Positions 1 through 64,000 of a stretch of 64,000 nt of DNA are shown here, piece by piece (within the stretch, counting starts at the first letter, position 1; each line of letters begins with the position of its first letter). This DNA comes from Sphingopyxis solisilvae (GTDB lineage Bacteria > Pseudomonadota > Alphaproteobacteria > Sphingomonadales > Sphingomonadaceae): the NCBI RefSeq assembly GCF_015475875.1, contig NZ_JADKYM010000001.1, positions 124,001-188,000 of the forward strand, written 5' to 3'. The translations under genes were made by a program, and so were the position numbers. The notes below the pieces were generated by a model. That model was not told where the DNA came from, ran no database searches, and saw nothing but the letters and a program-made list of their open reading frames with translations.

Positions 1-370
1 TTTCCAGCCCTGAACGCTCGGCGCCGAAAATATAGGCCGAACGCGTATCACTGGCATGGACCTCCCGCGCAGCGGCCTCGGGGGTCAGCACGGGTTTGGT
101 GACTCCGCGCTTGCGTACCGTCGTAGCATAAATGGTGGTGCAGTCCGCCACCGCATCGGCCAGCGTGTCAAAGACCGTCGCGTTCGCAAGCACGATGTCG
201 GCGCCTGCGGCAGCAGGCCCGGCGTCCGGGTTGGGCCAACCGTCACGTGGCGCTACCAGGCGCAGGTCGGTCAGCGCAAAGTTCAGCATCGCCCGCGCCG
301 CCTTGCCGATATTTTCGCCAAGCTGCGGACGGACGAGCACAATGACCGGAGGCGGGGCGGCCGCGCTCAT
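1..370 (-). CDS. trmJ: tRNA/rRNA methyltransferase, SpoU/TrmJ type (partial, C-terminus outside window)
   Basis: This is the N-terminal 123 residues of a SpoU (SPOUT) RNA 2'-O-methyltransferase; the gene runs off the window start. The protein opens with a short beta strand (VIVLVRPQ) followed by the family motif [13 protein letters not shown], in which the Asn and Arg belong to the conserved SpoU motif 1. A later [11 protein letters not shown] segment matches the start of motif 2. TrmJ methylates position 32 of tRNA anticodon loops using S-adenosylmethionine; exact specificity cannot be told from this fragment. The ATG overlaps the nrdR stop by four bases (ATGA), so the two genes are translationally coupled at the end of the rpiB-glyA-nrdR operon. 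Confidence 0.85.
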
Positions 371-834
371 TTTGCGGGCCGCGCTGCCTCGGTGATTGTC
401 GAGGCGAACTCCTCGAAATCCTTGGCTTCGGTGAAGTCACGATAGACACTGGCGAAGCGGATATAGGCGACATTGTCGAAGCCCTTGAGTGCTTCCATCA
501 CCATCGCGCCGATCTGCTGCGCCTGGACTTCGTTATCGCCGGAGGTTTCGAGTTGACGCTGGATGCCCGACACCAGCCGCTCGATCCGCGCGCCGTCGAT
601 CGGTCGCTTGCGGCATGCGATCTGAACGCTGCGCATCAATTTTTCACGATCGAACGGCTCGCGGCCACCGCCGGCTTTCAAAACCGCGACTTCGCGCAAC
701 TGGATCCGTTCAAAGGTTGTGAAGCGCGCGCCGCAATCCTCGCACTGACGCCGGCGGCGGATCGCGGCGCCGTCCTCGGTCGGACGGCTGTCCTTCACCT
801 GGCTGTCTTCATGTCCGCAATAGGGGCAACGCAT
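367..834 (-). CDS. nrdR: Transcriptional repressor NrdR
   Basis: A 155-residue protein of normal NrdR length. The N-terminal zinc ribbon has cysteines at 3, 6, 31 and 34, followed by the basic stretch AIRRRRQ. An ATP-cone domain spans about residues 49-139. NrdR senses ATP/dATP and represses ribonucleotide reductase genes by binding paired NrdR boxes in their promoters; those targets are not in this window. It lies between a small membrane-protein gene and trmJ on the minus strand, three bases after the former and overlapping the latter by four. The co-location with glyA, which supplies one-carbon units for dTMP synthesis, fits a nucleotide-metabolism operon common in alphaproteobacteria. Confidence 0.95.
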
Positions 835-837
835 CGG

Positions 838-1056
838 TCAGCGTTTCACCCGTGTGTAGAGCGCGATAGCGGCGCCAGCGAGCAGCCCGACGGGCCAGCT
901 GATCACGGGCAGCACCGCCCCGGCAACCGCGCCGATGGCCCCGCCGGTCAGCACGGTGGGTGTCGAGGGATGCTTCATCCCCTCCTTACCCATCGCTTTG
1001 ACCTCTTCGATCGTCAGTTCGACGAGCGTCGGCTCCTCGGGACTTTGCCGTGCCAT
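838..1056 (-). CDS. Small membrane protein of unknown function
   Basis: A 72-residue ORF fills the gap between glyA and nrdR. It starts with ATG four bases after the glyA stop and ends three bases before nrdR. The first 35 residues are hydrophilic (MARQSPEEPTLVELTIEEVK). They are followed by a Gly/Ala-rich hydrophobic region at about 37-68 that can form two short transmembrane helices, ending in TRVKR. A longer frame continues upstream through glyA, but only the ATG at 1056 avoids a long overlap. I do not recognise a family. The operon position suggests co-expression, not function. Confidence 0.7.
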   Translation of the reverse strand: MARQSPEEPTLVELTIEEVKAMGKEGMKHPSTPTVLTGGAIGAVAGAVLPVISWPVGLLAGAAIALYTRVKR

Positions 1057-1060
1057 GATC

Positions 1061-2368
1061 TCAACCCTGATAGATTGGGAAGCGCTCGCACAGCGCGCGG
1101 ACGCGTTTGCGCACGTCAGCCTCGACATCGGCGTCACCATGCTCGCCCTTGTCGCGGAGTGCCTCAAGCACGTCGGCAACCATATCGCCGATTTCCTCGA
1201 ACTCGGTGATGCCGAAACCGCGCGTGGTTCCTGCGGGCGAGCCGACGCGGATGCCGCTGGTCTTGACCGGCGGCAGCGGATCGAAGGGGATGCCGTTTTT
1301 GTTGCAGGTGATCGCCGAGCGCTCGAGCGCCTCGTCGGCATCGCGGCCGGTGACGCCGAGCGGGCGCAGGTCGATGAGGGCAAGGTGCGTATCGGTGCCG
1401 CCCGCGACGACGTCGGCACCGCGCGCTTTCAGCCGACCGGCCAGAGCCTGCGCGTTGGCGACAGTCGCTTTCGCATAGTCCTTGAAATCCGGGCGCAGCG
1501 CTTCGCCAAAGGCGACGGCTTTGGCGGCGATGACATGCATCAGCGGGCCGCCCTGTAGCCCCGGGAAGACCGCCGAGTTGATCCGCTTGGCGATCGCTTC
1601 GTCATTGGTCAGGATCATGCCGCCGCGCGGGCCGCGCAGCGTCTTGTGCGTCGTCGTGGTGACGACATGCGCGTGCGGGAGCGGCGAAGGGTGGACACCC
1701 CCGGCGACCAGCCCGGCGAAGTGCGCCATGTCGACCATCAGCAGCGCGCCGACATCATCGGCAATCGCCCGGAATCGCGCAAAGTCGAGTGTGCGCGGAT
1801 AGGCCGAACCGCCCGCGATGATCAGGGCAGGGCGATGCTCCTTGGCCAGCGCCTCGACCTGGTCGAAATCGACGAGATGATCGTCAGCGCGCACGCCATA
1901 TTGCACCGCGTTGAACCATTTGCCCGACATGGCGGGCGGGGCGCCGTGGGTCAGGTGGCCACCGGCGTCGAGGCTCATGCCCAGGATCGTCGCGCCGGGT
2001 TTGGTCAGCGCGAGCATCACCGCGCCGTTCGCCTGCGCCCCCGAATGCGGCTGGACGTTGGCATAGCCGCAGTCAAACAGCTGCTTGGCGCGGTCGATCG
2101 CCAGCGTTTCGACCTCGTCCGACGGAGCGCAGCCTTGATAATAGCGACGGCCCGGATAGCCTTCGGCATATTTGTTGGTGAAGACGCTGCCCTGCGCTTC
2201 GAGCACCGCCTTGCTGACGATATTCTCCGAGGCGATCAGTTCGATCTGATATTGCTCGCGTTCCAGCTCATGCTTCATCGCGGCCGCAACGGCGGGATCG
2301 ACGGTGGCCACCCCGTCAACAAAATAACCGGCCGATTTGATAGGCTTGTCGAGCGTGTCTGTGGTCAT
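1061..2368 (-). CDS. glyA: Serine hydroxymethyltransferase
   Basis: A 435-residue PLP enzyme that converts serine and tetrahydrofolate to glycine and 5,10-methylene-tetrahydrofolate in the cytosol. The PLP-binding lysine is Lys242 in the family motif [16 protein letters not shown]. Other family landmarks are IELIASENI near residue 43, the tyrosine-rich RYYQGC segment near 75, and [10 protein letters not shown] at 211-220. Length and motifs are normal. Its start overlaps the rpiB stop by four bases, so rpiB-glyA is translationally coupled. The rest of the operon follows at 838, 367 and 1. Confidence 0.97.
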
Positions 2369-2817
2369 CGGCTGGTCTCCAGTTGGGGCGGATTGGACAG
2401 TTTGTCGACGCGGCGCGCGTGGCGGTCGCCAGCGAAATCGGTGGTCAGAAAGGCGTCAAGGCACGCCTTGGCCATATCGATGCCAGTCAGGCGCGCGCCC
2501 ATCGCGATGACGTTGGCGTTATTATGTTCGCGCGCCAGCTTGGCAGAAAGCGGTTCGGACACGAGTGCACAGCGCGCCGCGGGATTGCGGTTGACCGAGA
2601 TCGAGATGCCGATTCCCGATCCGCACAGCGCGACGCCGCGTTCGGCGCGGCCCTCGGCGATCACCTGTCCCAGCGCATAGCCGAAATCGGGATAATCGAC
2701 GCTGTCGGGGCCGTTGGTGCCGAGATCTTCGACCGCATGACCTTCGGCGCGCAGCCAGTCGGCGAGCAGCGCCTTCAGCTCATAGGCAGCATGGTCAGAG
2801 GCAATAGCGATGCGCAT
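2365..2817 (-). CDS. rpiB: Ribose-5-phosphate isomerase B
   Basis: A 150-residue RpiB/LacAB-family sugar-phosphate isomerase that interconverts ribulose-5-phosphate and ribose-5-phosphate in the non-oxidative pentose phosphate pathway. The start [13 protein letters not shown] holds the phosphate-binding region. The [17 protein letters not shown] segment contains the catalytic base Cys65, and [14 protein letters not shown] follows in the C-terminal half. It is the first gene of the minus-strand operon leading into glyA. The promoter should lie in 2818-2929, between it and the divergent small gene at 2930, but I could not pick out a clear sigma-70 site there. Confidence 0.96.
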
Positions 2818-2929
2818 CGGCGCGGCTCCCGCAAGCTCAAGGGAATCGATGAGCGGCCTTTAGGCGAAGCGGCATGGATTGGCCATAAGCGAGGTGGCAA
2901 ATTTGTGACGCGGCCGATAAAGCTGCGCC

Positions 2930-3094
2930 ATGTCCGATACCGTCATATCCGTGCTGATGCTCACCGGGGTCGCCCTGACCGGCGGTGCTGCTTATGTCTT
3001 TCGCATGGGCGACAAGCGCCGCGCGCTGTTGATGCTGGTCGCGGCGCTCGTGATGTTCGCCAATGTCGCGGTGTGGCTGGTGCCCGTGAAATAA
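2930..3094 (+). CDS. Small two-helix membrane protein, hypothetical
   Basis: A 54-residue ORF runs from ATG at 2930 to TAA at 3094. It encodes two hydrophobic helices (about residues 5-22 and 33-52) joined by a short basic loop, FRMGDKRRAL. Codon use matches the surrounding genes, with G or C at most third positions, and a palindromic repeat starts four bases after the stop, as after other genuine genes here. No ribosome-binding site is strong, although GATAAAG lies about 9 bases before the ATG. The function is unknown. It is divergent from rpiB. Confidence 0.6.
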   Translation: MSDTVISVLMLTGVALTGGAAYVFRMGDKRRALLMLVAALVMFANVAVWLVPVK

Positions 3095-3097
3095 TCG

Positions 3098-3228
3098 TCC
3101 CTGTGGCGAAGCCGCGGGGAGGTGGCAGCTCGCAGGGCTGACGGAGGGGCCATGGCGCACCGTCGTCGCCCCTCCACCATCGCCTGCGGCGACGGTCCCC
3201 CTCCCTATGGCTTCGCCACAGGGAGGAT
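3098..3228. repeat. Long palindromic intergenic repeat, family F copy 1
   Basis: Inverted arms at 3098-3113 and 3209-3224 (TCCCTGTGGCGAAGCC and its complement) enclose about 95 bases. The inner bases GTGGCAG..GCAGGGCTGACGGAGGGG recur almost unchanged in the copy at 33465-33609, although the outer arms differ. The element starts four bases after the stop of the small gene and ends just before the stop of the convergent hydrolase gene. It may therefore act as a bidirectional transcript end. Confidence 0.8.
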
Positions 3229-3235
3229 ATTTGAA

Positions 3236-3892
3236 TCAGCGGATCGGCGAATCCGGCGCCAGCCGCATATCCAGATAATTATCGAGCGACTTCATCAGCT
3301 GGTCGAGTTCATGCTCGAAGAAATGGTTCGCGCGCGGGATTTCGTCGTGATGGATCGTGATGCCCTTTTGGGTGCGCAGCTTGTCGACCAGCTTCTGCAC
3401 CGCTGACGGCGGGACGATCTCGTCCTGCCCGCCCGCGACGATGATGCCCGACGAAGGGCAGGGGGCAAGGAAGCTGAAGTCATACATGTTGGCCGGCGGC
3501 GCGACCGACAGGAAACCACGGATTTCGGGGCGGCGCATCAGCAACTGCATACCGATCCACGCGCCAAAACTGAACCCTGCGACCCAGGTTGTCTGCGCCT
3601 CGGGATGGATCGACTGAACCCAGTCGAGCGCCGATGCGGCATCGGAAAGTTCGCCGATGCCATTGTCGAACGTGCCCTGGCTGCGCCCGACGCCGCGGAA
3701 GTTGAAGCGCAGCACCGCAAAGCCGCGCGCGACAAAGCTCTTGTACATCGCCTGCGTGATGCGGTCGTTCATTGTGCCGCCGCCCTGCGGATGCGGGTGC
3801 AGGATCATCGCAACCGGCGCGCGCGGGCGCGGCGGCGGCGAGAAACGGCCTTCGATACGGCCCTCGGGGCCGGGGAAAATCACGTCGGGCAT
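3236..3892 (-). CDS. Alpha/beta hydrolase, small dienelactone-hydrolase-like type
   Basis: A 218-residue single-domain alpha/beta hydrolase with no signal peptide. The nucleophile elbow is GFSFG with Ser108. The acid is probably Asp157 (GGQDEIVPP) and the base His190 (PRANHFF). The N-terminal ILHPHPQGGGTMND forms the oxyanion-hole region typical of the KANL3/Tex30-like branch. Substrate is unknown; members of this branch are annotated only as alpha/beta hydrolases. It stands alone on the minus strand, convergent with the small gene at 2930 and divergent from the cysteine desulfurase. Confidence 0.85.
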   Translation of the reverse strand: MPDVIFPGPEGRIEGRFSPPPRPRAPVAMILHPHPQGGGTMNDRITQAMYKSFVARGFAVLRFNFRGVGRSQGTFDNGIGELSDAASALDWVQSIHPEAQTTWVAGFSFGAWIGMQLLMRRPEIRGFLSVAPPANMYDFSFLAPCPSSGIIVAGGQDEIVPPSAVQKLVDKLRTQKGITIHHDEIPRANHFFEHELDQLMKSLDNYLDMRLAPDSPIR

Positions 3893-4031
3893 GGAGGCAC
3901 CTTTATGTCTTGAGGCTTGCCACCGATTCGCCGGACGGGCGGGGTGGCGGAGCGAAGATGGCGCCTATATAGAAAACGCGTAGCAACTTGCAACTTTTGC
4001 GAATCGCTCGCAACAAGGACGCTCTCGCGGA

Positions 4032-5123
4032 ATGATTTATCTTGACTATCAAGCGACTACGCCGCTCGCTCTCGAAGCGCGCGAGGCGATGATGCGCTGG
4101 CTGGCCGGGCCGGGCGAAGGCGACGGTCTTGCGAATCCGTCGAGCACGCACAAGGCCGGCCGCGCCGCAGCGGCGGCAGTAGAGGTTGCGCGCGACCAGG
4201 TCGCAGCGTTGCTTCCCAAAGGCGGTCGGGTCTTTTTTACCTCGGGCGCGACCGAGGCGCTCAACTGGGCGCTGCTGCGCGGCGCTGAAGCGAAGCCGGG
4301 CGGCGTCGCGGGGCTCAGCATCGAACATGCGGCTTCGCTGCAATGTCTGGAGCGATTGCACGCCATGATTCTGCCGGTCGATGCCGCGGGTGTGGCGCTG
4401 TCCCCCGACCCCGCACTGATCCCCGAAAATGGCATCGTCGCAGCGATGCTGGTCAATAACGAGGTCGGGACGATCCAGCCGGTGGCCGAATACGCCGCCG
4501 CCGCGCATGCGAAGAACAGCTTGCTGCTCTGCGACGCGGTGCAGGGATTCGGGCGCGTCGCGATCCCCGAAGGCGCTGACCTGATCGCGATCTCGGCGCA
4601 CAAGATTCACGGGCCGAAGGGTATCGGCGCGCTGTGGATCCGCGACGGCATCGACCTGCCGCCGCTGATGTTCGGCGGCGCGCAGGAACAAGGTATGCGC
4701 TCGGGCACCGTCTCGCCCGCGCTCTGTGCGGGTTTCGGTGCCGCCGCGGCGCTCGCGGCCGAGCGCTTCGACAGCGACGCCGCGCATGTCGAGCGGCTGT
4801 GGTCGCTGGCGCGCGACATGCTGCCCGAATGGACGATCAATGGCGCGGTCGACGCGCGCTACCACGGCAATCTCAACATCCGGCGCGAGGGCGTGAACGG
4901 CCTGCGCCTGATGTCCGACGCCCGCAACGTCGCCTTCTCGCTGGGAAGCGCCTGCGGAAGCGGGTCGGGCAAGGTCAGCCATGTGCTGCGCGCGATGGGG
5001 GTGAGCGAGGCCGACGCGCGCTCGTCGATCCGCCTTGGCTGGGGGCGTTATACGAGCGAGCAGGAATTACGCGACGGCCTTGAAGCGATCAAGGCTGCGG
5101 CACGGCTGCAAAGGGTCAATTGA
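4032..5123 (+). CDS. Cysteine desulfurase, NifS/IscS-like
   Basis: A 363-residue class V aminotransferase-fold PLP enzyme that moves sulfur from cysteine to an enzyme cysteine. The PLP lysine is Lys191 in ISAHKIHGPKG. His99 stacks over the cofactor. The persulfide-carrying Cys308 lies in the mobile loop SLGSACGSGSGKVSHVL. The YLDYQATTPL start is typical of IscS/NifS. The next gene, a 2Fe-2S ferredoxin, overlaps by one base, which suggests this desulfurase helps load or works with that ferredoxin. No iscU, sufB or iscR lies nearby, so it may not be the main Fe-S assembly enzyme of the cell. Confidence 0.92.
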   Translation: MIYLDYQATTPLALEAREAMMRWLAGPGEGDGLANPSSTHKAGRAAAAAVEVARDQVAALLPKGGRVFFTSGATEALNWALLRGAEAKPGGVAGLSIEHAASLQCLERLHAMILPVDAAGVALSPDPALIPENGIVAAMLVNNEVGTIQPVAEYAAAAHAKNSLLLCDAVQGFGRVAIPEGADLIAISAHKIHGPKGIGALWIRDGIDLPPLMFGGAQEQGMRSGTVSPALCAGFGAAAALAAERFDSDAAHVERLWSLARDMLPEWTINGAVDARYHGNLNIRREGVNGLRLMSDARNVAFSLGSACGSGSGKVSHVLRAMGVSEADARSSIRLGWGRYTSEQELRDGLEAIKAAARLQRVN

Positions 5124-5458
5124 TGCGCGTCACTTTCGTTCACGCCGACGGCAAGGGGCGCACCGAGGCGGAGGCGGAACCGGGCAGCATCCTGCTCGAC
5201 GTGGCGCAGGCTTATCTGATGCCGCTGGAGGGGACGTGCGAGGGTCAGATGGCCTGCTCGACCTGCCATGTCATTGTCGCCAAAGAGGATTTCGAGCGGT
5301 TGCCGCCCGCGACCGAGATGGAAGAGGATATGCTCGACCTCGCCGCCGGGGTGCGCCGGACAAGCCGCCTCGCGTGCCAGATATTGCTGACCGAGGCGAT
5401 GGACGGGCTGACCGTGTGCATCCCGGGCGAAAGCCGAAATATGCAGGGGCCGCGCTGA
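5123..5458 (+). CDS. 2Fe-2S ferredoxin, adrenodoxin type
   Basis: A 111-residue ferredoxin. The cluster ligands are Cys39, Cys45, Cys48 (CEGQMACSTC) and Cys85, matching the C-x5-C-x2-C...C pattern of the adrenodoxin/Isc ferredoxin group. An acidic helix around residues 66-74 (EMEEDMLDL) matches the partner-binding region of that group. I chose ATG at 5123, which overlaps the desulfurase TGA in a TGATG junction; a TTG one codon upstream is also open. It probably passes electrons to Fe-S assembly or to a P450 or hydroxylase, and the adjacent desulfurase favours the first. Confidence 0.92.
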   Translation: MRVTFVHADGKGRTEAEAEPGSILLDVAQAYLMPLEGTCEGQMACSTCHVIVAKEDFERLPPATEMEEDMLDLAAGVRRTSRLACQILLTEAMDGLTVCIPGESRNMQGPR

Positions 5459-5467
5459 CCTCTATTT

Positions 5468-5543
5468 CGTCATTGCGAGCGAAGCGAAGCAATCCAGAGT
5501 GTGACAAGCCGCTCTGGATTGCTTCGCTTCGCTCGCAATGACG
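5468..5543. repeat. Palindromic repeat, family A copy 1
   Basis: Near-perfect inverted repeat beginning CGTCATTGCGAGCGAAGC. Each arm is about 33 bases, with a loop of about ten. It starts ten bases after the ferredoxin stop. Related copies lie at 19156, 24573 and 27225, all just after stop codons. Confidence 0.9.
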
Positions 5544-5596
5544 CGGACTGCGGCAGCTGACTTGCATTTCCCTTCATCCCCCGCCATATGCGCCGC

Positions 5597-5685
5597 GGAA
5601 GTCGGGCGGACGTGGTCTTCGCCAACCCGGTCAGGTCCGGAAGGAAGCAGCCGCAACGAATTCGCCGCGGGTCGTTCCGGCTTCC
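5597..5685 (+). ncRNA. ffs: Signal recognition particle RNA, small bacterial type
   Basis: The universally conserved domain IV core GTCAGGTCCGGAAGGAAGCA lies at 5630-5649, including the GGAA tetraloop and the asymmetric loop that bind Ffh. The outer ends 5597-5605 (GGAAGTCGG) and 5677-5685 (CCGGCTTCC) pair over nine bases with one G-U, which sets the limits. The product is a roughly 90-100 base hairpin RNA that forms the particle with Ffh and targets membrane proteins to SecYEG. It sits immediately upstream of dnaX, a common arrangement. Mature ends may differ by a few bases. Confidence 0.95.
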
Positions 5686-5734
5686 ACCCATTTCCCCCTT
5701 CGACAAGAGCGCAGCCGCCCCCTAAGACGGGGCA

Positions 5735-7431
<1,697 letters not shown>

Positions 7432-7435
<4 letters not shown>

Positions 7436-7767
7436 AATCGATCGAAGAAATGATGAAGGCGGCGCAGGAAGCTGCCGCCACGGTGCAGGCGCAGATGCAG
7501 GAGGCGCAGGCGAAGCTCGACAGCGTCGAGGTCGAAGGCGTTTCGGGCGGCGGACTGGTAAAGATCAAGGCGTCGGCCAAGGGCCGGATCAAGGCGATCC
7601 ACATCGACGACAGCCTGATGGTGCCCTCCGACAAGCAGATGCTCGAAGACCTGCTCGCGGCCGCGTTCAACGACGCGCGCGAGAAGGCCGATGCGGCGAG
7701 CAACGAGGAAATGGGCAAGATGACCAGCGGCCTGCCGCTGCCCCCGGGCTTCAAGCTGCCGTTTTGA
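7432..7767 (+). CDS. Nucleoid-associated protein, YbaB/EbfC family
   Basis: A 111-residue protein of the YbaB/EbfC family. It has an N-terminal coiled helix rich in Met, Gln and Ala (MKSIEEMMKAAQEAAATVQA), a central beta sheet (VEVEGVSGGGLVKIKASAKG) and a C-terminal helix ending in MGKMTSGLPLPPGFKLPF, the family signature. These small dimers bind DNA and may bend it. The gene overlaps dnaX by four bases. In many bacteria recR follows this pair, but here recR is absent and a repeat and then lon follow. Confidence 0.95.
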
Positions 7768-7774
7768 TTGATAT

Positions 7775-7889
7775 CGTCGCCCCCGCGAAGGCGGGGGCCG
7801 CGGTCAGTTTACGCGGCGGTGCAGGATTGTCCCGACGGCGGCCGCGTTCAGAGGCGCGTGATTCTGAAACGCCCTCCGCGGGGGCGACG
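7775..7889. repeat. Palindromic intergenic repeat, family E
   Basis: The ends are near-complementary: CGTCGCCCCCGCGAAGG from 7775 and CCGCGGGGGCGACG ending at 7889. A GC-rich hairpin (CCCCCGCGAAGGCGGGGG) lies within the left end. It begins eight bases after the ybaB stop, so it may serve as the dnaX-ybaB transcript end. Confidence 0.75.
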
Positions 7890-7913
7890 TTCTGTTCCCG
7901 TTTACCGCAGCAA

Positions 7914-7942
7914 CATTGAATGCGCGCGAAGTTACGCCATAT
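7914..7942 (+). promoter_or_regulatory. Candidate heat-shock (RpoH) promoter for lon
   Basis: CATTGAAT at 7914-7921 resembles the sigma-32 -35 element (CTTGAA). CGCCATAT at 7935-7942, 13 bases later, resembles its -10 element (CCCCATAT). Lon is a classical RpoH target, and the site lies 60 bases before its start codon. A housekeeping -10 (CCTATAAG, about 7955) is an alternative. Confidence 0.45.
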
Positions 7943-8002
7943 TAGCGATGAACACCCTATAAGAGGGGCAGTGCGTCCGGTCGTGGCGCCTGCCCAGGAG
8001 CC

Positions 8003-10402
8003 ATGATGACGCAATCTTTTCCTCTGCTGCCGCTACGTGACATCGTCGTTTTTCCGCACATGATCGTGCCGCTTTTCGTCGGGCGCGACCGTTCGGTCGC
8101 TGCGCTGGAAACCGCGATGGAATCCGACAAGGAGATATTCCTCGTCGCGCAACTCGACCCGGGCGAGGACGATCCGCAGCGGGACGATCTGTACGACGTC
8201 GGCGTGATCGCCACCGTGCTCCAGCTTTTGAAGCTGCCCGACGGCACCGTTCGCGTGCTGGTTGAAGGCAAAGAGCGCGCGAAGCTGCTGGCTTTGACGG
8301 ACGAAGGCAAGGCGGTGATGGCGAGCGTCAAGCCGGTGGCGGACACCGTCGACGACAGCGTCGATACTGCGGCGCTGATGCGTTCGGTGGTCGACCAGTT
8401 TGAAAATTACGCCAAACTCAACAAGAAGATGCCCGCCGAAACCGCGGTGCAGCTGTCGCAGATCGAGGATGCTTCGCGGCTCGCCGACTCGGTTGCGGGC
8501 AATCTCAATATCAAGGTTGCCGACAAGCAGGCTTTGCTGGTCGAAGACACGCCATCGAAACGGCTCGAGATGGTGTTCGCCTTCATGGAGGGCGAACTCG
8601 GCGTGTTGCAGGTCGAAAAGAAGATCCGCGGCCGCGTGAAGCGGCAGATGGAAAAGAGCCAGCGCGAATATTATCTGAACGAACAGCTGAAGGCGATCCA
8701 GCGCGAGCTGGGCAACGACAACGGCGAAGGCGGCGACGATCTGGCCGAATTGCAGATCAAGATCGACAGCCTGAAAATGTCGAAAGAGGCCAAGGCCAAG
8801 GCGCAGGCGGAAATGAAAAAGCTGCGCGCGATGGCACCGATGTCGGCCGAAGCGACGGTGGTGCGCAATTATCTCGACACGTTGATCGGCCTGCCGTGGG
8901 GCAAAAAGTCCAAGCTGAAAAAGGACATCGCCAAAGCGCAATCGATCCTCGACGACGACCATTATGCGCTGGAAAAGGTCAAGGACCGCATCGTCGAATA
9001 TCTGGCGGTGCAGGCGCGCACCAACAAGCTGAAGGGGCCGATCCTGTGCCTCGTCGGTCCCCCGGGTGTGGGCAAGACCAGCTTGGGCAAGTCGATCGCC
9101 AAGGCGACCGGGCGCGAGTTTATCCGCCAGTCGCTGGGCGGGGTGCGCGACGAAGCCGAAATCCGGGGCCACCGCCGCACCTATATTGGCTCGCTGCCGG
9201 GCAAGATTGTCACCAATCTGAAAAAGGCGGGCACGATGAATCCGCTGTTCCTGCTCGACGAAATCGACAAGCTGGGTCAGGATTTCCGCGGTGATCCGGC
9301 GTCGGCGCTGCTCGAGGTGCTTGATCCCGAACAGAACGGCAAGTTTCAGGACCATTATCTGGAAATCGACGTCGATCTCAGCGACATCATGTTCGTGACG
9401 ACGGCGAACTCGCTGAATCTGCCGCAGCCGCTTCTTGATCGTATGGAGATCATCCGGCTGGAGGGTTACACCGAGGACGAAAAGGTCGAGATCGCCAAGC
9501 GTCACCTGATCGCCAAGCAGATCGAGGCCCATGGCCTGAAGGAAGGCGAGTTCGAACTGACCGAGGACGGACTGCGCGACCTGATTCGTTTTTACACCCG
9601 CGAAGCAGGCGTCCGCACCCTCGAACGCGAAATCGCCCGGCTGGCGCGCAAGGCATTGCGCAAGATTCTGGAAGGCAAGGCCGAAAAGGTGTCGATCACA
9701 CCCGAGAATCTCGCCGAATTTTCCGGTGTCCGGAAGTTCCGCCACGGTGTGTCCGATCGCGAGGACCAGGTCGGCGCGGTGACGGGTCTGGCGTGGACCG
9801 AGGTTGGCGGCGAATTGCTGACGATCGAGGCGGTCACGGCGTCGGGGAAGGGGCAGGTCAAGACCACCGGCAAGCTGGGCGAGGTGATGACCGAGTCGGT
9901 ACAGGCGGCACTGTCCTTCGTGAAGGCTCGGGCACCTGCCTATGGGATCAAACCCAGCCTGTTCGCGCGCAAGGACATCCATATCCACTTGCCCGAAGGT
10001 GCAGTACCCAAGGATGGCCCGTCGGCCGGCATCGGTATGGTGACCGCCATGATATCGACCCTGACCGGCATTGCGGTGCGCAGGGATGTCGCGATGACCG
10101 GCGAAGTGACGCTGCGCGGCCGGGTGCTGGCGATCGGCGGACTGAAGGAAAAGCTGTTGGCCGCGCTCCGCGGCGGCATCACTACGGTGCTGATCCCGGA
10201 AGACAATGAAAAGGATTTGGTCGAGATCCCGGCGAATATCACGCGCGACCTGAAGATCATCCCGGTCAGTCACGTCGATCAGGTTTTGGCCGAGGCACTG
10301 GCCGGTCCCGTCGTTCCGATCGAGTGGACCGAGGCAGACGAGCTTGCCGCGTCGCCGCCATTGCATCCCGGAACCGATCCGGAAACCGCGATTCGACACT
10401 GA
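8003..10402 (+). CDS. lon: ATP-dependent protease Lon
   Basis: A 799-residue LonA protease that degrades misfolded and short-lived regulatory proteins in the cytosol. It has an N-terminal substrate-binding domain (1 to about 205, opening [20 protein letters not shown]), a coiled region, the AAA+ domain with Walker [10 protein letters not shown] near 353-361 and Walker [11 protein letters not shown], and a C-terminal Ser/Lys protease domain. The catalytic serine is about residue 674 in KDGPSAGIG, with the catalytic lysine in the following [10 protein letters not shown] segment. The start ATGATG follows an AGGAG ribosome site. Length is normal. A possible heat-shock promoter lies upstream, and hupB follows, an order also known from other proteobacteria. 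Confidence 0.98.
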
Positions 10403-10411
10403 GCTTTGGCG

Positions 10412-10437
10412 ACCGGCGACGGCGAATAGCCGGTTTT
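10412..10437 (+). terminator. Weak hairpin after lon
   Basis: ACCGGC at 10412-10417 pairs with GCCGGT at 10429-10434, and the next bases are TTT. The stem is short, so termination would be partial at best. Confidence 0.35.
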
Positions 10438-10482
10438 CGTCGCATATTCGGCGTTTAGTGGCGGTTTTCTTGCCTTTTTGCT

Positions 10483-10511
10483 TTGACAAGGCGGTGCCAA
10501 ACGGCGTTAGT
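10483..10511 (+). promoter_or_regulatory. Candidate sigma-70 promoter for hupB
   Basis: A perfect TTGACA (10483-10488) is followed, after 17 bases, by GTTAGT (10506-10511), a weak -10. It lies 60 bases upstream of the HU start codon. A strong constitutive -35 is expected for HU. Confidence 0.5.
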
Positions 10512-10570
10512 ACCGCGCCATGGCGCGTCCATGAATCATTTTAGCAACCATAAACAGGGGTTCCTTAGGC

Positions 10571-10843
10571 ATGAACAAGCAAGACCTGATCGCCGCCGTC
10601 GCTGACTCGAGCGGCCTGACCAAGGGTGATGCCAGCAAGGCTGTCGAAGCCGTGTTCGAAGCGATCACCGGCTCGCTCAAGAAGGGCGGAGAGGTCCGTC
10701 TCGTTGGTTTCGGTACCTTTGCCGTTTCGAAGCGCAAGGCATCGACCGGCCGCAATCCGCGCACTGGCGAAACGATGACGATCGCAGCGTCAAACCAGCC
10801 GAAGTTCAAGGCCGGCAAGGCGCTCAAGGACGCCGTCAACTGA
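10571..10843 (+). CDS. hupB: DNA-binding protein HU
   Basis: A 90-residue HU/IHF-family protein starting MNKQDLIAAVADSSGLTKGD. The beta-arm tip carries RNPRTGE at 61-67, the signature for intercalation into the DNA minor groove, and the protein ends KFKAGKALKDAVN, as HU does. It dimerises and compacts or bends chromosomal DNA without sequence preference. It is transcribed alone, between a TTGACA promoter and a strong hairpin terminator at 10872, immediately downstream of lon. Confidence 0.97.
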   Translation: MNKQDLIAAVADSSGLTKGDASKAVEAVFEAITGSLKKGGEVRLVGFGTFAVSKRKASTGRNPRTGETMTIAASNQPKFKAGKALKDAVN

Positions 10844-10871
10844 TCGACATGTCCTTTGGGCGATGAAATTT

Positions 10872-10902
10872 CAGGCCGTGGCGAAAAGCCGCGGCCTGAT
10901 TT
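10872..10902 (+). terminator. Intrinsic terminator after hupB
   Basis: An 11-pair stem (CAGGCCGTGGC at 10872-10882 with GCCGCGGCCTG at 10888-10898, one G-T pair) closes a GAAAA loop and is followed by ATTTG. It begins 29 bases after the hupB stop. Confidence 0.7.
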
Positions 10903-11003
10903 GCATCGGGCCGCCGGTTTCGACGAAATCGGCGTTGCAATCATCGCGGCAGCGGCTATGGACGTCCGGCTTTCGGGCGTCGGACGATCGACCGGTGCCG
11001 GGC

Positions 11004-11078
11004 GGGCGCGTAGCTCAGCGGTAGAGCACACCCTTCACACGGGTGGGGTCACAGGTTCAATCCCTGTCGCGCCCACCA
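11004..11078 (+). tRNA. tRNA-Val (anticodon CAC)
   Basis: A full cloverleaf can be drawn: acceptor GGGCGCG/CGCGCCC, D-stem GCTC/GAGC with the AGCGGTA loop, and an anticodon stem CACCC/GGGTG with loop TTCACAC. The anticodon is CAC, which reads the valine codon GTG. The T-stem is ACAGG/CCTGT with loop TTCAATC. The 3' A-CCA is encoded in the genome. Total length is 75 bases including CCA. Confidence 0.96.
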
Positions 11079-11166
11079 TGGCGGTCCCGGCCATGGCGAC
11101 AAACATAACCCTGGCTGACCCGGCTATTCATCGCCTATTCAATGCCTGCGCATTAGAGAGACGGCC

Positions 11167-11475
11167 ATGATCCGCATCCTGACCATCCCGCTTGTATCCG
11201 CATTGCTGCTGTCGGTAGCCGTGCCCGCGGCCGCGCGCGGCAATCGCGACCAGGACCATCTGCGCGAGGCAGCGGCGCAGGGGCAGGTGATTCCGCTCAA
11301 CCGGCTGATTGCCGAAGTGCGCGCCCGCCCGCCTTATAACGAGATGAGCTATCTCGGCGGCCCGCAGTTCGATGCGGACCGGATGATCTATGCGCTGAAA
11401 TTCATGGACGGCAACCAGGTGGTGGTGGTCTATGTCGACGCGCGCACCGGTCGCATCGTTGGCCGTAAACCCTGA
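11167..11475 (+). CDS. PepSY-like secreted protein
   Basis: A 102-residue protein with a signal peptide (MIRILTIPLVSALLLSVAVPAAA, cleavage about residue 23). Its C-terminal beta-rich part (YALKFMDGNQVVVVYVDARTGRIVG) matches the ends of PepSY-like domains. Such proteins often sit beside two-component genes. Here an OmpR-type regulator follows 121 bases later, and then a kinase. Its role is probably periplasmic, perhaps modulating the kinase sensor domain or a protease, but this is inference from position. Confidence 0.75.
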   Translation: MIRILTIPLVSALLLSVAVPAAARGNRDQDHLREAAAQGQVIPLNRLIAEVRARPPYNEMSYLGGPQFDADRMIYALKFMDGNQVVVVYVDARTGRIVGRKP

Positions 11476-11596
11476 CCAATCTCCCGAAAGTCCGTTTCCG
11501 GTCCGCGCAACGACATTTTGCGATGATCGTCGGGACTTGATACACAGTTGAAAAATGCCACCGGGTTCGTCCGGTCGGCCACAGAAAGGCGCCTGA

Positions 11597-12259
11597 ATGC
11601 GGATCCTGATTGTCGAAGACGAGCCCACGCTTGGGCCGCAGTTAAAGGCGACGCTGGAATCGAACGGCTATGCCGTCGATCTGGCGACCGATGGCGAGGA
11701 CGGCCACTTTCTGGGGTCGACCGAAAATTACGACGCCGCGATTCTTGACCTCGGGCTGCCCGAAATCGACGGTTTGACCGTGCTCGACCGGTGGCGCCGG
11801 GAAAAGCGCAACTTTCCGGTGCTCGTGCTTACTGCGCGCGACAGCTGGTCGGACAAGGTTGCGGGACTTGATGCCGGCGCGGACGATTATCTGGCCAAGC
11901 CGTTTCAGACCGAGGAACTGATCGCCCGCCTGCGCGCGCTGATCCGCCGTGCCGCAGGCAACGCATCGAGCGAACTTACTGCGGGCAAAGTCCGCCTCGA
12001 CACCCGCTCGGGGCGGGTTACGCTCGACGGCGAGGCGGTCAAGTTGACGGCGCAGGAATATAAGCTGCTGTCATATCTGCTCCACCACAAGGGCAAGGTG
12101 GTGTCGCGCACCGAGCTGATCGAGCATATTTACGATCAGGATTTCGACCGCGATTCCAACACGATTGAAGTTTTCGTGACGCGGATCCGCAAAAAGCTGG
12201 GTGCCGACATCATCACAACGATCCGCGGCCTCGGCTACCAGCTCGACGACCCGCAATAA
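11597..12259 (+). CDS. OmpR/PhoP-type response regulator
   Basis: A 220-residue two-domain regulator. The receiver domain (1 to about 115) has the acidic pair Glu7/Asp8, phospho-acceptor Asp51 (AILDLGLPEIDG), switch Thr79 and Lys101. A winged-helix DNA-binding domain follows (about 125-220, with DSNTIEVFVTRIRKKLG in the recognition region). Kinase phosphorylation should control its DNA binding. The gene lies three bases before the kinase gene and downstream of the PepSY-like gene. Targets are unknown; regulation of envelope genes is typical for this branch. Confidence 0.94.
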   Translation: MRILIVEDEPTLGPQLKATLESNGYAVDLATDGEDGHFLGSTENYDAAILDLGLPEIDGLTVLDRWRREKRNFPVLVLTARDSWSDKVAGLDAGADDYLAKPFQTEELIARLRALIRRAAGNASSELTAGKVRLDTRSGRVTLDGEAVKLTAQEYKLLSYLLHHKGKVVSRTELIEHIYDQDFDRDSNTIEVFVTRIRKKLGADIITTIRGLGYQLDDPQ

Positions 12260-12262
12260 CCT

Positions 12263-13672
12263 ATGGCCGATGCCGACGACGCCCCGGCGAACATGAAAGC
12301 GCCGGATGCGGCGACGGGGCGGCCTGCGGCGCTGACAAGCCGCATCACGGGTTCGCTGGCGCGGCGCATGATCGCCATCGCGGCGCTGTGGATTTCGGTG
12401 TTGCTGATCGGCGGCGGACTGGCGCTCGACCGGGTGCTGACGGGAGCGATCACGCGCAATTTCGACACCAGCCTCGAATATGTGCTGATCGCGATGATCC
12501 GTTCGTCGGAGATCGGGCCTGACGGCGAGGTACGGCTGGTCGAGCCGCTGGGCGATCAGCGTTTTCTGGAGCCTTACAGCGGCCTTTACTGGCAGATAAG
12601 CGGTGGCGGTCAGGAACCCTATCGTTCGCGTTCGCTGTGGGAACGCTCGCTGAAGGCGCCCGCGCCGCATGTCGACGATGACATTCACATTTATGACAGC
12701 AACCAGTTTCCCGACGAGGAGCTGCGGGTTCTCGAGCGCAACGTCATTCTGCCCGGGAGCAAGGTCAGTTGGCGCTACCAGATCGCCCAGTCGCGCGAAG
12801 CGCTCGATACCCAGGTCGGTGCGGTTCGCGCGACGCTGATCCCCAGCCTCGCGCTTCTTGGCCTCGGGCTGCTGATCCTGGCCGCGCTCCAGACCTTTTA
12901 TGGCCTCTGGCCGCTGCGCCATATCCGGCGGGCGATTGCCGCCATGCGTGGTGGTGAAAACCGCCGCGTCGACGCGCCGTTGCCACTCGAAGTCCAGCCG
13001 ATGGTTGACGAACTCAACGCGTTGCTGGCGCACAATGAAAAACAGGCGGAGGAGGCACGGCTCCACGCGGGCAATCTCGCCCATGCACTTAAAACGCCGC
13101 TCACGGTGCTGGTGAACAGTGCCACCGGGCAGGCCAATCCCCTTGCCGAAACGGTGCGGCGCGAAGCCGCGACGATGCAGCGGCAGGTCGAGCATCATCT
13201 GGCACGCGCGCGCGCCGTTGGGCGGCGCGGCGCAGCGCAGGCGCGCGCAACGGTGTGGGACAGCGTCGAAAGCGTTTCGCGCGCCGTCGGGCTGCTGTAC
13301 CCGAATGTCCGGCTGGATGCGGAGGGCGACCGGCGACTGATCGCGCGGCTCGAGCGGCAGGACCTGGACGATCTGATCGGCAACTTGCTGGAAAACGCCG
13401 CCAAATACGGCGGAGGCAGCGTGTTTGTGACGGTGCAGCGCAGCGACCCGATGGCTGAAATCATCGTCGAAGACGACGGCCCGGGGATTTCGCCCGCCGA
13501 TCGCACCCGCGTCATCGATCGGGGCGTCCGGCTCGACAGCGGCAAACCGGGAACCGGCCTCGGCCTGGCGATCGTGCGCGACGTCGCTGAAATTTATGGC
13601 GGCAGCATCGTGCTCGAAGAAAGCGAGGATCTGGGCGGGTTGTTGGTGCGGCTCCGGCTGCCGGCCGGGTAG
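12263..13672 (+). CDS. Sensor histidine kinase, PhoQ-like type
   Basis: A 469-residue membrane kinase. A transmembrane helix at about 39-55 and a second at 193-213 flank a periplasmic sensor of about 135 residues. A HAMP-like linker follows. The H-box NLAHALKTPLTVLVN holds the phosphorylated His274. The ATPase domain shows the N-box NLLENAAKYGG, the G1 box EDDGPGIS and the G2 box GTGLGLAIVRDV. The ALKTPL variant of the H-box is common in PhoQ-like kinases. It pairs with the regulator three bases upstream. The signal sensed is unknown, and the upstream PepSY-like protein is a plausible accessory. Confidence 0.93.
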   Translation: MADADDAPANMKAPDAATGRPAALTSRITGSLARRMIAIAALWISVLLIGGGLALDRVLTGAITRNFDTSLEYVLIAMIRSSEIGPDGEVRLVEPLGDQRFLEPYSGLYWQISGGGQEPYRSRSLWERSLKAPAPHVDDDIHIYDSNQFPDEELRVLERNVILPGSKVSWRYQIAQSREALDTQVGAVRATLIPSLALLGLGLLILAALQTFYGLWPLRHIRRAIAAMRGGENRRVDAPLPLEVQPMVDELNALLAHNEKQAEEARLHAGNLAHALKTPLTVLVNSATGQANPLAETVRREAATMQRQVEHHLARARAVGRRGAAQARATVWDSVESVSRAVGLLYPNVRLDAEGDRRLIARLERQDLDDLIGNLLENAAKYGGGSVFVTVQRSDPMAEIIVEDDGPGISPADRTRVIDRGVRLDSGKPGTGLGLAIVRDVAEIYGGSIVLEESEDLGGLLVRLRLPAG

Positions 13673-13721
13673 GGCAGCGCTGGCCTTCTTATCTGTTGGC
13701 CGGCACAAATGCCATCGCGGC

Positions 13722-14411
13722 TCAGGCCGCGGTCACGTCCAATCCGCGTTGTACCGCGGGGCGCGCCAGGCCGGCGTCGAGCCAGCGACGAACATTTCCG
13801 AAGCGCGCGAACCGGACGATCTCGGCGGCTTCGTAAAAGCCGATCAGATTGCGGATCCAGCCGAGCAGCGAGATGTCGGCGATGCTGTAACCATCGTCGA
13901 CGATCCATTCGCGTTCCGCCAGCCGTGCGTCGAGTACGCCGAGCAGCCGCGCCGATTCCGCCGCATAGCGATCGCGCGGGCGTTTGTCCTCATACTCCCG
14001 CCCGGCGAATTTGTGGAAGAAACCCAGCTGTCCGAACATCGGTCCGACGCCGCCCATCTGCCACATCACCCACTGGATCGTTTCATAGCGCGCTGCCGGG
14101 TCGGACGAGATCAGCTGGCCGGTCTTGTCGGCGAGATAGATCAGGATGGCGCCGGACTCGAAAAGCGCCAGCGGTTTGCCGTCGGGGCCGTCGGGGTCGT
14201 AGATCGCCGGGATCTTGCCGTTCGGGTTGAGCGCCAGAAATGCAGGGTCATGGCTTTCGTTCGCCATGATGTCGATGCGGTGCGGTTCGTAGGGGAGGCC
14301 GGTCTCCCCGAGCATGATGCCGACCTTGACCCCGTTCGGCGTCGGCGCGGAGAAAAGCTGGAGCCGATCCGGATATTGCGCCGGCCATTTGGCAAAGACG
14401 GGATGATTCAT
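13722..14411 (-). CDS. Glutathione S-transferase family protein
   Basis: A 229-residue protein with an N-terminal thioredoxin-fold domain (YPDRLQLFSAPTPNGVKVGIMLGE, then NPNGKIPAIYDPD and the glutathione-binding ALFESGAILIYLADK) and an all-helical C-terminal domain. The arrangement matches the YfcG/YghU (nu-class-like) branch, which often has disulfide-bond reductase activity with glutathione. I chose ATG at 14411, two bases after the chorismate mutase stop; a longer frame would run through that gene. It is convergent with the kinase gene at 12263. Confidence 0.9.
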   Translation of the reverse strand: MNHPVFAKWPAQYPDRLQLFSAPTPNGVKVGIMLGETGLPYEPHRIDIMANESHDPAFLALNPNGKIPAIYDPDGPDGKPLALFESGAILIYLADKTGQLISSDPAARYETIQWVMWQMGGVGPMFGQLGFFHKFAGREYEDKRPRDRYAAESARLLGVLDARLAEREWIVDDGYSIADISLLGWIRNLIGFYEAAEIVRFARFGNVRRWLDAGLARPAVQRGLDVTAA

Positions 14412-14413
14412 GG

Positions 14414-14701
14414 TCAGGCGTCCTGCTCGCGCTTGGCTTGCTGGTGATGGCGGATCACCTCGTCGATGATGAAGCGCAGGAACTTTTCGGTAAAATCGGG
14501 GTCCAGGTCGGCGTCGCGCGCCAGGCTGCGCAGCCGCTCGATCTGCCGCTCCTCGCGGCCGGGATCGGCAGGCGGCATGCCCTCGCGCGCCTTCAACTCG
14601 CCGACCGCCTTGGTCACCTTGAACCGTTCGGCGAGCATATAGACCAGCGCCGCGTCGATATTGTCGATGCTCTGGCGGTAATGGCTCAGTTGGTCGTCCA
14701 T
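14414..14701 (-). CDS. Chorismate mutase, AroQ type
   Basis: A 95-residue all-helical AroQ-fold protein that would convert chorismate to prephenate for phenylalanine and tyrosine synthesis. Helix 1 (LSHYRQSIDNIDAALVYMLAERFKVT) carries the Arg and Asp pattern of the family. The next helices hold VGELKAREGMPP and EERQIERLRSLA, and the protein ends FLRFIIDEVIRHHQ. The ATG at 14701 has GAGAGGAG upstream; a 22-residue N-terminal extension in frame lacks such a site. It forms an operon with the GST gene. Confidence 0.9.
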   Translation of the reverse strand: MDDQLSHYRQSIDNIDAALVYMLAERFKVTKAVGELKAREGMPPADPGREERQIERLRSLARDADLDPDFTEKFLRFIIDEVIRHHQQAKREQDA

Positions 14702-14805
14702 GCGCGGCTCCTCTCGTGCCCGGCACGCTTGGCACCGGGCGGGGGCGTCATGCAAGCCGAAAGTCATTGCAAAATCGCGGCCGCGCCGCCAAGGCTCGCC
14801 GCATC

Positions 14806-15819
14806 ATGACTGCCGAAATCCACCAGCTCTACGGCGACCGGCCCCCCTCGCTCGACCCGATGATGGCGCTTGTCGCCGCCGATATGAACGAGGTGAATTC
14901 GGTCATTCTCGACCGTATGCAGTCCGAAGTGCCGCTGATCCCCGAACTTGCCGGCCATTTGATCGCGGGCGGCGGCAAACGGATGCGGCCGATGCTGACG
15001 CTCGCCTGCGGGCGCCTGCTCGACTATCCGGGCCGCCGTCATTGCAAGCTCGCCGCCGCGGTCGAATTCATCCACACCGCGACCCTCCTCCACGACGATG
15101 TCGTCGACAAATCGGACCTGCGCCGCGGGCGCAAGACCGCGAACCTTATCTGGGGCAATAGCGCGTCGGTACTGGTCGGCGATTTCCTGTTCAGCCGCGC
15201 GTTCGAGGTGATGGTCGAGGACGGATCGCTCAAGGTGCTCAAGATCCTGTCGCGTGCATCGGCGGTGATCGCCGAGGGAGAGGTCAACCAGCTGTCGGCG
15301 CAGCGCCGCATCGAAACGAGCGAAGACCAGTATCTCGCGATCATCAACGCCAAGACCGCCGAGCTGTTCGCTGCGGCGTGCAAGATCGCCGCAGTGGTGG
15401 CCGAACGTGACGAAGCGACCGAAGCCGCGCTCGACGCTTATGGCCGCAATTTGGGCATCGCGTTCCAGCTCGTCGACGATGCGATCGACTATGTCTCTGA
15501 CGCCGAAACCATGGGCAAGGGGGTCGGCGACGACTTCCGCGACGGCAAGGTCACGCTGCCCGTCATTCTCGCCTATGCGCGCGGAACCGAGGCCGAGCGC
15601 GATTTCTGGAAACAAGCGATCGTCGGGCATCGGACGTCGGATGAAGACCTGGCCTATGCGACGACGTTGCTGCACCGGCACGACACGATCGCCGACACGC
15701 TCGCGCGTGCCCGCCACTACGGCCAGCGCGCGGTGGACGCGATCGGCGGCTTTCGCGCCAGTCAGGCGAAATCGGCATTGACCGAAGCGGTCGCGTTCGC
15801 GGTCGCGCGGGCTTATTGA
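14806..15819 (+). CDS. ispB: All-trans polyprenyl (octa-/decaprenyl) diphosphate synthase
   Basis: A 337-residue trans-prenyltransferase that extends farnesyl diphosphate with isopentenyl units to make the ubiquinone side chain. The first aspartate-rich motif is DDVVD at 97-101, followed by RRGRK. The second is DDAID at 224-228 with DYVSDAETMGKG after it, and GGGKRMRP at 56-62 binds isopentenyl diphosphate. Chain length (C50 is usual in sphingomonads) cannot be read directly. I chose ATG at 14806; an in-frame GTG 30 codons upstream lacks conserved residues. It is divergent from the chorismate mutase gene. Confidence 0.93.
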   Translation: MTAEIHQLYGDRPPSLDPMMALVAADMNEVNSVILDRMQSEVPLIPELAGHLIAGGGKRMRPMLTLACGRLLDYPGRRHCKLAAAVEFIHTATLLHDDVVDKSDLRRGRKTANLIWGNSASVLVGDFLFSRAFEVMVEDGSLKVLKILSRASAVIAEGEVNQLSAQRRIETSEDQYLAIINAKTAELFAAACKIAAVVAERDEATEAALDAYGRNLGIAFQLVDDAIDYVSDAETMGKGVGDDFRDGKVTLPVILAYARGTEAERDFWKQAIVGHRTSDEDLAYATTLLHRHDTIADTLARARHYGQRAVDAIGGFRASQAKSALTEAVAFAVARAY

Positions 15820-15855
15820 TTTCGGAAATCCCCGCGTAACGGGTTCCGGTCTTTC

Positions 15856-15922
15856 TCTTCGTGCCTTTGGGCCTTTGTGTGAGATTTTTCTGGTTTCACA
15901 CAAAGGCACAAAGGCACGAAGA
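15856..15922. repeat. Palindromic repeat, family B copy 1
   Basis: The inverted arms are CTTCGTGCCTTTGGGCCTTT and AAAGGCACAAAGGCACGAAG, extended by GTGTGA/TCACAC and closed around GATTTTTCTGGTT. It lies 37 bases after the ispB stop and may end that transcript. A related but composite element lies at 41752-41992. Confidence 0.85.
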
Positions 15923-15945
15923 AGGGTAAAAGGGGAGCTGGCGAA

Positions 15946-16332
15946 ATGGCGATGATGGGCCCAGCGGCGGCAAATCCAGATGCCTACATCGCTGCGCTTT
16001 CGGGATGGCAGCGCGAGCGCTGCGAAATGATGCGTACCGCGATCCTTGACGCCGCTCCCTTCGAAGAAGCAATCAAATGGGCCAACCTCGTCTTCATGGC
16101 GAACGGCCCGTGCATCCTGATCCGCGCTGAGGAACAGCGCGTCCTGCTCGGCTTCTGGCGCGGCAAGCGGCTGCGCAATCTTGAGCCGCGGATCAAGGCG
16201 AGCGGTAAATATGAACTCGGCAATCTGGTGTTGACCGAAGCAACCGGAGTCACCGCGGAAAAGGTCGCCCGCTTGGCCGTCGAGGCACATCGGCTCAACA
16301 TCGAACTTGGCAACCCGGCGGCGCGCACCTGA
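15946..16332 (+). CDS. DUF1801 domain protein
   Basis: A 128-residue cytosolic protein with the DUF1801 (YdhG-like) fold. The sequence ALSGWQRERCEMMRTAILDAAPFEEAIKWANLVFMANG carries the family pattern of a helix, a conserved Glu and Trp, and then a strand. The biochemical role of the family is not established. The stop overlaps the hrpB ATG in a TGATG junction, so both are probably translated from one message. Confidence 0.82.
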   Translation: MAMMGPAAANPDAYIAALSGWQRERCEMMRTAILDAAPFEEAIKWANLVFMANGPCILIRAEEQRVLLGFWRGKRLRNLEPRIKASGKYELGNLVLTEATGVTAEKVARLAVEAHRLNIELGNPAART

Positions 16333-18794
16333 TGCACCCGCTGCCGATCGATCAGGTTCTGCCCGACATCATGGCAGCACTCGTGCTCAAACCCAATGCG
16401 GTGGTGGTGGCGCCGCCGGGGGCGGGCAAGACGACGCGCGTCGCGCCCGCCTTGCTGGCCCAGCCGTGGTGCAGCGGCACCGTCTGGCTGCTCTCGCCCC
16501 GCCGCCTCGCGGCGCGCGCCGCCGCCGAGCGGATTGCCGACGAGATGGGCGAGGCGGTTGGCGGCAAGGTCGGCTATGCGACGCGGCTCGACAGCAAGCA
16601 GTCCGGGGCGACGCGGCTGCTGGTGATGACCCCCGGGCTTTTCCGCAATCGCATCCTCGCCGATCCCGAACTCACCGGCATGTCGGCGGTGCTGTTCGAC
16701 GAGGTCCATGAACGCAGCCTCGACGGCGATTTCGCGCTCGCGCTGGCGATCGATGCCCAGCAAGGGCTGCGCGACGACCTGAGGCTGATCGCGATGTCGG
16801 CGACGCTCGACGGCGCGCGCTTTGGCGCGCTGCTCGGCAACGCGCCGGTGGTGCGCAGCGAGGGCAAAATATTCCCGCTCGACCTGCGCCATATCGGCCG
16901 TCGCGCCGAGGATCGGCTCGAAGCGAGCGTGCTGGTTGCGGTGCGGCAGGCGATGGCGGATGAACCGGATGGCGACATGCTCGCTTTCCTGCCCGGCGCG
17001 GCCGACATCGAGCGCGCCGCGGCGGCGGTGGAGGCGGCCGGGTTGCCGCTCGTCGTCCACCGCCTCCACGGCCAGATTGACCCGGCGTTGCAGCGCAAGG
17101 CGCTCGTCCGCGACCCCGATGGCGGGCGCAAGCTGATCCTCGCGACGAGCATTGCCGAAACCAGCCTGACCATCGACGGGGTGCGCATTGTCATCGACGC
17201 GGGCCTGTCGCGGCGGCCGCGCTTCGACAAGGCGGCGGGGATTGCGCGGCTGGTCACCGAACGCGCCAGCCAGGCATCGGCAACCCAGCGCGCCGGACGT
17301 GCGGCGCGGCAGGGGCCGGGGGTAGCCTACCGGCTGTGGGAGGCGGCGGCGACCGCGGGGATGCCGCCGTTCGATCCGCCCGAAATCCACGAGAATGACC
17401 TGATGCCCGTGGTGCTCGACTGCGCCAGTTGGGGCATCATCGACCCGCGCCAATTGGGCTGGCTCGACCCGCCATCGCCCGCTGCCATCGCTGACGCGAA
17501 AGCGCGCTTGCAGGCGATCGGCGCGCTGGGCGAGGATGGGCGGATTACGGCGCACGGCAAGGCGCTTGCCGCGATCCCGTTGCCGGTGCCGCTCGCGCAT
17601 ATGCTGCTCGATGCGGCGCGCGCGGGGGAAGGGGAGATGGCCGGACGCCTCGCGGTGCTGCTCACCGAACCGGGGCTGGGCGGACGCGGCGTCGATGTCG
17701 AGGCGCGGCTCGGACGCTGGCGGGGGCAGCGCGGCGACCGCAGCGAAGGCGCGGTCCGGCTGGCACGGCGGCTGGCGAACATCGTCGACAAGCTGGCGGC
17801 GGGGACCGAGGACGTCGCACCGCGCTCGATCGGCGGCTGGATCGCCACGGCGTGGCCCGATCGCGTTGCGCGCCAGCGCGCGGGGCAGCGCGGCGAATAT
17901 CTGAGCGTCGGCGGGCGCGCCTATCGCATCGACCCGGTCGAACCGCTTGCGGGCAGCGAATGGCTGGCAATCGCCGATGCCCAGGGCCATGCCGCCGGGG
18001 TCCGCATTCTCGCCGCGGCACCGGTCGAGCAGGCCGAGGTCGAGGCGATTTTTGCCGACCGCATCGTCGCCCACGCGGCGAGCAGCTATGACGCCGCCAG
18101 CGACCGCGTCGATCACCGCCGCGAACGGCGGCTTGGCGCGATCGCGCTGACCAGCGGGCAGGCGGGGCGCAGCGACAATGTCGAGGAGGACATCGCGCTG
18201 CGGCTGGCGGCGGTGCGCGACAAGGGGCTCGGGCTGATCGGCTGGGGACCGCTGTCGCATGCGCTGCGCCAGCGTGCCTCCTTCGCAGGCATAGACACGC
18301 TGTCGACCGGCGCGCTCGCCGACAGCCTCGACATCTGGCTGCCGCCGCTACTCACTGGCTGCCGCGGGCTGCGCGACATCGGTGACCGCAAGCTCGCCGA
18401 TGCGCTGATGGCGCTGCTCGACTGGTCGGCGCGACAGCTGCTCGAAAAACATGCGCCCGCCGATTATGCGACCCCCGCGGGTAGCCGCCACCCGATCGAC
18501 TACGGCGCCGATGGCGGGCCGACGGTTGCGGTGCGGGTGCAGGAACTATTCGGTCTGGCGCGTCACCCGACAATCGGCGACCCCCCGGTGCCGCTGATCC
18601 TCGCGCTGACCTCGCCCGCGCACCGCCCGATCCAGACGACGCGCGACCTCGTCAGCTTCTGGGGCGGCAGCTGGCACGACGTGGCGCGCGAGATGCGCGG
18701 CCGTTATCCCAAGCACAGCTGGCCCGACGATCCTGCCAATGCCCGTCCGACCCTGCTGACCAAGGCGGCACAGGCGCGGCGCGACGGCACCTGA
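16332..18794 (+). CDS. hrpB: ATP-dependent RNA helicase HrpB
   Basis: An 820-residue DEAH/RHA-type helicase of HrpB length. Walker A is APPGAGKTT at 27-35, the DEVH box is at 123-126, the SAT motif is MSATLDG, and motif VI is QRAGRAARQGPG. The helicase-associated HA2 region and the HrpB-specific C-terminal domain (RHPIDYGADGGPTVAVRVQE, then FWGGSWHDVAREMRGRYPKHSWPDDP near the end) are complete. Its RNA targets are poorly known; in other bacteria it affects mRNA processing. A long antisense frame across this gene is only a shadow of its codon bias. Confidence 0.95.
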   Translation: MHPLPIDQVLPDIMAALVLKPNAVVVAPPGAGKTTRVAPALLAQPWCSGTVWLLSPRRLAARAAAERIADEMGEAVGGKVGYATRLDSKQSGATRLLVMTPGLFRNRILADPELTGMSAVLFDEVHERSLDGDFALALAIDAQQGLRDDLRLIAMSATLDGARFGALLGNAPVVRSEGKIFPLDLRHIGRRAEDRLEASVLVAVRQAMADEPDGDMLAFLPGAADIERAAAAVEAAGLPLVVHRLHGQIDPALQRKALVRDPDGGRKLILATSIAETSLTIDGVRIVIDAGLSRRPRFDKAAGIARLVTERASQASATQRAGRAARQGPGVAYRLWEAAATAGMPPFDPPEIHENDLMPVVLDCASWGIIDPRQLGWLDPPSPAAIADAKARLQAIGALGEDGRITAHGKALAAIPLPVPLAHMLLDAARAGEGEMAGRLAVLLTEPGLGGRGVDVEARLGRWRGQRGDRSEGAVRLARRLANIVDKLAAGTEDVAPRSIGGWIATAWPDRVARQRAGQRGEYLSVGGRAYRIDPVEPLAGSEWLAIADAQGHAAGVRILAAAPVEQAEVEAIFADRIVAHAASSYDAASDRVDHRRERRLGAIALTSGQAGRSDNVEEDIALRLAAVRDKGLGLIGWGPLSHALRQRASFAGIDTLSTGALADSLDIWLPPLLTGCRGLRDIGDRKLADALMALLDWSARQLLEKHAPADYATPAGSRHPIDYGADGGPTVAVRVQELFGLARHPTIGDPPVPLILALTSPAHRPIQTTRDLVSFWGGSWHDVAREMRGRYPKHSWPDDPANARPTLLTKAAQARRDGT

Positions 18795-18864
18795 GGTTGG
18801 CCCTTTTCGTCGCGCCACCAAACCGCTAAGGCGGCGGCAAGCCAATCAACACAGGACTGCCCCG

Positions 18865-19143
18865 ATGAAAGCGCGTATCTTCCAGAAGCCCAAGAATGCG
18901 ATGCAGTCGGGGCGTGCCGGAACCGAGCGCTGGAGCCTGGAATTTGCGCCTGCCGAAGCGCGGAAGCCCGATCCGCTGATGGGCTGGGCCGGCAGCGGCG
19001 ACACGCGGCGCCAGATCCGGCTGGGCTTTGCCACCCAGGAAGAAGCGGTGGCTTATGCGGACCGCAATGGCATTGACGCCGACGTGGTCGCACCACCGGT
19101 GCGGAAGTTGAAGATCCAGGCTTACGCGGACAATTTCCGGTAA
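18865..19143 (+). CDS. Complex I accessory subunit, NDUFS4-like (ETC complex I subunit)
   Basis: A 92-residue protein of the ETC_C1_NDUFA4/NDUFS4-like family, found with complex I in alphaproteobacteria and mitochondria. It opens MKARIFQKPKNAMQSGRAGT and holds the family segments ERWSLEFAP, DPLMGWAGSGDTRRQIRLGF and EEAVAYADRNGI. It is thought to sit on the matrix/cytosolic arm of NADH dehydrogenase and aid its stability. It stands alone here, away from any nuo genes, followed 13 bases after the stop by a palindromic repeat. Confidence 0.9.
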   Translation: MKARIFQKPKNAMQSGRAGTERWSLEFAPAEARKPDPLMGWAGSGDTRRQIRLGFATQEEAVAYADRNGIDADVVAPPVRKLKIQAYADNFR

Positions 19144-19155
19144 GACCTGACGCCT

Positions 19156-19238
19156 CGTCATTGCGAGCGAAGCGAAGCAATCCAGAGCGGTTTACTCACA
19201 CTCTGGATTGCCGCGTCGCTTCGCTCCTTGCAATGACG
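19156..19238. repeat. Palindromic repeat, family A copy 2
   Basis: It starts CGTCATTGCGAGCGAAGCGA and ends in the complementary TTGCAATGACG. The right arm carries small insertions (CGCGTC, CCTT) compared with copy 1. It lies between the convergent complex I subunit and DUF4170 genes. Confidence 0.88.
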
Positions 19239-19262
19239 ACGCGTTGTTGTTCCGCGTTCGGT

Positions 19263-19478
19263 TTATTCCGCGTCCGGCTGCAACAGCTTGTGCAGATGCA
19301 CGACCACATATTTCATTTCGGCATCGTCGACGGTGCGCTGCGCCGCGGCGCGCCATGCTTTTTCGGCGGTCTTGTAATCGGGGAACAGACCTACGACGTC
19401 GAGGTTGTGGAGGTCGACAAAGTCGGTGCCCTGCGGATCGCTGACACGACCACCGAACACGAGATGCAATTTGCTCAT
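19263..19478 (-). CDS. DUF4170 domain protein
   Basis: A 71-residue protein matching DUF4170, a small alphaproteobacterial family. It starts LHLVFGGRVSDPQGTDFVDL, continues VVGLFPDYKTAEKAWRAAAQRTVDDAEMKYVVVHLHKLL, and is predicted soluble with alternating strands and helices. The function is unknown. It stands alone on the minus strand, and a run of 80 bases separates it from the small membrane-protein cluster upstream. Confidence 0.85.
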   Translation of the reverse strand: MSKLHLVFGGRVSDPQGTDFVDLHNLDVVGLFPDYKTAEKAWRAAAQRTVDDAEMKYVVVHLHKLLQPDAE

Positions 19479-19558
19479 GGCTGCTTTCCTTGCGGGCTGG
19501 CGCTGGGGAGGGGAGAAGGCGCGGCCCCTAACAGCGCGGCGCCGCTACGGCAAGCCGG

Positions 19559-19912
19559 TCAATCGTCCTTGCGGCCCTTCGGCAGCAGCGAGCCGAGCAG
19601 CGCGCCGATCGCCACCGCGCCCGCAACCAGCGCCATCGGCTGCTTCTCGGCCACCTCTTTCAGCTTGCTGTTCGCGCGTTTCGCCTGAACCTTGCCCTTT
19701 TCATACACTTCGCCCGCGGCCTCGCGAGCGACGCCTGCCTGTTCGCTGGCCTTGGCCGCCAGGTCGCCGGTGGCCGCACGGGCTCGACCATAGCCGACCT
19801 GGATCCGCGCCTTTGCGGCCTCGGCGGTCAGTCGGGCATTTTCGGCGGTTTTCTCGGCAAGTTCACTCGCTTTTGCCCGTGCGTCGCTGGCGGTTTCACT
19901 GAACGGCTTCAT
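19559..19912 (-). CDS. Membrane-anchored YqjD/ElaB-like protein
   Basis: A 117-residue protein. A long charged, Ala-rich helix (about 1-88) is probably a coiled coil. It is followed by a Gly/Ala-rich membrane anchor (PMALVAGAVAIGALLGSLLP) and a basic tail. This layout matches ElaB/YqjD/DUF883 proteins, which bind ribosomes or the inner membrane in stationary phase in E. coli. I prefer ATG at 19912, where GGAGA is well spaced; an ATG two codons upstream is possible. Its start overlaps the end of the next gene by 17 bases. It is the last gene of the four-gene minus-strand cluster. Confidence 0.7.
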   Translation of the reverse strand: MKPFSETASDARAKASELAEKTAENARLTAEAAKARIQVGYGRARAATGDLAAKASEQAGVAREAAGEVYEKGKVQAKRANSKLKEVAEKQPMALVAGAVAIGALLGSLLPKGRKDD

Positions 19913-20291
19913 CGTCATTCTCCACTGGTTCGCTATAGTCGCCGTCATCGGCGTCGGTTTCGTCGGCCGGGCGCACGCGATCGGTGATCGCATTCGCCAG
20001 TTCCTGAATTTTCCGCGTCAGCCGCGGTGCATGTTCCTTGATCGGCTCGCGCAGCAACCACGCCATCCCCGCCACCGCGGCGAGCGCGATGGGCAGGCGA
20101 TTGTTGCGAAACTCCTGCCGCGCCGCAATGGCAACGTCGTCGATCTTTTCGCCGATCCGGTATTTTCCGCGCGACACCAGCGCGCCGGGCTTGAAAGCCG
20201 CTTTGGCGACATCCAGCCGCCGGTGCAGTTCGGCGCGCTGCAGCATCGACCGCCGCGCGGCGGCGATCAGGCGGTTACGTGTCCGCGGCAT
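19896..20291 (-). CDS. DUF3618-like membrane protein
   Basis: A 131-residue protein with an N-terminal basic amphipathic region, a segment DVAKAAFKPGALVSRGKYRIGEKIDDVA resembling DUF3618, and one likely transmembrane helix (PIALAAVAGMAWLL). Its tail is acidic (PADETDADDGDYSEPVENDD). The function is unknown. It overlaps the holin-like gene before it by 17 bases and the YqjD-like gene after it, so the three are surely co-translated. Confidence 0.65.
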   Translation of the reverse strand: MPRTRNRLIAAARRSMLQRAELHRRLDVAKAAFKPGALVSRGKYRIGEKIDDVAIAARQEFRNNRLPIALAAVAGMAWLLREPIKEHAPRLTRKIQELANAITDRVRPADETDADDGDYSEPVENDDEAVQ

Positions 20292-20739
20292 CGTCGAATC
20301 CTTCGCCCGTCAGATCGCGCCGCAGCGCGGTACGGATATCGCCATAGTGAACCTGTGCCCGCCACGCCGCGATCCCCGCAAACACAAGCAGCGCGCTGAC
20401 CACGACCACCGTTGCAAGCACCGGCCCGATAAGCGGAGCCAGGGCCAGGATCGCCCCGAAGGCCAAAGCCAGCAGCGCGATGCCCAGCGCGGTCGCCGCT
20501 ACGCCGCCCCAGATCGCCGCGCGGCTGGCGCCGTGCAGCGCCAGTTCGCCGCGCGCTTCGAGCAGCGCCAGTTCGGCCCGCGCCGTCGCCGACAAATTGT
20601 CGACGACGTCGCCGACAATTTTGTCGAGCGGCACCGGTGGCGGTTCCACCGGGTGCCCGTCGGGAGCATAGCCGTGGCTTATCCCGTCGAAATGACGCTC
20701 TTCGGACGCAGACGGGGTGTTTGGATCAACAGCGGGCAA
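20275..20739 (-). CDS. Phage-holin-family (YqjE-like) membrane protein
   Basis: A 154-residue protein with a hydrophilic N-terminal 65 residues (PVEPPPVPLDKIVGDVVDNLSATARAELALLEARGE) and two transmembrane helices at about 74-97 and 101-124. This is the pattern of the Phage_holin_3_6/YqjE family. Despite the family name it is a normal chromosomal gene and no phage genes surround it. It lies between the H1-like gene (seven bases upstream) and the DUF3618-like gene. Together they resemble the E. coli yqjC-D-E-K locus in content. Confidence 0.75.
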   Translation of the reverse strand: MPAVDPNTPSASEERHFDGISHGYAPDGHPVEPPPVPLDKIVGDVVDNLSATARAELALLEARGELALHGASRAAIWGGVAATALGIALLALAFGAILALAPLIGPVLATVVVVSALLVFAGIAAWRAQVHYGDIRTALRRDLTGEGFDDAADT

Positions 20740-20746
20740 GGCCTTG

Positions 20747-21292
20747 TCAATCGTTCGAGCCGCCCTTGAGCATCCGGGCGAGCACGAAACCGATCACGGT
20801 CGCGGCGCCAACCGCAATTGCCGGGTTCTTCTTGACCATATCCTTGGTCGACGCGGCAAGCTCGTCGAGATCCTTCTTGTCCAGCGTCGAGGCAAGCCCG
20901 GCCACGGTCGATGCCGCCGAACGGGCATAATCGCCATATTGCTTACCGAACTTGGTATCAACAGTACCCGCGCTGTCTTCGAGCAGCTTGGCGAGGCTGC
21001 CGACCGCTTCGGCGGCCTTGTCCTTGCCTTTGGTCGCGGCGTCGCGCGCCGATGCCGACGCCTGCTTTTTCAGCGCTGCCGCTTCTTCCTTCAGCGAAGC
21101 CGCCTTTTTCGACGCTTCGGCCTTGATCGTGTCGCGCGTCACCGCGATCTGGTCGCGGATCGGATGATCTTTCGCGTCCTTCACGCTTGCGGGCTTGCGC
21201 GCAGGCGCAGCTTTGGTCGCCGCGGCTTTCGCGGGCGCCTTCGGTCGCGGAGCGGCGACTTTCTTGGTCGCAGGAGTAGCGGCTTTGGCCAT
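20747..21292 (-). CDS. Histone-H1-like N-terminus fused to a YqjD-like membrane anchor
   Basis: A 181-residue protein. Residues 1 to about 40 are almost all Lys, Ala and Pro (KKVAAPRPKAPAKAAATKAA), like the tail of histone H1 or bacterial HU-linker proteins. Residues 45-150 form Ala/Lys-rich helices with repeated KKAASLKEEAAALKKQASA heptad-like units. The C-terminal NPAIAVGAATVIGFVLARML is a GxxxG-type membrane anchor as in YqjD. It could tie nucleic acid or ribosomes to the membrane. It is the first gene of the cluster, divergent from eno. ATG at 21292. Confidence 0.7.
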   Translation of the reverse strand: MAKAATPATKKVAAPRPKAPAKAAATKAAPARKPASVKDAKDHPIRDQIAVTRDTIKAEASKKAASLKEEAAALKKQASASARDAATKGKDKAAEAVGSLAKLLEDSAGTVDTKFGKQYGDYARSAASTVAGLASTLDKKDLDELAASTKDMVKKNPAIAVGAATVIGFVLARMLKGGSND

Positions 21293-21438
21293 GGCGTTGT
21301 CCTCTTCTTCTTATGTCGGGCGCCGCACCGGCGAGCATCCCGTTGGTCCTGTCTGAATATATAGCAAGAGCAGGCCATTGGTTCCATAGTCCCGCAAAAT
21401 TCCTATGCGTTATTGCGCTTCCGCTGCACCGCCGATAA

Positions 21439-22770
<1,332 letters not shown>

Positions 22771-22800
22771 CATTCGGAGGAGCGCTCTCCGACGAGGTCG

Positions 22801-24090
22801 TCAGTTGATGACGACGATCTCGTCGGGATTGTTCATCAGCGTCTTGGAAAACTCGCAGGCGCCGACGGGGTTCGCCTCTTGCTGGAGGACTTCGCGCAGC
22901 AACTGCTTCTGTATCGCCTCGATCTTCGGCCAATCCAGCTCTTCCTGCGCCAGCCATTGTCCGTTGGGCCGATAGGCGGCCACACGCGCAGGGATATAGC
23001 CGGTTAAAGTGGCCGGCCTGTATCGGATGTCCCATATCGAAGTGGAGAGAGAGCCCCTAGCGAACGTCACATTATTCTGCCCCCAGTCGCGATAGCTGCG
23101 CTCGGACGAGATGAGATCGACGGCAATCACCGGCGGATAATAGCTTCTCTTGCCCGACCTATAAGGGGAGCCTCGGTCGGGGCCGTTATACTGGCCCATA
23201 ATCCGAAGTTCACCGAAGTTTGCGATGGAGAGCGGCGCCGAGCCCAGAAACCGCTCGGGATCATGATGGATGAACTCGGCAGTGAAACGCATATCATTGC
23301 CGAGGTCGCGATCGAGCATTCCAGAGCTTTCGCTGACGCGGATATTGTCTCGTCCATCTTTGATGCTGACAAAGCACTTGTATTGATGAACAAAATTGCC
23401 CGCCTTGCTTCCAATGGGCGAGCAGTTTTCGGCGAGGCGGTTCGACGCAAGGCTGGTGGTGACAATATGGTCCGCCGCCTTCCTGACGGGTTCGATCGCG
23501 GATAGGTTCTGCTTCAGCCCGGCGATATCGAGCGGTGCAGTCAGAAAAGTCGTTCGAAGCGTGCCGTCCCGTTCGTAGATCGTAACCTCGGTTGCGAGTT
23601 GCTTCGACAGGCCGGCAATTTTGATCAGCTCGGGTATCGGAAAGGCGAAGTTTCGATCCTTCGCGTCACGACTGATTAGCCGGGCAACCTCCTTGCCGTC
23701 ATCGGCAATCAATCGGAGCTGCGCGTAGCGGCCCTCGATGGGATCGGGAACATCCTTCGATCCAAAGTGGATAGTGTAAGTCCCCGCTGGATGCGCGCTG
23801 CGGCTCGGTTCGGGTCGGAACTCGATTCTCAGGAAGCCCGTGGCATTGCCGGGCGCGCCTCGACTGAACTGAAGTATTTGTTCTTCCTTGACCCGGTTTC
23901 CGTCTCCGCGCACGTCCACCGTGGCCGTGACGCCAACATGTAAGGTCCGGCCGTGCGAGACTTCGCACCGGTAAACTGTCGCTTCGGGGGCGGGGCCGGG
24001 AGGCGCGGCAATCGCGGGTGGCGGCACGAGGATGATTGATGCCGACGCTGCAATGGCTTTTAGCTTGCTAACTTCTGCCTCCGTCGCCAT
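22801..24090 (-). CDS. Secreted protein of unknown function, lineage-specific
   Basis: From ATG at 24090 the product is 429 residues. It has a probable signal peptide (KLKAIAASASIILVPPPAIA) followed by PPGPAPEATVYRCEVSHG. The frame is open to 24264, but the upstream part overlaps ftsB and looks non-secretory. The mature part is mixed beta/alpha with few cysteines and no motif I recognise. Base composition is lower than its neighbours: bases 23341-23400 hold 23 G/C of 60, against well over half in eno. It lies in reverse between eno and ftsB, which are adjacent in related genomes, so it is probably a later insertion. No ribosome site is convincing. Confidence 0.65.
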   Translation of the reverse strand: MATEAEVSKLKAIAASASIILVPPPAIAAPPGPAPEATVYRCEVSHGRTLHVGVTATVDVRGDGNRVKEEQILQFSRGAPGNATGFLRIEFRPEPSRSAHPAGTYTIHFGSKDVPDPIEGRYAQLRLIADDGKEVARLISRDAKDRNFAFPIPELIKIAGLSKQLATEVTIYERDGTLRTTFLTAPLDIAGLKQNLSAIEPVRKAADHIVTTSLASNRLAENCSPIGSKAGNFVHQYKCFVSIKDGRDNIRVSESSGMLDRDLGNDMRFTAEFIHHDPERFLGSAPLSIANFGELRIMGQYNGPDRGSPYRSGKRSYYPPVIAVDLISSERSYRDWGQNNVTFARGSLSTSIWDIRYRPATLTGYIPARVAAYRPNGQWLAQEELDWPKIEAIQKQLLREVLQQEANPVGACEFSKTLMNNPDEIVVIN

Positions 24091-24238
24091 GCTCGCTATT
24101 GCCGAAGTAGCGCGCAGGCAACTAATAATTCCTCTTTTCTCATCTGGGCCGGCACGTCCCCTTCGTCCCGCCGCAATATCGCGGAAATCCTTAGCTGACG
24201 CCTTGACGCCGCGAATCAACTCTGATTCAAGGGCCGCA

Positions 24239-24562
24239 ATGACGCAGCGCCATAAATTCCGCAAATCGATGAAACGGGCCGTCGGTCCCGCGGTCGCGGT
24301 GATCGCGGTGCTGGCGATGATCGGTTACATCATCTTCGGGCCGACCGGGCTTTATGCCTGGGGCGATTATAGCCAGTCGGTCGAGAAGAAGCGGGTCGTG
24401 CTGAGCGAGCTGGCCAAGAAGGAAGGCGAGCTCCAGAACCGCGTCAACCTGCTCGACCGGCGGCGCGTCGATCCCGACCTGGCCGAGGAATATGTGCGCG
24501 AGAAGCTGGGCGCCTATCACCCCGACGAGGTGATCATCCCGCTGGAGCCTGCGGCGAAATAA
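24239..24562 (+). CDS. ftsB: Cell division protein FtsB (DivIC/septum formation initiator family)
   Basis: A 107-residue bitopic protein: a basic cytoplasmic start (MTQRHKFRKSMKRA), one transmembrane helix (VAVIAVLAMIGYIIFGPTG), then a periplasmic coiled coil (SVEKKRVVLSELAKKEGELQNRVNLL) and the conserved end DPDLAEEYVREKLGAYHPDEVIIPL. FtsB joins FtsL and FtsQ at the septum and signals septal peptidoglycan synthesis. Upstream in-frame codons to 24032 are not conserved in character. A family A repeat begins 11 bases after the stop, before pdhA. Confidence 0.88.
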   Translation: MTQRHKFRKSMKRAVGPAVAVIAVLAMIGYIIFGPTGLYAWGDYSQSVEKKRVVLSELAKKEGELQNRVNLLDRRRVDPDLAEEYVREKLGAYHPDEVIIPLEPAAK

Positions 24563-24572
24563 TTCCCGATTG

Positions 24573-24648
24573 CGTCATTGCGAGCGCAGCGAAGCAATCC
24601 AGATTTGCGCACACCGCTCTGGATTGCTTCGCTGCGCTCGCAATGACG
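24573..24648. repeat. Palindromic repeat, family A copy 3
   Basis: A near-perfect inverted repeat, CGTCATTGCGAGCGCAGCGA from the left and its complement to 24648. Both arms carry the same GCAGC for GAAGC change compared with copy 1, which shows compensatory change and so selection or gene conversion for the hairpin. Confidence 0.9.
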
Positions 24649-24774
24649 GTTTATGGCGCGGCCATGCTGCATTCGTAATCCCATTGCTTCTGCGTCGACC
24701 GAGACGTTGCCAACTCCGCTTTGCCTCTCCTATAGGGAGCCTTGCCGTAACGGCTAAATCAAAGGAAACCTCCC

Positions 24775-25845
24775 TTGGCCAAAGCACCCGCGCGCAAACC
24801 CGCCGCGCCGAAAAAGACCGCATCGACCCCGGCGCCCGCCTCCAACCGCGAAGGCCCGCGCGAACCCGTCCCCTATGACGCGACCCCGGCCGAGCTGGAA
24901 AAATTCTATCGCGAGATGCTGCTGATCCGCCGCTTCGAGGAAAAGGCGGGGCAGCTTTACGGGCTCGGTCTCATCGGCGGTTTCTGCCACCTCTATATCG
25001 GTCAGGAAGCCGTTGCGGTGGGCCTGCAATCGGCGCTCGACGGCGACAAGGACAGCGTCATCACCGGATATCGCGACCACGGCCACATGCTCGCTTACGG
25101 CATCGACCCAAAGGTCATCATGGCCGAGCTGACGGGGCGCCAGGCCGGCATCTCGAAGGGCAAGGGCGGTTCGATGCACATGTTCAGCGTCGAGCATAAG
25201 TTCTATGGCGGCCACGGCATCGTCGGCGCGCAGGTGTCACTCGGCACCGGGCTTGCCTTCGCGCACAAATACCGCGGCGACGGCGGCGTGGCGATGGCCT
25301 ATTTCGGCGACGGCGCCGCGAACCAGGGGCAGGTGTACGAAAGCTTCAACATGGCCGAGCTGTGGAAGCTGCCGATCATCTTCGTGATCGAAAACAACCA
25401 GTACGCCATGGGCACATCGGTCAACCGCGCCTCGGCCGAGGACCAGCTGTATCGCCGCGGCGAAAGCTTCCGCATTCCGGGCATGCAGGTCGACGGCATG
25501 GACGTGCTCGCGGTGCGCGGCGCCGCCGAGGCGGCGCTCGAATGGGTGCGCGCGGGCAAGGGGCCGGTGCTGATGGAGCTCAAAACCTATCGCTACCGCG
25601 GCCACTCGATGTCCGACCCCGCCAAATATCGCAGCCGCGAGGAAGTGCAGGCGGTGCGCGACAAGTCGGACGCGATCGAGCATCTCAAGAAGCTGATGCA
25701 GGATGCCGGAATCGGCGAGGACAAGATCAAGGATATCGACAAGGAAATCCGTGCGATCGTCGCGGAATCGGCCGATTTTGCCGAAAACGCCCCCGAACCC
25801 GAATTGCCTGAACTTTATACCGACGTGCTGGTGGAGCAATATTGA
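24775..25845 (+). CDS. pdhA: Pyruvate dehydrogenase E1 component, alpha subunit
   Basis: A 356-residue thiamine-diphosphate E1-alpha. The TPP motif begins [20 protein letters not shown] and ends NNQYAMG, at about 178-212. The loop [12 protein letters not shown] near 278 matches the region phosphorylated in mitochondrial enzymes. A Lys/Ala/Pro-rich lead ([15 protein letters not shown]) precedes the catalytic part. The start is TTG: AAAGGA lies 8 bases upstream, and no ATG precedes conserved sequence. E1-alpha decarboxylates pyruvate with the beta subunit, which starts two bases after the stop. Confidence 0.96.
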
Positions 25846-25846
25846 G

Positions 25847-27217
25847 ATGGCCATCGAATTGAAGATGCCGGCGCTGTCGCCGACGATGGAAGAAGGCACG
25901 CTCGCCAAGTGGCTCGTCAAGGAAGGCGACACGGTGAAGTCGGGCGACATCCTGGCCGAGATCGAAACCGACAAGGCGACGATGGAATTCGAAGCGATCG
26001 ACGAGGGCACGATCGGCCAGATTCTCGTCGCCGAAGGCACCGACAATGTGAAGGTCGGCACCGTGATCGCGACGATCACGGGCGAGGGGGAGGAGGCAGC
26101 GGCGCCTGCACCTGCGTCCGCTCCGGCCGAAGAGCCCAAGGCCGAAGCACCGGCCCCGGCGCCCGCACCCGCTGCCGAGAAGCCAGTCGCGACCGAGCGC
26201 GCTTCCGACCCCGCGATTCCCGAAGGCACGGCAATGGTCAAGCTGACCGTCCGCGAAGCCTTGCGCGACGCAATGGCCGAGGAAATGCGCGCCGACGACC
26301 GCGTGTTCGTGATGGGCGAGGAAGTCGCGGAATATCAGGGCGCGTACAAGGTCACCCAAGGGCTGCTCCAGGAATTCGGCCCGCAACGCGTCGTCGATAC
26401 CCCGATCACCGAATATGGCTTTGCCGGACTTGGGGCGGGCGCCGCGATGGGCGGTCTCCGTCCGGTGATCGAGTTCATGACGTTCAACTTCGCGATGCAG
26501 GCGATCGACCACATCATCAACTCGGCGGCCAAGACCAATTATATGTCGGGCGGCCAGATGCGCTGCCCGATTGTGTTTCGCGGCCCCAACGGCGCTGCCA
26601 GCCGCGTCGCCGCGCAGCACAGCCAGAATTTTGCGCCCTGGTATGCGAGCGTCCCGGGCTTGATCGTGATCTCGCCCTATGACGCCGCCGACGCCAAGGG
26701 ATTGCTCAAGGCCGCGATCCGCAGCGAGGATCCGGTCGTGTTCCTCGAGAACGAGCTGCTCTATGGCCGTAGCTTCGAGGTTCCCGACCTGCAGGACCAT
26801 GTCTTGCCGATCGGCAAGGCGCGGATCATGCGCGAAGGGAGCGACGTGACCGTTGTCAGCTATTCGATCGGCGTCGGGCTCGCGCTTGAAGCTGCCGACC
26901 AGCTGGCGGGCGAGGGGATCGACGCCGAAGTTATCGATCTGCGCACCCTGCGTCCGCTCGATACGGCGACGGTGCTCGCCAGCCTGAAAAAGACCAATCA
27001 TCTGGTGGTCGTCGAGGAAGGTTGGCCGGTCTGCTCGATCGCCAGCGAACTCGCGATGGTCGCGATGGAGCAGGGCTTCGACGATCTCGACGCGCCGGTG
27101 ATGCGCGTGTGTAACGAGGATGTGCCGCTGCCCTATGCCGCCAATCTGGAGAAGGCGGCGCTGATCGATGTGCCGCGGGTTGTCGCGGCGGTGAAGGCGG
27201 TGCGTAATCGCGGCTGA
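25847..27217 (+). CDS. pdhB: Pyruvate dehydrogenase E1 component, beta subunit with N-terminal lipoyl domain
   Basis: A 456-residue protein. Residues 1-78 form a lipoyl domain with the lipoylated Lys43 in [14 protein letters not shown] flexible Ala/Pro/Glu linker runs to about 115. From about 128 on is E1-beta, with TPP-binding and interface motifs ([53 protein letters not shown]) and the transketolase C-terminal domain. The lipoyl fusion on E1-beta is the alphaproteobacterial form. E2 (pdhC) and E3 are not in the window. A family A repeat starts eight bases after the stop. Confidence 0.97.
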
Positions 27218-27224
27218 CCTCACT

Positions 27225-27307
27225 CGTCATTGCGAGGAGCGAAGCGACGAAGCAATCCAGAGTAGCGTAAACCCGCTCTGGACTGCTCCGCTTCGCTCGT
27301 GATGACG
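27225..27307. repeat. Palindromic repeat, family A copy 4
   Basis: It opens CGTCATTGCGAGGAGCGAAG, holds AGCAATCCAGAG and the complementary CTCTGGACTGCTCCGCTTCG, and ends GATGACG. It is more diverged than copies 1 and 3, with a GGAGC insertion like copy 2. Confidence 0.85.
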
Positions 27308-27332
27308 AGGCTCTGGTGAAAGCGCCCCGACG

Positions 27333-27971
27333 ATGGATGACGCTGCTCGAGAAATTTCAATTTACCCCGACATCCGCGACCCGCGCGTCATGGTCGCTGT
27401 CCCGCGCCCGCAGCGCGCCGCGATAGCGGCGCTGTGGGCGCTTGCCGAACGCTTGACCAAATTGCTCTACGATGCGCGCGAACCGCTGATCGGCCAGATC
27501 AAGCTCGCCTGGTGGCGCGACATGGCCGCGATGCTGACGCGCGATCCCGATGGGTTGCCCAAAGGCGAACCCTTGCTCGCCGAGCTGACCGCGACATGGG
27601 CCGGGCAGCGCGGGCTCGATTCGCTCGTCGATGCCGCCGAAGCGGTGCTGCTCGCCGATGACGCGGCGGCACAGCAAATCGCCGCGGCCGCGTTCGGCGA
27701 TGCGCTGTTCGCGCTGTCGGGCGGGCAGGGCAAGAGCGGCGCGCGGTGGGGGCTGGTGTGGGGCGCCGGGCTTCAGCAGGGCGCCGCCGACGCGCGCGAC
27801 TATTTTGCCGCGGCGCGTCGTCTGCCGCCACCCGCGCGTCGATCGTTTAATCGAAACAAGGCCCTGCTGATGCTCGACCGCTGGGCCGCAGCCATCGCGC
27901 AAAACGACGGCGAACGGCGCTGGCGCAGCGAGGGATTGCTGCTGCTGCGGATCGGCCTGATCGGCCGCTGA
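27333..27971 (+). CDS. Squalene/phytoene synthase-like protein, NDUFAF6 type, probably non-catalytic
   Basis: A 212-residue all-helical protein. The segment RAAIAALWALAERLTKLLYDAREPLIGQIKLAWWRD resembles the phytoene/squalene synthase fold, especially the LAWWRD motif of NDUFAF6-like proteins. The two aspartate-rich motifs needed to bind prenyl diphosphates are not visible, so it is more likely a structural or assembly protein than a carotenoid synthase. NDUFAF6 helps assemble mitochondrial complex I. The protein is shorter than true synthases (about 300). It lies between pdhB and cysE on the same strand. Confidence 0.65.
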   Translation: MDDAAREISIYPDIRDPRVMVAVPRPQRAAIAALWALAERLTKLLYDAREPLIGQIKLAWWRDMAAMLTRDPDGLPKGEPLLAELTATWAGQRGLDSLVDAAEAVLLADDAAAQQIAAAAFGDALFALSGGQGKSGARWGLVWGAGLQQGAADARDYFAAARRLPPPARRSFNRNKALLMLDRWAAAIAQNDGERRWRSEGLLLLRIGLIGR

Positions 27972-28055
27972 CGACAAAAAATGTCGCGGGGGTAGAAAAT
28001 CGGTGCCCGAACATCTATCTTGTGCGGTACAAAATAGGGTCGCAGGGGACATTTG

Positions 28056-28781
28056 ATGTTCAACGGGCTGATCGCCTATCTCGATTCGATCAAGGCGCGC
28101 GACCCTGCGCCGCGATCGCGTTGGGAAATTCTTCTCTACCCGGGCCTTGTTGCGGTGGGCATGCACCGCATCGCGCATTGGCTGTTCGAGGCGCGGTTGT
28201 TTTTCCTCGCGCGCTTCGTCAATCATCTGTCGCGCTGGCTGACCGCGATCGACATTCATCCGGGCGCGAAGATCGGCCGCCACCTGTTCATCGACCACGG
28301 TTTTACCGTGATCGGCGAAACCGCCGAGATCGGCGACAATGTCACCATCTATCAATGCGTCACCTTGGGCGGGACCGATCCTGCCAATGGCATCGCGGGC
28401 AAGCGCCACCCGACGCTGGCCGACGATGTCATCGTCGGATCGGGCGCGCAGATCCTCGGCCCGATCACGGTCAACCCGCGCGCGCGCATCGGCGCCAATG
28501 CGGTGGTGACAAAGGACGTCCCGGAGGGCGCGGTGATGGTCGGCATCCCGGCGCGCTCGACCCTGGTCGACGCCGCCGAATATGCCCGCGAATTTGTGCC
28601 CTATGGGACGTGCAACGAGACGTTCGATCCCGCGACGCAAAAGGTCGAACTGCTCCAGTGCCAGCTCGAACAGATGCAGAAACAGCTCGCGGCGCTGATC
28701 GCCGAGCGCGATGCCGCGGGTGAAGATGAAGCGGGCGAAGACGAAGCGCCGCGGCGCAAGGGGAGCCGGAAAAGCGCCTGA
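28056..28781 (+). CDS. cysE: Serine O-acetyltransferase
   Basis: A 241-residue left-handed beta-helix acetyltransferase that makes O-acetylserine from serine and acetyl-CoA in cysteine synthesis. The hexapeptide repeats start at IHPGAKIGRHLFIDHG and continue VIGETAEIGDNVTIYQCVTLGG; the His and Asp of FIDHG are catalytic. The N-terminal domain is short, as in the EpsC-type enzymes. The C-terminal 60 residues form a charged coiled coil (VELLQCQLEQMQKQLAALIAE) ending in an acidic then basic tail, an extension beyond the core enzyme. I chose ATG at 28056; TTG one codon earlier is open. It overlaps the DUF2794 start by one base. Confidence 0.94.
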   Translation: MFNGLIAYLDSIKARDPAPRSRWEILLYPGLVAVGMHRIAHWLFEARLFFLARFVNHLSRWLTAIDIHPGAKIGRHLFIDHGFTVIGETAEIGDNVTIYQCVTLGGTDPANGIAGKRHPTLADDVIVGSGAQILGPITVNPRARIGANAVVTKDVPEGAVMVGIPARSTLVDAAEYAREFVPYGTCNETFDPATQKVELLQCQLEQMQKQLAALIAERDAAGEDEAGEDEAPRRKGSRKSA

Positions 28782-29128
28782 TGGGTACGGTAACGCCCTT
28801 GCCGTTCGCGAACAGGGCCATTTCGCAGCAGACCGGTTTTGAACGCCCCGAGTTGATGCGCATCCTGGACCTCTACGGCCGTATGGTCGCGGCGGGGCAT
28901 TGGCGCGATTATGCGATGGATTTCCACCGCGATGCCGCGATCTTCTCGGCCTTTCGCCGCGCTGCCGAGCGCCCCGAATATCGCATCGAAAAACGCCCCG
29001 CCTTGCGGAGCCGCCAGGGCATGTGGGCCTTGGTCTCCGAAGCCGGGGCGATCTTGAAGCGCGGGGACGAGCTCGCGAACGTGCTCGCCCCCGTCGAACG
29101 CAAGCTTATGAAGCTGGTTGGGGACTGA
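28781..29128 (+). CDS. DUF2794 domain protein
   Basis: A 115-residue protein of DUF2794, a family almost confined to alphaproteobacteria. Conserved stretches include RPELMRILDLYGRMVAAGHWRDYAMDF and YRIEKRPALRSRQGMWALV. It is soluble, and its function is unknown. The ATG sits in a TGATG overlap with cysE. Its 3' end overlaps the convergent membrane-protein gene by 23 bases. Confidence 0.88.
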   Translation: MGTVTPLPFANRAISQQTGFERPELMRILDLYGRMVAAGHWRDYAMDFHRDAAIFSAFRRAAERPEYRIEKRPALRSRQGMWALVSEAGAILKRGDELANVLAPVERKLMKLVGD

Positions 29129-30179
29129 CGACCCGCGTCGTCGCGGGCAGCTGGTTCGCCAGATTGTCGGGCAGCATCCCCACCACGACCGCCCGCGCAT
29201 TCTGCCAGAAAGCCGAGAGCAGCAGCAACGCCGACCCGATCACGAAGGCCGTGAGCGCGACATTGAGCTCGACCGCACCGAATTCGCGGAACAGCTGGGT
29301 CAGCGCGAACAGCACATAGGCGAGGGCGGACACCAGCAGCGCGCGGCGGTCGATCGCCAGTGCGATCAGCCCGAACAGCACATAGATGCCGACGACCATC
29401 ACCGCGGCCCCGCTACCGATGTCGCTGCCGTCCGTGACGCCGAGCAGGTGGAAGATCGGATGCGCGATCATCGGTGCGGCGAGCAGGTGGAGCCAGAAGG
29501 CGACGTCGCTGCGCCGCGTCTGGCGCACCCGGTCGCTGCGGTCCCACCACATGGCGAGCGCGAAGACACCGATGCCAGCAGTCAGCACCAGCGACATGAC
29601 CAGCGCTTCGGGGCGCTGCGGCATGCCGGTGATCGACAGCACCAGCGCGACCGCGGTCGCGGCCAGTGCGGCGGTGCCGGCGGCAACGGTGATCGGGACC
29701 ATGAACCGCTTCCAATGCGCCCAGGTCGCGGCGGCCGTCACCAGCGCCATGACGCCGACGATGATCGCACCGACGGTCTCGCCCGGATCGCGCCCAAAGA
29801 TCGCCTCGCCATGTTCGACCATAAAGCCGACCATCGTCGCGAACACGCCGCCGGAGAATGCGAGCACCAGCACGATGCTGGGCAATGCCATACGGCGTTT
29901 GCGAGTGAAATATTCGGCGAGGAACCACGCCGACAAAGCGACGAATGCGCCGCCGAGCGCGGTGTGGATGGATGCGCCGATCCAGCCGACTGCCATCAGC
30001 AGAATCACCGCCGCAATGCTGACGAAAATATCGTTGAAACCGGTGATCAGGCGGAACGATTCTTCATCCGCCGCGGGGGCCGAACGGACCGACGCGATAT
30101 GCGACCGGAATGCCGTCGCGGCCTCCGGCGTCAGAACCTTCGCGTCGACCGCGGCTTGCAGGTCGCTTTCACTATACAT
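29106..30179 (-). CDS. Multi-spanning membrane protein, DUF2157-like
   Basis: A 357-residue integral membrane protein with about nine to ten transmembrane helices. The cytosolic N-terminus SESDLQAAVDAKVLTPEAATAFRSHIAS resembles the start of DUF2157 proteins, and the first helices (FVSIAAVILLMAVGWIGASI) follow at about 51. The C-terminal tail is short. Function unknown. A TTGCAT-N17-TAAAAA promoter lies about 45-70 bases upstream of the start. Its 3' end overlaps DUF2794 on the other strand. Confidence 0.7.
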   Translation of the reverse strand: MYSESDLQAAVDAKVLTPEAATAFRSHIASVRSAPAADEESFRLITGFNDIFVSIAAVILLMAVGWIGASIHTALGGAFVALSAWFLAEYFTRKRRMALPSIVLVLAFSGGVFATMVGFMVEHGEAIFGRDPGETVGAIIVGVMALVTAAATWAHWKRFMVPITVAAGTAALAATAVALVLSITGMPQRPEALVMSLVLTAGIGVFALAMWWDRSDRVRQTRRSDVAFWLHLLAAPMIAHPIFHLLGVTDGSDIGSGAAVMVVGIYVLFGLIALAIDRRALLVSALAYVLFALTQLFREFGAVELNVALTAFVIGSALLLLSAFWQNARAVVVGMLPDNLANQLPATTRVVSPQPAS

Positions 30180-30221
30180 CGGGGTCGTCCTTGTTAGACC
30201 GATCCCCTTGCCCCGAAGCGC

Positions 30222-30250
30222 TTTTTAGCAGAAGTGTATTGGTGATGCAA
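30222..30250 (-). promoter_or_regulatory. Candidate sigma-70 promoter for the DUF2157-like gene
   Basis: On the minus strand, TTGCAT (30250-30245) and TAAAAA (30227-30222) are 17 bases apart, a standard spacing, and lie 43-71 bases before the ATG at 30179. Confidence 0.45.
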
Positions 30251-30259
30251 TACGATAAG

Positions 30260-30913
30260 TCAGGCGAAAATTTGGGCGGAGGTCAGGCGATGCTTCTGTG
30301 CGTCCGTAATCCGCTTCACAAGCAGATAGGCGAGTGGATAAAGGAAGAAACCTGCGGCTGTGGCGAGGGCATCGACTTCCAAACTCGCGCGAATATCTTC
30401 GGGGGTTTCGGCGCGAAGGCTGAGCCGGAAAGAAATATTGCCCGCGATGCTCACGACCAGCCATGCCGCCCACCACGCCCTCAACAGCCAGTTGCCTTCA
30501 TCGATAACATTGACGCCGCGGCCGTTGCTGGCGTTGTAGATTTGCCGCATCGCACCATAGGGTTTGAACAAGTTTGCGATCGGGATGAACAGCCATCCCA
30601 CAGCCCACCCAGGGGTATAATCGAACCCCTCCGTTTGGGCCGCAACGATGTTCGCTGCTGCGCGGTATATCCACATGCCAAATAAGATGTAGGTGGCTAG
30701 CAGCAGCAAAAGATAGCCTATGCCAGTCAGCGCGTAGAGCATCTCCGCCTGCGAGAACTGCTCGCTCTCAAGGCTTATCACCCCATTGAGTTCGGCGATC
30801 TGTCCGGCCAGCGTCGCGACGCTGATTAGCGCCCCGCCGATCAGCAGCGCCTGCAAGATCTTTCCCCGCCGTTGCAGAAGCTCGATACCGCTGCTCATAT
30901 CCATTTCCGCCAT
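30260..30913 (-). CDS. DUF4328-like membrane protein
   Basis: From ATG at 30913 the product is 217 residues with about five transmembrane helices. The central segment TPGWAVGWLFIPIANLFKPYGAMRQIYNAS matches DUF4328, where a PGWAVGW-FIP-N-KPY pattern is conserved. Function unknown; DUF4328 proteins are found in many bacteria as integral membrane proteins. GGGGGG lies eight bases before this ATG; another in-frame ATG five codons upstream is possible. It shares strand and spacing with the SDR gene upstream (59 bases). Confidence 0.75.
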   Translation of the reverse strand: MAEMDMSSGIELLQRRGKILQALLIGGALISVATLAGQIAELNGVISLESEQFSQAEMLYALTGIGYLLLLLATYILFGMWIYRAAANIVAAQTEGFDYTPGWAVGWLFIPIANLFKPYGAMRQIYNASNGRGVNVIDEGNWLLRAWWAAWLVVSIAGNISFRLSLRAETPEDIRASLEVDALATAAGFFLYPLAYLLVKRITDAQKHRLTSAQIFA

Positions 30914-30972
30914 ATCATCCCCCCGCATAGAGACGCCGCCCCGGCGCTCCTATGCAGCAAGATGTATGAGTT

Positions 30973-31875
30973 TCACCCCAGCGCCATCAATGCCTTCATC
31001 ACATTCATCGACTGTTCGCTGCCCGATTGCGGGACGGTCTCACCATTGCGGTCGATGATCTTCTCCCACGCCGCGGCGACACCCTCGGGGGTGCGCTCGC
31101 CTTCGGGCAGCGCGACGCCGGGGGTCATGGTGACATAAGCGGCATGGAACGCGCCCGCACCCGCGCCGACGATCATGTTGGTCGGCGCATCCTCGCTGAC
31201 CAGATACAGCGCGGCGGGGACGACATTCTCCGGCGTGAACTTCTCGAACAATTCGGCCGGGAAGATGTCTTCGGTCATCCGCGTCCCCGCGACCGGCGCG
31301 ATCGTGTTGCAGCGGATGTTGTACTTGGCGCCTTCCAGGTGCAGCGTCTTGGTCAGCCCCGCCAAGCCGAGCTTGGCCGCGCCATAATTGGCCTGCCCGA
31401 AATTGCCGTAGAGTCCGGTCGACGACGCGGTCATCAGGATGCGGCCATAGGCCTGCTCGCGCATCAGGTCCCAGCATGCCTTGGTGACGTTGGCGCTGCC
31501 CGACACATGCACCTTCAGCACCAGGTCGAAATCGGCGGGTTCCATCTTGGCAAAGCTCTTGTCGCGCAGGATCCCGGCGTTGTTGATCAGGACGTGGACG
31601 CCGCCCCATTCTTCCTTTGCCTTGGCGACCATTTCGACCATCTGCCCATATTCGGTGACGCTGCCGCCGTTCGGCATCGCGGTGCCGCCGGCGGCGCGAA
31701 TTTCCTCGACCACCTGCAACGCGGCGTCCGAATGGCCGGTGCCGTCGCGCGATCCGCCCAGATCGTTGACCACGACTTTCGCCCCGCGCCGCGCGAGTTC
31801 GAGTGCATAGGCACGGCCCAGGCCGCCGCCGGCGCCGGTCACAATAGCAACGCGCCCGTCAAATTTGATCGTCAT
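30973..31875 (-). CDS. Short-chain dehydrogenase, peroxisomal MFE-2-like (3R)-hydroxyacyl-CoA dehydrogenase type
   Basis: A 300-residue classical SDR. The dinucleotide motif is TGAGGGLG at 13-20, NNAG is at 98-101, and the catalytic Ser151/152, Tyr164 and Lys168 lie in SSTGLYGNFGQANYGAAK. The sequence VNDLGGSRDGTGHSDAALQVVEEI is characteristic of the dehydrogenase domain of HSD17B4 (MFE-2), suggesting action on (3R)-hydroxyacyl-CoA or a steroid-like substrate in a fatty-acid or sterol degradation route. No hydratase domain is fused. ATG at 31875; the gene is divergent from the Pho-box porin. Confidence 0.88.
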   Translation of the reverse strand: MTIKFDGRVAIVTGAGGGLGRAYALELARRGAKVVVNDLGGSRDGTGHSDAALQVVEEIRAAGGTAMPNGGSVTEYGQMVEMVAKAKEEWGGVHVLINNAGILRDKSFAKMEPADFDLVLKVHVSGSANVTKACWDLMREQAYGRILMTASSTGLYGNFGQANYGAAKLGLAGLTKTLHLEGAKYNIRCNTIAPVAGTRMTEDIFPAELFEKFTPENVVPAALYLVSEDAPTNMIVGAGAGAFHAAYVTMTPGVALPEGERTPEGVAAAWEKIIDRNGETVPQSGSEQSMNVMKALMALG

Positions 31876-31993
31876 GTTGGTCTCCCGAAGAGAGGGCGGC
31901 CCCGCAAAAGGTTGCCCGAAAAAACTGACACGTCCTTAGCCTTTCGCGTGCCTCTGACAAGGGGCGAGCGAAAAGCTGCGGGTGAAACAAAAA

Positions 31994-32032
31994 TGTCATG
32001 ATAGTGACGCGTATCTGTCATTTATGCGTCAT
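31994..32032 (+). promoter_or_regulatory. Pho box, four units, upstream of the porin gene
   Basis: Hexamers TGTCAT, TGACGC, TGTCAT and CGTCAT start at 31994, 32005, 32016 and 32027. They are exactly 11 bases apart, which is the PhoB direct-repeat arrangement. The last unit ends 46 bases before the porin ATG, so PhoB can act as an activator in place of a -35 element. Confidence 0.8.
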
Positions 32033-32078
32033 AACAGCGCCACCAGATTGTCACCCTGTCCAACGGAGCAATTCCTTC

Positions 32079-33425
32079 ATGCGCCACGCCCTGACCGCTG
32101 CTTTGCTGGCGACGTCGATGTTTAGTCTGCCCGCCGCCGCGCATGCGCAGGCGATGACGGCTGAAGAAGCGGCGCAGCTCCGGGCCGAACTGGCGGCGCT
32201 GAAGGCGCAGGTCCAGATGCTCGAAACGCGGCTTGACGCGGCGACCACGCCGCCAACACCCGCTCCGGTGTCAACGCCCTCGGTAGCCGCGAAGCCCGCC
32301 ACCGAAATCGGCTGGAAGGGCGCCCCGGAGATCAAGGCCGCCGATGGCTGGAGCTTCAAACCGCGCGGACGTGTGCAGGTCGATCTGGCCGGGATCGACA
32401 CACCCGCCGGGGTGACCGGTGTCCGCGGCGGAACCGCCATCGAATTTCGCCGTGTCTATCTGGGCGTCGACGGCAAGATTCCGGGCGGCTTTGCCTATCG
32501 CGTCGAGGCTGATCTGGCCAATGGCGAGGTCGAACTGACCGACGTTTATCTAAGCTATGGCAGGGGTCCGGTCACTGTCACCGCCGGGCAAATCAAACCC
32601 TTTTGGGGGCTCGATGACATGACGAGCGACCTGTTCACCAGCTTCATGGAACGCGCCGCGTTCGTCCAGGCGTTCGGGTTCGAGCGTCGTGTCGGCCTGT
32701 CGGCGCAGTACAAGGGCAAGGCGCTGTTGCTGCAGGGCGGGGTGTTCGGCGACAATGCCGCCGACCTGACCGACAGCAACCACAGCCTCAGCATCGACGG
32801 TCGCGCGGTGTTCATGCCGAAACTCGGCGATACGCAGTTGCATCTGGGGGGATCGGTTCATTGGCGTGATCCCCATGACCCAGCGGCGCTGGGTCGCTAC
32901 CGGGCACGACCATTCATCCACACGACCGACGTCCGGCTGGTCGATACCGGCCTGCTCGATGTCGCGAGCGAGCTTGGAACAGGCGCCGAGGGCGCCGTCC
33001 TTGCCGGTCCTTTTCACGCTGCCGGCGAAGCCTATTGGCATCGCGTGCGGCGGATCGGGGGGACGACGCCGACATTCTTCGGCGGCTATGCCGAACTGGG
33101 CATGGTGCTGACGTTGGGCGATGCCCGCGGCTACAAGGATGGTGCCTTTGACCGGCTGAAGCCGTCGCGGCCGATTACCGCCGGAGGGCCGGGAGCGTTC
33201 GAAATCAACGCACGTTATGACCACCTCGACCTCAACAGCGCCGGTATTCGCGGCGGGCGGCAACAGGCTGCGCTGATCGGGCTGGTCTGGGCGCCGATCG
33301 AATATATCCGCATCACCGCGAACTACGGCAAGCTGTGGATCGACGACGCCCGCATCGCGACGACGACGGGGGAGCGGGATTATACCGCGGATACATTTGG
33401 GCTGCGGACACAGATCGATTTCTGA
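32079..33425 (+). CDS. Phosphate-selective porin, OprO/OprP family
   Basis: A 448-residue outer-membrane protein: signal peptide (MRHALTAALLATSMFSLPAAAHA), a short periplasmic coiled coil (AAQLRAELAALKAQVQMLETRL), an Ala/Pro/Thr linker, then a beta barrel. The segments WSFKPRGRVQVDLAGID, FRRVYLGVDGKIPGGFAYRVEADLANGEVELTDVYLSY and ITANYGKLW with terminal phenylalanine (TQIDF) are typical of OprO/OprP. It should import phosphate or polyphosphate; the four-unit Pho box upstream fits induction under phosphate starvation. I chose ATG at 32079, preceded by ACGGAGCA. In-frame ATG codons further upstream would place the start within the operator. Confidence 0.92.
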   Translation: MRHALTAALLATSMFSLPAAAHAQAMTAEEAAQLRAELAALKAQVQMLETRLDAATTPPTPAPVSTPSVAAKPATEIGWKGAPEIKAADGWSFKPRGRVQVDLAGIDTPAGVTGVRGGTAIEFRRVYLGVDGKIPGGFAYRVEADLANGEVELTDVYLSYGRGPVTVTAGQIKPFWGLDDMTSDLFTSFMERAAFVQAFGFERRVGLSAQYKGKALLLQGGVFGDNAADLTDSNHSLSIDGRAVFMPKLGDTQLHLGGSVHWRDPHDPAALGRYRARPFIHTTDVRLVDTGLLDVASELGTGAEGAVLAGPFHAAGEAYWHRVRRIGGTTPTFFGGYAELGMVLTLGDARGYKDGAFDRLKPSRPITAGGPGAFEINARYDHLDLNSAGIRGGRQQAALIGLVWAPIEYIRITANYGKLWIDDARIATTTGERDYTADTFGLRTQIDF

Positions 33426-33464
33426 TCAAGGCGACGGCTTTGGGGTGGGGAGCTGGAGTTGCCG

Positions 33465-33609
33465 ATCCTCCCCATCGACTTGCGATGGGGAGGTGGCAGC
33501 CCGCAGGGCTGACGGAGGGGTCGAGCGCGCAGCGTTCGCTCACGCTCGCGGCCCCTCCACCACCGCTTCGCGGCGGTCCCCCTCCCCATCGCAAGTCGAT
33601 GGGGAGGAT
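33465..33609. repeat. Long palindromic intergenic repeat, family F copy 2
   Basis: The outer arms are ATCCTCCCCATCGACTTGCG at 33465 and its complement to 33609, each of about 29 bases and themselves partly palindromic. Inner bases GTGGCAGCCCGCAGGGCTGA and CGGAGGGG match copy 1 at 3098. Bases 33610-33784, up to the esterase start, hold nothing else I recognise. Confidence 0.85.
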
Positions 33610-33784
33610 ATTATGTCCACAATTGGTCGTCATCTGCCATTCGCCGCTTCCGCCTTCGCCGCACCGGAACCGGTACAGAAATATGCTTCCTTCGCAGCAG
33701 GATGGGCTTAAGGGCGTAACGGCAATTCTCGCCCGTCGGCCAGCGGCATCGACGCGCGTCCGGTCGGCCAGATGGAGTCCTGCA

Positions 33785-34723
33785 TTGATCCGAAGCCTTT
33801 TGTGCGGCGCCCTTGCGGGCATGGTGCTGGCAAGCTGTTCCGACACTGCCAACGGGCAAGCCGCAGTTTCCACGACTCCCTCGGTCGCTGTCCAGCGCGG
33901 CGAGGGATTGCCCTATGAAGTGTCCGACACCCAGGTGTGGGATGTCCCCGACCCTGTTTCGGGACGGGATTATCAGGTGTTTGTCGCGTTACCGCCGTCC
34001 TACGCCCAGGCGCCGGAGCGCCGTTATCCCGTGCTCTACGTCACCGATGCCGACTATGCCTTTCCTCTGATCAAGCAGATCGCCCGACGCCTGAACGTCG
34101 AGCGCCCTACGCTCGAAGAATTCATCCTCGTCGGCCTGTCCTACGCGAAGGGGGAGGGCGGCGCGCAAAGCCGGCGACGCGACTATACGCCGACGTCAAA
34201 CGGGCCCAGCACCGCTCCCAAAGACGCGGTCCATGGACAATCGGTCGCCTACACCGCCTATGTCCGCGATCAGGTGCTGCCATTTGTTGCGGGACGATAT
34301 CGGACCGATGAAGGACGCCGCCTTTTTCTCGGCCACTCCTATGGCGCGCTTCTGGGCAGCGAGATATTGTTCAGCCAGCCGCGTCTGTTTGACGGATATA
34401 TCCTGGGCAGCCCGTCTTTCTGGTACGATCGCCACCATATGGCAGCACGCGAAAAAGCCTATGCCGCCAAGCACAAGGACTTGTCCGCGCGCGTCTACAT
34501 GTACATCGGCGAATATGAGGAAATGCGGCCGGGCGATCCGCGCTATGCCAAGGACGTCAATATGGTGACCGACACCCGCAACATGGATCAGGCGCTGCGG
34601 TCGCGCAAATATCCGTCTTTGCGCATGGAGGTCGAGGTGCTGAACGGCGAAGATCATTTCACCGTCGCGCCGCGCGGCTTCACCCGCGGGTTGAAATATC
34701 TGCTGCCCGCCAAGGCGAAGTGA
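33785..34723 (+). CDS. Lipoprotein esterase, Esterase-D/Fes-like alpha/beta hydrolase
   Basis: A 312-residue protein starting with TTG at 33785 (TGGAG eight bases upstream). The first residues form a lipoprotein signal with lipobox LASC (Cys about residue 18). The hydrolase domain opens RDYQVFVALPPSYAQ and RYPVLYVTDADYAFPL. The nucleophile elbow is GHSYGALLG, and the base is in NGEDHFTV. This is the Esterase_phd (PF00756) group that cleaves siderophores or acyl esters, here probably held at the membrane facing the periplasm. It lies between a Pho-regulated porin and phoB (convergent), so a link to phosphate-ester use is possible but not shown. Confidence 0.82.
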   Translation: MIRSLLCGALAGMVLASCSDTANGQAAVSTTPSVAVQRGEGLPYEVSDTQVWDVPDPVSGRDYQVFVALPPSYAQAPERRYPVLYVTDADYAFPLIKQIARRLNVERPTLEEFILVGLSYAKGEGGAQSRRRDYTPTSNGPSTAPKDAVHGQSVAYTAYVRDQVLPFVAGRYRTDEGRRLFLGHSYGALLGSEILFSQPRLFDGYILGSPSFWYDRHHMAAREKAYAAKHKDLSARVYMYIGEYEEMRPGDPRYAKDVNMVTDTRNMDQALRSRKYPSLRMEVEVLNGEDHFTVAPRGFTRGLKYLLPAKAK

Positions 34724-34735
34724 CGGCCCGCGGGA

Positions 34736-35434
34736 TCAGCTGCTTTTCCCCGCGTCCAGCGCATAGCCCGCCGACCGCACGGTGCGGATGATGTCGCTCG
34801 TCCCCGGCAGGTTGATCGCCTTGCGCAGCCGCCGGATATGAACGTCGACGGTGCGCAGTTCGATATCGCTGTCCTGGCCCCAGACACTGTCGAGCAGTTG
34901 CCCGCGCGAGAACACGCGACCGGGATGTTCCATGAAATGGCGCAGCAGACGAAACTCGGTCGGTCCCATGTTCACCGTCTGGCCGTTCCGGATCACCTTG
35001 TGCGCGACCGAATCGAGCTCGATGTCGGCATAGCTCAGCAATTCGCCCGCGAGCGCGGGACGCAGGCGGCGGAGCACCGCCGATACGCGCGCGACCAGCT
35101 CGCGCGGGCTGAATGGTTTGGTGACATAATCGTCGGCGCCGGTTTCGAGACCGCGGATGCGGTCCTCTTCCTCGCCGCGCGCGGTCAGCATGATGATAGG
35201 GACGTTGGCCGATTTCGGATTGCGGCGCAGGCGGCGGCACACTTCGATGCCGGGCAGGCTTTCGATCATCCAGTCGAGCAGGACGATGTCGGGGACGCGC
35301 TCCTCGACCAGCACCAGCGCCTGTTCGCCGTCGGGCGTTTGCCGGACCGAAAAACCCTCGCGTGCGAAATGCCAGACGATGAGTTCGGCGATCGCCTCGT
35401 CATCCTCGATCAGCAGCAGGTCGGGCTGCGGCAT
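34736..35434 (-). CDS. phoB: Phosphate regulon response regulator PhoB
   Basis: A 232-residue OmpR-type regulator. The receiver domain has the acidic residues Glu10, Asp11 and Asp12, phospho-acceptor Asp54 (IVLLDWMIESLPG), Thr84 and Lys106. The winged helix (about 130-228) ends IIRTVRSAGYALD. DWMLP-type sequence after the aspartate and position after phoU identify PhoB. It binds Pho boxes, of which two groups are in this window, at 31994 and 40967. Its ATG overlaps the phoU stop by one base. It is the last gene of the pst-pho operon, and no phoR follows. Confidence 0.95.
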   Translation of the reverse strand: MPQPDLLLIEDDEAIAELIVWHFAREGFSVRQTPDGEQALVLVEERVPDIVLLDWMIESLPGIEVCRRLRRNPKSANVPIIMLTARGEEEDRIRGLETGADDYVTKPFSPRELVARVSAVLRRLRPALAGELLSYADIELDSVAHKVIRNGQTVNMGPTEFRLLRHFMEHPGRVFSRGQLLDSVWGQDSDIELRTVDVHIRRLRKAINLPGTSDIIRTVRSAGYALDAGKSS

Positions 35435-36156
35435 CAGCCTTGCTCCTTCTCCGCCGCGGCGCTTTCTTCGGGGGTTTCCCCGCGCTCGCGCTCCTCCATA
35501 TGCTCGCCGGTGACGACATAATAGACCATCTCGGCGATGTTGGTCGCATGATCGCCCATGCGTTCCAGGTTCTTGGCGACGAACAGCAAGTGCGCGCTTT
35601 CCGAAATATATTTCGGATTCTCCATCATGAAAGTGACGAGCGTGCGAAAGATGCTGTTGTAGAAATCGTCGACATTCTTGTCGCGGACGGTGACCCGCAC
35701 CGCGAGCTCGGCGTCGCGCGCCGCAAAGCTGTCGAGCGCGTCATGCACCAGTTCGGCGACATTCGACGACATCGACATCAGCAGCGGGATCGCCTCGATC
35801 GACCGTGTCTGGTCCATCAGCGCGACGCGCTTGGCGATGTTCTTGGCATAATCGCCGATGCGCTCGACGACCGACACGATCTTCAGCGCCGCGATCATTT
35901 CGCGCAGATCGTCGGCCATCGGCGCGCGAAGGGCGATCGTCTGCACCGCCAACTGCTCGACTTCGCTTTCCAGCGCGTCGATCTTCTTGTCGTCACGCAC
36001 GACCTGCGCCGCGAGGTCGAGGTCGCCCTGTTTCAGCGCGGTCATCGCCTGCAGCAACGCCTGTTCGGCGCGGCCACCCATCTCGCTGATCAAGCCGCGC
36101 AGGCGGTTGAGGTCCTCGTCGAAGGCTTTGACCGTATGATCGTTCGTTAATGCCAT
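35434..36156 (-). CDS. phoU: Phosphate signalling regulator PhoU
   Basis: A 240-residue protein with the two three-helix-bundle repeats of PhoU. Metal-binding-like E/DXXXD patterns occur in each half (IDALESEVEQLAVQTIAL, and RIGDYAKNIAKR, RMGDHATNIAEM). PhoU keeps the Pho regulon off in high phosphate by linking the PstSCAB transporter to PhoR. I chose ATG at 36156 with AGGA eight bases upstream; the GTG just before is also open. The C-terminal tail is acidic and ends one base into phoB. Confidence 0.95.
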   Translation of the reverse strand: MALTNDHTVKAFDEDLNRLRGLISEMGGRAEQALLQAMTALKQGDLDLAAQVVRDDKKIDALESEVEQLAVQTIALRAPMADDLREMIAALKIVSVVERIGDYAKNIAKRVALMDQTRSIEAIPLLMSMSSNVAELVHDALDSFAARDAELAVRVTVRDKNVDDFYNSIFRTLVTFMMENPKYISESAHLLFVAKNLERMGDHATNIAEMVYYVVTGEHMEERERGETPEESAAAEKEQG

Positions 36157-36181
36157 CACTGTCGTCCTGTTGCGCTACGGA

Positions 36182-36964
36182 TCAGCCGTAGCGGCCGGTG
36201 ATATAGTCCTTGGTGCGTTCCTGCTTCGGGTTGGTGAAGATATCGGTGGTCTTGCCATATTCGACCAGCGTCCCGAGGTGGAAAAAGGCGGTGCGCTGCG
36301 ACACGCGGGCCGCCTGTTGCATATTGTGGGTGACGATCACGATCGCATATTTGCCCCGCAGTTCGTGGATCAGCTCCTCGATCTTCGCCGTCGCGATCGG
36401 GTCGAGCGCCGAGCAGGGCTCGTCCATCAGGATCACTTCGGGGTCGACCGCGATCGCGCGCGCGATGCACAGGCGCTGCTGCTGACCGCCCGACAGCGCG
36501 GTGCCGCTTTCCTGGAGCCGGTCCTTGACCTCGTCCCAAAGGCCGGCGCGGACCAGCGCGCGTTCGACGATGACGTCGAGGTCGGCCTTTGAAGGCGCGA
36601 GGCCGTGGATGCGCGGACCGTAACCGACATTGTCATAGATCGACTTGGGAAAGGGGTTCGGTTTCTGGAACACCATGCCGACGCGTGCGCGTAGCTGCAC
36701 GACGTCCATCGACGGCGCGTAGATGTCTTCGCCGTCCAGCTCGATGCGCCCCGTCACCTTCGCGCTGGCGACCGTATCGTTCATGCGGTTGAGCGAGCGC
36801 AGAAAGGTCGACTTGCCGCAGCCCGACGGGCCGATGAAGGCGGTGACGAGGTCGGTGCCGACGTCGATCGACACGTCGTTGATCGCCTGCTTCTCGCCAT
36901 AAAAGACGTTGACGCCCTGCGCCCGCATCTTGGGGTCGGCGATGAAAAGATCGTCTTGGGTCAT
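36182..36964 (-). CDS. pstB: Phosphate ABC transporter ATP-binding protein
   Basis: A 260-residue ABC ATPase. Walker A is GPSGCGKST at 45-53, the Q-loop is VFQKPNPFP, the signature LSGGQQQRL begins at 157, Walker B VILMDEP is at 177-183, and the H-loop is [23 protein letters not shown] and the [18 protein letters not shown] segment are specific to PstB. It powers high-affinity phosphate import through PstA and PstC. It lies five bases after pstA and 25 before phoU. Confidence 0.97.
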
Positions 36965-36969
36965 TCAGG

Positions 36970-38226
36970 TCACCAGCGTTTTTCGAATTTGTTGCGAAGA
37001 TAGATCGCAAAGGCGTTCATCGACAGCAGCACGATAAGCAGCACGATGATCGCGGCGGAGGTTTTCTCGACAAAGCCGCGGTCGACTTCATCCGACCAGA
37101 GGAAGATCTGCATCGGCAGCACGGTCGAGGGCGAACAGATGCCGCCCGGCACGTCGCCGATAAAGGCGCGCATCCCGATCAGCAGCAGCGGCGCCGTCTC
37201 GCCCAGCGCGCGCGCCATGCCGATGATCGTGCCGGTCAGGATGCCGGGGAGGGCGAGCGGCAGGACGTGGTGGAACACGACCTGCACCGGGCTGGCGCCG
37301 ACGCCCAGCGCCGCGTCGCGGATCGACGGCGGCACCGATTTGATCGCGTTGCGGCTCGCGATCACGATCACCGGCATCGTCATCAGCGCCAGGGTCAAGC
37401 CGCCGACGAGCGGGCTCGCCTGACAGATGCCGAACCAGTTGATGAACACCGCCAGCGCGAGCAAGCCAAAGATGATCGACGGCACCGCGGCGAGGTTGTT
37501 GATCGACACCTCGATCAAATCGGTCCAGCGGTTCTTCGCCGCATATTCCTCGAGATACAGCGCCGCGAGCACCCCGGTGGGGAAGGCGATCAGGAAGGCG
37601 ATGAAGATCGTCAGCACCGATCCCTTGAGCGCCCCCCAGATGCCCGCGACCGCAGGATCGGTCGCATCGGCGTTGCGGAAGAACGGCCAGTGGATGCCGG
37701 TCGACAGCTTGCCGTCCTTCTCCAGCGCATCGACCCGCGCGCCCAGTTCGCCACGCGAACCTTCCTTCGCCATGATATCCACCGCGCTGGCGGCGGGCAG
37801 CTTGAACACCGTTTCACCGTCGAGCAGCGCCGGATCGTCCTTGATCGCGCTGCGCACTTCCTTCCACGCATTCTCGGAAATCAGCGCCGACCCGCCGTCG
37901 CCCAGCGCCTCGTCGGCGGCAAAGGCGACGATGTCGGCCAGCCCCGCATTGGCGATCACCTGGTCGGCGTCGGCATCGCCCAGCCGCGCCTTGTCGATCG
38001 TCAGCGGCATCGCCTTGAAATCGATCGGCACCGCGACATTGGTATAGGTGAAACCGCGCGCGCCGTTGCCAACCATCACGAACAGCAGGAACGCCAGGAA
38101 CGCGCCCGACAGCAGCACCGCGCCCAGCCCGATGAACTTGAACCGGCGTTCGGCGGCATAGCGGCCCGCGATGCGTTTCTGCATCGCCGCGGCTTTCCAG
38201 TCGGTGGGGGCAGTTTCCCTATTCAT
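36970..38226 (-). CDS. pstA: Phosphate ABC transporter permease PstA
   Basis: A 418-residue permease. A basic N-terminus, one helix (FIGLGAVLLSGAFLAFLLFVMV) and a long soluble region (about 60-190, DUF3333-like, typical of alphaproteobacterial PstA) precede the five-helix MetI-like permease core. The core carries the EAA loop (RDAALGVGASPVQVVFHHVLPLALPGILTG). It forms the phosphate channel with PstC. It overlaps pstC by eight bases. Confidence 0.94.
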   Translation of the reverse strand: MNRETAPTDWKAAAMQKRIAGRYAAERRFKFIGLGAVLLSGAFLAFLLFVMVGNGARGFTYTNVAVPIDFKAMPLTIDKARLGDADADQVIANAGLADIVAFAADEALGDGGSALISENAWKEVRSAIKDDPALLDGETVFKLPAASAVDIMAKEGSRGELGARVDALEKDGKLSTGIHWPFFRNADATDPAVAGIWGALKGSVLTIFIAFLIAFPTGVLAALYLEEYAAKNRWTDLIEVSINNLAAVPSIIFGLLALAVFINWFGICQASPLVGGLTLALMTMPVIVIASRNAIKSVPPSIRDAALGVGASPVQVVFHHVLPLALPGILTGTIIGMARALGETAPLLLIGMRAFIGDVPGGICSPSTVLPMQIFLWSDEVDRGFVEKTSAAIIVLLIVLLSMNAFAIYLRNKFEKRW

Positions 38227-39595
38227 AAGCTTCGCGATACTTTTTCACGATCCGCAGCGCGGCGATGTTGAGCAGCAGGGTGACGATGAACAGCACCAGC
38301 CCCAGCGCAAAGGCGGCGAGCGTCTTGGCGCTGTCGAATTCCTGGTCGCCGGTCAGCAGCTTGACGATCTGCGCGGTCACCGTGGTGACGCTGGCAAAGG
38401 GGTTGGCGGTCAGGTTCGCCGACAGGCCGGCGGCCATCACCACAATCATCGTCTCGCCGATCGCGCGGCTGACCGCGAGCAGGATGCCGCCCATCACGCC
38501 CGGAAGCGCGGCGGGGATCAGCACCTGGCGGATCGTCTCGTTCGGGGTCGCGCCCAGCGCCAGCGATCCGTCGCGCATCGCCTGCGGCACCGCGTTGATG
38601 CTGTCGTCGGCCATCGACGACACGAACGGGATGATCATCACCCCCATCACGATGCCCGCCGCCAGCGCGCTTTCGGTCGAGGCGTTGGGAATGCCCAGCA
38701 TCACCGCAAATTCGCGCAGCGCCGGGGCGACGGTCAGCGCGGCGAAATAGCCATAGACGACGGTCGGCACCCCGGCCAGAATCTCCAGGATCGGCTTGAC
38801 CCAGCGGCGCACGACCGGCGCGGCATATTGGGTCAGGTACACCGCGGTCATCATCCCGATCGGAATCGCGACGATCATCGCGATGATCGCGCCGATCAGC
38901 ACCGTCCCCCAGAACAGCGGGATGCCGCCAAAGGTATCGGGCTGCGGCGCCCCGCTTTGCGGCGCCCACGTCGTGCCGAACAGCAGTTCGAGCGGCGACA
39001 CCAGCTGGAAAAAGCGGATCGATTCAAAGAGTAGCGACAGCACGATGCCGAAGGTCGTCAGGATCGCGACGAGCGACGCCACCAGCAGCACCGCCATCAC
39101 GATCCGCTCGACGCGCGTTCGCGCCCTGAAATCGGGCTTGATCCGGGTAAAGGCGTAAAGCCCGCCCGCCAGCGCCAGCGCCAGCATCGCGGCGATGCCG
39201 ATCCACGCATATTTGTGCGCCGCCGCCGCATAGGGTTCGACCAGCGGCGCCGCGGCGGGCAGCCGCACCGCCTCCTGCTTGCCCTGCGCGACGCTGCGCG
39301 CATCGGACAGGATCGCCCCGCGCTCGAACCCGAATTCGGGCAAGTTCTCGGCCGCCGGGCTCGCCAGCACCTCGTTCGTGATCAGCCCCGGCGACACCGA
39401 CGACCACACCGCCAGGAACAGCGCCGCGGGGGCGAACAGCCACAGCGCGACGTACCAGCCATGATATTGCGGCCGCGAATGCAGCTTGGTCCCCGATCGC
39501 CCCGCGAGCAGGTTCGACCGCTGCCGGCCGGCAATCCAGCCGATCAGCGCAAGGCCGGCGATCAGGAGCAACAGGGCGGCGGCGTTGAAGGTCAC
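38219..39595 (-). CDS. pstC: Phosphate ABC transporter permease PstC
   Basis: A 458-residue permease with extra N-terminal transmembrane helices (ALLLLIAGLALIGWIAG and beyond) and a periplasmic segment. The six-helix permease core follows, with the EAA loop DGSLALGATPNETIRQVLIPAALPGVMGG. The long alphaproteobacterial form is of normal length. Between pstS and this gene lie 228 bases containing palindromic repeat family C, so its expression may be uncoupled from that of pstS. Confidence 0.93.
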   Translation of the reverse strand: MTFNAAALLLLIAGLALIGWIAGRQRSNLLAGRSGTKLHSRPQYHGWYVALWLFAPAALFLAVWSSVSPGLITNEVLASPAAENLPEFGFERGAILSDARSVAQGKQEAVRLPAAAPLVEPYAAAAHKYAWIGIAAMLALALAGGLYAFTRIKPDFRARTRVERIVMAVLLVASLVAILTTFGIVLSLLFESIRFFQLVSPLELLFGTTWAPQSGAPQPDTFGGIPLFWGTVLIGAIIAMIVAIPIGMMTAVYLTQYAAPVVRRWVKPILEILAGVPTVVYGYFAALTVAPALREFAVMLGIPNASTESALAAGIVMGVMIIPFVSSMADDSINAVPQAMRDGSLALGATPNETIRQVLIPAALPGVMGGILLAVSRAIGETMIVVMAAGLSANLTANPFASVTTVTAQIVKLLTGDQEFDSAKTLAAFALGLVLFIVTLLLNIAALRIVKKYREAYE

Positions 39596-39635
39596 ATGGT
39601 CCTCATCTTGCGGTGCGCCGCGGGTGCGCTGAAAA

Positions 39636-39719
39636 ACCGTAGCCCTGAGCCTGTCGAAGGGCGCCTGTCGATCAGGCGCTTTCCTGCGAGGCGCCCTTCG
39701 ACAAGCTCAGGGCTACGGT
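39636..39719. repeat. Palindromic repeat, family C, within the pst operon
   Basis: ACCGTAGCCCTGAGCCTGTC on the left pairs with GACAAGCTCAGGGCTACGGT on the right, giving arms of about 28 bases. An inner GAGCCTGTCGAAGGGCGCCT and AGGCGCCCTTCGACAAGCTC extend the pairing. It lies 104 bases after the pstS stop and 40 bases before the pstC start on the minus strand. Confidence 0.9.
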
Positions 39720-39823
39720 ACATTTGCAACAGCCTTTGCACAGCGAGCGTGGCAATTTGGTGACGCGAAAAACCGGTGACCGGCGCAGGCCGCAACCCGC
39801 ACCGGTCACCAGCGGGGGGAAAC

Positions 39824-40885
39824 TTACTTCAGCTCGGCACCGTTCAGCGCGGTCATGCCGGTGCCGTTCGCCTTCGCCGTCGCCGCGACCGCGGCGGGCG
39901 ACACGATCAGCCCCTTGGCATTCAGATAACCGCCTTCGCCCGCGCCTTTCAGGAACTCGGCGACATATTCGGCCAGCCCCGGAACGACGCCGACATGCGC
40001 CTTTTTGATATAGATATACAGCGGGCGCGACCCCGGATAGCTGCCGTCGGCGATCGCCGCATAGCTCGGCGCGACGCCCTGCACCGGCACGCCCTTGATC
40101 TTGCCCATGTTGGCATCAAGATAGCTGAAACCGAAAATGCCCAGGCTGGTCGGGTTCTTGTCGAGCTTCGAGATGATCAGGTTGTCATTCTCGCCCTGCT
40201 CGACATAATAGGGCGAACCGCGCAGCGTGGTGCAGGTCGCCTCGTGCTTGTCCTTGTCGCTGTCCTTCAACGCCTTCATTTGCGGGTTGGCGTCGCAACC
40301 CTTGGCCAGGATCAGCTCCTTGAACGCGTCGTACGTGCCGCTGGTCGACGGCGGGCCGAACACCGAAATCGCCACCGCGGGCAGCGCCGGGTTGACGTCT
40401 TTCCACGTCTTGGCGGTGTTGGGCTGGCCATAGGGGTTCGCGGCCAGCGCCTTATACACATCTTCTTCGGTCAGCTGGAACCCGGGGCCGCGCGTCGCTT
40501 CGCCCAGCGCGATGCCGTCGATGCCGATCTGCACTTCGACGATGTCCTTGACGCCGTTCGCGACGCAGGTGTCGAATTCGGCCTTCTTCATCCGGCGCGA
40601 CGCGTTGGCGATGTCGGGGGTGTCGCCGCCGACGCCCGAACAGAAACGTTCAAAGCCGCCGCCGGTGCCGGTGCTGTCGATCTTCGGCGTCTTGTTGCCC
40701 GTCGCTTCGGCGAACTTCTCACCGACCGCGGTGGCAAAGGGATAGACCGTCGACGATCCGACCGCGCTGATATAATCGCGCGCGCCACCACCCGACGAAG
40801 CCTGATCCTGACAGGCGGAAAGCGCCAGCGCGCACACGGCGGCGCCAACGACGCCAAGGGTGCGGGGCGCGAATTTCTGAGCCAT
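39824..40885 (-). CDS. pstS: Phosphate-binding lipoprotein PstS
   Basis: A 353-residue binding protein. The signal has lipobox LSAC with Cys25, so it is a lipoprotein rather than a free periplasmic protein. The mature part opens with the phosphate-binding loop AVGSSTVYPFATAVGEKFAE; later STGTGGGFERFCSG supplies further ligands. It feeds PstCAB. The ATG has AGGA upstream and follows the Pho-box cluster by about 80 bases. It is the first gene of the operon. Confidence 0.95.
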   Translation of the reverse strand: MAQKFAPRTLGVVGAAVCALALSACQDQASSGGGARDYISAVGSSTVYPFATAVGEKFAEATGNKTPKIDSTGTGGGFERFCSGVGGDTPDIANASRRMKKAEFDTCVANGVKDIVEVQIGIDGIALGEATRGPGFQLTEEDVYKALAANPYGQPNTAKTWKDVNPALPAVAISVFGPPSTSGTYDAFKELILAKGCDANPQMKALKDSDKDKHEATCTTLRGSPYYVEQGENDNLIISKLDKNPTSLGIFGFSYLDANMGKIKGVPVQGVAPSYAAIADGSYPGSRPLYIYIKKAHVGVVPGLAEYVAEFLKGAGEGGYLNAKGLIVSPAAVAATAKANGTGMTALNGAELK

Positions 40886-40966
40886 GGAAAATCCTGTTGA
40901 TGGGGGTCGTTACCGAACCAAGCCACCACCCCCGCGGCGACTCGCTGAGCGCCATTTGGGGGTTTT

Positions 40967-41008
40967 GTGTGACGTGTTTGTGACAGCGAGTGTCATGGAA
41001 GTGTCATC
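40967..41008 (-). promoter_or_regulatory. Back-to-back Pho box upstream of pstS
   Basis: On the minus strand, GTCAC units start at 40984 and 40973, 11 bases apart and pointing at pstS. On the plus strand, TGTCAT units start at 40991 and 41002, also 11 apart, pointing away. All four sit on one 11-base register. This fits PhoB control of the pst operon and possibly of a plus-strand transcript. Confidence 0.78.
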
Positions 41009-41422
41009 ACGAACCAGCTCTTGCATATTGCCGCTTGACTATAACTGCTTAGGTTTCACTATGGCAAAATACGCGTGGAGCGTTAGTCGGCGCTGGAAAA
41101 TTACTATGCAAGGCGGACTCGCAAGGTCCGCCTGCCTTGCAACGATAGGTTCGTTTGCTCTGCAGCGATCCCCTGACTCACCAGTGCCGACGACGCCCCG
41201 CGTATACTGTCCCGCTTGTTCCTAACTCTGCATTGATATCGGGCTCATGGTACAACGATCCGACGATTCAGAACGAATGTAAAATGCCAAGCTTTGTAAT
41301 GGGGTGGCGTGCGGCCCGAAAATTTTATCTTCGGTTTGGTCTAAACGAGATACGTGCGCCAAGTTACTATTCTATTACGAGCATGTACTGATACCGATTA
41401 GAACTTGTAGACACTTTTATTG
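41009..41422. other. Low-GC segment without a recognisable gene
   Basis: These 414 bases are clearly AT-richer than the window; 41341-41400, for instance, holds 24 G/C of 60. A possible plus-strand promoter is TTGACT (41035-41040), 17 bases, ACTATG (41058-41063). After it comes an imperfect hairpin at about 41106-41143 (GCAAGG..GGAC with GTCCGCC..CCTTGC). Two short plus-strand frames (ending 41225 and 41391) have no recognisable features or ribosome sites. I regard the segment as foreign or degenerate DNA, or the site of a small RNA. Confidence 0.55.
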
Positions 41423-41746
41423 ATGATCCTCATAACCGGCCACGTCATCCTCACCCCCGAGCATCGCGAGCGCATGATCGCGCGCGGCGCCGCGCATAGC
41501 GCGCGGTCGCGCGGCGAGGCGGGGTGTCTGGCGCATAACTGCCATATCCCTCGACTTCGCTCGGGACAGTCGGACTAAAGTCGCCTCGTCTTTGTCGAGG
41601 AGTGGGCGGATATGGCCGCGGTGCGCGCCCACTTCGCGGTCCCCGCATCGGGCGCCTTCGTCGCCGAAATGCGCGCCCTCTCGCCGCAGCCGCCGGTGAT
41701 GCGGGTTTTCTTGGGCGAAGATGTGACGGCGCGGGTGGTGGGATAA
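41423..41746 (+). pseudogene. Antibiotic-biosynthesis-monooxygenase-like (YgiN/ABM) gene, broken by an in-frame stop
   Basis: The frame from ATG 41423 starts ILITGHVILTPEHRERM and continues EAGCLAHNCH, as in small ABM-fold quinol monooxygenases. It then runs through repeat-like DNA (TCGACTTCGCTCGGGACAGT, 41550-41569) and meets TAA at 41576-41578. The same frame resumes RLVFVEEWADMAAVRAHFAV and ends at TAA 41744 after PPVMRVFLGEDV. Both halves match one intact domain of about 95-100 residues, so the stop lies in a small insert of a multiple of three bases. No ribosome site precedes the ATG, which abuts the low-GC segment. It is probably non-functional. Confidence 0.75.
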
Positions 41747-41751
41747 GGGGG

Positions 41752-41992
41752 TCTCACGCAAAGGCGCGAAGGCGCGAAGAAGAAAGAATTTATCTCACAC
41801 AAAGACACAAAGAGGGCGGTTTGGGCAGGGGGGCTGTGGGCCTGTCCGGTGTATCATCATATGGCCGGACGAAGTCCGGCAAGACAATCAGCGACCTTCG
41901 ATCATCATGCGATGCTGCCGTCCACGCCGCCCTCTTTGTGTCTTTGTGTGAGCCCTTCTTTCTTCCTTCTTCGCGCCTCTTCGCGACCCTCA
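41752..41992. repeat. Composite nested palindrome, family B copy 2
   Basis: The outer parts CGCAAAGGCGCGAAGGCGCG and GAAGAAAGAA (41757-41787) face CTTTCTTCCTTCTTCGCGCC (41957-41976). Inside, CTCACACAAAGACACAAAGA at 41794 pairs with its complement ending at 41952, including GGGCGG/CCGCCC. The centre carries a further small hairpin (GGCCGGACGAAGTCCGGC, 41864-41881). No gene is seen in 41747-42137. Confidence 0.8.
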
Positions 41993-42064
41993 GGGCAGGC
42001 TGGATCCGGGGCGCAGCATCGCGACCGGGCACCCCGATAGACACGCCGCGTGCGCGCTCGACTT

Positions 42065-42096
42065 CCCGTGTCTCGACTTCGCTCGACACGAACGGG
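42065..42096. repeat. Short repeat, family D copy 1
   Basis: CCCGTGTCTCGACTTCGCTC runs on to GACACGAACGGG. The core TCGACTTCGCTCGACACGAA recurs at 51983-52002, and a related form lies inside the pseudogene at 41550. Confidence 0.75.
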
Positions 42097-42137
42097 AATG
42101 AGGGGGCGGCGTTACGAAGAAAAGGAGGCCGACGCCG

Positions 42138-45029
42138 CTACTTCAACATCGGCGCCAGATACTGCCCCGTAAAGCTCCGCGGGTTCTTCGCGACCTGCTC
42201 CGGCGTCCCCGCCGCGACAATCTCGCCGCCCTTCACCCCGCCTTCGGGGCCGAGGTCGAGGATATAATCGGCGGTCTTGATGACATCCAGATTATGCTCG
42301 ATCACGATCACGCTGTTGCCCTGTTCGACCAGTTGCTGGAGCACTTCGAGCAGCTTGCGGACATCTTCGAAATGCAGGCCGGTGGTCGGTTCGTCGAGGA
42401 TGTAGAGCGTCTGCCCGGTCGAGCGGCGCGACAATTCCTTGGCCAGCTTCACCCGCTGCGCCTCGCCGCCCGACAAGGTCGTCGCCTGCTGCCCGACCTT
42501 GATATAACCAAGCCCGACGCGGACCAGCATCGCCATTTTCTCGCGGATCGAGGGCACCGCCTTGAAGAACTCGGTCGCATCCTCGACCGTCATGTCGAGC
42601 ACGTCGGCGATGCTGTGGCCCTTGAACTTCACCTCCAGCGTTTCGCGGTTGTAGCGTTTGCCGTGGCACGTCTCGCACGTCACATAGACGTCGGGCAGGA
42701 AGTGCATCTCGATCTTGATCAGTCCGTCGCCGGTGCAGGTTTCGCAGCGCCCGCCCTTGACGTTGAAGCTGAAGCGCCCCGGTTTGTACCCGCGCGCCTG
42801 GCTTTCGGGCAGCCCGGCGAACCAGTCGCGGATGATCGTGAAGGCGCCCGTATAAGTAGCGGGGTTGCTGCGCGGGGTGCGGCCGATCGGCGACTGGTCG
42901 ATGTCGATCACCTTGTCGCAATGCTCCAGCCCCTTCAGGCTGTCGTGCGGCCCCGCGATCATCCGCGCGCCGTTGAGCACCCGCGCCGCGCTGGCATAGA
43001 GCGTGTCGATGATCAGGCTCGACTTGCCGCTGCCCGACAGGCCGGTGACGCAGGTGAAGGTGCCGAGCGGGATCTTCGCGGTCACATTGTTCAGGTTGTT
43101 GGCGCGCGCGCCCTTGAGCACCAGGTCGAAGCCATTGCCCTTGCGGCGGTGCTTCGGGATTTCGATGCGCTTGGTGCCGTTGAGATAGGCCGCGGTCAGG
43201 CTCTTCTCGCTCTTGAGCACCTCTTCGAGCGTGCCTTCGGCAACGATCTCGCCGCCGTGCAGCCCCGCGCCCGGTCCCATGTCGACGACATAATCGGCAT
43301 GGCGGATCGCATCCTCGTCATGCTCGACAACAATCACCGTGTTGCCAAGGTCGCGGAGGCGTTTGAGCGTTGCGAGCAACCGGTCGTTGTCGCGCTGGTG
43401 AAGCCCGATACTGGGTTCGTCGAGGACGTAGAGCACGCCCGAGAGGCCCGAGCCGATTTGCGAGGCGAGGCGGATGCGCTGGCTCTCGCCGCCGCTGAGC
43501 GTGCCGCTGGTGCGGTTGAGGTTGAGGTAATCGAGCCCGACATTGTTGAGGAAGCCGAGGCGTTCGTTGATTTCCTTCAGGATCGCCTTGGCGATCTGGC
43601 GCTGGGTGTCGTTGAGCTTTTCCTCCAGCGTCCCGAACCATGCGAGCGCGTCGGCAACCGAGCGCTGCGCCGACATGCTGATGTCCTCACCCGCGATCTT
43701 CACCGCGAGCGGCTCGGGGCGCAGGCGGGCGCCATGGCACGTCTCGCACGGCTGCGGCGTCTGATATTTGCTCAGCTCCTCGCGCATCCACGCGCTTTCG
43801 GTCTGGAGCAGGCGGCGGTTGAGGTTGCCGATGACGCCCTCGAACGCCTTGTGCGTCGTATAGCTCCGCCGCCCGTCCTTGAAGGTCAGCTCGACGGGCT
43901 TGCCGCCGCTGCCGTAAAGGATGATCAGTTGCACCTCGCCGGCCAGATCCTGCCAGGGCGTCGTCAGGTCGAAGCCATAGGCTTTGCCGAGGCTTTCGAG
44001 CACCTGCATATAATAAGGCGAGGGCGGGTTCGATTTCGCCCACGGCACGACCGCGCCCTTCTTCAGGGATAGCGCATGATTGGGAACGACGAGGTCCGGG
44101 TCGAACTCCTGCCGCTCACCAAGCCCGTCGCACGCGGGGCAGGCGCCCTGCGGCGCGTTGAAGCTGAACAATCGCGGCTCGATCTCGGCGATCGTGAAGC
44201 CGCTGACCGGGCAGGAGAATTTCTCGCTAAAGATCAGGCGATTGGCCGGAATGCCTGCGCCCTTCATCGCACCGCCGCTGTCCTCGCCTTCGCGCCCCGG
44301 GACCGGCCCATCGGCTAGATCCACATAGGCGAGACCATCGGCGAGTTTCAGCGCGGTCTCGAAACTGTCGGCCAGCCGTGTGCCGAGCCCTTCGCGCACC
44401 GCGATGCGATCGACGACGACTTCGATGTCATGCTTGTACTTCTTGTCGAGCGCCGGCGCCTCACCAATCTCGTAAAACTCGCCGTCGATGCGGACGCGGG
44501 TGAAGCCGTCCTTCTGCCACTGCGCGAGTTCCTTCTTATACTCACCCTTGCGCCCGCGCACGACGGGCGCGAGCAGATAGGCGCGGGTGCCTTCGGGCAA
44601 TTGCATCACGCGATCGACCATCTGGCTGACCGTTTGTGCGGCAATCGGCTCACCGGTGGTCGGCGAATAAGGCACCCCGACGCGCGCCCACAGCAGGCGC
44701 ATATAGTCGTAGATTTCGGTCACCGTGGCGACGGTGGAGCGCGGGTTGCGCGACGTCGTCTTCTGCTCGATGCTGATCGCTGGCGACAGCCCGTCGATAT
44801 GCTCGACATCGGGCTTTTGCATCATTTCCAGGAACTGGCGCGCGTAGGCGGAGAGCGATTCCACGTACCGCCGCTGCCCCTCGGCATAGATGGTGTCGAA
44901 CGCGAGCGAGGATTTTCCGCTGCCCGACAGGCCGGTAATGACGACCAGCGCATCGCGCGGCAGATCGACGTCGACGCCCTTCAGATTATGTTCGCGCGCA
45001 CCGCGCACCGAAATGTGGGTCAGACTCAT
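42138..45029 (-). CDS. uvrA: Excinuclease ABC subunit A
   Basis: A 963-residue UvrA with two ABC ATPase modules and zinc-binding cysteine clusters. The first Walker A is GLSGSGKSS near residue 31, followed by [32 protein letters not shown] and [24 protein letters not shown]-type segments carry the zinc ligands. The second Walker A is again GLSGSGKSS, and [15 protein letters not shown] is the second signature. It recognises bulky DNA lesions with UvrB. I chose ATG at 45029 ([20 protein letters not shown]); the frame is open for 225 codons further, but that part is unlike UvrA and would run through the LexA box. Confidence 0.97.
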
Positions 45030-45040
45030 AGGAGGGGTAT

Positions 45041-45055
45041 GTTCCAGATTTGTTC
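45041..45055 (-). promoter_or_regulatory. LexA (SOS) box of uvrA
   Basis: GTTC at 45041-45044 and 45052-45055 are separated by exactly seven bases, the direct-repeat LexA site of alphaproteobacteria (GAAC-N7-GAAC on the uvrA strand). It ends 12 bases before the uvrA ATG, so LexA would block initiation directly. Confidence 0.85.
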
Positions 45056-45476
45056 TTGGGGCGCAAGGGGCGCGATGCCGGTAGATAGGGGCATCGATGC
45101 GCACCCACAATGGCGCAATCTGGTGCGAGGATGCGTCGAGCGAGCGCTTGTCCCGTCGGACCGAATGGGCTCGGGGTGGGTTGCTATCCGGACCGGTCGC
45201 AATTTTCCACCAACTCGCCGGGGCTTTCGACCAGCGGTGGGCGCGGCGGTTGATCTCGCGCCGGTGTAGCGAAAGAATGACCGGATAACGTCTGCAACGG
45301 TTTTTTTGCGCGGCACGACCGGCATCCAGCCGGACTTCGGGAAATCCCGGGACCCCTTTTCCGGGACCGGGCGGGGGCGGCGGCGTGCCGTCCCCGTACT
45401 CGATCGGTCGCGTTCGTGGCATGGGCGCTTTAATGCCAGTCATTGCCCCGCAATTTTCAGTTTCGGCGCGCGATCG
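45056..45476. other. Gene-free stretch between uvrA and the secreted-protein gene
   Basis: About 420 bases with no plausible gene. A run of seven T at 45301-45307 and GC-rich hairpins (for example CCCGGGACCCCTTTTCCGGG, about 45347-45366) are the only structures I see. Confidence 0.4.
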
Positions 45477-45502
45477 GGAACGCAGTCCGCCGATGCGCGT
45501 TT
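45477..45502 (+). promoter_or_regulatory. EcfG-type general-stress promoter
   Basis: GGAAC at 45477-45481 and CGTTT at 45498-45502 are exactly 16 bases apart, matching the alphaproteobacterial EcfG consensus (GGAAC-N16/17-CGTT). The next gene starts 35 bases later. Confidence 0.7.
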
Positions 45503-45537
45503 GCAACGCCGGACAGTTCGACAGCAGGAGAAACAGG

Positions 45538-45948
45538 ATGAGCAAGATGATGGCAGTCGCTGCGACGGCATTTTTCCTGGCATCGGCGGCGCCCGCGGTC
45601 GCGCTGCAGCATAGCGACACCGACACTCCGTCGCCCACGGCCGCGCAAAAAAAGCTGCCCGATGGCACGACGGCGGAGGAGCGCGCCAATACGGCGCGGC
45701 TCAATGCCGCGCAGTCAGCCCGGGCCCGCGCCGAAAATGTGACCTATGAGCAGGAAGTGTCCGCCGCCGCGCAGCAGGTTGCTCATGACCAGGCAGAGTT
45801 CGCCGAGGAAACCGCGGCCTATGAGGCGGAAAAGGCGCGGGTCGCCGCGATGTCGGCAGAAGAACGGATGCGCTGGGAAGCCGACGTTGCCGCGTGCAAA
45901 GCCGGCGATACCAGCCGCTGTGCGGCACCGATTCCGCAGCGACCGTAG
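45538..45948 (+). CDS. Secreted Ala/Glu-rich protein, possible general-stress gene
   Basis: A 136-residue protein with a signal peptide ([22 protein letters not shown]). The mature part is mostly helical, rich in Ala, Glu and Gln ([20 protein letters not shown], then [20 protein letters not shown]), probably a coiled coil. It ends with a pair of cysteines (CKAGDTSRC). No family recognised. CAGGAG lies ahead of the ATG at 45538; an upstream in-frame extension is not signal-like. The promoter at 45477 suggests control by EcfG. The gene is convergent with the membrane-protein gene, six bases away. Confidence 0.75.
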
Positions 45949-45954
45949 CCGTCG

Positions 45955-46425
45955 CTATTCATCCCCGGTCTGGCGGGGCGTATCGTCGATGACTTGCAAC
46001 CACCGTTCCGGAACTTCGGCGGGCGGCGCAGGGGGGTCGGCGTCCGGAAAGCGCCCGCCATAACGATAGTCATCGGTGGCCTCCGGCGGGTTGGCGTCGG
46101 CATCTACATACCCAAGCTCGCGGAACTCGTGCGTCATGCGCCGCTCGCGGTTGGCCCGCATACGTGCCGCAACGCCATAGCTGTCGGGGCAGCCAGGACA
46201 GGGCTCGGCGCTGCTTGCGGGCGGAACCGCGGCGTCGGGGTTGGCACTCAGGCTGGAAAAGGGGGTGGGCTCGGTCAACACGCCGGGTCGCAAGCCGCCG
46301 GTTGCCAGACTGCCCAATGCCAAGCCAAGGAAGACCCCGGCAAGCGCCAGCAGCAGCAAGCGCACCGCCTTGGCCGCCGTAGCATCCCGACTCGCGCGCG
46401 GTAACGATTTGCGTCGCCTCGCCAT
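45955..46425 (-). CDS. Hypothetical single-span membrane protein with a CPGC motif
   Basis: From ATG at 46425 the product is 156 residues: a basic start (MARRRKSLPRASRD), one transmembrane helix (AVRLLLLALAGVFLGLALGSL), then an exported Pro-rich part. This part has the pair Cys76/Cys79 (EPCPGCPDSYGVAARMRANR) and a tail with REL-GYVDADANPPEATDDYRYGG. I do not recognise the family. The CxxC pair could bind metal or be redox-active. Longer in-frame starts reach 46695 but would cover the UrcA promoter region and lack character. Confidence 0.6.
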   Translation of the reverse strand: MARRRKSLPRASRDATAAKAVRLLLLALAGVFLGLALGSLATGGLRPGVLTEPTPFSSLSANPDAAVPPASSAEPCPGCPDSYGVAARMRANRERRMTHEFRELGYVDADANPPEATDDYRYGGRFPDADPPAPPAEVPERWLQVIDDTPRQTGDE

Positions 46426-46646
46426 GCTGCACAAGGCCACGCCCGCAACATTGTTGCAAGTCCGTCGGCCATTCGTCGACGCATCAAGGTCTTTTGTCCG
46501 ACCAGTCGATGGGGATTCCAGATCGGTCGAACCGCACATGAATTTTGGCTGCGGGTGGCGCATTTCAGCAGTGCGGGATGCGGAGCGCCGGTCTCCCCGG
46601 TCCGGTTCCTCGTATCCCGCATCATCCCCCAAAAAAGGACTCCCCC

Positions 46647-47003
46647 ATGGCGAAACATTCTTTGATCCTGATCGGCGCATCGGTCGCCGGTGCAACTTTG
46701 GCAGTTCCAGCCGTCGCGGAAGAGCGCGACGACCTGCGCAGCGTCGTCGTCCGCTATCATGACCTCAACCTTGCCAGCGGCGAGGGCCGCGAACGCCTGA
46801 ACACGCGCGTCAAGGTGGCGGTGCAACAGGTTTGCAACAGCCGTCCGAGCAGCCGGCCGACGCTGCTCGAACGCAGCCGGTCGCAGAAGTGCGAAGCGGA
46901 AACGATGGCAGAGGCCGAGGTCAAGCTGGCCGGCCTTTTGAACGGCGGCGGCGGCACCCAGCTCGCCGATCGCGGACAGCCCATAGTGATTTCTGCACCC
47001 TGA
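46647..47003 (+). CDS. UrcA-family secreted protein
   Basis: A 118-residue protein with a signal peptide (MAKHSLILIGASVAGATLAVPAVA). The mature part matches UrcA: RSVVVRYHDLNLASGEGRERLNTRVKVAVQQVC, with a second cysteine in SQKCEAETMAEAEVKLAGLL. UrcA proteins are common in sphingomonads and Caulobacter, and their role is unknown. AAAGGA lies upstream of the ATG. It is convergent with the LytTR regulator gene. Confidence 0.85.
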   Translation: MAKHSLILIGASVAGATLAVPAVAEERDDLRSVVVRYHDLNLASGEGRERLNTRVKVAVQQVCNSRPSSRPTLLERSRSQKCEAETMAEAEVKLAGLLNGGGGTQLADRGQPIVISAP

Positions 47004-47031
47004 CCGCCGTTCACCGGTCAGTCGAAGGCGA

Positions 47032-47766
47032 TCATGCCCCGTGCATGATCGCCTTTACGTCGTGAAGATAGGTGCGCCCGATACGGTGCGTGCCGCCGTC
47101 GCCCAGGTCGACGCTCCACGCGCCGTCGCCATGATGCTTCAACCCGACGATCCCGTCGCGGCGGACCATTTTCGACCGGTGGATGCGAATGAACTGGTCG
47201 GGATTCATCCGCGCTTCCAGCGATTTGATCGTTTGATGGATCAACCAGCTGCGCGCGCCCACATGCAATCGCATATAGTCGCGTTCCGCTTCGATCAGAT
47301 CGACCTGCGCCGCATCGACGCGCAGCATTTCGCCGCGGTTCTGGACCCAGAACTCGCTGATCCACTTGCTTTTGTGGTTCTGTACGCGTTCGGTCGCGCG
47401 CCATTCGCGCACGCGCGTCAGCGCACGGGCAAGGCGTTCGGGGGACACTGGCTTCAACAGATAATCGACCGCCGCGACGTCGAAAGCGGCGACGGCATAT
47501 TGGTCGAAGGCGGTGACAAAGATGACCGCCGGCGGATTGTCGAGCCGGTCGATCGCCGCCGCCACTTCCAAGCCGTTCAGATCGGGCATCGCGATATCGC
47601 ACAGCACAAGATCGGGGGCGAGCGCGTCGACCATGCGTAGCGCCGATGCGCCGTCGCTGGCGGTGCCGACGAGCGACACCCCGTCCTGCTGCCCGGTCAG
47701 GATCTGCAGCCGTTCGATGGCGAGCGGTTCATCGTCGACGATCAGGGTTCGCAAGGTCTGCATCAT
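47032..47766 (-). CDS. LytTR-type response regulator
   Basis: A 244-residue regulator. The receiver has Asp11/Asp12, phospho-acceptor Asp57 (LVLCDIAMPDLNGLEVA), Thr85 and Lys105 (YLLKPVSPERL). The C-terminal LytTR domain (about 140-244, RVDAAQVDLIEAERDYMRLHVGARSWLIHQTIKSLEAR and FIRIHRSKMVRRDGI) binds DNA through beta strands. The ATG at 47766 follows the kinase stop by two bases; a second ATG follows immediately. Targets unknown. Confidence 0.93.
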   Translation of the reverse strand: MMQTLRTLIVDDEPLAIERLQILTGQQDGVSLVGTASDGASALRMVDALAPDLVLCDIAMPDLNGLEVAAAIDRLDNPPAVIFVTAFDQYAVAAFDVAAVDYLLKPVSPERLARALTRVREWRATERVQNHKSKWISEFWVQNRGEMLRVDAAQVDLIEAERDYMRLHVGARSWLIHQTIKSLEARMNPDQFIRIHRSKMVRRDGIVGLKHHGDGAWSVDLGDGGTHRIGRTYLHDVKAIMHGA

Positions 47767-47768
47767 GA

Positions 47769-48941
47769 TCAGCAAGCCACTTTCGCAAGCGGGAGCCACA
47801 GCGACACAACGAAGCCCCCGTCATCGGACGGCCCCCATTCGCATCCTGCCGCGGGGCCGTAACGGGTCAACAGTCGTTCGCGCACATTGCCCAATCCCAA
47901 ACCGGTTCCGGAGGCAGGGACGGGCGCTTTCGGATCGATGTCATTTTCGATGCGCAGTACCAGCAGGCCATATTCGGCGCTGGCGGTCAACCGGACGGCG
48001 ATCGTGCCCTTGCTGGGCGCGACGCCATATTTGATCGCATTTTCGATGATCGGTTGCAAAATCAGCACCGGAACGCAGGCGTGTTTGAGCTCGTCGGGCA
48101 TGTCGACCTCGACCTGCAAACGGTCAGGAAAGCGCGTCTGTTCGATGTCGAGATAAAGCCGCTGGAGCGCGATTTCCTCGTCGAGACTGACCAGCTGTTC
48201 GGGATCGACCGCCAGGCTCGAGCGCAGGAACGACGACAGGTTCATGATCATCGTCTCGGCCTCGCTCTTCGATCCTTTCAGCACGAGCGTCGACAGCGAG
48301 TTGAGCGTGTTGAACAGGAAATGCGGGTTCACCTGATAATGCAGCGCGCGCAGCTGGGCATTTTTGGCTTCCAGCCGGAAATGATTGGCGCGTCGTTCGA
48401 CCGCGCGCATTTCGTTCGCATAGCCGAAGGCGACATAGAGTGCCGCCCATACTGCAAAGAAGAAATACCAGCGGATCGAGCTGTCGAGGATCAGGATCGT
48501 TTCCCACGAGCCCGGAAATTTCGCCTGCATTTCCGTAATGATCCGCGTCGCTTCGGCGACCGGGAACCAATAATAAAAGACGAGCAGGTTGACCGAGGCA
48601 TAGACGATCACCAGCGGGACCGCCGCGCCCAGCGCTGCGGCAAGGCGGGCGCCGAAACTCTGTGGCTGGGCGCGTTGCAGCAACTGGTACAGCACAAAGG
48701 TACATAAAATACCGGCCACGACGACGATTGCGCGGCGCCAGACGGCAGAAAGCGGTTCGGCGACGCCGGTCAGCATCGCAAGTCCCGTCGTGATCAGGAA
48801 ATAGATCACCCACATCGCGATGATCGAACCGATCGCAACCCGCGGATTGACGCGCGCGTCGGAGGCGCGCCAATCGGGCGCCGCCGCCAGCATTTTTGCG
48901 CGCTGGTCGCGCAGCGCGTCTTTGCGAAGGGTCATGTTCAT
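47769..48941 (-). CDS. LytS-like sensor histidine kinase (His_kinase family)
   Basis: A 390-residue kinase with about four transmembrane helices (about 38-56, 70-88, 104-126 and 157-174). The PF06580 kinase core follows: the phosphorylated His207 is in YQVNPHFLFNTLNSLS, the ATPase N-box is ILQPIIENAIKYG, and the G-box is GTGLGLGNVRERL. No extracellular sensor domain is fused, so it probably senses within the membrane. It is cognate to the LytTR regulator directly downstream. The ATG at 48941 or two codons later is possible. Confidence 0.93.
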   Translation of the reverse strand: MNMTLRKDALRDQRAKMLAAAPDWRASDARVNPRVAIGSIIAMWVIYFLITTGLAMLTGVAEPLSAVWRRAIVVVAGILCTFVLYQLLQRAQPQSFGARLAAALGAAVPLVIVYASVNLLVFYYWFPVAEATRIITEMQAKFPGSWETILILDSSIRWYFFFAVWAALYVAFGYANEMRAVERRANHFRLEAKNAQLRALHYQVNPHFLFNTLNSLSTLVLKGSKSEAETMIMNLSSFLRSSLAVDPEQLVSLDEEIALQRLYLDIEQTRFPDRLQVEVDMPDELKHACVPVLILQPIIENAIKYGVAPSKGTIAVRLTASAEYGLLVLRIENDIDPKAPVPASGTGLGLGNVRERLLTRYGPAAGCEWGPSDDGGFVVSLWLPLAKVAC

Positions 48942-49040
48942 TGCGCCTGCTTTAGCGCCAAAACCGGCCCAAAGGCTAGCAGAGCGCGGGCCGCCAGTCG
49001 AATCCCCGGGCGCTTTGGTCGAAAGCCGCGGCGTTGGCCG

Positions 49041-51863
49041 TTACCCCAGCCGGGCGAGCGCAGCGGTGAGGCGGTCGGCTTCGGCCTCTTTCGCGGCATG
49101 ATCGGCGCGCGCCTTTTCGACCGCTTCGGGTTTGGCGCGTTCGACGAACGAGGGGTTGTTGAGCCGCCCGACGAGCCCGTCGCGTTCCTTGACCGCGGCG
49201 GCGAGCGCCTTGCTCAGGCGGTCGCGTTCGGCGGCGATGTCGATGACGCCTTCCAGCGGGAGGGTGATCGTCTCACCCTCGACAACGAGCTGCGCCGAGG
49301 CACCCGCGGGGGCGGGATCGAAACTGATGGCTTCGAGGCGCGCGAGGCGGTCGAGCTGCGCGGCGAGCTTGTCGGTGCGGGTCTTGAGCGAGGCGGGGAA
49401 GTGCGCGGTCAGGCGCGCGCCGGGGGGCAGGCCGAGTTCGGCCTTGGCGGCGCGGAGTTCGCTGACCAGCTTGATGAGCCAATCGATGTCGGCGCTTGCT
49501 TCCGTATCGCGATCGGCCTTCGGTTCCGGCCATTTGGCGGTGATTAGCGGATAGTCGGCGCGATCCCCCAATCCCGTCCACAGCTCCTCGGTGATAAACG
49601 GCATGAAGGGGTGGAGCATGACGAGGATCTGGTCGAGCACCCAGCCGGCGACGGCCTTGGTCTCGTCGTCGATCGCGCCCTTGATCAGCTCCAGATACCA
49701 GTCGCAGAAACGATCCCATGCGAAGCTGTAGATCGCGTTCGCGGCCTCGTCGAAGCGATAGGCGGCGAAGGCGGTTTCCATCGCGGCGACGGTCGCGGCG
49801 ACTTCGCCGATGATCCACCGGTTGACCGGCAGCGTGGCGGCAGGGGCTTCGAGGGTGGTCGAGGCTGAAATGCCATTGGCTTCGCAGAAACGCGCCGCGT
49901 TCCACAGTTTGGTCGCGAAGTTGCGGTAGCCCGCAAGGCGCGCGTCATCCATCTTGATGTCGCGGCCCTGGCTTTCCATCGCGGCCATGAAGAAGCGCAG
50001 CGCGTCGGCGCCATATTGGTCGATCAGCCCGAGCGGATCGACGACATTGCCCTTCGACTTCGACATTTTCTGTCCGTCGGGCGCGCGGACGAGGCCGTGG
50101 AGATAGAGCGTCTTCCATGGGACATCACCCATGAACTCCATGCCCTGCATCGCCATACGCGCGTCCCAGAAGAACAAGATGTCGAAGCCGGAGATGAGGA
50201 CGTCGTTAGGGTAGTGGCGTTTGACGAGGTCGGCGTCGTCGGGCCAGCCGAGGGTGGCGAACGGCCAGAGTGCGGAGGAGAACCATGTGTCAAGGACGTC
50301 GGGGTCGCGCCAAAGAACCGCCGAGTCTCCAGGTCTGCTTGCTTCCATCCAGACACGGGGCGCTTGTACCCCGTCATCCGCAAAATGCACGTCGGATTGG
50401 TCAACGCCGTAATATTCTGCTGCGATGGCTCTCGCTTCCTCTTCGGTTTCGGCAACGAAAACCGGGCTGGTTGCCGTTGAGCGGTCCCAGACTAGCCCAG
50501 AGGTGTCCTTCGTTGGTCCATACCAAGCCGGAATCCGGTGGCCCCACCACAACTGACGCGAAACGCACCAGGGCTGAATATTCTCCATCCAGTTGAAGAA
50601 GGTTTTTTCCCACGTCTTGGGGACGATGTTGATGCGGCCGTCGCGCACCGCCGCCATCGGCGGCTGCGCGAGCGTTTCGGCGTCGACATACCATTGGTCG
50701 GTCAGCCAGGGTTCGATCACCACGCCGCCGCGGTCGCCGAACGGGGTCTGGATCGTCCGCGGCTCGGCGTCGTGCGCGTTGCCGTCCTTGTCGATGTGGG
50801 GGATCAGGAAGCCCGCTTCCTTCATCCGCGCCACGACCAATTCGCGCGCGCCGTCGATGCCGTCCCGCTTGAAGCGGTGGAGGCCGAGATATTCGTCCGG
50901 GACCAGCCCGTCGCTGGTCTGGATGACGTTCGCGTCGCCGTCGAGCATGTTGAGCATCTCGGCGGGCTTGAACCCCGCGCGCTTGCCAACCTCGAAGTCG
51001 TTGAAATCATGTCCCGGGGTGATCTTTACCGCACCCGAACCCAGCTCGGGATCGGCATGTTCGTCGGCGACGATTGGCACGCGGCGACCGGTGATCGGCA
51101 ACTCGACGAATTTGCCGATCACGCTCTTGTAGCGCGCATCATCGGGGTGCACGGCGACCGCCATGTCGGCGAGCATCGTTTCGGGGCGCGTCGTCGCGAC
51201 TTCGATATAATCGCGTGCCCCCAAAGGATTATTGGCGTCCAGCGTCACGCCGTCGGCGAGCGGATATTTGAAGTGCCAGAAGCCGCCTTGGATCTCGTGC
51301 GTCTCGACCTCGAGGTCGGAAATCGCGGTCTTGAGCTTCGGGTCCCAGTTCACGAGGCGCTTGTCGCGGTAGATCAGCCCCTTTTTGTGCAGGTCGACGA
51401 ACACCTTGACGACCGCCCGCGTGAAATGCGGATCCATCGTGAACTGTTCGCGCGACCAGTCCATCGAGCAGCCGAGACGGCGGAGCTGGCCGGTGATCTG
51501 GCCGCCGCTTTCCGCCTTCCACTGCCACACCTTGTCGATGAAGTCTTCGCGGCTGTAATTGGTGCGCTTGTCCTGCCGCGCCTCCAGCTGGCGCTCGACC
51601 ACCATCTGCGTCGCGATGCCGGCATGGTCCATCCCGACGACCCATAAGGCATCCTTGCCGCGCAACCGTTCGTAACGGATCAGCACGTCCTGCAAGGTGT
51701 TGTCGAGCGCATGGCCGATGTGCAGCGCGCCGGTGACGTTCGGCGGCGGGTTGACGATCGTGAACGGCGTGGCGTCGGGGCGGTGCGGGCGAAACAGCCC
51801 GCGGCTTTCCCAAGCGTGAGCCCATTTCGCCTCGATTGCGGCGGGATCGAATGTTTTGTCCAT
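49041..51863 (-). CDS. valS: Valine-tRNA ligase
   Basis: A 940-residue class I synthetase. The HIGH motif is in [18 protein letters not shown], the editing (CP1) domain is about 190-420, the KMSKS motif is in [15 protein letters not shown], and a C-terminal coiled coil ends the protein. Start is ATG 51863, or ATG 51869 two codons upstream; neither has a strong ribosome site. A segment at about 50285-50530 (encoding roughly residues 445-525, before [13 protein letters not shown]) uses more A/T-ending codons than its flanks and looks longer than expected. The frame stays open and all catalytic motifs are intact, so the gene is functional. Confidence 0.96.
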
Positions 51864-51926
51864 CGGCATAATGCGGCGCGCTTTGCCAGCCATGGTGCGG
51901 CGCGGCAAGGGGGAACCCATGAGTTT

Positions 51927-52006
51927 CCGTTCGCATCGAGCGAAGTCGAGATGCCCATCGTCGGCGCGCGCCTTCGGGGTGTCTCGACTTCGCTCGACAC
52001 GAACGG
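51927..52006. repeat. Palindromic repeat, family D copy 2
   Basis: CCGTTCGCATCGAGCGAAGT on the left pairs with ACTTCGCTCGACACGAACGG on the right; a GGGTGTCTCG/CGAGATGCCC part extends the arms. It lies between valS and the S9 peptidase gene, 14 bases beyond the peptidase stop. Confidence 0.82.
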
Positions 52007-52019
52007 GATTGAGAGGCTT

Positions 52020-54086
52020 TTATTTCTTCAAATGCCGACCCAGCCAGCCGAACACCGCCTGATACCATTGGACGCTGTTCTGGCCCTTCAGGATCCAGTG
52101 GTTCTCGTCGGGGAAGACCAGCAATTCGCCCTCGACACCCTGCCGCTGCAACGCGTGGAAGGCCGCGAGGCTCTGGCTGTACGGAATGCGGAAATCCTTT
52201 TCGCCGTGAATCACCAGCATTGGAGTTTTCCACTTGGTGACATGGTTCACCGGATTCCACTTTTCGGCATCGGTGCGCTCCCACCAGGGGCCGCCATGGT
52301 CCCATTCGTCGAACCAGGTTTCCTCGGTCTCGAAGGCCATCGCGCGCAGGTCGAACACCCCGGCGTGGTTCACCAGGCATTTGAACCCGTCGGGCCAGTT
52401 GCCCGCGATCCAGTTCATCATGTAACCGCCATAGGAGCCGCCGAGCGCGCAGGCGTTGGCGGTGTCGATCGCGGCGTCCTGCTTGCCCGCGGCGGCGAGC
52501 CCCAGCTTCAGGTCTTCGAGCGGTTTGCCGCCCCAGTCGCGATTGATGCTGTCGGTGAAGGCTTGCCCGTAACCCGTCGAGCCGTGGAAATCGATCGACA
52601 CCGCGGCATAGCCCGGCGCCGAAAACAGCCGCGGGTTCCAGCGCGTCGACCAGCTGTTGCCGAAACTGCCCTGCGGCCCGCCGTGGACCAGAAAGGCGAC
52701 GGGCAGCTTGCCCGCGCTATTGGCGGGTTTGACGATCTGCCCCCACACCGTTTCGCCGTTGGCGCCGGCGAATTTCAGCCGGTCGACCTTGACCGGATCG
52801 ATGTCGGCCAGCTGCGCCCGGTTGACGTCGGTCAACCGCGTAACCTTGCCCTTGGCATCGCGCGTCCACAGGTCGGTCGGCACCGCCACGCTGTTGCGCG
52901 AATAGAGCAATGCGCCGCCGGGAAGCGGGGTGACATCGTTGATATTGCCTTCCCATTGTTCGGTCGTCGCCTTCAGCTTTTCGACCTTGCCGCTGTTCAC
53001 ATCGACGCGGAAAACGGGATGGTCGAGCACGTCCTGCGCGGTGACATACAGCGCCTTGCCGTCGGGCGCCCAGGCGATCGAGCCGACCGACCGGTCCCAG
53101 GCTTCGGTCAGCTTTTTCGTTTCGCCGCTCGCCAGATTGCGCAGCATCAGCACCTGCCGATCGGCTTCGTAACCGGGGCGCGCCATCGCGGCATAGGCCA
53201 GCCATTTGCCGTCGGGCGACGGCGTCGGCAGCGTGTCGGTCGCCTGATTGTCGGCGGTCAAATTGACCGGCATCATGCGGCTGTCGACCAGCCAGCTGTA
53301 AATGTCGAGGTTGGTCGACCGCGGCTCGTCCTTGTCGGCCTTGCGCAGGGTGAAAAACACCGTGCGGCTGTCGGCGCCCCATGCGAGTTCCTCGCCCCCG
53401 CCAAAGGGTTTCGATGGGCTGTCGCCGGTCAGCCCGGCATCGATCGCGCGCGGCGTGGTCGCCTTTCCGCCGTCCAGGTCAAAGACGAACGGGCGGCTGT
53501 AGGTGCCGGGGGTTTCCCAGCTGTCCCAGTGGCGCACGAAGCCGACGTCATTCTTGTAATGACGGCCCGTCCCCGGGCCGGGCAGCTCGCCCTTGTCCTG
53601 CGCGTCGCAGCCAAAATCGGTGCATTCGCGTGCGATATCGCCCCAGGCGAGCAGTTTGGTCCCGTCGGGCGAAATCTTGAATCCCGACACGTCGGCTTTT
53701 GTATCGGTCACTTGCGCCGCGCCGCCGCCCACCTTGGGATCGACGCGCCAGATCTGGCTCTTGCCGCTGGCGTTCGAGAGGAAATAGAGGTTGCCGTCGG
53801 GGTGAAAGGCGGGGGCGCTCTCGTTCTTTTCGGGCACGTCGGCGACGCGCACCGGTGCGGCGTTCTTCGCATGGCGATCGACAAGCCACAGACCGGTCGA
53901 GCGCTTGTAGCTGCCTTGCGCGGTCTCGGTCATCTGATAGGCGATCCAGCGGCCGTCGGGTGACGCCGTTGGTGCGGCAACTCGGTTGAGTGTCGCCAAG
54001 TCCACCTCGGTCATCGGGCGGGCAAGGGCAGGGCTGGACAGGGCGGCAGCAAGCGCGATGGCGCTGGTCAGGATGTGGTTTCGCAT
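52020..54086 (-). CDS. S9 family prolyl-oligopeptidase-type peptidase (secreted)
   Basis: A 688-residue protein: signal peptide (MRNHILTSAIALAAALSSPALA), a beta-propeller of WD40-like/TolB-like blades (about 30-400), then a C-terminal alpha/beta hydrolase. The catalytic Ser is about residue 550 in GGSYGGYMM, the Asp about 630 in HGEKDFRIP, and the His about 663 in DENHWI. This matches dipeptidyl/acylaminoacyl peptidases, which act on short peptides in the periplasm. The substrate is not known. The gene stands between two palindromic repeats. Confidence 0.93.
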   Translation of the reverse strand: MRNHILTSAIALAAALSSPALARPMTEVDLATLNRVAAPTASPDGRWIAYQMTETAQGSYKRSTGLWLVDRHAKNAAPVRVADVPEKNESAPAFHPDGNLYFLSNASGKSQIWRVDPKVGGGAAQVTDTKADVSGFKISPDGTKLLAWGDIARECTDFGCDAQDKGELPGPGTGRHYKNDVGFVRHWDSWETPGTYSRPFVFDLDGGKATTPRAIDAGLTGDSPSKPFGGGEELAWGADSRTVFFTLRKADKDEPRSTNLDIYSWLVDSRMMPVNLTADNQATDTLPTPSPDGKWLAYAAMARPGYEADRQVLMLRNLASGETKKLTEAWDRSVGSIAWAPDGKALYVTAQDVLDHPVFRVDVNSGKVEKLKATTEQWEGNINDVTPLPGGALLYSRNSVAVPTDLWTRDAKGKVTRLTDVNRAQLADIDPVKVDRLKFAGANGETVWGQIVKPANSAGKLPVAFLVHGGPQGSFGNSWSTRWNPRLFSAPGYAAVSIDFHGSTGYGQAFTDSINRDWGGKPLEDLKLGLAAAGKQDAAIDTANACALGGSYGGYMMNWIAGNWPDGFKCLVNHAGVFDLRAMAFETEETWFDEWDHGGPWWERTDAEKWNPVNHVTKWKTPMLVIHGEKDFRIPYSQSLAAFHALQRQGVEGELLVFPDENHWILKGQNSVQWYQAVFGWLGRHLKK

Positions 54087-54189
54087 GAAAGCGGTTTAGC
54101 GGGGCGGGGGCGCGGTTCAAGCCTGTTCGTCGACCGCCGGTGCAGGATGGCCACTTCGGGGTGGGGAGCTGCCGGACGAATAGCGCCAC

Positions 54190-54314
54190 GCCCTCCCCTT
54201 CAGGGGAGGGCAGCGAGACTTACGAACTTGTTCGTTAGTCGCAGCGGGTGGGGTCCATCGGCCTTGCGCAAGGCCGATGGACCCCACCCCAACCCCTCCC
54301 CTGAAGGGGAGGGG
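54190..54314. repeat. Double palindrome, family F-like, with a perfect inner 40-base palindrome
   Basis: The outer arms are GCCCTCCCCTTCAGGGGAGG near 54190 and CCCCTCCCCTGAAGGGGAGG to 54314. Inside, 54248-54287 is perfectly self-complementary over 40 bases, its left half being GTGGGGTCCATCGGCCTTGC. Between them a smaller hairpin (ACGAACTTGTTCGT, 54222-54235) occurs. It ends 24 bases beyond the amidohydrolase stop on the minus strand. Confidence 0.88.
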
Positions 54315-54337
54315 CTTTATATGTCCGCAACCGGCCG

Positions 54338-55621
54338 CTACCGGACGACAACGCCGCCTTTCATCACATGGTCGATCTTTTCGAGCACGGTGATGTCGGC
54401 GAGCGGGTCGGCCTTTACCGCGACCAGATCGGCAAACCGGCCCGGCACGATGGCACCGATGTCGTCCCGGCCCATCGCTTCGGCGGCGTGGCCGGTCGCC
54501 GACTGGATCGCCTGCATCGGCGTCATGCCGAAACGCACCATGTTGCGGAACTGGCGGCCGTTGAGGCCATGCGGATAGACGCCCGCATCGGTTGCATAGC
54601 CGATGTTGACGCCGAGCTCGACCGCGCGGCGAAAGGCGGCGCGCTGGGTGTCGGTCGTCTCGCGGTTCTTGCGCAGATATTCCTCGGGCCACCCTTCGCG
54701 CGTGCCCTCCTCGTCGATATAGGTACCGTTATATATGTCCATCGACAGCCAGGTGCCGCGCGCTTTCGCCATTTGCAGCGCTTCTTCGTCGGCAATGCTG
54801 GCATGTTCGATGCTGTCGACCCCGGCGCGGATCGCGTTCTTGATCCCCTCTGCACCGTGGGCGTGGGCGGTCACCCGCTTGCCGCGGGCGTGGGCGACTT
54901 CGACCACCGCGCGCAGCATATCCTCGCTCATCTCGACCGCGCCCGGTTCGGTGCCGATCGCGAGCACCGCGCCGGTGGCGATCGTCTTGATGAAGTCGGC
55001 CCCGTTGTCGAGCAGGAACGCCGCTTTCTGCGCCGCCTCGTCGGGCGTTGCCGCGACGCCGAGGCGCATGTCGGTGGGCAACTCGTCGTTCGGCACGACG
55101 CCGTTCAGTTCGCCGCCGCCCCTCGGCACCGTGATATAGGCGCCCGCCACCCACATCCGCGGTCCCGGTACATCGCCGCGGTCGATCGCGTTGCGCAGCG
55201 TCACATCGGTCAGGCCGCGATAGGTGCCGACGTCGCGCACGCTGGTAAAGCCCGCGTCGAGCGTGACGCGGGCATTGCGCGCGCCGACGAGCGCGGTTTC
55301 GGCGGGCGACGCCTTGATCGGCGCCGCCAGATCGGCGCTCTGGCCAAGATCGGCGAGGTGGGTGTGCAGGTCGATCAGCCCGGGCAGGACGGTAAAGGCG
55401 GACCAGTCGAGCCGCCTGGCGCCCGCGGGCGTCGCGCCGCACGGCTCGACCGCCTTGATCCGTTCGGCGTCGATCGTGATGCACTGGCCGGTGCGGACGT
55501 CGTTGGTGACGCCGTCGATCAGCCGCCCGGTCTCGACATACAGCGTCTCTGCCGCCACGGGCGTCGCGGCAAGGGCCGCCGCCAACGCCGCGATCAGATG
55601 GCGACGTCGAACGTATTGCAC
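54338..55621 (-). CDS. Secreted metal-dependent amidohydrolase
   Basis: A 427-residue amidohydrolase-superfamily protein. The start is probably GTG at 55621, giving a signal peptide (VQYVRRRHLIAALAAALAATPVAA); it overlaps the end of the metallopeptidase gene by 28 bases. The metal-binding HxH is in LPGLIDLHTHLADLG; other ligands lie in GADFIKTIATG, VTAHAHGAEGI, SIEHASIADE and ATDAGVYPHG. It ends with the family's IVPGRFADLVAVKADPLADI. The closest groups are prolidase- or imidazolonepropionase-like. The substrate is unknown. It forms an operon with the preceding zinc peptidase. Confidence 0.88.
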   Translation of the reverse strand: MQYVRRRHLIAALAAALAATPVAAETLYVETGRLIDGVTNDVRTGQCITIDAERIKAVEPCGATPAGARRLDWSAFTVLPGLIDLHTHLADLGQSADLAAPIKASPAETALVGARNARVTLDAGFTSVRDVGTYRGLTDVTLRNAIDRGDVPGPRMWVAGAYITVPRGGGELNGVVPNDELPTDMRLGVAATPDEAAQKAAFLLDNGADFIKTIATGAVLAIGTEPGAVEMSEDMLRAVVEVAHARGKRVTAHAHGAEGIKNAIRAGVDSIEHASIADEEALQMAKARGTWLSMDIYNGTYIDEEGTREGWPEEYLRKNRETTDTQRAAFRRAVELGVNIGYATDAGVYPHGLNGRQFRNMVRFGMTPMQAIQSATGHAAEAMGRDDIGAIVPGRFADLVAVKADPLADITVLEKIDHVMKGGVVVR

Positions 55622-56499
55622 TGGCGCGGATCCCCCGTCTGAAGGCCGCGGCGCAGCCAGCTCATGCGCTGTTCGCTGGTGCCGTGGGTAAAGCTTTCGG
55701 GCATCGGGCGCTGGCCTGCCGCGCGCATCAGCGTATCGTCGCCGATCGCGCTGGCGGCGCGCATCGCCTCTTCCATGTCGCCCGGCTCCATCACCGGCTG
55801 GCCCGCACTGTTGCGCGCGCGGGAGGCCCAGACCCCGGCGTAGCAATCGGCCTGGAGCTCCATGCGGACCTGCAGCTGGTTGCCCTCGGCCTGCGAGCTG
55901 CGCGCCTGCGCCTGGCGGACCTGGTTCGAAATGCCGCTGATCGTCTGGATATGATGGCCGACCTCGTGCGCGACCACATATGCCTGCGCCGCATCGCCCG
56001 CGGCGCCGAAGCGCTGTTCGAGTTCGCGGAAAAAGCTAGTGTCGAGATAGACGCCCTGATCGGCAGGACAATAGAAGGGGCCCATCGCGGCTTGCGCGGC
56101 GCCGCAGCCCGACTGGTTGCGGTCGGTAAAGAAGTTGAGCGTCGGCCGCTGGTAGCCGCTGATCAGGTTGCCCCACACCTGGTGCGTCGATCCGAACACG
56201 TTGCACGCAAAACGCTCGGCAGCCGTATCGCAGGCAACATTGGCGCCGCCGCGGCTGTCGGCCATCGGATCGCTGGTGCTGCCGCCCATGCTCAGCATGT
56301 TGGCGCCGGGACCGAGCACGAAAAAGGCGAGCGCGCCGAGCAGCAGGATCGTCCCGCAACCCATCTTGCGGCCAAGCAGCATGGGCAGGAAGCCGATCAG
56401 CAATCCGCCAAGACCGCCGCCTCCACCCCCACCAAATCCGCCGCCGCCGCGGCCCAAGTCGCGAATATCGTCGCCGGGATCATAATCGTCGAGGCGCAT
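55594..56499 (-). CDS. Neutral zinc metallopeptidase, YpfJ family
   Basis: A 301-residue membrane-anchored protein. The start MRLDDYDPGDDIRDLGRGGG leads into a glycine run and one transmembrane helix (CGTILLLGALAFFVLGPG). The C-terminal part has the zinc motif in YVVAHEVGHHIQTI and the conserved FGSTHQVWG, FCSACGAAQAAMGPFYCP-like (here GCGAAQAAMGPFYCPADQ) and ELQADCYAGVWA segments of PF04228. Catalytic activity of the family is little studied. ATG at 56499; a longer frame upstream is antisense to the patatin gene. It is divergent from patatin. Confidence 0.9.
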   Translation of the reverse strand: MRLDDYDPGDDIRDLGRGGGGFGGGGGGGLGGLLIGFLPMLLGRKMGCGTILLLGALAFFVLGPGANMLSMGGSTSDPMADSRGGANVACDTAAERFACNVFGSTHQVWGNLISGYQRPTLNFFTDRNQSGCGAAQAAMGPFYCPADQGVYLDTSFFRELEQRFGAAGDAAQAYVVAHEVGHHIQTISGISNQVRQAQARSSQAEGNQLQVRMELQADCYAGVWASRARNSAGQPVMEPGDMEEAMRAASAIGDDTLMRAAGQRPMPESFTHGTSEQRMSWLRRGLQTGDPRQCNTFDVAI

Positions 56500-56645
56500 C
56501 GGGCTTCTCCAGCGGCAGTGGTCGTTCGCGACGACTGTTACAGCAGCACCGGGCAATTGGAAGGGGCTTCGTCGCCGACAAGTCATTGCAAAGCCGCGTG
56601 TTGCGGTGCACAAATCGTGCATTCGCAACCAAGGATCGCGATTCC

Positions 56646-57803
56646 ATGCCTCGTCGCGCCGCTCGTGCCGCCCTGCCGCTTCCCGACCTCGTCGTGCTGG
56701 TCCTCCAGGGCGGCGGCGCGCTCGGCGCATTCCAGGCGGGCGTATATGAAGCGCTGATCGAACTGGGTATCGAATTCGACTGGGTCGCGGGGATTTCGAT
56801 CGGCGCGGTCAATGCCGCGATCATTGCCGGAAACGAGCGCGATCAGGCGGTCGGCAAGATGCGCCAGTTCTGGGAGGGCGTTTCGTCGGCGCTTCCTTCG
56901 CTGCCGGTCCCCGACACCGATTGGGCGCGCGAATGGTCGCACATGGCGGCGGCGGGGCAGGTGATGGCGTACGGGGTGCCGGGCTTTTTCACGCCGCGCT
57001 TTCCGCCCCCGGCCTGCGCCGAGCGGCAGACGCCCGGGGCTGTCAGTTTTTACGATAGCGCGCCGCTCGCCGCGACGCTCGACCGGCTGGTCGACTGGGA
57101 CCGCGTGAACCATGGCAAGGTGCGGCTGTCGGTCGGCGCGGTGGCGGTCGAAACAGGCAACTTTCGCTATTTCGACACGACGACCGACGCCATAGACGCG
57201 CGGCACATATTGGCGTCGGGCGCGCTGCCGCCCGGCCTGCCGCCGGTCGAGATCGACGGGCATTGGTATTGGGACGGCGGTCTGGTGTCGAACACCCCGC
57301 TCGAACATGTCGTAGCGGCGGCACATGACGATATGCTGGTGTTCCAGGTCGACCTGTTCCCCGCTCGCGGGACACGGCCGCACGATCTGGAAGAAGCCTG
57401 GTCGCGCGAGAAGGACATCCGCTATTCCAGCCGCACCCGGCGAATTTCGGACGGGCTCGTCCGGCGCCGCAAGGAGCATCGGCTGATCGACCGGATGCTC
57501 GCTAAACTGCCCGACGAATATGCCGATCTACCCGAGGTCAAGGCCGTGCGACGGATGGTCGATTGCAAGGCGCTCAACGTGGTCCAGCTGATTCACGAAC
57601 CGCCTCCCTGGCAAACCGGCGCGCGCGATTTCGAATTTTCGCGCTCGACGATGGAGATCAACTGGGCGCTCGGTCGCGATGCGGTCGAGGCGGCGATGAA
57701 AGACGGCCACCTGCTCGCCGAAAGCATCGCCGAGGGCCGATCCGACAGTTTTGCCGTGCATTCGGGCGGCCTTAAGCCCAAGAACCAAACCGACATTCGC
57801 TGA
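56646..57803 (+). CDS. Patatin-like phospholipase
   Basis: A 385-residue patatin. The oxyanion loop is GGGALG at 22-27, the nucleophile elbow is GISIG with Ser51, and the catalytic Asp210 is in WYWDGGLVSNTPL. A DUF3734-type C-terminal domain follows. No signal peptide is present. In related organisms this enzyme sits beside 3-hydroxybutyrate dehydrogenase, as here, so a role in polyhydroxybutyrate or lipid mobilisation is likely. ATG at 56646 is chosen; the in-frame upstream start is near the divergent gene and lacks a ribosome site. Confidence 0.9.
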   Translation: MPRRAARAALPLPDLVVLVLQGGGALGAFQAGVYEALIELGIEFDWVAGISIGAVNAAIIAGNERDQAVGKMRQFWEGVSSALPSLPVPDTDWAREWSHMAAAGQVMAYGVPGFFTPRFPPPACAERQTPGAVSFYDSAPLAATLDRLVDWDRVNHGKVRLSVGAVAVETGNFRYFDTTTDAIDARHILASGALPPGLPPVEIDGHWYWDGGLVSNTPLEHVVAAAHDDMLVFQVDLFPARGTRPHDLEEAWSREKDIRYSSRTRRISDGLVRRRKEHRLIDRMLAKLPDEYADLPEVKAVRRMVDCKALNVVQLIHEPPPWQTGARDFEFSRSTMEINWALGRDAVEAAMKDGHLLAESIAEGRSDSFAVHSGGLKPKNQTDIR

Positions 57804-57828
57804 TACGCCCCTCAGAAAGGACAAAGAT

Positions 57829-58614
57829 ATGCACCTGAAAGGCAAAACCGCGCTCGTTACCGGATCGACTTCGGGCATTGGCCTGGGCATCGCCAAGGCG
57901 CTGGCGGGTGCGGGCGCGAATCTGATCATCAACGGCTTTGGCGACGCGACGGCGATCGAGGCGGAACGCGCCGGGCTGGAGCAGCTGAGCGGAGGCAAGG
58001 CGACTTACGATGCCGCCGACCTGACCAAGGTCGAGGCGATTGCCGAGATGTTTGCGCGCGCCGATGCAGAAATGGGCGGGGTCGATATCCTGGTGAACAA
58101 TGCGGGGACGCAGTTCGTGTCGCCTGTCGAGGATTTTCCGGTCGAAAAATGGGACCTGATCCTGGCGCTGAACCTGACGTCGGCGTTCCACACTATCCGG
58201 CACGCGGTTCCCGGGATGCGCAAAAAGGGGTGGGGAAGGATCATCGGCACGGCATCGGCGCACTCGCTTGTCGCCTCGCCGTTCAAATCGGCCTATGTCG
58301 CGGCGAAGCACGGGCTGGTCGGGCTGACCAAGACCGTGGCGCTGGAAGTCGCCGATGCCGGAATCACCGCCAACTGCATCAGTCCCGGCTATGTGTGGAC
58401 CCCGCTGGTCGAAGGACAGATTCCCGACACGATGAAGGCGCGGGGGATGACGCGCGAACAGGTCATCAACGACGTTCTGCTCGCGGGTCAGCCGACCAAG
58501 CAGTTCGTGACCGTCGAACAGGTGGCTGCAATGGCGTTGTTCCTGACCCGCGACGAGGCGGCGAACATCACCGGCGCGAACCTGAGCGTCGACGGCGGCT
58601 GGACCGCGGCCTAA
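57829..58614 (+). CDS. bdhA: 3-Hydroxybutyrate dehydrogenase
   Basis: A 261-residue SDR that oxidises (R)-3-hydroxybutyrate to acetoacetate. TGSTSGIG is at 11-18, NNAG is at 90-93, and the catalytic Ser143, Tyr156 and Lys160 lie in SAHSLVASPFKSAYVAAK. The stretch AHSLVASPFKSAYVAAKHGLVG and the tail QPTKQFVTVEQVAAMALFL are characteristic of BdhA. AAAGGA lies upstream of the ATG. It lies 25 bases after the patatin gene, probably in one operon for using stored polyhydroxybutyrate. Confidence 0.93.
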   Translation: MHLKGKTALVTGSTSGIGLGIAKALAGAGANLIINGFGDATAIEAERAGLEQLSGGKATYDAADLTKVEAIAEMFARADAEMGGVDILVNNAGTQFVSPVEDFPVEKWDLILALNLTSAFHTIRHAVPGMRKKGWGRIIGTASAHSLVASPFKSAYVAAKHGLVGLTKTVALEVADAGITANCISPGYVWTPLVEGQIPDTMKARGMTREQVINDVLLAGQPTKQFVTVEQVAAMALFLTRDEAANITGANLSVDGGWTAA

Positions 58615-58677
58615 GCCTTGAGCATTCTCCTTTCCCCTCCTAAGGTTAATGCAACCGGACCAGGGGAGAGACGGAGA

Positions 58678-59319
58678 ATGAGGGGTCGCACCAGATATCT
58701 ATTCGCCCTTATGTTGGGGGCGAGCGTCGGGGCATGCCAGACGGTGCCGAAAGTGCCGCCGTCGGCCGCCGACCAACCGGCGGCGGGCAGCTGGCGCGCA
58801 ACAGCGACGGGGCAGGACCAGGAACGCATTCGCAGCTGGTACAGCAGCTGGCAGGGGGCGCTTGCCGATGCGCGTGCAAAAGGCCATGGCGCAGAAATCG
58901 ACCGCGAAGGTGTGCTGTTGCAGCCGATGGCCGCGCTGCCCAATCCGCATCTGCCGGCGGGCGATTATCGCTGCCGCACGATCAAGGTCGGCGCGCAGGG
59001 GCGCGGTACGCTGGGCTACATCGCCTATGGCTGGTTCCGGTGCCGGGTGGCGCAGGAACAGGGGCTGTCGAGCCTGACCAAGCTCACCGGATCGCAGCGG
59101 CCCGTCGGGCTGATCTTTCCCGACAATCTGACGCGCCAGATTTTCCTTGGCACGCTGGAACTCGGCGACGAGAAAATGGCGGTCAATTATGGCAGCGACC
59201 GGATGCGCGACATGGCGGGGCTGGTCGAACGGATCGGCGACAACCGGTGGCGGCTGGTTCTGCCCGCACCGGCATATGAATCGCTGCTCGACGTGATTGA
59301 GCTGGTGCCCGCGGGCTGA
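58678..59319 (+). CDS. DUF4893 lipoprotein
   Basis: From ATG at 58678 the product is 213 residues with a lipoprotein signal (MRGRTRYLFALMLGASVGAC, Cys20). The mature part holds DUF4893 segments: QERIRSWYSSWQGALADARA, NPHLPAGDYRCRTIKVGAQG, and LTGSQRPVGLIFPDNLTRQIFLG, ending LPAPAYESLLDVIELVPA. The family is confined mainly to sphingomonads and has no known role. An in-frame start at 58618 would add 20 residues that are not signal-like. The gene lies 63 bases after bdhA and 16 before the M20 gene. Confidence 0.82.
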   Translation: MRGRTRYLFALMLGASVGACQTVPKVPPSAADQPAAGSWRATATGQDQERIRSWYSSWQGALADARAKGHGAEIDREGVLLQPMAALPNPHLPAGDYRCRTIKVGAQGRGTLGYIAYGWFRCRVAQEQGLSSLTKLTGSQRPVGLIFPDNLTRQIFLGTLELGDEKMAVNYGSDRMRDMAGLVERIGDNRWRLVLPAPAYESLLDVIELVPAG

Positions 59320-59335
59320 ATGCAGGGGTAAGCGA

Positions 59336-60649
59336 ATGAGAATAGTCTGGACAGGATTTGCCGCATTGGCGCTTGCCCTACCCGCCATGGCGCAAACGCT
59401 TGGCAGCGAGGTGCAGAAGCAGATGCCGTCGCTGATGAAAATCTACGACGACCTGCATGCAAATCCCGAGCTCAGCTTCATGGAAGTGCGCTCGGCGGGC
59501 ATATTGGCGGCTGAGGCGCGCAAGCTGGGGTTCGAGGTCACAGAAAAGGTCGGCGGGACCGGCGTTGTCGCGGTGATGAAGAACGGTCCGGGGCCGGTCG
59601 TGATGGTGCGCGCCGACATGGACGGCCTGCCGGTGACCGAACAGACCGGGCTGCCCGGCGCGTCAAAGGTGCGCGTAACCACTGCCGAAGGGGTCGAAAC
59701 CGGGGTGATGCACGCCTGCGGCCACGACACGCACATGACCGCCTGGGTGGGCGTCGCGCGGCTGATGGCAGCCAACAAGGCGAACTGGTCGGGGACACTG
59801 GTGATGATCGGCCAGCCCGCCGAGGAACGCGGCGCGGGCGCCCGGATGATGCTGGAGGACGGGCTCTATACCCGCTTCCCCAAGCCGCAATATGTGCTGG
59901 CTTTCCACGACGCGGCGCAATTCCCCGCCGGGATGATCGGCTATACACCGGGCTATGCGCTGGCCAATGTCGACAGCGTCGATATCCTGGTCAAGGGCGT
60001 CGGCGGCCACGGCGCCTATCCGCATACCACCAAGGATCCGGTCGTTCTCGCCAGCCGCATCGTGACGACGCTGCAAACGCTCGTTTCGCGCGAGATCAGC
60101 CCGCTCGACAGCGCGGTGGTGACGGTCGGCAGCTTTCACGCCGGCGCCAAGCACAATATCATTTCGGACGAGGCGCGGCTGCAACTGACCGTGCGCAGTT
60201 ATACCGACGAAGTGCGCAATCATTTGCTGGACGGCATCGCGCGCGTGGCGAAGGGCGAGGCGATCGCAGCGGGCATGCCCGAAGACAAGATGCCGGTGGT
60301 CACGGTGCAAAAAGACGAGTTTACCCCTTCGACCTTCAACACGCCCGACTTTACCGAGGAAATGGCCGCCTATCTGAAAACCAGCTTTGGCGACCAGCGC
60401 GTGGCCCAGATTCCGCCGGTGATGGGGGGCGAGGATTTCGGCCGTTTTTCGCGCGACGACAAGGACATCAAGAGCCTGATTATCTGGGTCGGCGGGGTGC
60501 CGCAGGCGGAATATGACGCCGCCAGGAAAGAAGGGCGGACGCTGCCGAGCCTGCACTCGCCCTTCTGGGCGCCCGACGCGCCCGCAGTGATCTCGACCGC
60601 CACCGAGGCGCTGACGGCGATGACCATGAAGCTGATGGCAAAGGAATAG
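59336..60649 (+). CDS. Secreted M20 family amidohydrolase
   Basis: A 437-residue protein with a signal peptide (MRIVWTGFAALALALPAMA). Family metal ligands are in VRADMDGLPVTEQ and MHACGHDTHMTAWVG (Cys and His), followed by GQPAEERGAGARMML and a C-terminal GGEDFGRFS motif. The dimerisation domain lies between about 200 and 320. M20D enzymes (hippuricase/IAA-amino acid hydrolase type) remove acyl groups from amino acids or peptides; the exact substrate is unknown. Probably in the operon with bdhA and DUF4893. Confidence 0.92.
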   Translation: MRIVWTGFAALALALPAMAQTLGSEVQKQMPSLMKIYDDLHANPELSFMEVRSAGILAAEARKLGFEVTEKVGGTGVVAVMKNGPGPVVMVRADMDGLPVTEQTGLPGASKVRVTTAEGVETGVMHACGHDTHMTAWVGVARLMAANKANWSGTLVMIGQPAEERGAGARMMLEDGLYTRFPKPQYVLAFHDAAQFPAGMIGYTPGYALANVDSVDILVKGVGGHGAYPHTTKDPVVLASRIVTTLQTLVSREISPLDSAVVTVGSFHAGAKHNIISDEARLQLTVRSYTDEVRNHLLDGIARVAKGEAIAAGMPEDKMPVVTVQKDEFTPSTFNTPDFTEEMAAYLKTSFGDQRVAQIPPVMGGEDFGRFSRDDKDIKSLIIWVGGVPQAEYDAARKEGRTLPSLHSPFWAPDAPAVISTATEALTAMTMKLMAKE

Positions 60650-60701
60650 TACCCACCCCGCTAGCTGCTGAAGCTATGAGGGAAAAGCACAGACGGGAAA
60701 A

Positions 60702-60727
60702 GCGGGTGGGTGGTCAGGCCCACCCGC
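60702..60727. terminator. Bidirectional terminator between the M20 and OmpA genes
   Basis: GCGGGTGGG (60702-60710) pairs with CCCACCCGC (60719-60727) over nine bases. On the minus strand the stem is followed by TTTTCCC, the better termination signal, for the OmpA gene; on the plus strand by ACCTTTG. Confidence 0.65.
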
Positions 60728-60735
60728 ACCTTTGC

Positions 60736-61608
60736 TTACAGGCCGTCGAGCCCCTTGCTCACCAGCACATTGACCGCGACACGCCGGTTCTGTGCCTTGC
60801 CTTCGGCCGTATCGTTGCTGGCCGCTGGGTCGGCCTTGGCCATGCCGGTCGGGGTCAACATACGATAGGGCTTCCAGCCGCACGCTTGTTGCAGATGATT
60901 GACCACGCTACCCGCGCGTTTTTCGCTTAGCAGCTGATTGACTTCGTCCGGACCTGTCGAATCGGTGTAGCCGATGACGAGCAACAACGCGTTGTCGATC
61001 CCTTCCGCTTGGCTGGCGGTGGCGCACAGTTCGGCCTTGGCCTGCGCCGACAGTACCGCCTTGCCAGTGTCGAAATTCACATTGGTCGTGCTTTTGATGT
61101 TATATTTATCGATGTCGCCCATCCGTCCGCGCAGCGCCTCGGTCGCCGCGGTCTGTTCGGCAAAGCGCTGGTCGGTGCCGGCGCGAATCATCGAAGCGGT
61201 CTTCAGATCTTTATTCTTGAGTTCGATCTCGCTCGCGACGAGCTCTTCGCCGCCCTGCAGTGTGGCGATCGTCACCGGCAGGCCGTTGAGCAGCGCGTCG
61301 GCGCCCAGCTTGCTGCTGTTCAGGCCCAGAAAGCCGCCGCTGCTCTTGATCTTGGTGGTGTCGGTCACGGCGACGATGACGTTGCTCCCGTCAGCGGTTG
61401 TCACTTGCACGCGCTCGCCCTGACGCGCCGAAATAATGCCTTCGACTTCCGGCCCCTTGGTCAGTTCGGCGGGGGAGGTGCCGTAGACCGTGGTCATGAC
61501 CTCGCCGTCGCTTTGGTCTTGTGCCTGCATCGCAAAGCCGGTGGTTGCAGGGGCCGCCAATAGCGCGGCCAGCAACAACATGCGGGGACGTGTGGAAATT
61601 TTACGCAT
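60736..61608 (-). CDS. OmpA-family outer-membrane protein with an N-terminal beta domain
   Basis: From ATG at 61608 the product is 290 residues: a signal peptide (MRKISTRPRMLLLAALLAAPATTGFA), a DUF5666-like beta-rich domain (about 45-125, GIISARQGERVQVTTADGSN), a helical link, then an OmpA C-terminal domain (about 175-290: NVNFDTGKAVLSAQAKAEL, VIGYTDSTGPDEVNQLLSEKRA, AQNRRVAVNV) that binds peptidoglycan. GAGGAG precedes the ATG. The frame extends upstream to 61947, but that part is not signal-like. It probably sits between outer membrane and cell wall. Confidence 0.87.
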   Translation of the reverse strand: MRKISTRPRMLLLAALLAAPATTGFAMQAQDQSDGEVMTTVYGTSPAELTKGPEVEGIISARQGERVQVTTADGSNVIVAVTDTTKIKSSGGFLGLNSSKLGADALLNGLPVTIATLQGGEELVASEIELKNKDLKTASMIRAGTDQRFAEQTAATEALRGRMGDIDKYNIKSTTNVNFDTGKAVLSAQAKAELCATASQAEGIDNALLLVIGYTDSTGPDEVNQLLSEKRAGSVVNHLQQACGWKPYRMLTPTGMAKADPAASNDTAEGKAQNRRVAVNVLVSKGLDGL

Positions 61609-61898
61609 AAGCCTACTCCTCGAACGAGCCGCCCCCGCGTGTTCGCGCCGCCATTTCTTCCACAAGCCATGTTCCGGCAAGACGGGATTGCTTGCCGCGC
61701 CGATATTTGGAGCGAAATGTGCGGCCAATTGAGGACGGCGTCCGGCTACCTTGATCGTGCGAACGACGAAGCGACCGCGGCGGGCGACCAGCCGAAACGG
61801 CAGGCGGCAGGATTTTTTCCGGCGACGCGCGCGCGGCCCTTGAAATGGCGCGGGAGGTTTCCCATTGTCGGAATTGTGCGGGCCGGGCCCCTCTGGCG

Positions 61899-62032
61899 TC
61901 GGCGGGATTTTTCCCGCCACGTGATGTCGGACCGCATCGGGTGACACCGATGCTTTGGGCCCACCTCCCCCCTAAACCCTGGGTCCGGCATCGGCGTCAC
62001 CTGCTTGATTTTCAATCAGGAGGCCCGTTTAC
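61899..62032 (+). promoter_or_regulatory. Leader with several hairpins upstream of the YdcH-like gene
   Basis: Hairpins occur at about 61899-61917 (GGCGGGA/TCCCGCC, loop TTTT), 61934-61953 (GCATCGG/CCGATGC), about 61949-61998 (GATGC..GGGCCCA with TGGGTCC..GCATC) and about 62000-62022. The last is CCTGCTTGA with TCAATCAGG, one mismatch, and its 3' arm overlaps the start of the AGGAGG ribosome site. The second and third compete for the same bases. The rest of 61609-61898 holds only the OmpA gene's upstream region. Confidence 0.45.
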
Positions 62033-62215
62033 ATGACGCTTAATCCCAATCTTTATCGGCTGACCCTGCTGCATCGCCAGCTGGACGAGGCGGCGCGGCG
62101 CGAGGCGCGGCGGCGCGGGGCCGACCCGTTTCGCCTGCTGCGGCTGAAAACACTGAAGCTGGCGGTCAAGCGCCGCTTGGCGGCGCTGTCGCTGCGTCCG
62201 GCGCTCACGCGCTAA
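62033..62215 (+). CDS. YdcH/DUF465-like small protein
   Basis: A 60-residue basic, helical protein: YRLTLLHRQLDEAARREARR, then RLLRLKTLKLAVKRRLAALS. The LHRQLDE...LKTLKLAVKRRL spacing fits the DUF465 (YdcH) pattern, in which a helical hairpin ends in an LKK-KL-KD motif. Function is unknown. A strong AGGAGG lies nine bases before the ATG, partly within the hairpin described above. Confidence 0.72.
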   Translation: MTLNPNLYRLTLLHRQLDEAARREARRRGADPFRLLRLKTLKLAVKRRLAALSLRPALTR

Positions 62216-62288
62216 TTCCTTCTAATCAAGACCGGAAGCGTCGTCCCGCCGGGGCGGCGCCTTCTGGCGTACACCAGGGACAATCACC

Positions 62289-63275
62289 ATGGAATTTCTG
62301 TTTGCCGACTGGCTGGGCACCCCGGCCTGGTTCTGGCTGGCTTTTATCACGCTGGTCGTGGCGCTCACCGCCTTTGACCTTGGCATCCTGAACAAGGAAA
62401 ACAAGGAGATGGGGGTTGGCGAAAGCCTCAAGCTTTCGGCCTTCTACATCGCCATCGCGCTCGCGTTCGGGGCTTGGGTCTGGGCAGCGAAAGGCGACGA
62501 GGCCGGGCTTCAATATTACACCGGCTTTTTCATCGAAAAAGCGCTGTCGATCGACAATATCTTTGTCATCTCGCTGATCTTCACGACCTTCGCAATCCCG
62601 CCGCGTTACCAGTATCGCGCGCTCTTGTGGGGCATCGTCGCGGTGATCGTGCTCCGCGGAATCATGATCGCGGGCGGCGCGGCGCTGGTCAGCGAATATG
62701 GCTGGCTGCTCTATATCTTTGCTGCCTTTTTGATCTTTACCGGGGTGAAGATGCTGTTCGCCAGCGAAAAGCCGATGGACGTTGCGGGCAACCCGGTTGT
62801 GAAATGGCTGTCGCGCCACATCCCGATTACCAACGATCTGCATGGCGAGAAATTCTTCGTCCGCGTGCCCGACAGCAACACGGGCAAGCTGGTGCTGGCG
62901 GCAACGCCGCTGTTCCTCGCGCTTGTCGTCATCAACTTGGCCGACCTGGTTTTCGCGGTCGACAGCGTGCCGGCAATCTTTGCGATCACCACCGATACGT
63001 TCATCGTCTATACGTCGAACATCATGGCGATCCTGGGGCTGCGCGCGCTGTATTTCGCGCTGTCGGCGATGGTGCATCGCTTCCATTACCTGAAATATGC
63101 GCTCGCGCTGGTGCTGGTGTTCATCGGGTCGAAGATATTCGTCGCCGATTTCATCCTGGGCGGCGACAAATTTCCGCCGCTGGTGAGCTTGGGCGTCACC
63201 GTCGCGCTGATCGCGGGCGGGGTGATCTGGTCGCTGGTCAAGACGCGCGAAGAGGACGCGGCGCTGCCGCAATGA
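62289..63275 (+). CDS. TerC family integral membrane protein (Alx-like)
   Basis: A 328-residue membrane protein with about nine helices. TerC signatures are visible: GYYFIEKALSIDNIFVISLIF-type segment (here FFIEKALSIDNIFVISLIFT), the acidic residues of that helix, and LADLVFAVDSVPAIFAITTDTFIVYTSN with its conserved Asp. Relatives such as Alx and MeeY export manganese. Near position 62216-62288 I see no yybP-ykoY manganese riboswitch, which precedes many terC genes. It starts 73 bases after the YdcH-like gene. Confidence 0.92.
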   Translation: MEFLFADWLGTPAWFWLAFITLVVALTAFDLGILNKENKEMGVGESLKLSAFYIAIALAFGAWVWAAKGDEAGLQYYTGFFIEKALSIDNIFVISLIFTTFAIPPRYQYRALLWGIVAVIVLRGIMIAGGAALVSEYGWLLYIFAAFLIFTGVKMLFASEKPMDVAGNPVVKWLSRHIPITNDLHGEKFFVRVPDSNTGKLVLAATPLFLALVVINLADLVFAVDSVPAIFAITTDTFIVYTSNIMAILGLRALYFALSAMVHRFHYLKYALALVLVFIGSKIFVADFILGGDKFPPLVSLGVTVALIAGGVIWSLVKTREEDAALPQ

Positions 63276-63313
63276 AAATGTCCGCCGGAGGCCTTGCGGC
63301 TTCCGACGGACAG

Positions 63314-63370
63314 GCTTTCCTCCCCAGGAAAGCTCGGTAGGCGCGGGGGGTGCAACGGGTCCCCCGCGCC
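63314..63370. terminator. Two hairpins between convergent terC-like gene and aceA
   Basis: GCTTTCCT/AGGAAAGC with a CCCC loop at 63314-63333, and GGCGCGGGGG/CCCCCGCGCC at 63340-63349 and 63361-63370. Neither is followed by a T run, so termination would rest on stem strength. They lie between the convergent genes. Confidence 0.55.
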
Positions 63371-63379
63371 AAACTCGGG

Positions 63380-64000
63380 TCAGGCGGCGAACTGGTTCAT
63401 CGTATTGTCCTTGCCCGCGGCTTTCAGCGCGGCTTCGCCGGCGAAATATTCCTTGTGGTCGTCGCCGATGTCGCTGCCCGACATGTTCTGGTGCTTGACG
63501 CAGGCGATGCCCTGGCGGATCTCGGCGCGCTGGACGCCCTTGACGTACCCCAGCATCGCTTCGTCGCCGAAATATTCCTTAGCGAGATTGTCCGTCGACA
63601 GTGCCGCGGTGTGATAGGTTGGCAGGGTGATCAGGTGGTGGAAAATGCCCGCCCGCTTCGCCGCGTCGCGCTGGAAGGTGCGGATGCGGTTGTCGGCTTC
63701 TTCGCCGAGCGGGGTCGCGTCATAATCGACGCTCATCAACTTGGCGCGGTCATAGGCGCTGACGTCCTTGCCCTCGGCCTGCCACGCGTCGAACACCTGC
63801 TGACGGAAGTTCAGCGTCCAGTTGAAGCTCGGCGAATTATTGTACGCGAGCTTCGCATTGGGGAAGACCTCGCGGATACGGTCGACCATGCCGGCAATCT
63901 GTTCGATGTGCGGCTTTTCGGTTTCGATCCACAGCAGGTCGGCGCCATTTTCGAGACTGGCGATGCAGTCCATCACGCATCGGTCCTCGCCGGTTCCGGC
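63380..64000 (-). CDS. aceA: Isocitrate lyase (partial, C-terminal part)
   Basis: The last 206 residues of isocitrate lyase; the N-terminus is beyond the window end. It starts AGTGEDRCVMDCIASLENGAD and holds the family segments LLWIETEKPHIEQIAGMVDRI, LAYNNSPSFNWTLNFRQQ (the glyoxylate- and succinate-binding SPSFNW), and TLPTYHTAALSTDNLAKEYF. The C-terminus ends ALKAAGKDNTMNQFAA. The enzyme splits isocitrate into succinate and glyoxylate in the glyoxylate bypass, allowing growth on acetate or fatty acids. The catalytic KKCGH motif lies outside the window. Confidence 0.95.
   Translation of the reverse strand, partial: AGTGEDRCVMDCIASLENGADLLWIETEKPHIEQIAGMVDRIREVFPNAKLAYNNSPSFNWTLNFRQQVFDAWQAEGKDVSAYDRAKLMSVDYDATPLGEEADNRIRTFQRDAAKRAGIFHHLITLPTYHTAALSTDNLAKEYFGDEAMLGYVKGVQRAEIRQGIACVKHQNMSGSDIGDDHKEYFAGEAALKAAGKDNTMNQFAA

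Follow-up and report, generated by a model that had tools for sequence, protein, structure and literature searches.

Organization of the gene cluster

The window analysed here is a whole stretch of 64,000 nucleotides of Sphingopyxis solisilvae DNA. It contains four small genes on the minus strand, named A, B, C, and D, which were confirmed among the window ORFs at 20747..21292 (A, 181 aa), 20275..20739 (B, 154 aa, with a TTG start), 19896..20291 (C, 131 aa), and 19559..19912 (D, 117 aa). A and B are separated by 7 nt, B and C overlap by 17 nt, and C and D also overlap by 17 nt. The four linked genes, overlapping or nearly touching, that had been described in a sequence-only reading of this DNA are thus all present. 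Their coordinates also held, except for the start of D, which had been called at 19993 and lies 81 nt downstream, at 19912 (MKPFSE...). The 27 codons upstream are not conserved, and a Shine-Dalgarno-like site of the TGGAGA/TGGAGGA type precedes the start at 19912 and was seen in most Sphingopyxis loci.

The enolase gene (eno, 21496..22770, plus strand) is divergent from A and is present in 99 of 106 loci; it was therefore used as the synteny anchor. A 71-aa DUF4170 protein (19263..19478, minus strand; PF13773, E 9.6e-24) is encoded 80 nt after D. This gene is present in 80 of 106 loci and probably lies outside the A-D module. No terminator-like site was found on the minus strand from A to the DUF4170 gene.

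All four products contain a hydrophobic segment, as read from the sequences and from AF2 structure predictions for A and C, which agrees with the membrane anchor proposed earlier for each of them. The segment is C-terminal in A and glycine-rich near the C-terminus in D; B has two, and C has one. A consists of three parts, all on the minus strand. Residues 1-44 (21161..21292) are a disordered K/A/P-rich segment resembling a histone H1 tail, which is not family-wide. Residues 45-155 (20828..21160) form helices and carry the family motifs GKxKA, YGDYAR, KDVDEL, and VRKSP. Residues 157-177 (20762..20824) form a membrane-anchor helix in AF2, AIAVGAATVIGFVLARML, which aligns with YqjD 71-99 and gives A a C-terminal tail anchor with a YqjD/DUF883_C-like end. 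The AF2 model of A (pTM 0.35) has long helices, with residues 1-44 as coil (pLDDT about 60); the model of C (pTM 0.31) also has long helices.

Sequence families and amphipathic helices

B matched PF07332 (Holin-X) with E 5.5e-7 and 30.1 bits, above the gathering score of 28.4, and all 28 aligned B members, including that of the window, matched this profile at E<0.01. The match of B to the single YqjE sequence was weak (probability 4%, E 0.0097). C carries a DUF3618-like helical domain; its match to DUF3618 (PF12277; E 1.5e-3, 19.1 bits) falls below the cut-off of 24.9, and 12 of 28 aligned C members matched at E<0.01, the best with 1.5e-8. The syntenic C-type genes of six other alphaproteobacterial genomes pass the DUF3618 cut-off. 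The alignments used here, of 28 and 26 rows, draw on 28 of the 105 loci described below, selected by hand to give a spread.

A and D had no Pfam match above cut-off. The DUF883 N-terminal domain PF05957 was matched neither in A nor in D, and not above cut-off anywhere in the genome. PF19029, the C-terminal glycine-zipper anchor, reached 13 bits in A against a cut-off of 27 and gave no match in D; at E<0.01 it was matched by 7 of 28 A members and 5 of 26 D members. In hhalign comparisons, where each E-value refers to one comparison, D aligned with YqjD over 70 columns (E 3.8e-9), and the tail end of A aligned with YqjD over 29 columns (E 3.3e-5). Two further candidates were rejected. C was considered as a homologue of YqjK (PF13997) and set aside for now: no profile match was found, the alignment probability with the single YqjK sequence was 0.5%, and the two agree only in operon position. 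RcsF was considered as a relative of A with a solved structure; its weak sequence matches (best E 0.24) were taken as compositional. At the level of sequence, A and D thus appear YqjD-like, D with an amphipathic helix and a glycine-zipper-like end segment, and B is YqjE-type; C stands at the place of YqjK but seems nearer to DUF3618. The echo of E. coli yqjD-yqjE noted earlier was right, and these assignments make it more precise.

The helices of A show a hydrophobic periodicity near 97 degrees, or about 11 residues per 3 turns, and the peak falls between 95.5 and 99.5 degrees in all 104 A proteins. The E. coli proteins YqjD, ElaB, and YgaM peak at 98, 98, and 101 degrees. In D the periodicity is weaker and was found in 27 of 33 proteins, these being 33 of 99 after segments of <70 residues were excluded. 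Acidic residues occupy the polar face of the helices of A, Lys is commonest at the sides, and Ala, Leu, and Val form the apolar face. Near-11-residue amphipathic periodicity with a membrane anchor is common to A, YqjD, and ElaB. Pfam matches of A members to Apolipoprotein, RIMB1, and MT0933 were read as reflecting long amphipathic helices rather than homology.

Conservation of the operon and gene fusions

A was found in 142 of 149 Sphingomonadaceae genomes. The loci compared came from 90 of these 142 genomes, with the strongest A matches favoured, and from 15 named contigs. The 90 comprise the 30 best matches and 60 chosen mostly as one per genus, with most of the weakest left out; two of the loci, L005 and L043, share one enolase sequence and probably represent one species. 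One of the initial 106 loci, an A-like place in the genome of the window itself (L003), was unrelated, since the HMMs for A-D gave no match there, and was dropped to leave 105. Promoter and tail counts refer to 103 loci, without L003 and without L020 and L041, which are cut at contig ends. B, C, and D were found in 104, 104, and 101 of the 105 loci by HMM searches whose E-values refer to a small database of 2050 ORFs; the 102 HMM matches for D include one that is the ORF of A itself (L007) and one that is the ORF of C (L026). All three genes occur in 100 loci, and their order is kept in every one of these. The B-C spacing is <=20 nt in 102 of 103 loci, with a choice of starts that favoured short gaps. 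Since gene order is kept across a bacterial family, the cluster is far beyond chance. A-B-C-D is a conserved Sphingomonadaceae operon, as the earlier view of one unit had proposed, and its genes are presumably co-transcribed.

Other Alphaproteobacteria also have A-B-C, and in them C and D can form one DUF3618 polypeptide. Six of 190 genomes outside the family have DUF3618 above the cut-off used there (E<=1e-4), and all six have one beside A- and B-type genes. C and D are a single ORF in loci L154, L156, L157, L158, and L170, and B and C are a single ORF in L030 and L063, which belong to the same genus. Such natural fusions provide a comparative handle: they predict a complex in which B, C, and D may act together.

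Promoter analysis

The EcfG motif is defined as GGAAC-N16/17-CGTT with a flexible -10 element in the available text of PMC7083833 and PMC6599016. Upstream of A, GGAAC-N17/18-GTT was found in 68 of 103 regions, which are 68 of the 86 non-Sphingopyxis loci. The spacer is 17 in 46 loci and 18 in 22, and no other length was seen among the 15-18 allowed. The reverse strand gave 0/103, and 30 shuffles gave a mean of 1.8 and a maximum of 4. The stricter CGTT form was found in 34 of 103 regions, against 0.3 expected from shuffles. This motif, which was absent from the sequence-only reading, would tie the alphaproteobacterial operon to the general stress response.

In Sphingopyxis, including the window, the -35 element GGAAC (21381..21385, minus strand) is invariant in 17/17 loci, and the -10 GTT is found in 0/17, with TATA instead. 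CTATAT (21359..21364, minus strand) lies at the EcfG -10 place, where the relatives have CGTT or xGTT. The longer sequence TTGCTATATAT includes it and could serve the housekeeping sigma factor as an extended -10 element. GGAAC-N15-18-CGTT occurs 93 times in the genome of the window, compared with 174 for the reversed pattern; there is no enrichment, so the EcfG motif alone proves little in this genome. Outside Sphingomonadaceae, three of seven A-type loci have no EcfG motif within 300 nt. Among the rows of Table 1 of PMC6599016 that were compared, none could be assigned to the A-D operon.

Comparison with known systems

The closest parallel is the E. coli yqjCDEK operon, with YqjD (DUF883), YqjE (PF07332), and YqjK (PF13997). 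A tail-anchored YqjD-type protein, a YqjE-type protein, and a small one-pass protein follow each other in the same order, with similarly tight spacing (yqjD-yqjE +2, yqjE-yqjK -11). A shares with YqjD the kind of anchor, and both A and D share the amphipathic periodicity. The A-D operon differs in having no YqjC (DUF1090)-like gene, no DUF883 N-terminal domain in A, a DUF3618-like C instead of YqjK, the extra gene D, and a variable N-terminal tail of A. Regulation offers a parallel, as yqjD depends in E. coli on the general stress sigma factor sigma-S, as stated in the available text of PMC10746276; the A-D operon differs in its EcfG-type promoter motif. According to the accessible parts of PMC10746276 and PMC10502375, it is not known what YqjE and YqjK do or how YqjD acts.

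Pseudomonas aeruginosa PA3040-3042, likened here by description, consists of three very closely spaced genes for a YqjD-like, a YqjE-like, and a hypothetical protein. They are AlgU-controlled, and not under EcfG, and are induced in stationary phase; the portion of PMC11302039 available describes no D gene. Overexpressed PA3040 and PA3041 do not inhibit P. aeruginosa growth, unlike YqjD and YqjE (PMC11302039, in part), so function may differ between lineages. In Actinoplanes, also likened by description, ACSP50_3381-3382 and ACSP50_4921-4922 are adjacent DUF3618 and Holin-X genes, both tabulated in a sigma-H expression study. The first pair adjoins DUF4235 and a BrkB-type membrane protein, and no YqjD-type A gene is described in the available text (PMC11205660). 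The literature search found no study of the A-D operon itself and nothing joining DUF883 with Sphingomonas or with EcfG; related operons are the subject of PMC10746276 (E. coli) and PMC11302039 (Pseudomonas).

Proposed function and alternative explanations

Sequence, structural, and comparative analyses suggest that A-D is probably, though by no means surely, the alphaproteobacterial form of a yqjD-yqjE type stress module, consisting of four co-transcribed inner-membrane proteins. These proteins would be made when growth stops or under envelope stress. The near-11-residue amphipathic helices of A and D are predicted to face the cytoplasm and to be anchored in the membrane through a segment that is C-terminal in A and close to the C-terminus in D. 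B would be a two-pass YqjE-type partner, and C a one-pass adaptor. The sigma-EcfG general stress response may switch the operon on in most of Sphingomonadaceae; the Sphingopyxis promoter retains the EcfG -35 element with a TATA -10. E. coli YqjD is reported to bind ribosomes, and its N-terminal part is the one reported to contact the 30S subunit. By analogy, the most likely action is that the A-D complex would coat the inner membrane and hold idle ribosomes there. The Lys-rich tail, where present, would make binding to ribosomal RNA or to acidic lipid tighter. Several observations count against this explanation: the missing EcfG -10 in Sphingopyxis, the missing DUF883 N-terminal domain in A, the lack of alignment between C and YqjK, the weak match of B to YqjE, the three of seven outside loci without the motif, and the growth difference of PA3040/PA3041.

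Protection of the membrane, rather than ribosome tethering, is possible but somewhat unlikely. Here the tail-anchored apolipoprotein- or LEA-like helices of A and D would stabilise the inner leaflet under stress, organised by B and C. The periodicity of A and, more weakly, of D, with the amphipathic faces of A, fits this explanation, as does the link of PA3040-3042 to cell-envelope stress (PMC11302039, available portion). The Apolipoprotein profile was matched at E<0.01 by 15 of 28 A members (best 6.2e-8); however, the A of the window has no match, and composition alone can produce such matches in helices rich in Ala and Lys. A near-97-degree helix may also form a right-handed coiled coil instead. 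Moreover, the periodicity is non-discriminating, since YqjD, a reported ribosome binder, and ElaB share it.

It is quite improbable that the H1-like tail is the working part of A, tying DNA or RNA to the membrane, as the sequence-only reading had emphasized. The K/A/P bias is strong: the best 40-residue stretch of A is 77.5% K+A+P, compared with <=45% in the 54 other window genes that a crude caller gave. However, another ORF of the window, at 24775, was missed by that caller and also opens with a shorter K/A/P stretch. The tail is unstructured in AF2, and it is present throughout the 17 Sphingopyxis loci scored, as well as in their two nearest relatives on the enolase tree. Among the 103 relatives, an H1-like tail was found in 41 under a strict rule and in 55 under a loose rule (net charge >=+4 within the first 45 residues), counts blurred by A starts that probably lie too far upstream, such as those of L057, L072, and L096. 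In contrast, the net charge of the tail is <=0 in 42 relatives (range -9 to +14), and an LPEGTD-type motif replaces the basic tail in 17. The tail state changed at least 14 times (strict) or at least 15 times (loose) on the enolase tree. No Pfam match to the globular winged-helix domain of linker histone H1 was found in A, which AF2 models as coil and long helices; the resemblance is one of tail composition only. As a conserved nucleic-acid-binding domain the tail was rejected as the core function, because of this variability. The compositional outlier described earlier is therefore real, but an H1-like fusion does not define the family. This natural swap of N-terminal tails offers a comparative handle that may separate core from accessory function.

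That B is a genuine holin and belongs to a lysis cassette or to the remains of a prophage is hardly credible: PF07332 bears the name holin superfamily III, but the operon is kept beside eno throughout Sphingomonadaceae, and the same Pfam family holds E. coli YqjE, from a chromosomal stress operon.

Beyond the stress module favoured above, a broader and rather doubtful proposal is that proteins of the YqjD type, among them YqjD and ElaB of E. coli, are basically tail-anchored near-hendecad amphipathic membrane coats, mechanistic cousins of apolipoprotein, LEA, and perilipin helices. Together with B, C, and D these proteins would form a single complex, and Gammaproteobacteria and Alphaproteobacteria, perhaps also Actinobacteria, would independently have placed them under a general or envelope stress sigma factor. 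Ribosome tethering would then be a lineage-specific addition, as would the Lys-rich and acidic tails, which can replace one another. The A-D operon yields an amphipathic-helix hypothesis open to experiment, and DUF3618 gains a candidate role from it.

Gene organization and conservation

Four ORFs for small membrane proteins lie on the minus strand of the window, divergent from the enolase gene (eno, 21496-22770). These are A (21292-20747, 181 aa), B (20739-20275, 154 aa, TTG start), C (20291-19896, 131 aa), and D (19912-19559, 117 aa), with spacings of +7 (A-B), -17 (B-C), and -17 nt (C-D). A DUF4170 gene (19478-19263) follows D, and no terminator-like site was found on the minus strand from A to this gene. 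The sequence-only reading had started D at 19993; that start was given up, because homology among Sphingopyxis begins at MKPFSE (19912) and the 27 codons upstream are not conserved. The MKPFSE start is preceded by TGGAG(G)A in most Sphingopyxis relatives.

A was matched in 142 of 149 genomes of the same family (E<=0.001). Among the 108 loci compared, 106 had an A match, one of which (L003, in the window's own genome) was false. The 105 loci used comprise 15 named contigs and loci of 90 of the 142 A-positive genomes, chosen with a preference for strong A matches. On A's strand, the one scanned, iterated HMMs identified B and C in 104 of these 105 loci each and D in 101 (the D match of L026 is C's ORF). 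B, C, and D were all present in 100 loci, and the order of their stops was B-C-D in 100/100. By tblastn, eno was found in 99/106 loci and the DUF4170 gene after the operon in at least 80/106, several loci being truncated, either at the end of the contig or at the limits of the retrieved region. With a choice of starts biased towards close spacing, the genes overlap or lie <=20 nt apart in 68/104 loci for A-B, 102/103 for B-C, and 69/99 for C-D. The window's genome is Sphingopyxis-like: its four genes recur on named contigs of that genus, where the B proteins show 62-82% identity.

Protein families and gene fusions

The B protein belongs to PF07332 (over the cut-off), which 28/28 members match at E<0.01; such member counts include the window's own protein. 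E. coli YqjE also matches PF07332 (3.5e-21), and the B profile aligned weakly with the single YqjE sequence. The C protein is DUF3618-like; the window's C is below the cut-off, and 12/28 members match (best 1.5e-8). In hhalign, the match of D to E. coli YqjD spans 70 columns (E 3.8e-9, probability 96%), and that of A spans the terminal 29 columns only (E 3.3e-5, probability 72%), the aligned ends being VRKSP...GFVLARL in A and VRENPWTGVGIGAAIGVVLGVLLS in YqjD. The A and D profiles are related (E 3.3e-6), to which shared composition may contribute. In MG1655, yqjD-yqjE and yqjE-yqjK are spaced by +2 and -11 nt. YqjK holds the operon position of C, yet the two proteins gave no alignment. The yqjDEK genes and PA3040-3042 are the same kind of system as A-B-C-D, which differs in its DUF3618-like partner, the extra D, the EcfG promoter motif, and the exchangeable tails. 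No description of this form was found in searches of open-licence PubMed Central papers.

Among 190 alphaproteobacterial genomes, the A profile matched 13 (E<=0.001; three are Sphingomonadaceae and four are weak, in the 1e-4 range), and DUF3618 exceeded its cut-off in six. All six have at least one DUF3618 gene directly downstream of A-type and B-type genes. In one of them, G242, the A-type gene (L170) was located with a custom HMM, and a second DUF3618 gene (L164) has B nearby, without A. The D domain lies inside the DUF3618 ORF in five loci (L154, L156, L157, L158, and L170; for example, ...HPLVVGAVGVALGALLGSLLPRTRTEDRWLG...), so that Sphingomonadaceae C and D correspond to one polypeptide there. 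B and C form a single ORF in L030 and L063, both of one genus; the open frame shared by C and D in L032 may or may not be a true fusion. Fusions of this kind are commonly read as a 'Rosetta stone' signal of parts acting jointly, which would apply here to C with D and to B with C.

Helical periodicity and the N-terminal tail of A

The hydrophobic moment was taken over the region before the anchor. In A, the peak has a median of 97.0 degrees, and 104/104 proteins fall within 95.5-99.5 (mean amplitude 3.35 vs 0.93 shuffled). Straight alpha helices correspond to 100 degrees, heptads to 102.9, and hendecads to 98.2. YqjD and ElaB peak at 98 degrees (amplitudes 2.94 and 3.15), and YgaM at 101. D peaks at 99 degrees, with 27/33 in the same band; its amplitude is weaker (mean 2.34 vs 0.96 shuffled; 2.23 for the window's own D) and falls short of the threshold of 2.9. 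Among 850 background segments of 92 residues, taken from the window's remaining genes, 18 attained 2.9 at any angle of 85-115, and three did so within 95.5-99.5, all overlapping in a single ORF (12263-13672). The polar face of A is mostly acidic, Lys is commonest at the sides, and the apolar face is Ala/Leu/Val. This layout resembles that of apolipoprotein-type membrane helices, and Pfam Apolipoprotein matched 15/28 A members (best 6.2e-8). The AlphaFold model of A (28 sequences, mean pLDDT 70.6, pTM 0.35) has coil to residue 44, helices at 45-115, 117-139, and 142-155, and the anchor at 157-177.

The H1-like tail of A, first seen in the sequence-only reading, is real and was found in 17/17 Sphingopyxis loci scored. 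It is not the conserved portion of the protein. Under a strict rule (net charge >=+7 and >=60% K+A+P+T over residues 1-45), the tail is present in 41/103 relatives, and under a loose rule (net charge >=+4) in 55/103, some A starts being uncertain. The tail charge ranges from -9 to +14 and is <=0 in 42/103. Mapped on an enolase phylogeny of 99 loci, the tail state must have changed at least 14 times (strict) or at least 15 times (loose); five of the strict changes are forced by well supported branches. Given this turnover and the predicted coil, what is conserved in A is the helix plus anchor; the tail is a disordered stretch that can be exchanged, although its basic form is common.

Instead of the Lys-rich tail, A of 17/103 relatives carries an LPEGTDx(I/V)(I/V)xGA-type N-terminal motif (L015, L018, L019, L022, L023, L027, L028, L050, L053, L055, L065, L075, L076, L078, L089, L092, and L107), perhaps a short binding motif. 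The ORF starting at 24775, named by eye as pyruvate dehydrogenase E1 alpha-like, also opens with a short K/A/P-rich stretch (24775-24850); thus, such tails are not limited to gene A.

Promoter and proposed function

According to PMC7083833 and PMC6599016, the EcfG (general stress sigma factor) promoter is GGAAC-N16-CGTT in S. granuli TFA, with a well kept -35 and a flexible -10, and GGAAC-N17-20-GTT in S. melonis Fr1, enriched <=100 nt from the start. GGAAC-N15-18-GTT was found upstream of A in 68/103 regions (each up to 300 nt), vs 0/103 on the opposite strand and 1.8 regions (maximum 4) in 30 dinucleotide shuffles. Its CGTT form occurred in 34 regions vs 0.3 in shuffles; across the window's own genome this form was not enriched (93 vs 174 for the reversed pattern). 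The spacers are 17 (46 loci) and 18 (22 loci) only, and 65/68 motifs lie <=100 nt from the chosen A start. Outside the family, 4/7 A-type loci (L154, L155, L156, and L170) carry the motif 32-82 nt upstream of the probable start of A, with starts chosen by eye; in L153, L157, and L158 it is absent within 300 nt. Spacers of the GCAAGTTGCGTT or GGCAAGCC type are common to several loci (e.g. L062, L066, L071, and L106) and are perhaps an operator.

All 68 motif loci are non-Sphingopyxis (68/86 of such loci). In Sphingopyxis, GGAACC at about -90 is kept in 17/17 loci, with CTATAT in place of CGTT (ATATAT in L035, CTATAG in L047). This promoter may be of the EcfG type with an atypical -10, may be an extended -10 promoter (TTGCTATAT), or may combine the two. 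At 21359-21385, the EcfG -35 is invariant across Sphingopyxis, and TATA has taken the place of the -10 with the spacing unchanged, which may reflect a natural switch of sigma factor.

Most likely, EcfG would be released upon stress or starvation and the A-D operon expressed; in Sphingopyxis, another sigma factor besides EcfG perhaps drives it. A and D would insert via their anchors with the helices facing the cytoplasm, and B and C would assemble with D into a membrane complex. YqjD reportedly tethers stationary-phase ribosomes to the membrane (PMC10746276, PMC10502375), and PA3040-3042 is part of an envelope stress response (PMC11302039). We favour the view that A-D may be a membrane-coating, ribosome-retaining module.

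A 25-bp repeat, CATTGCGAGCGAAGCGAAGCAATCC, was also observed at 5471-5540, 19159-19183, and 24576-24645 (0-1 mismatch). Its five matches, vs 0 expected, twice form an inverted pair, and it looks like a REP-type element.
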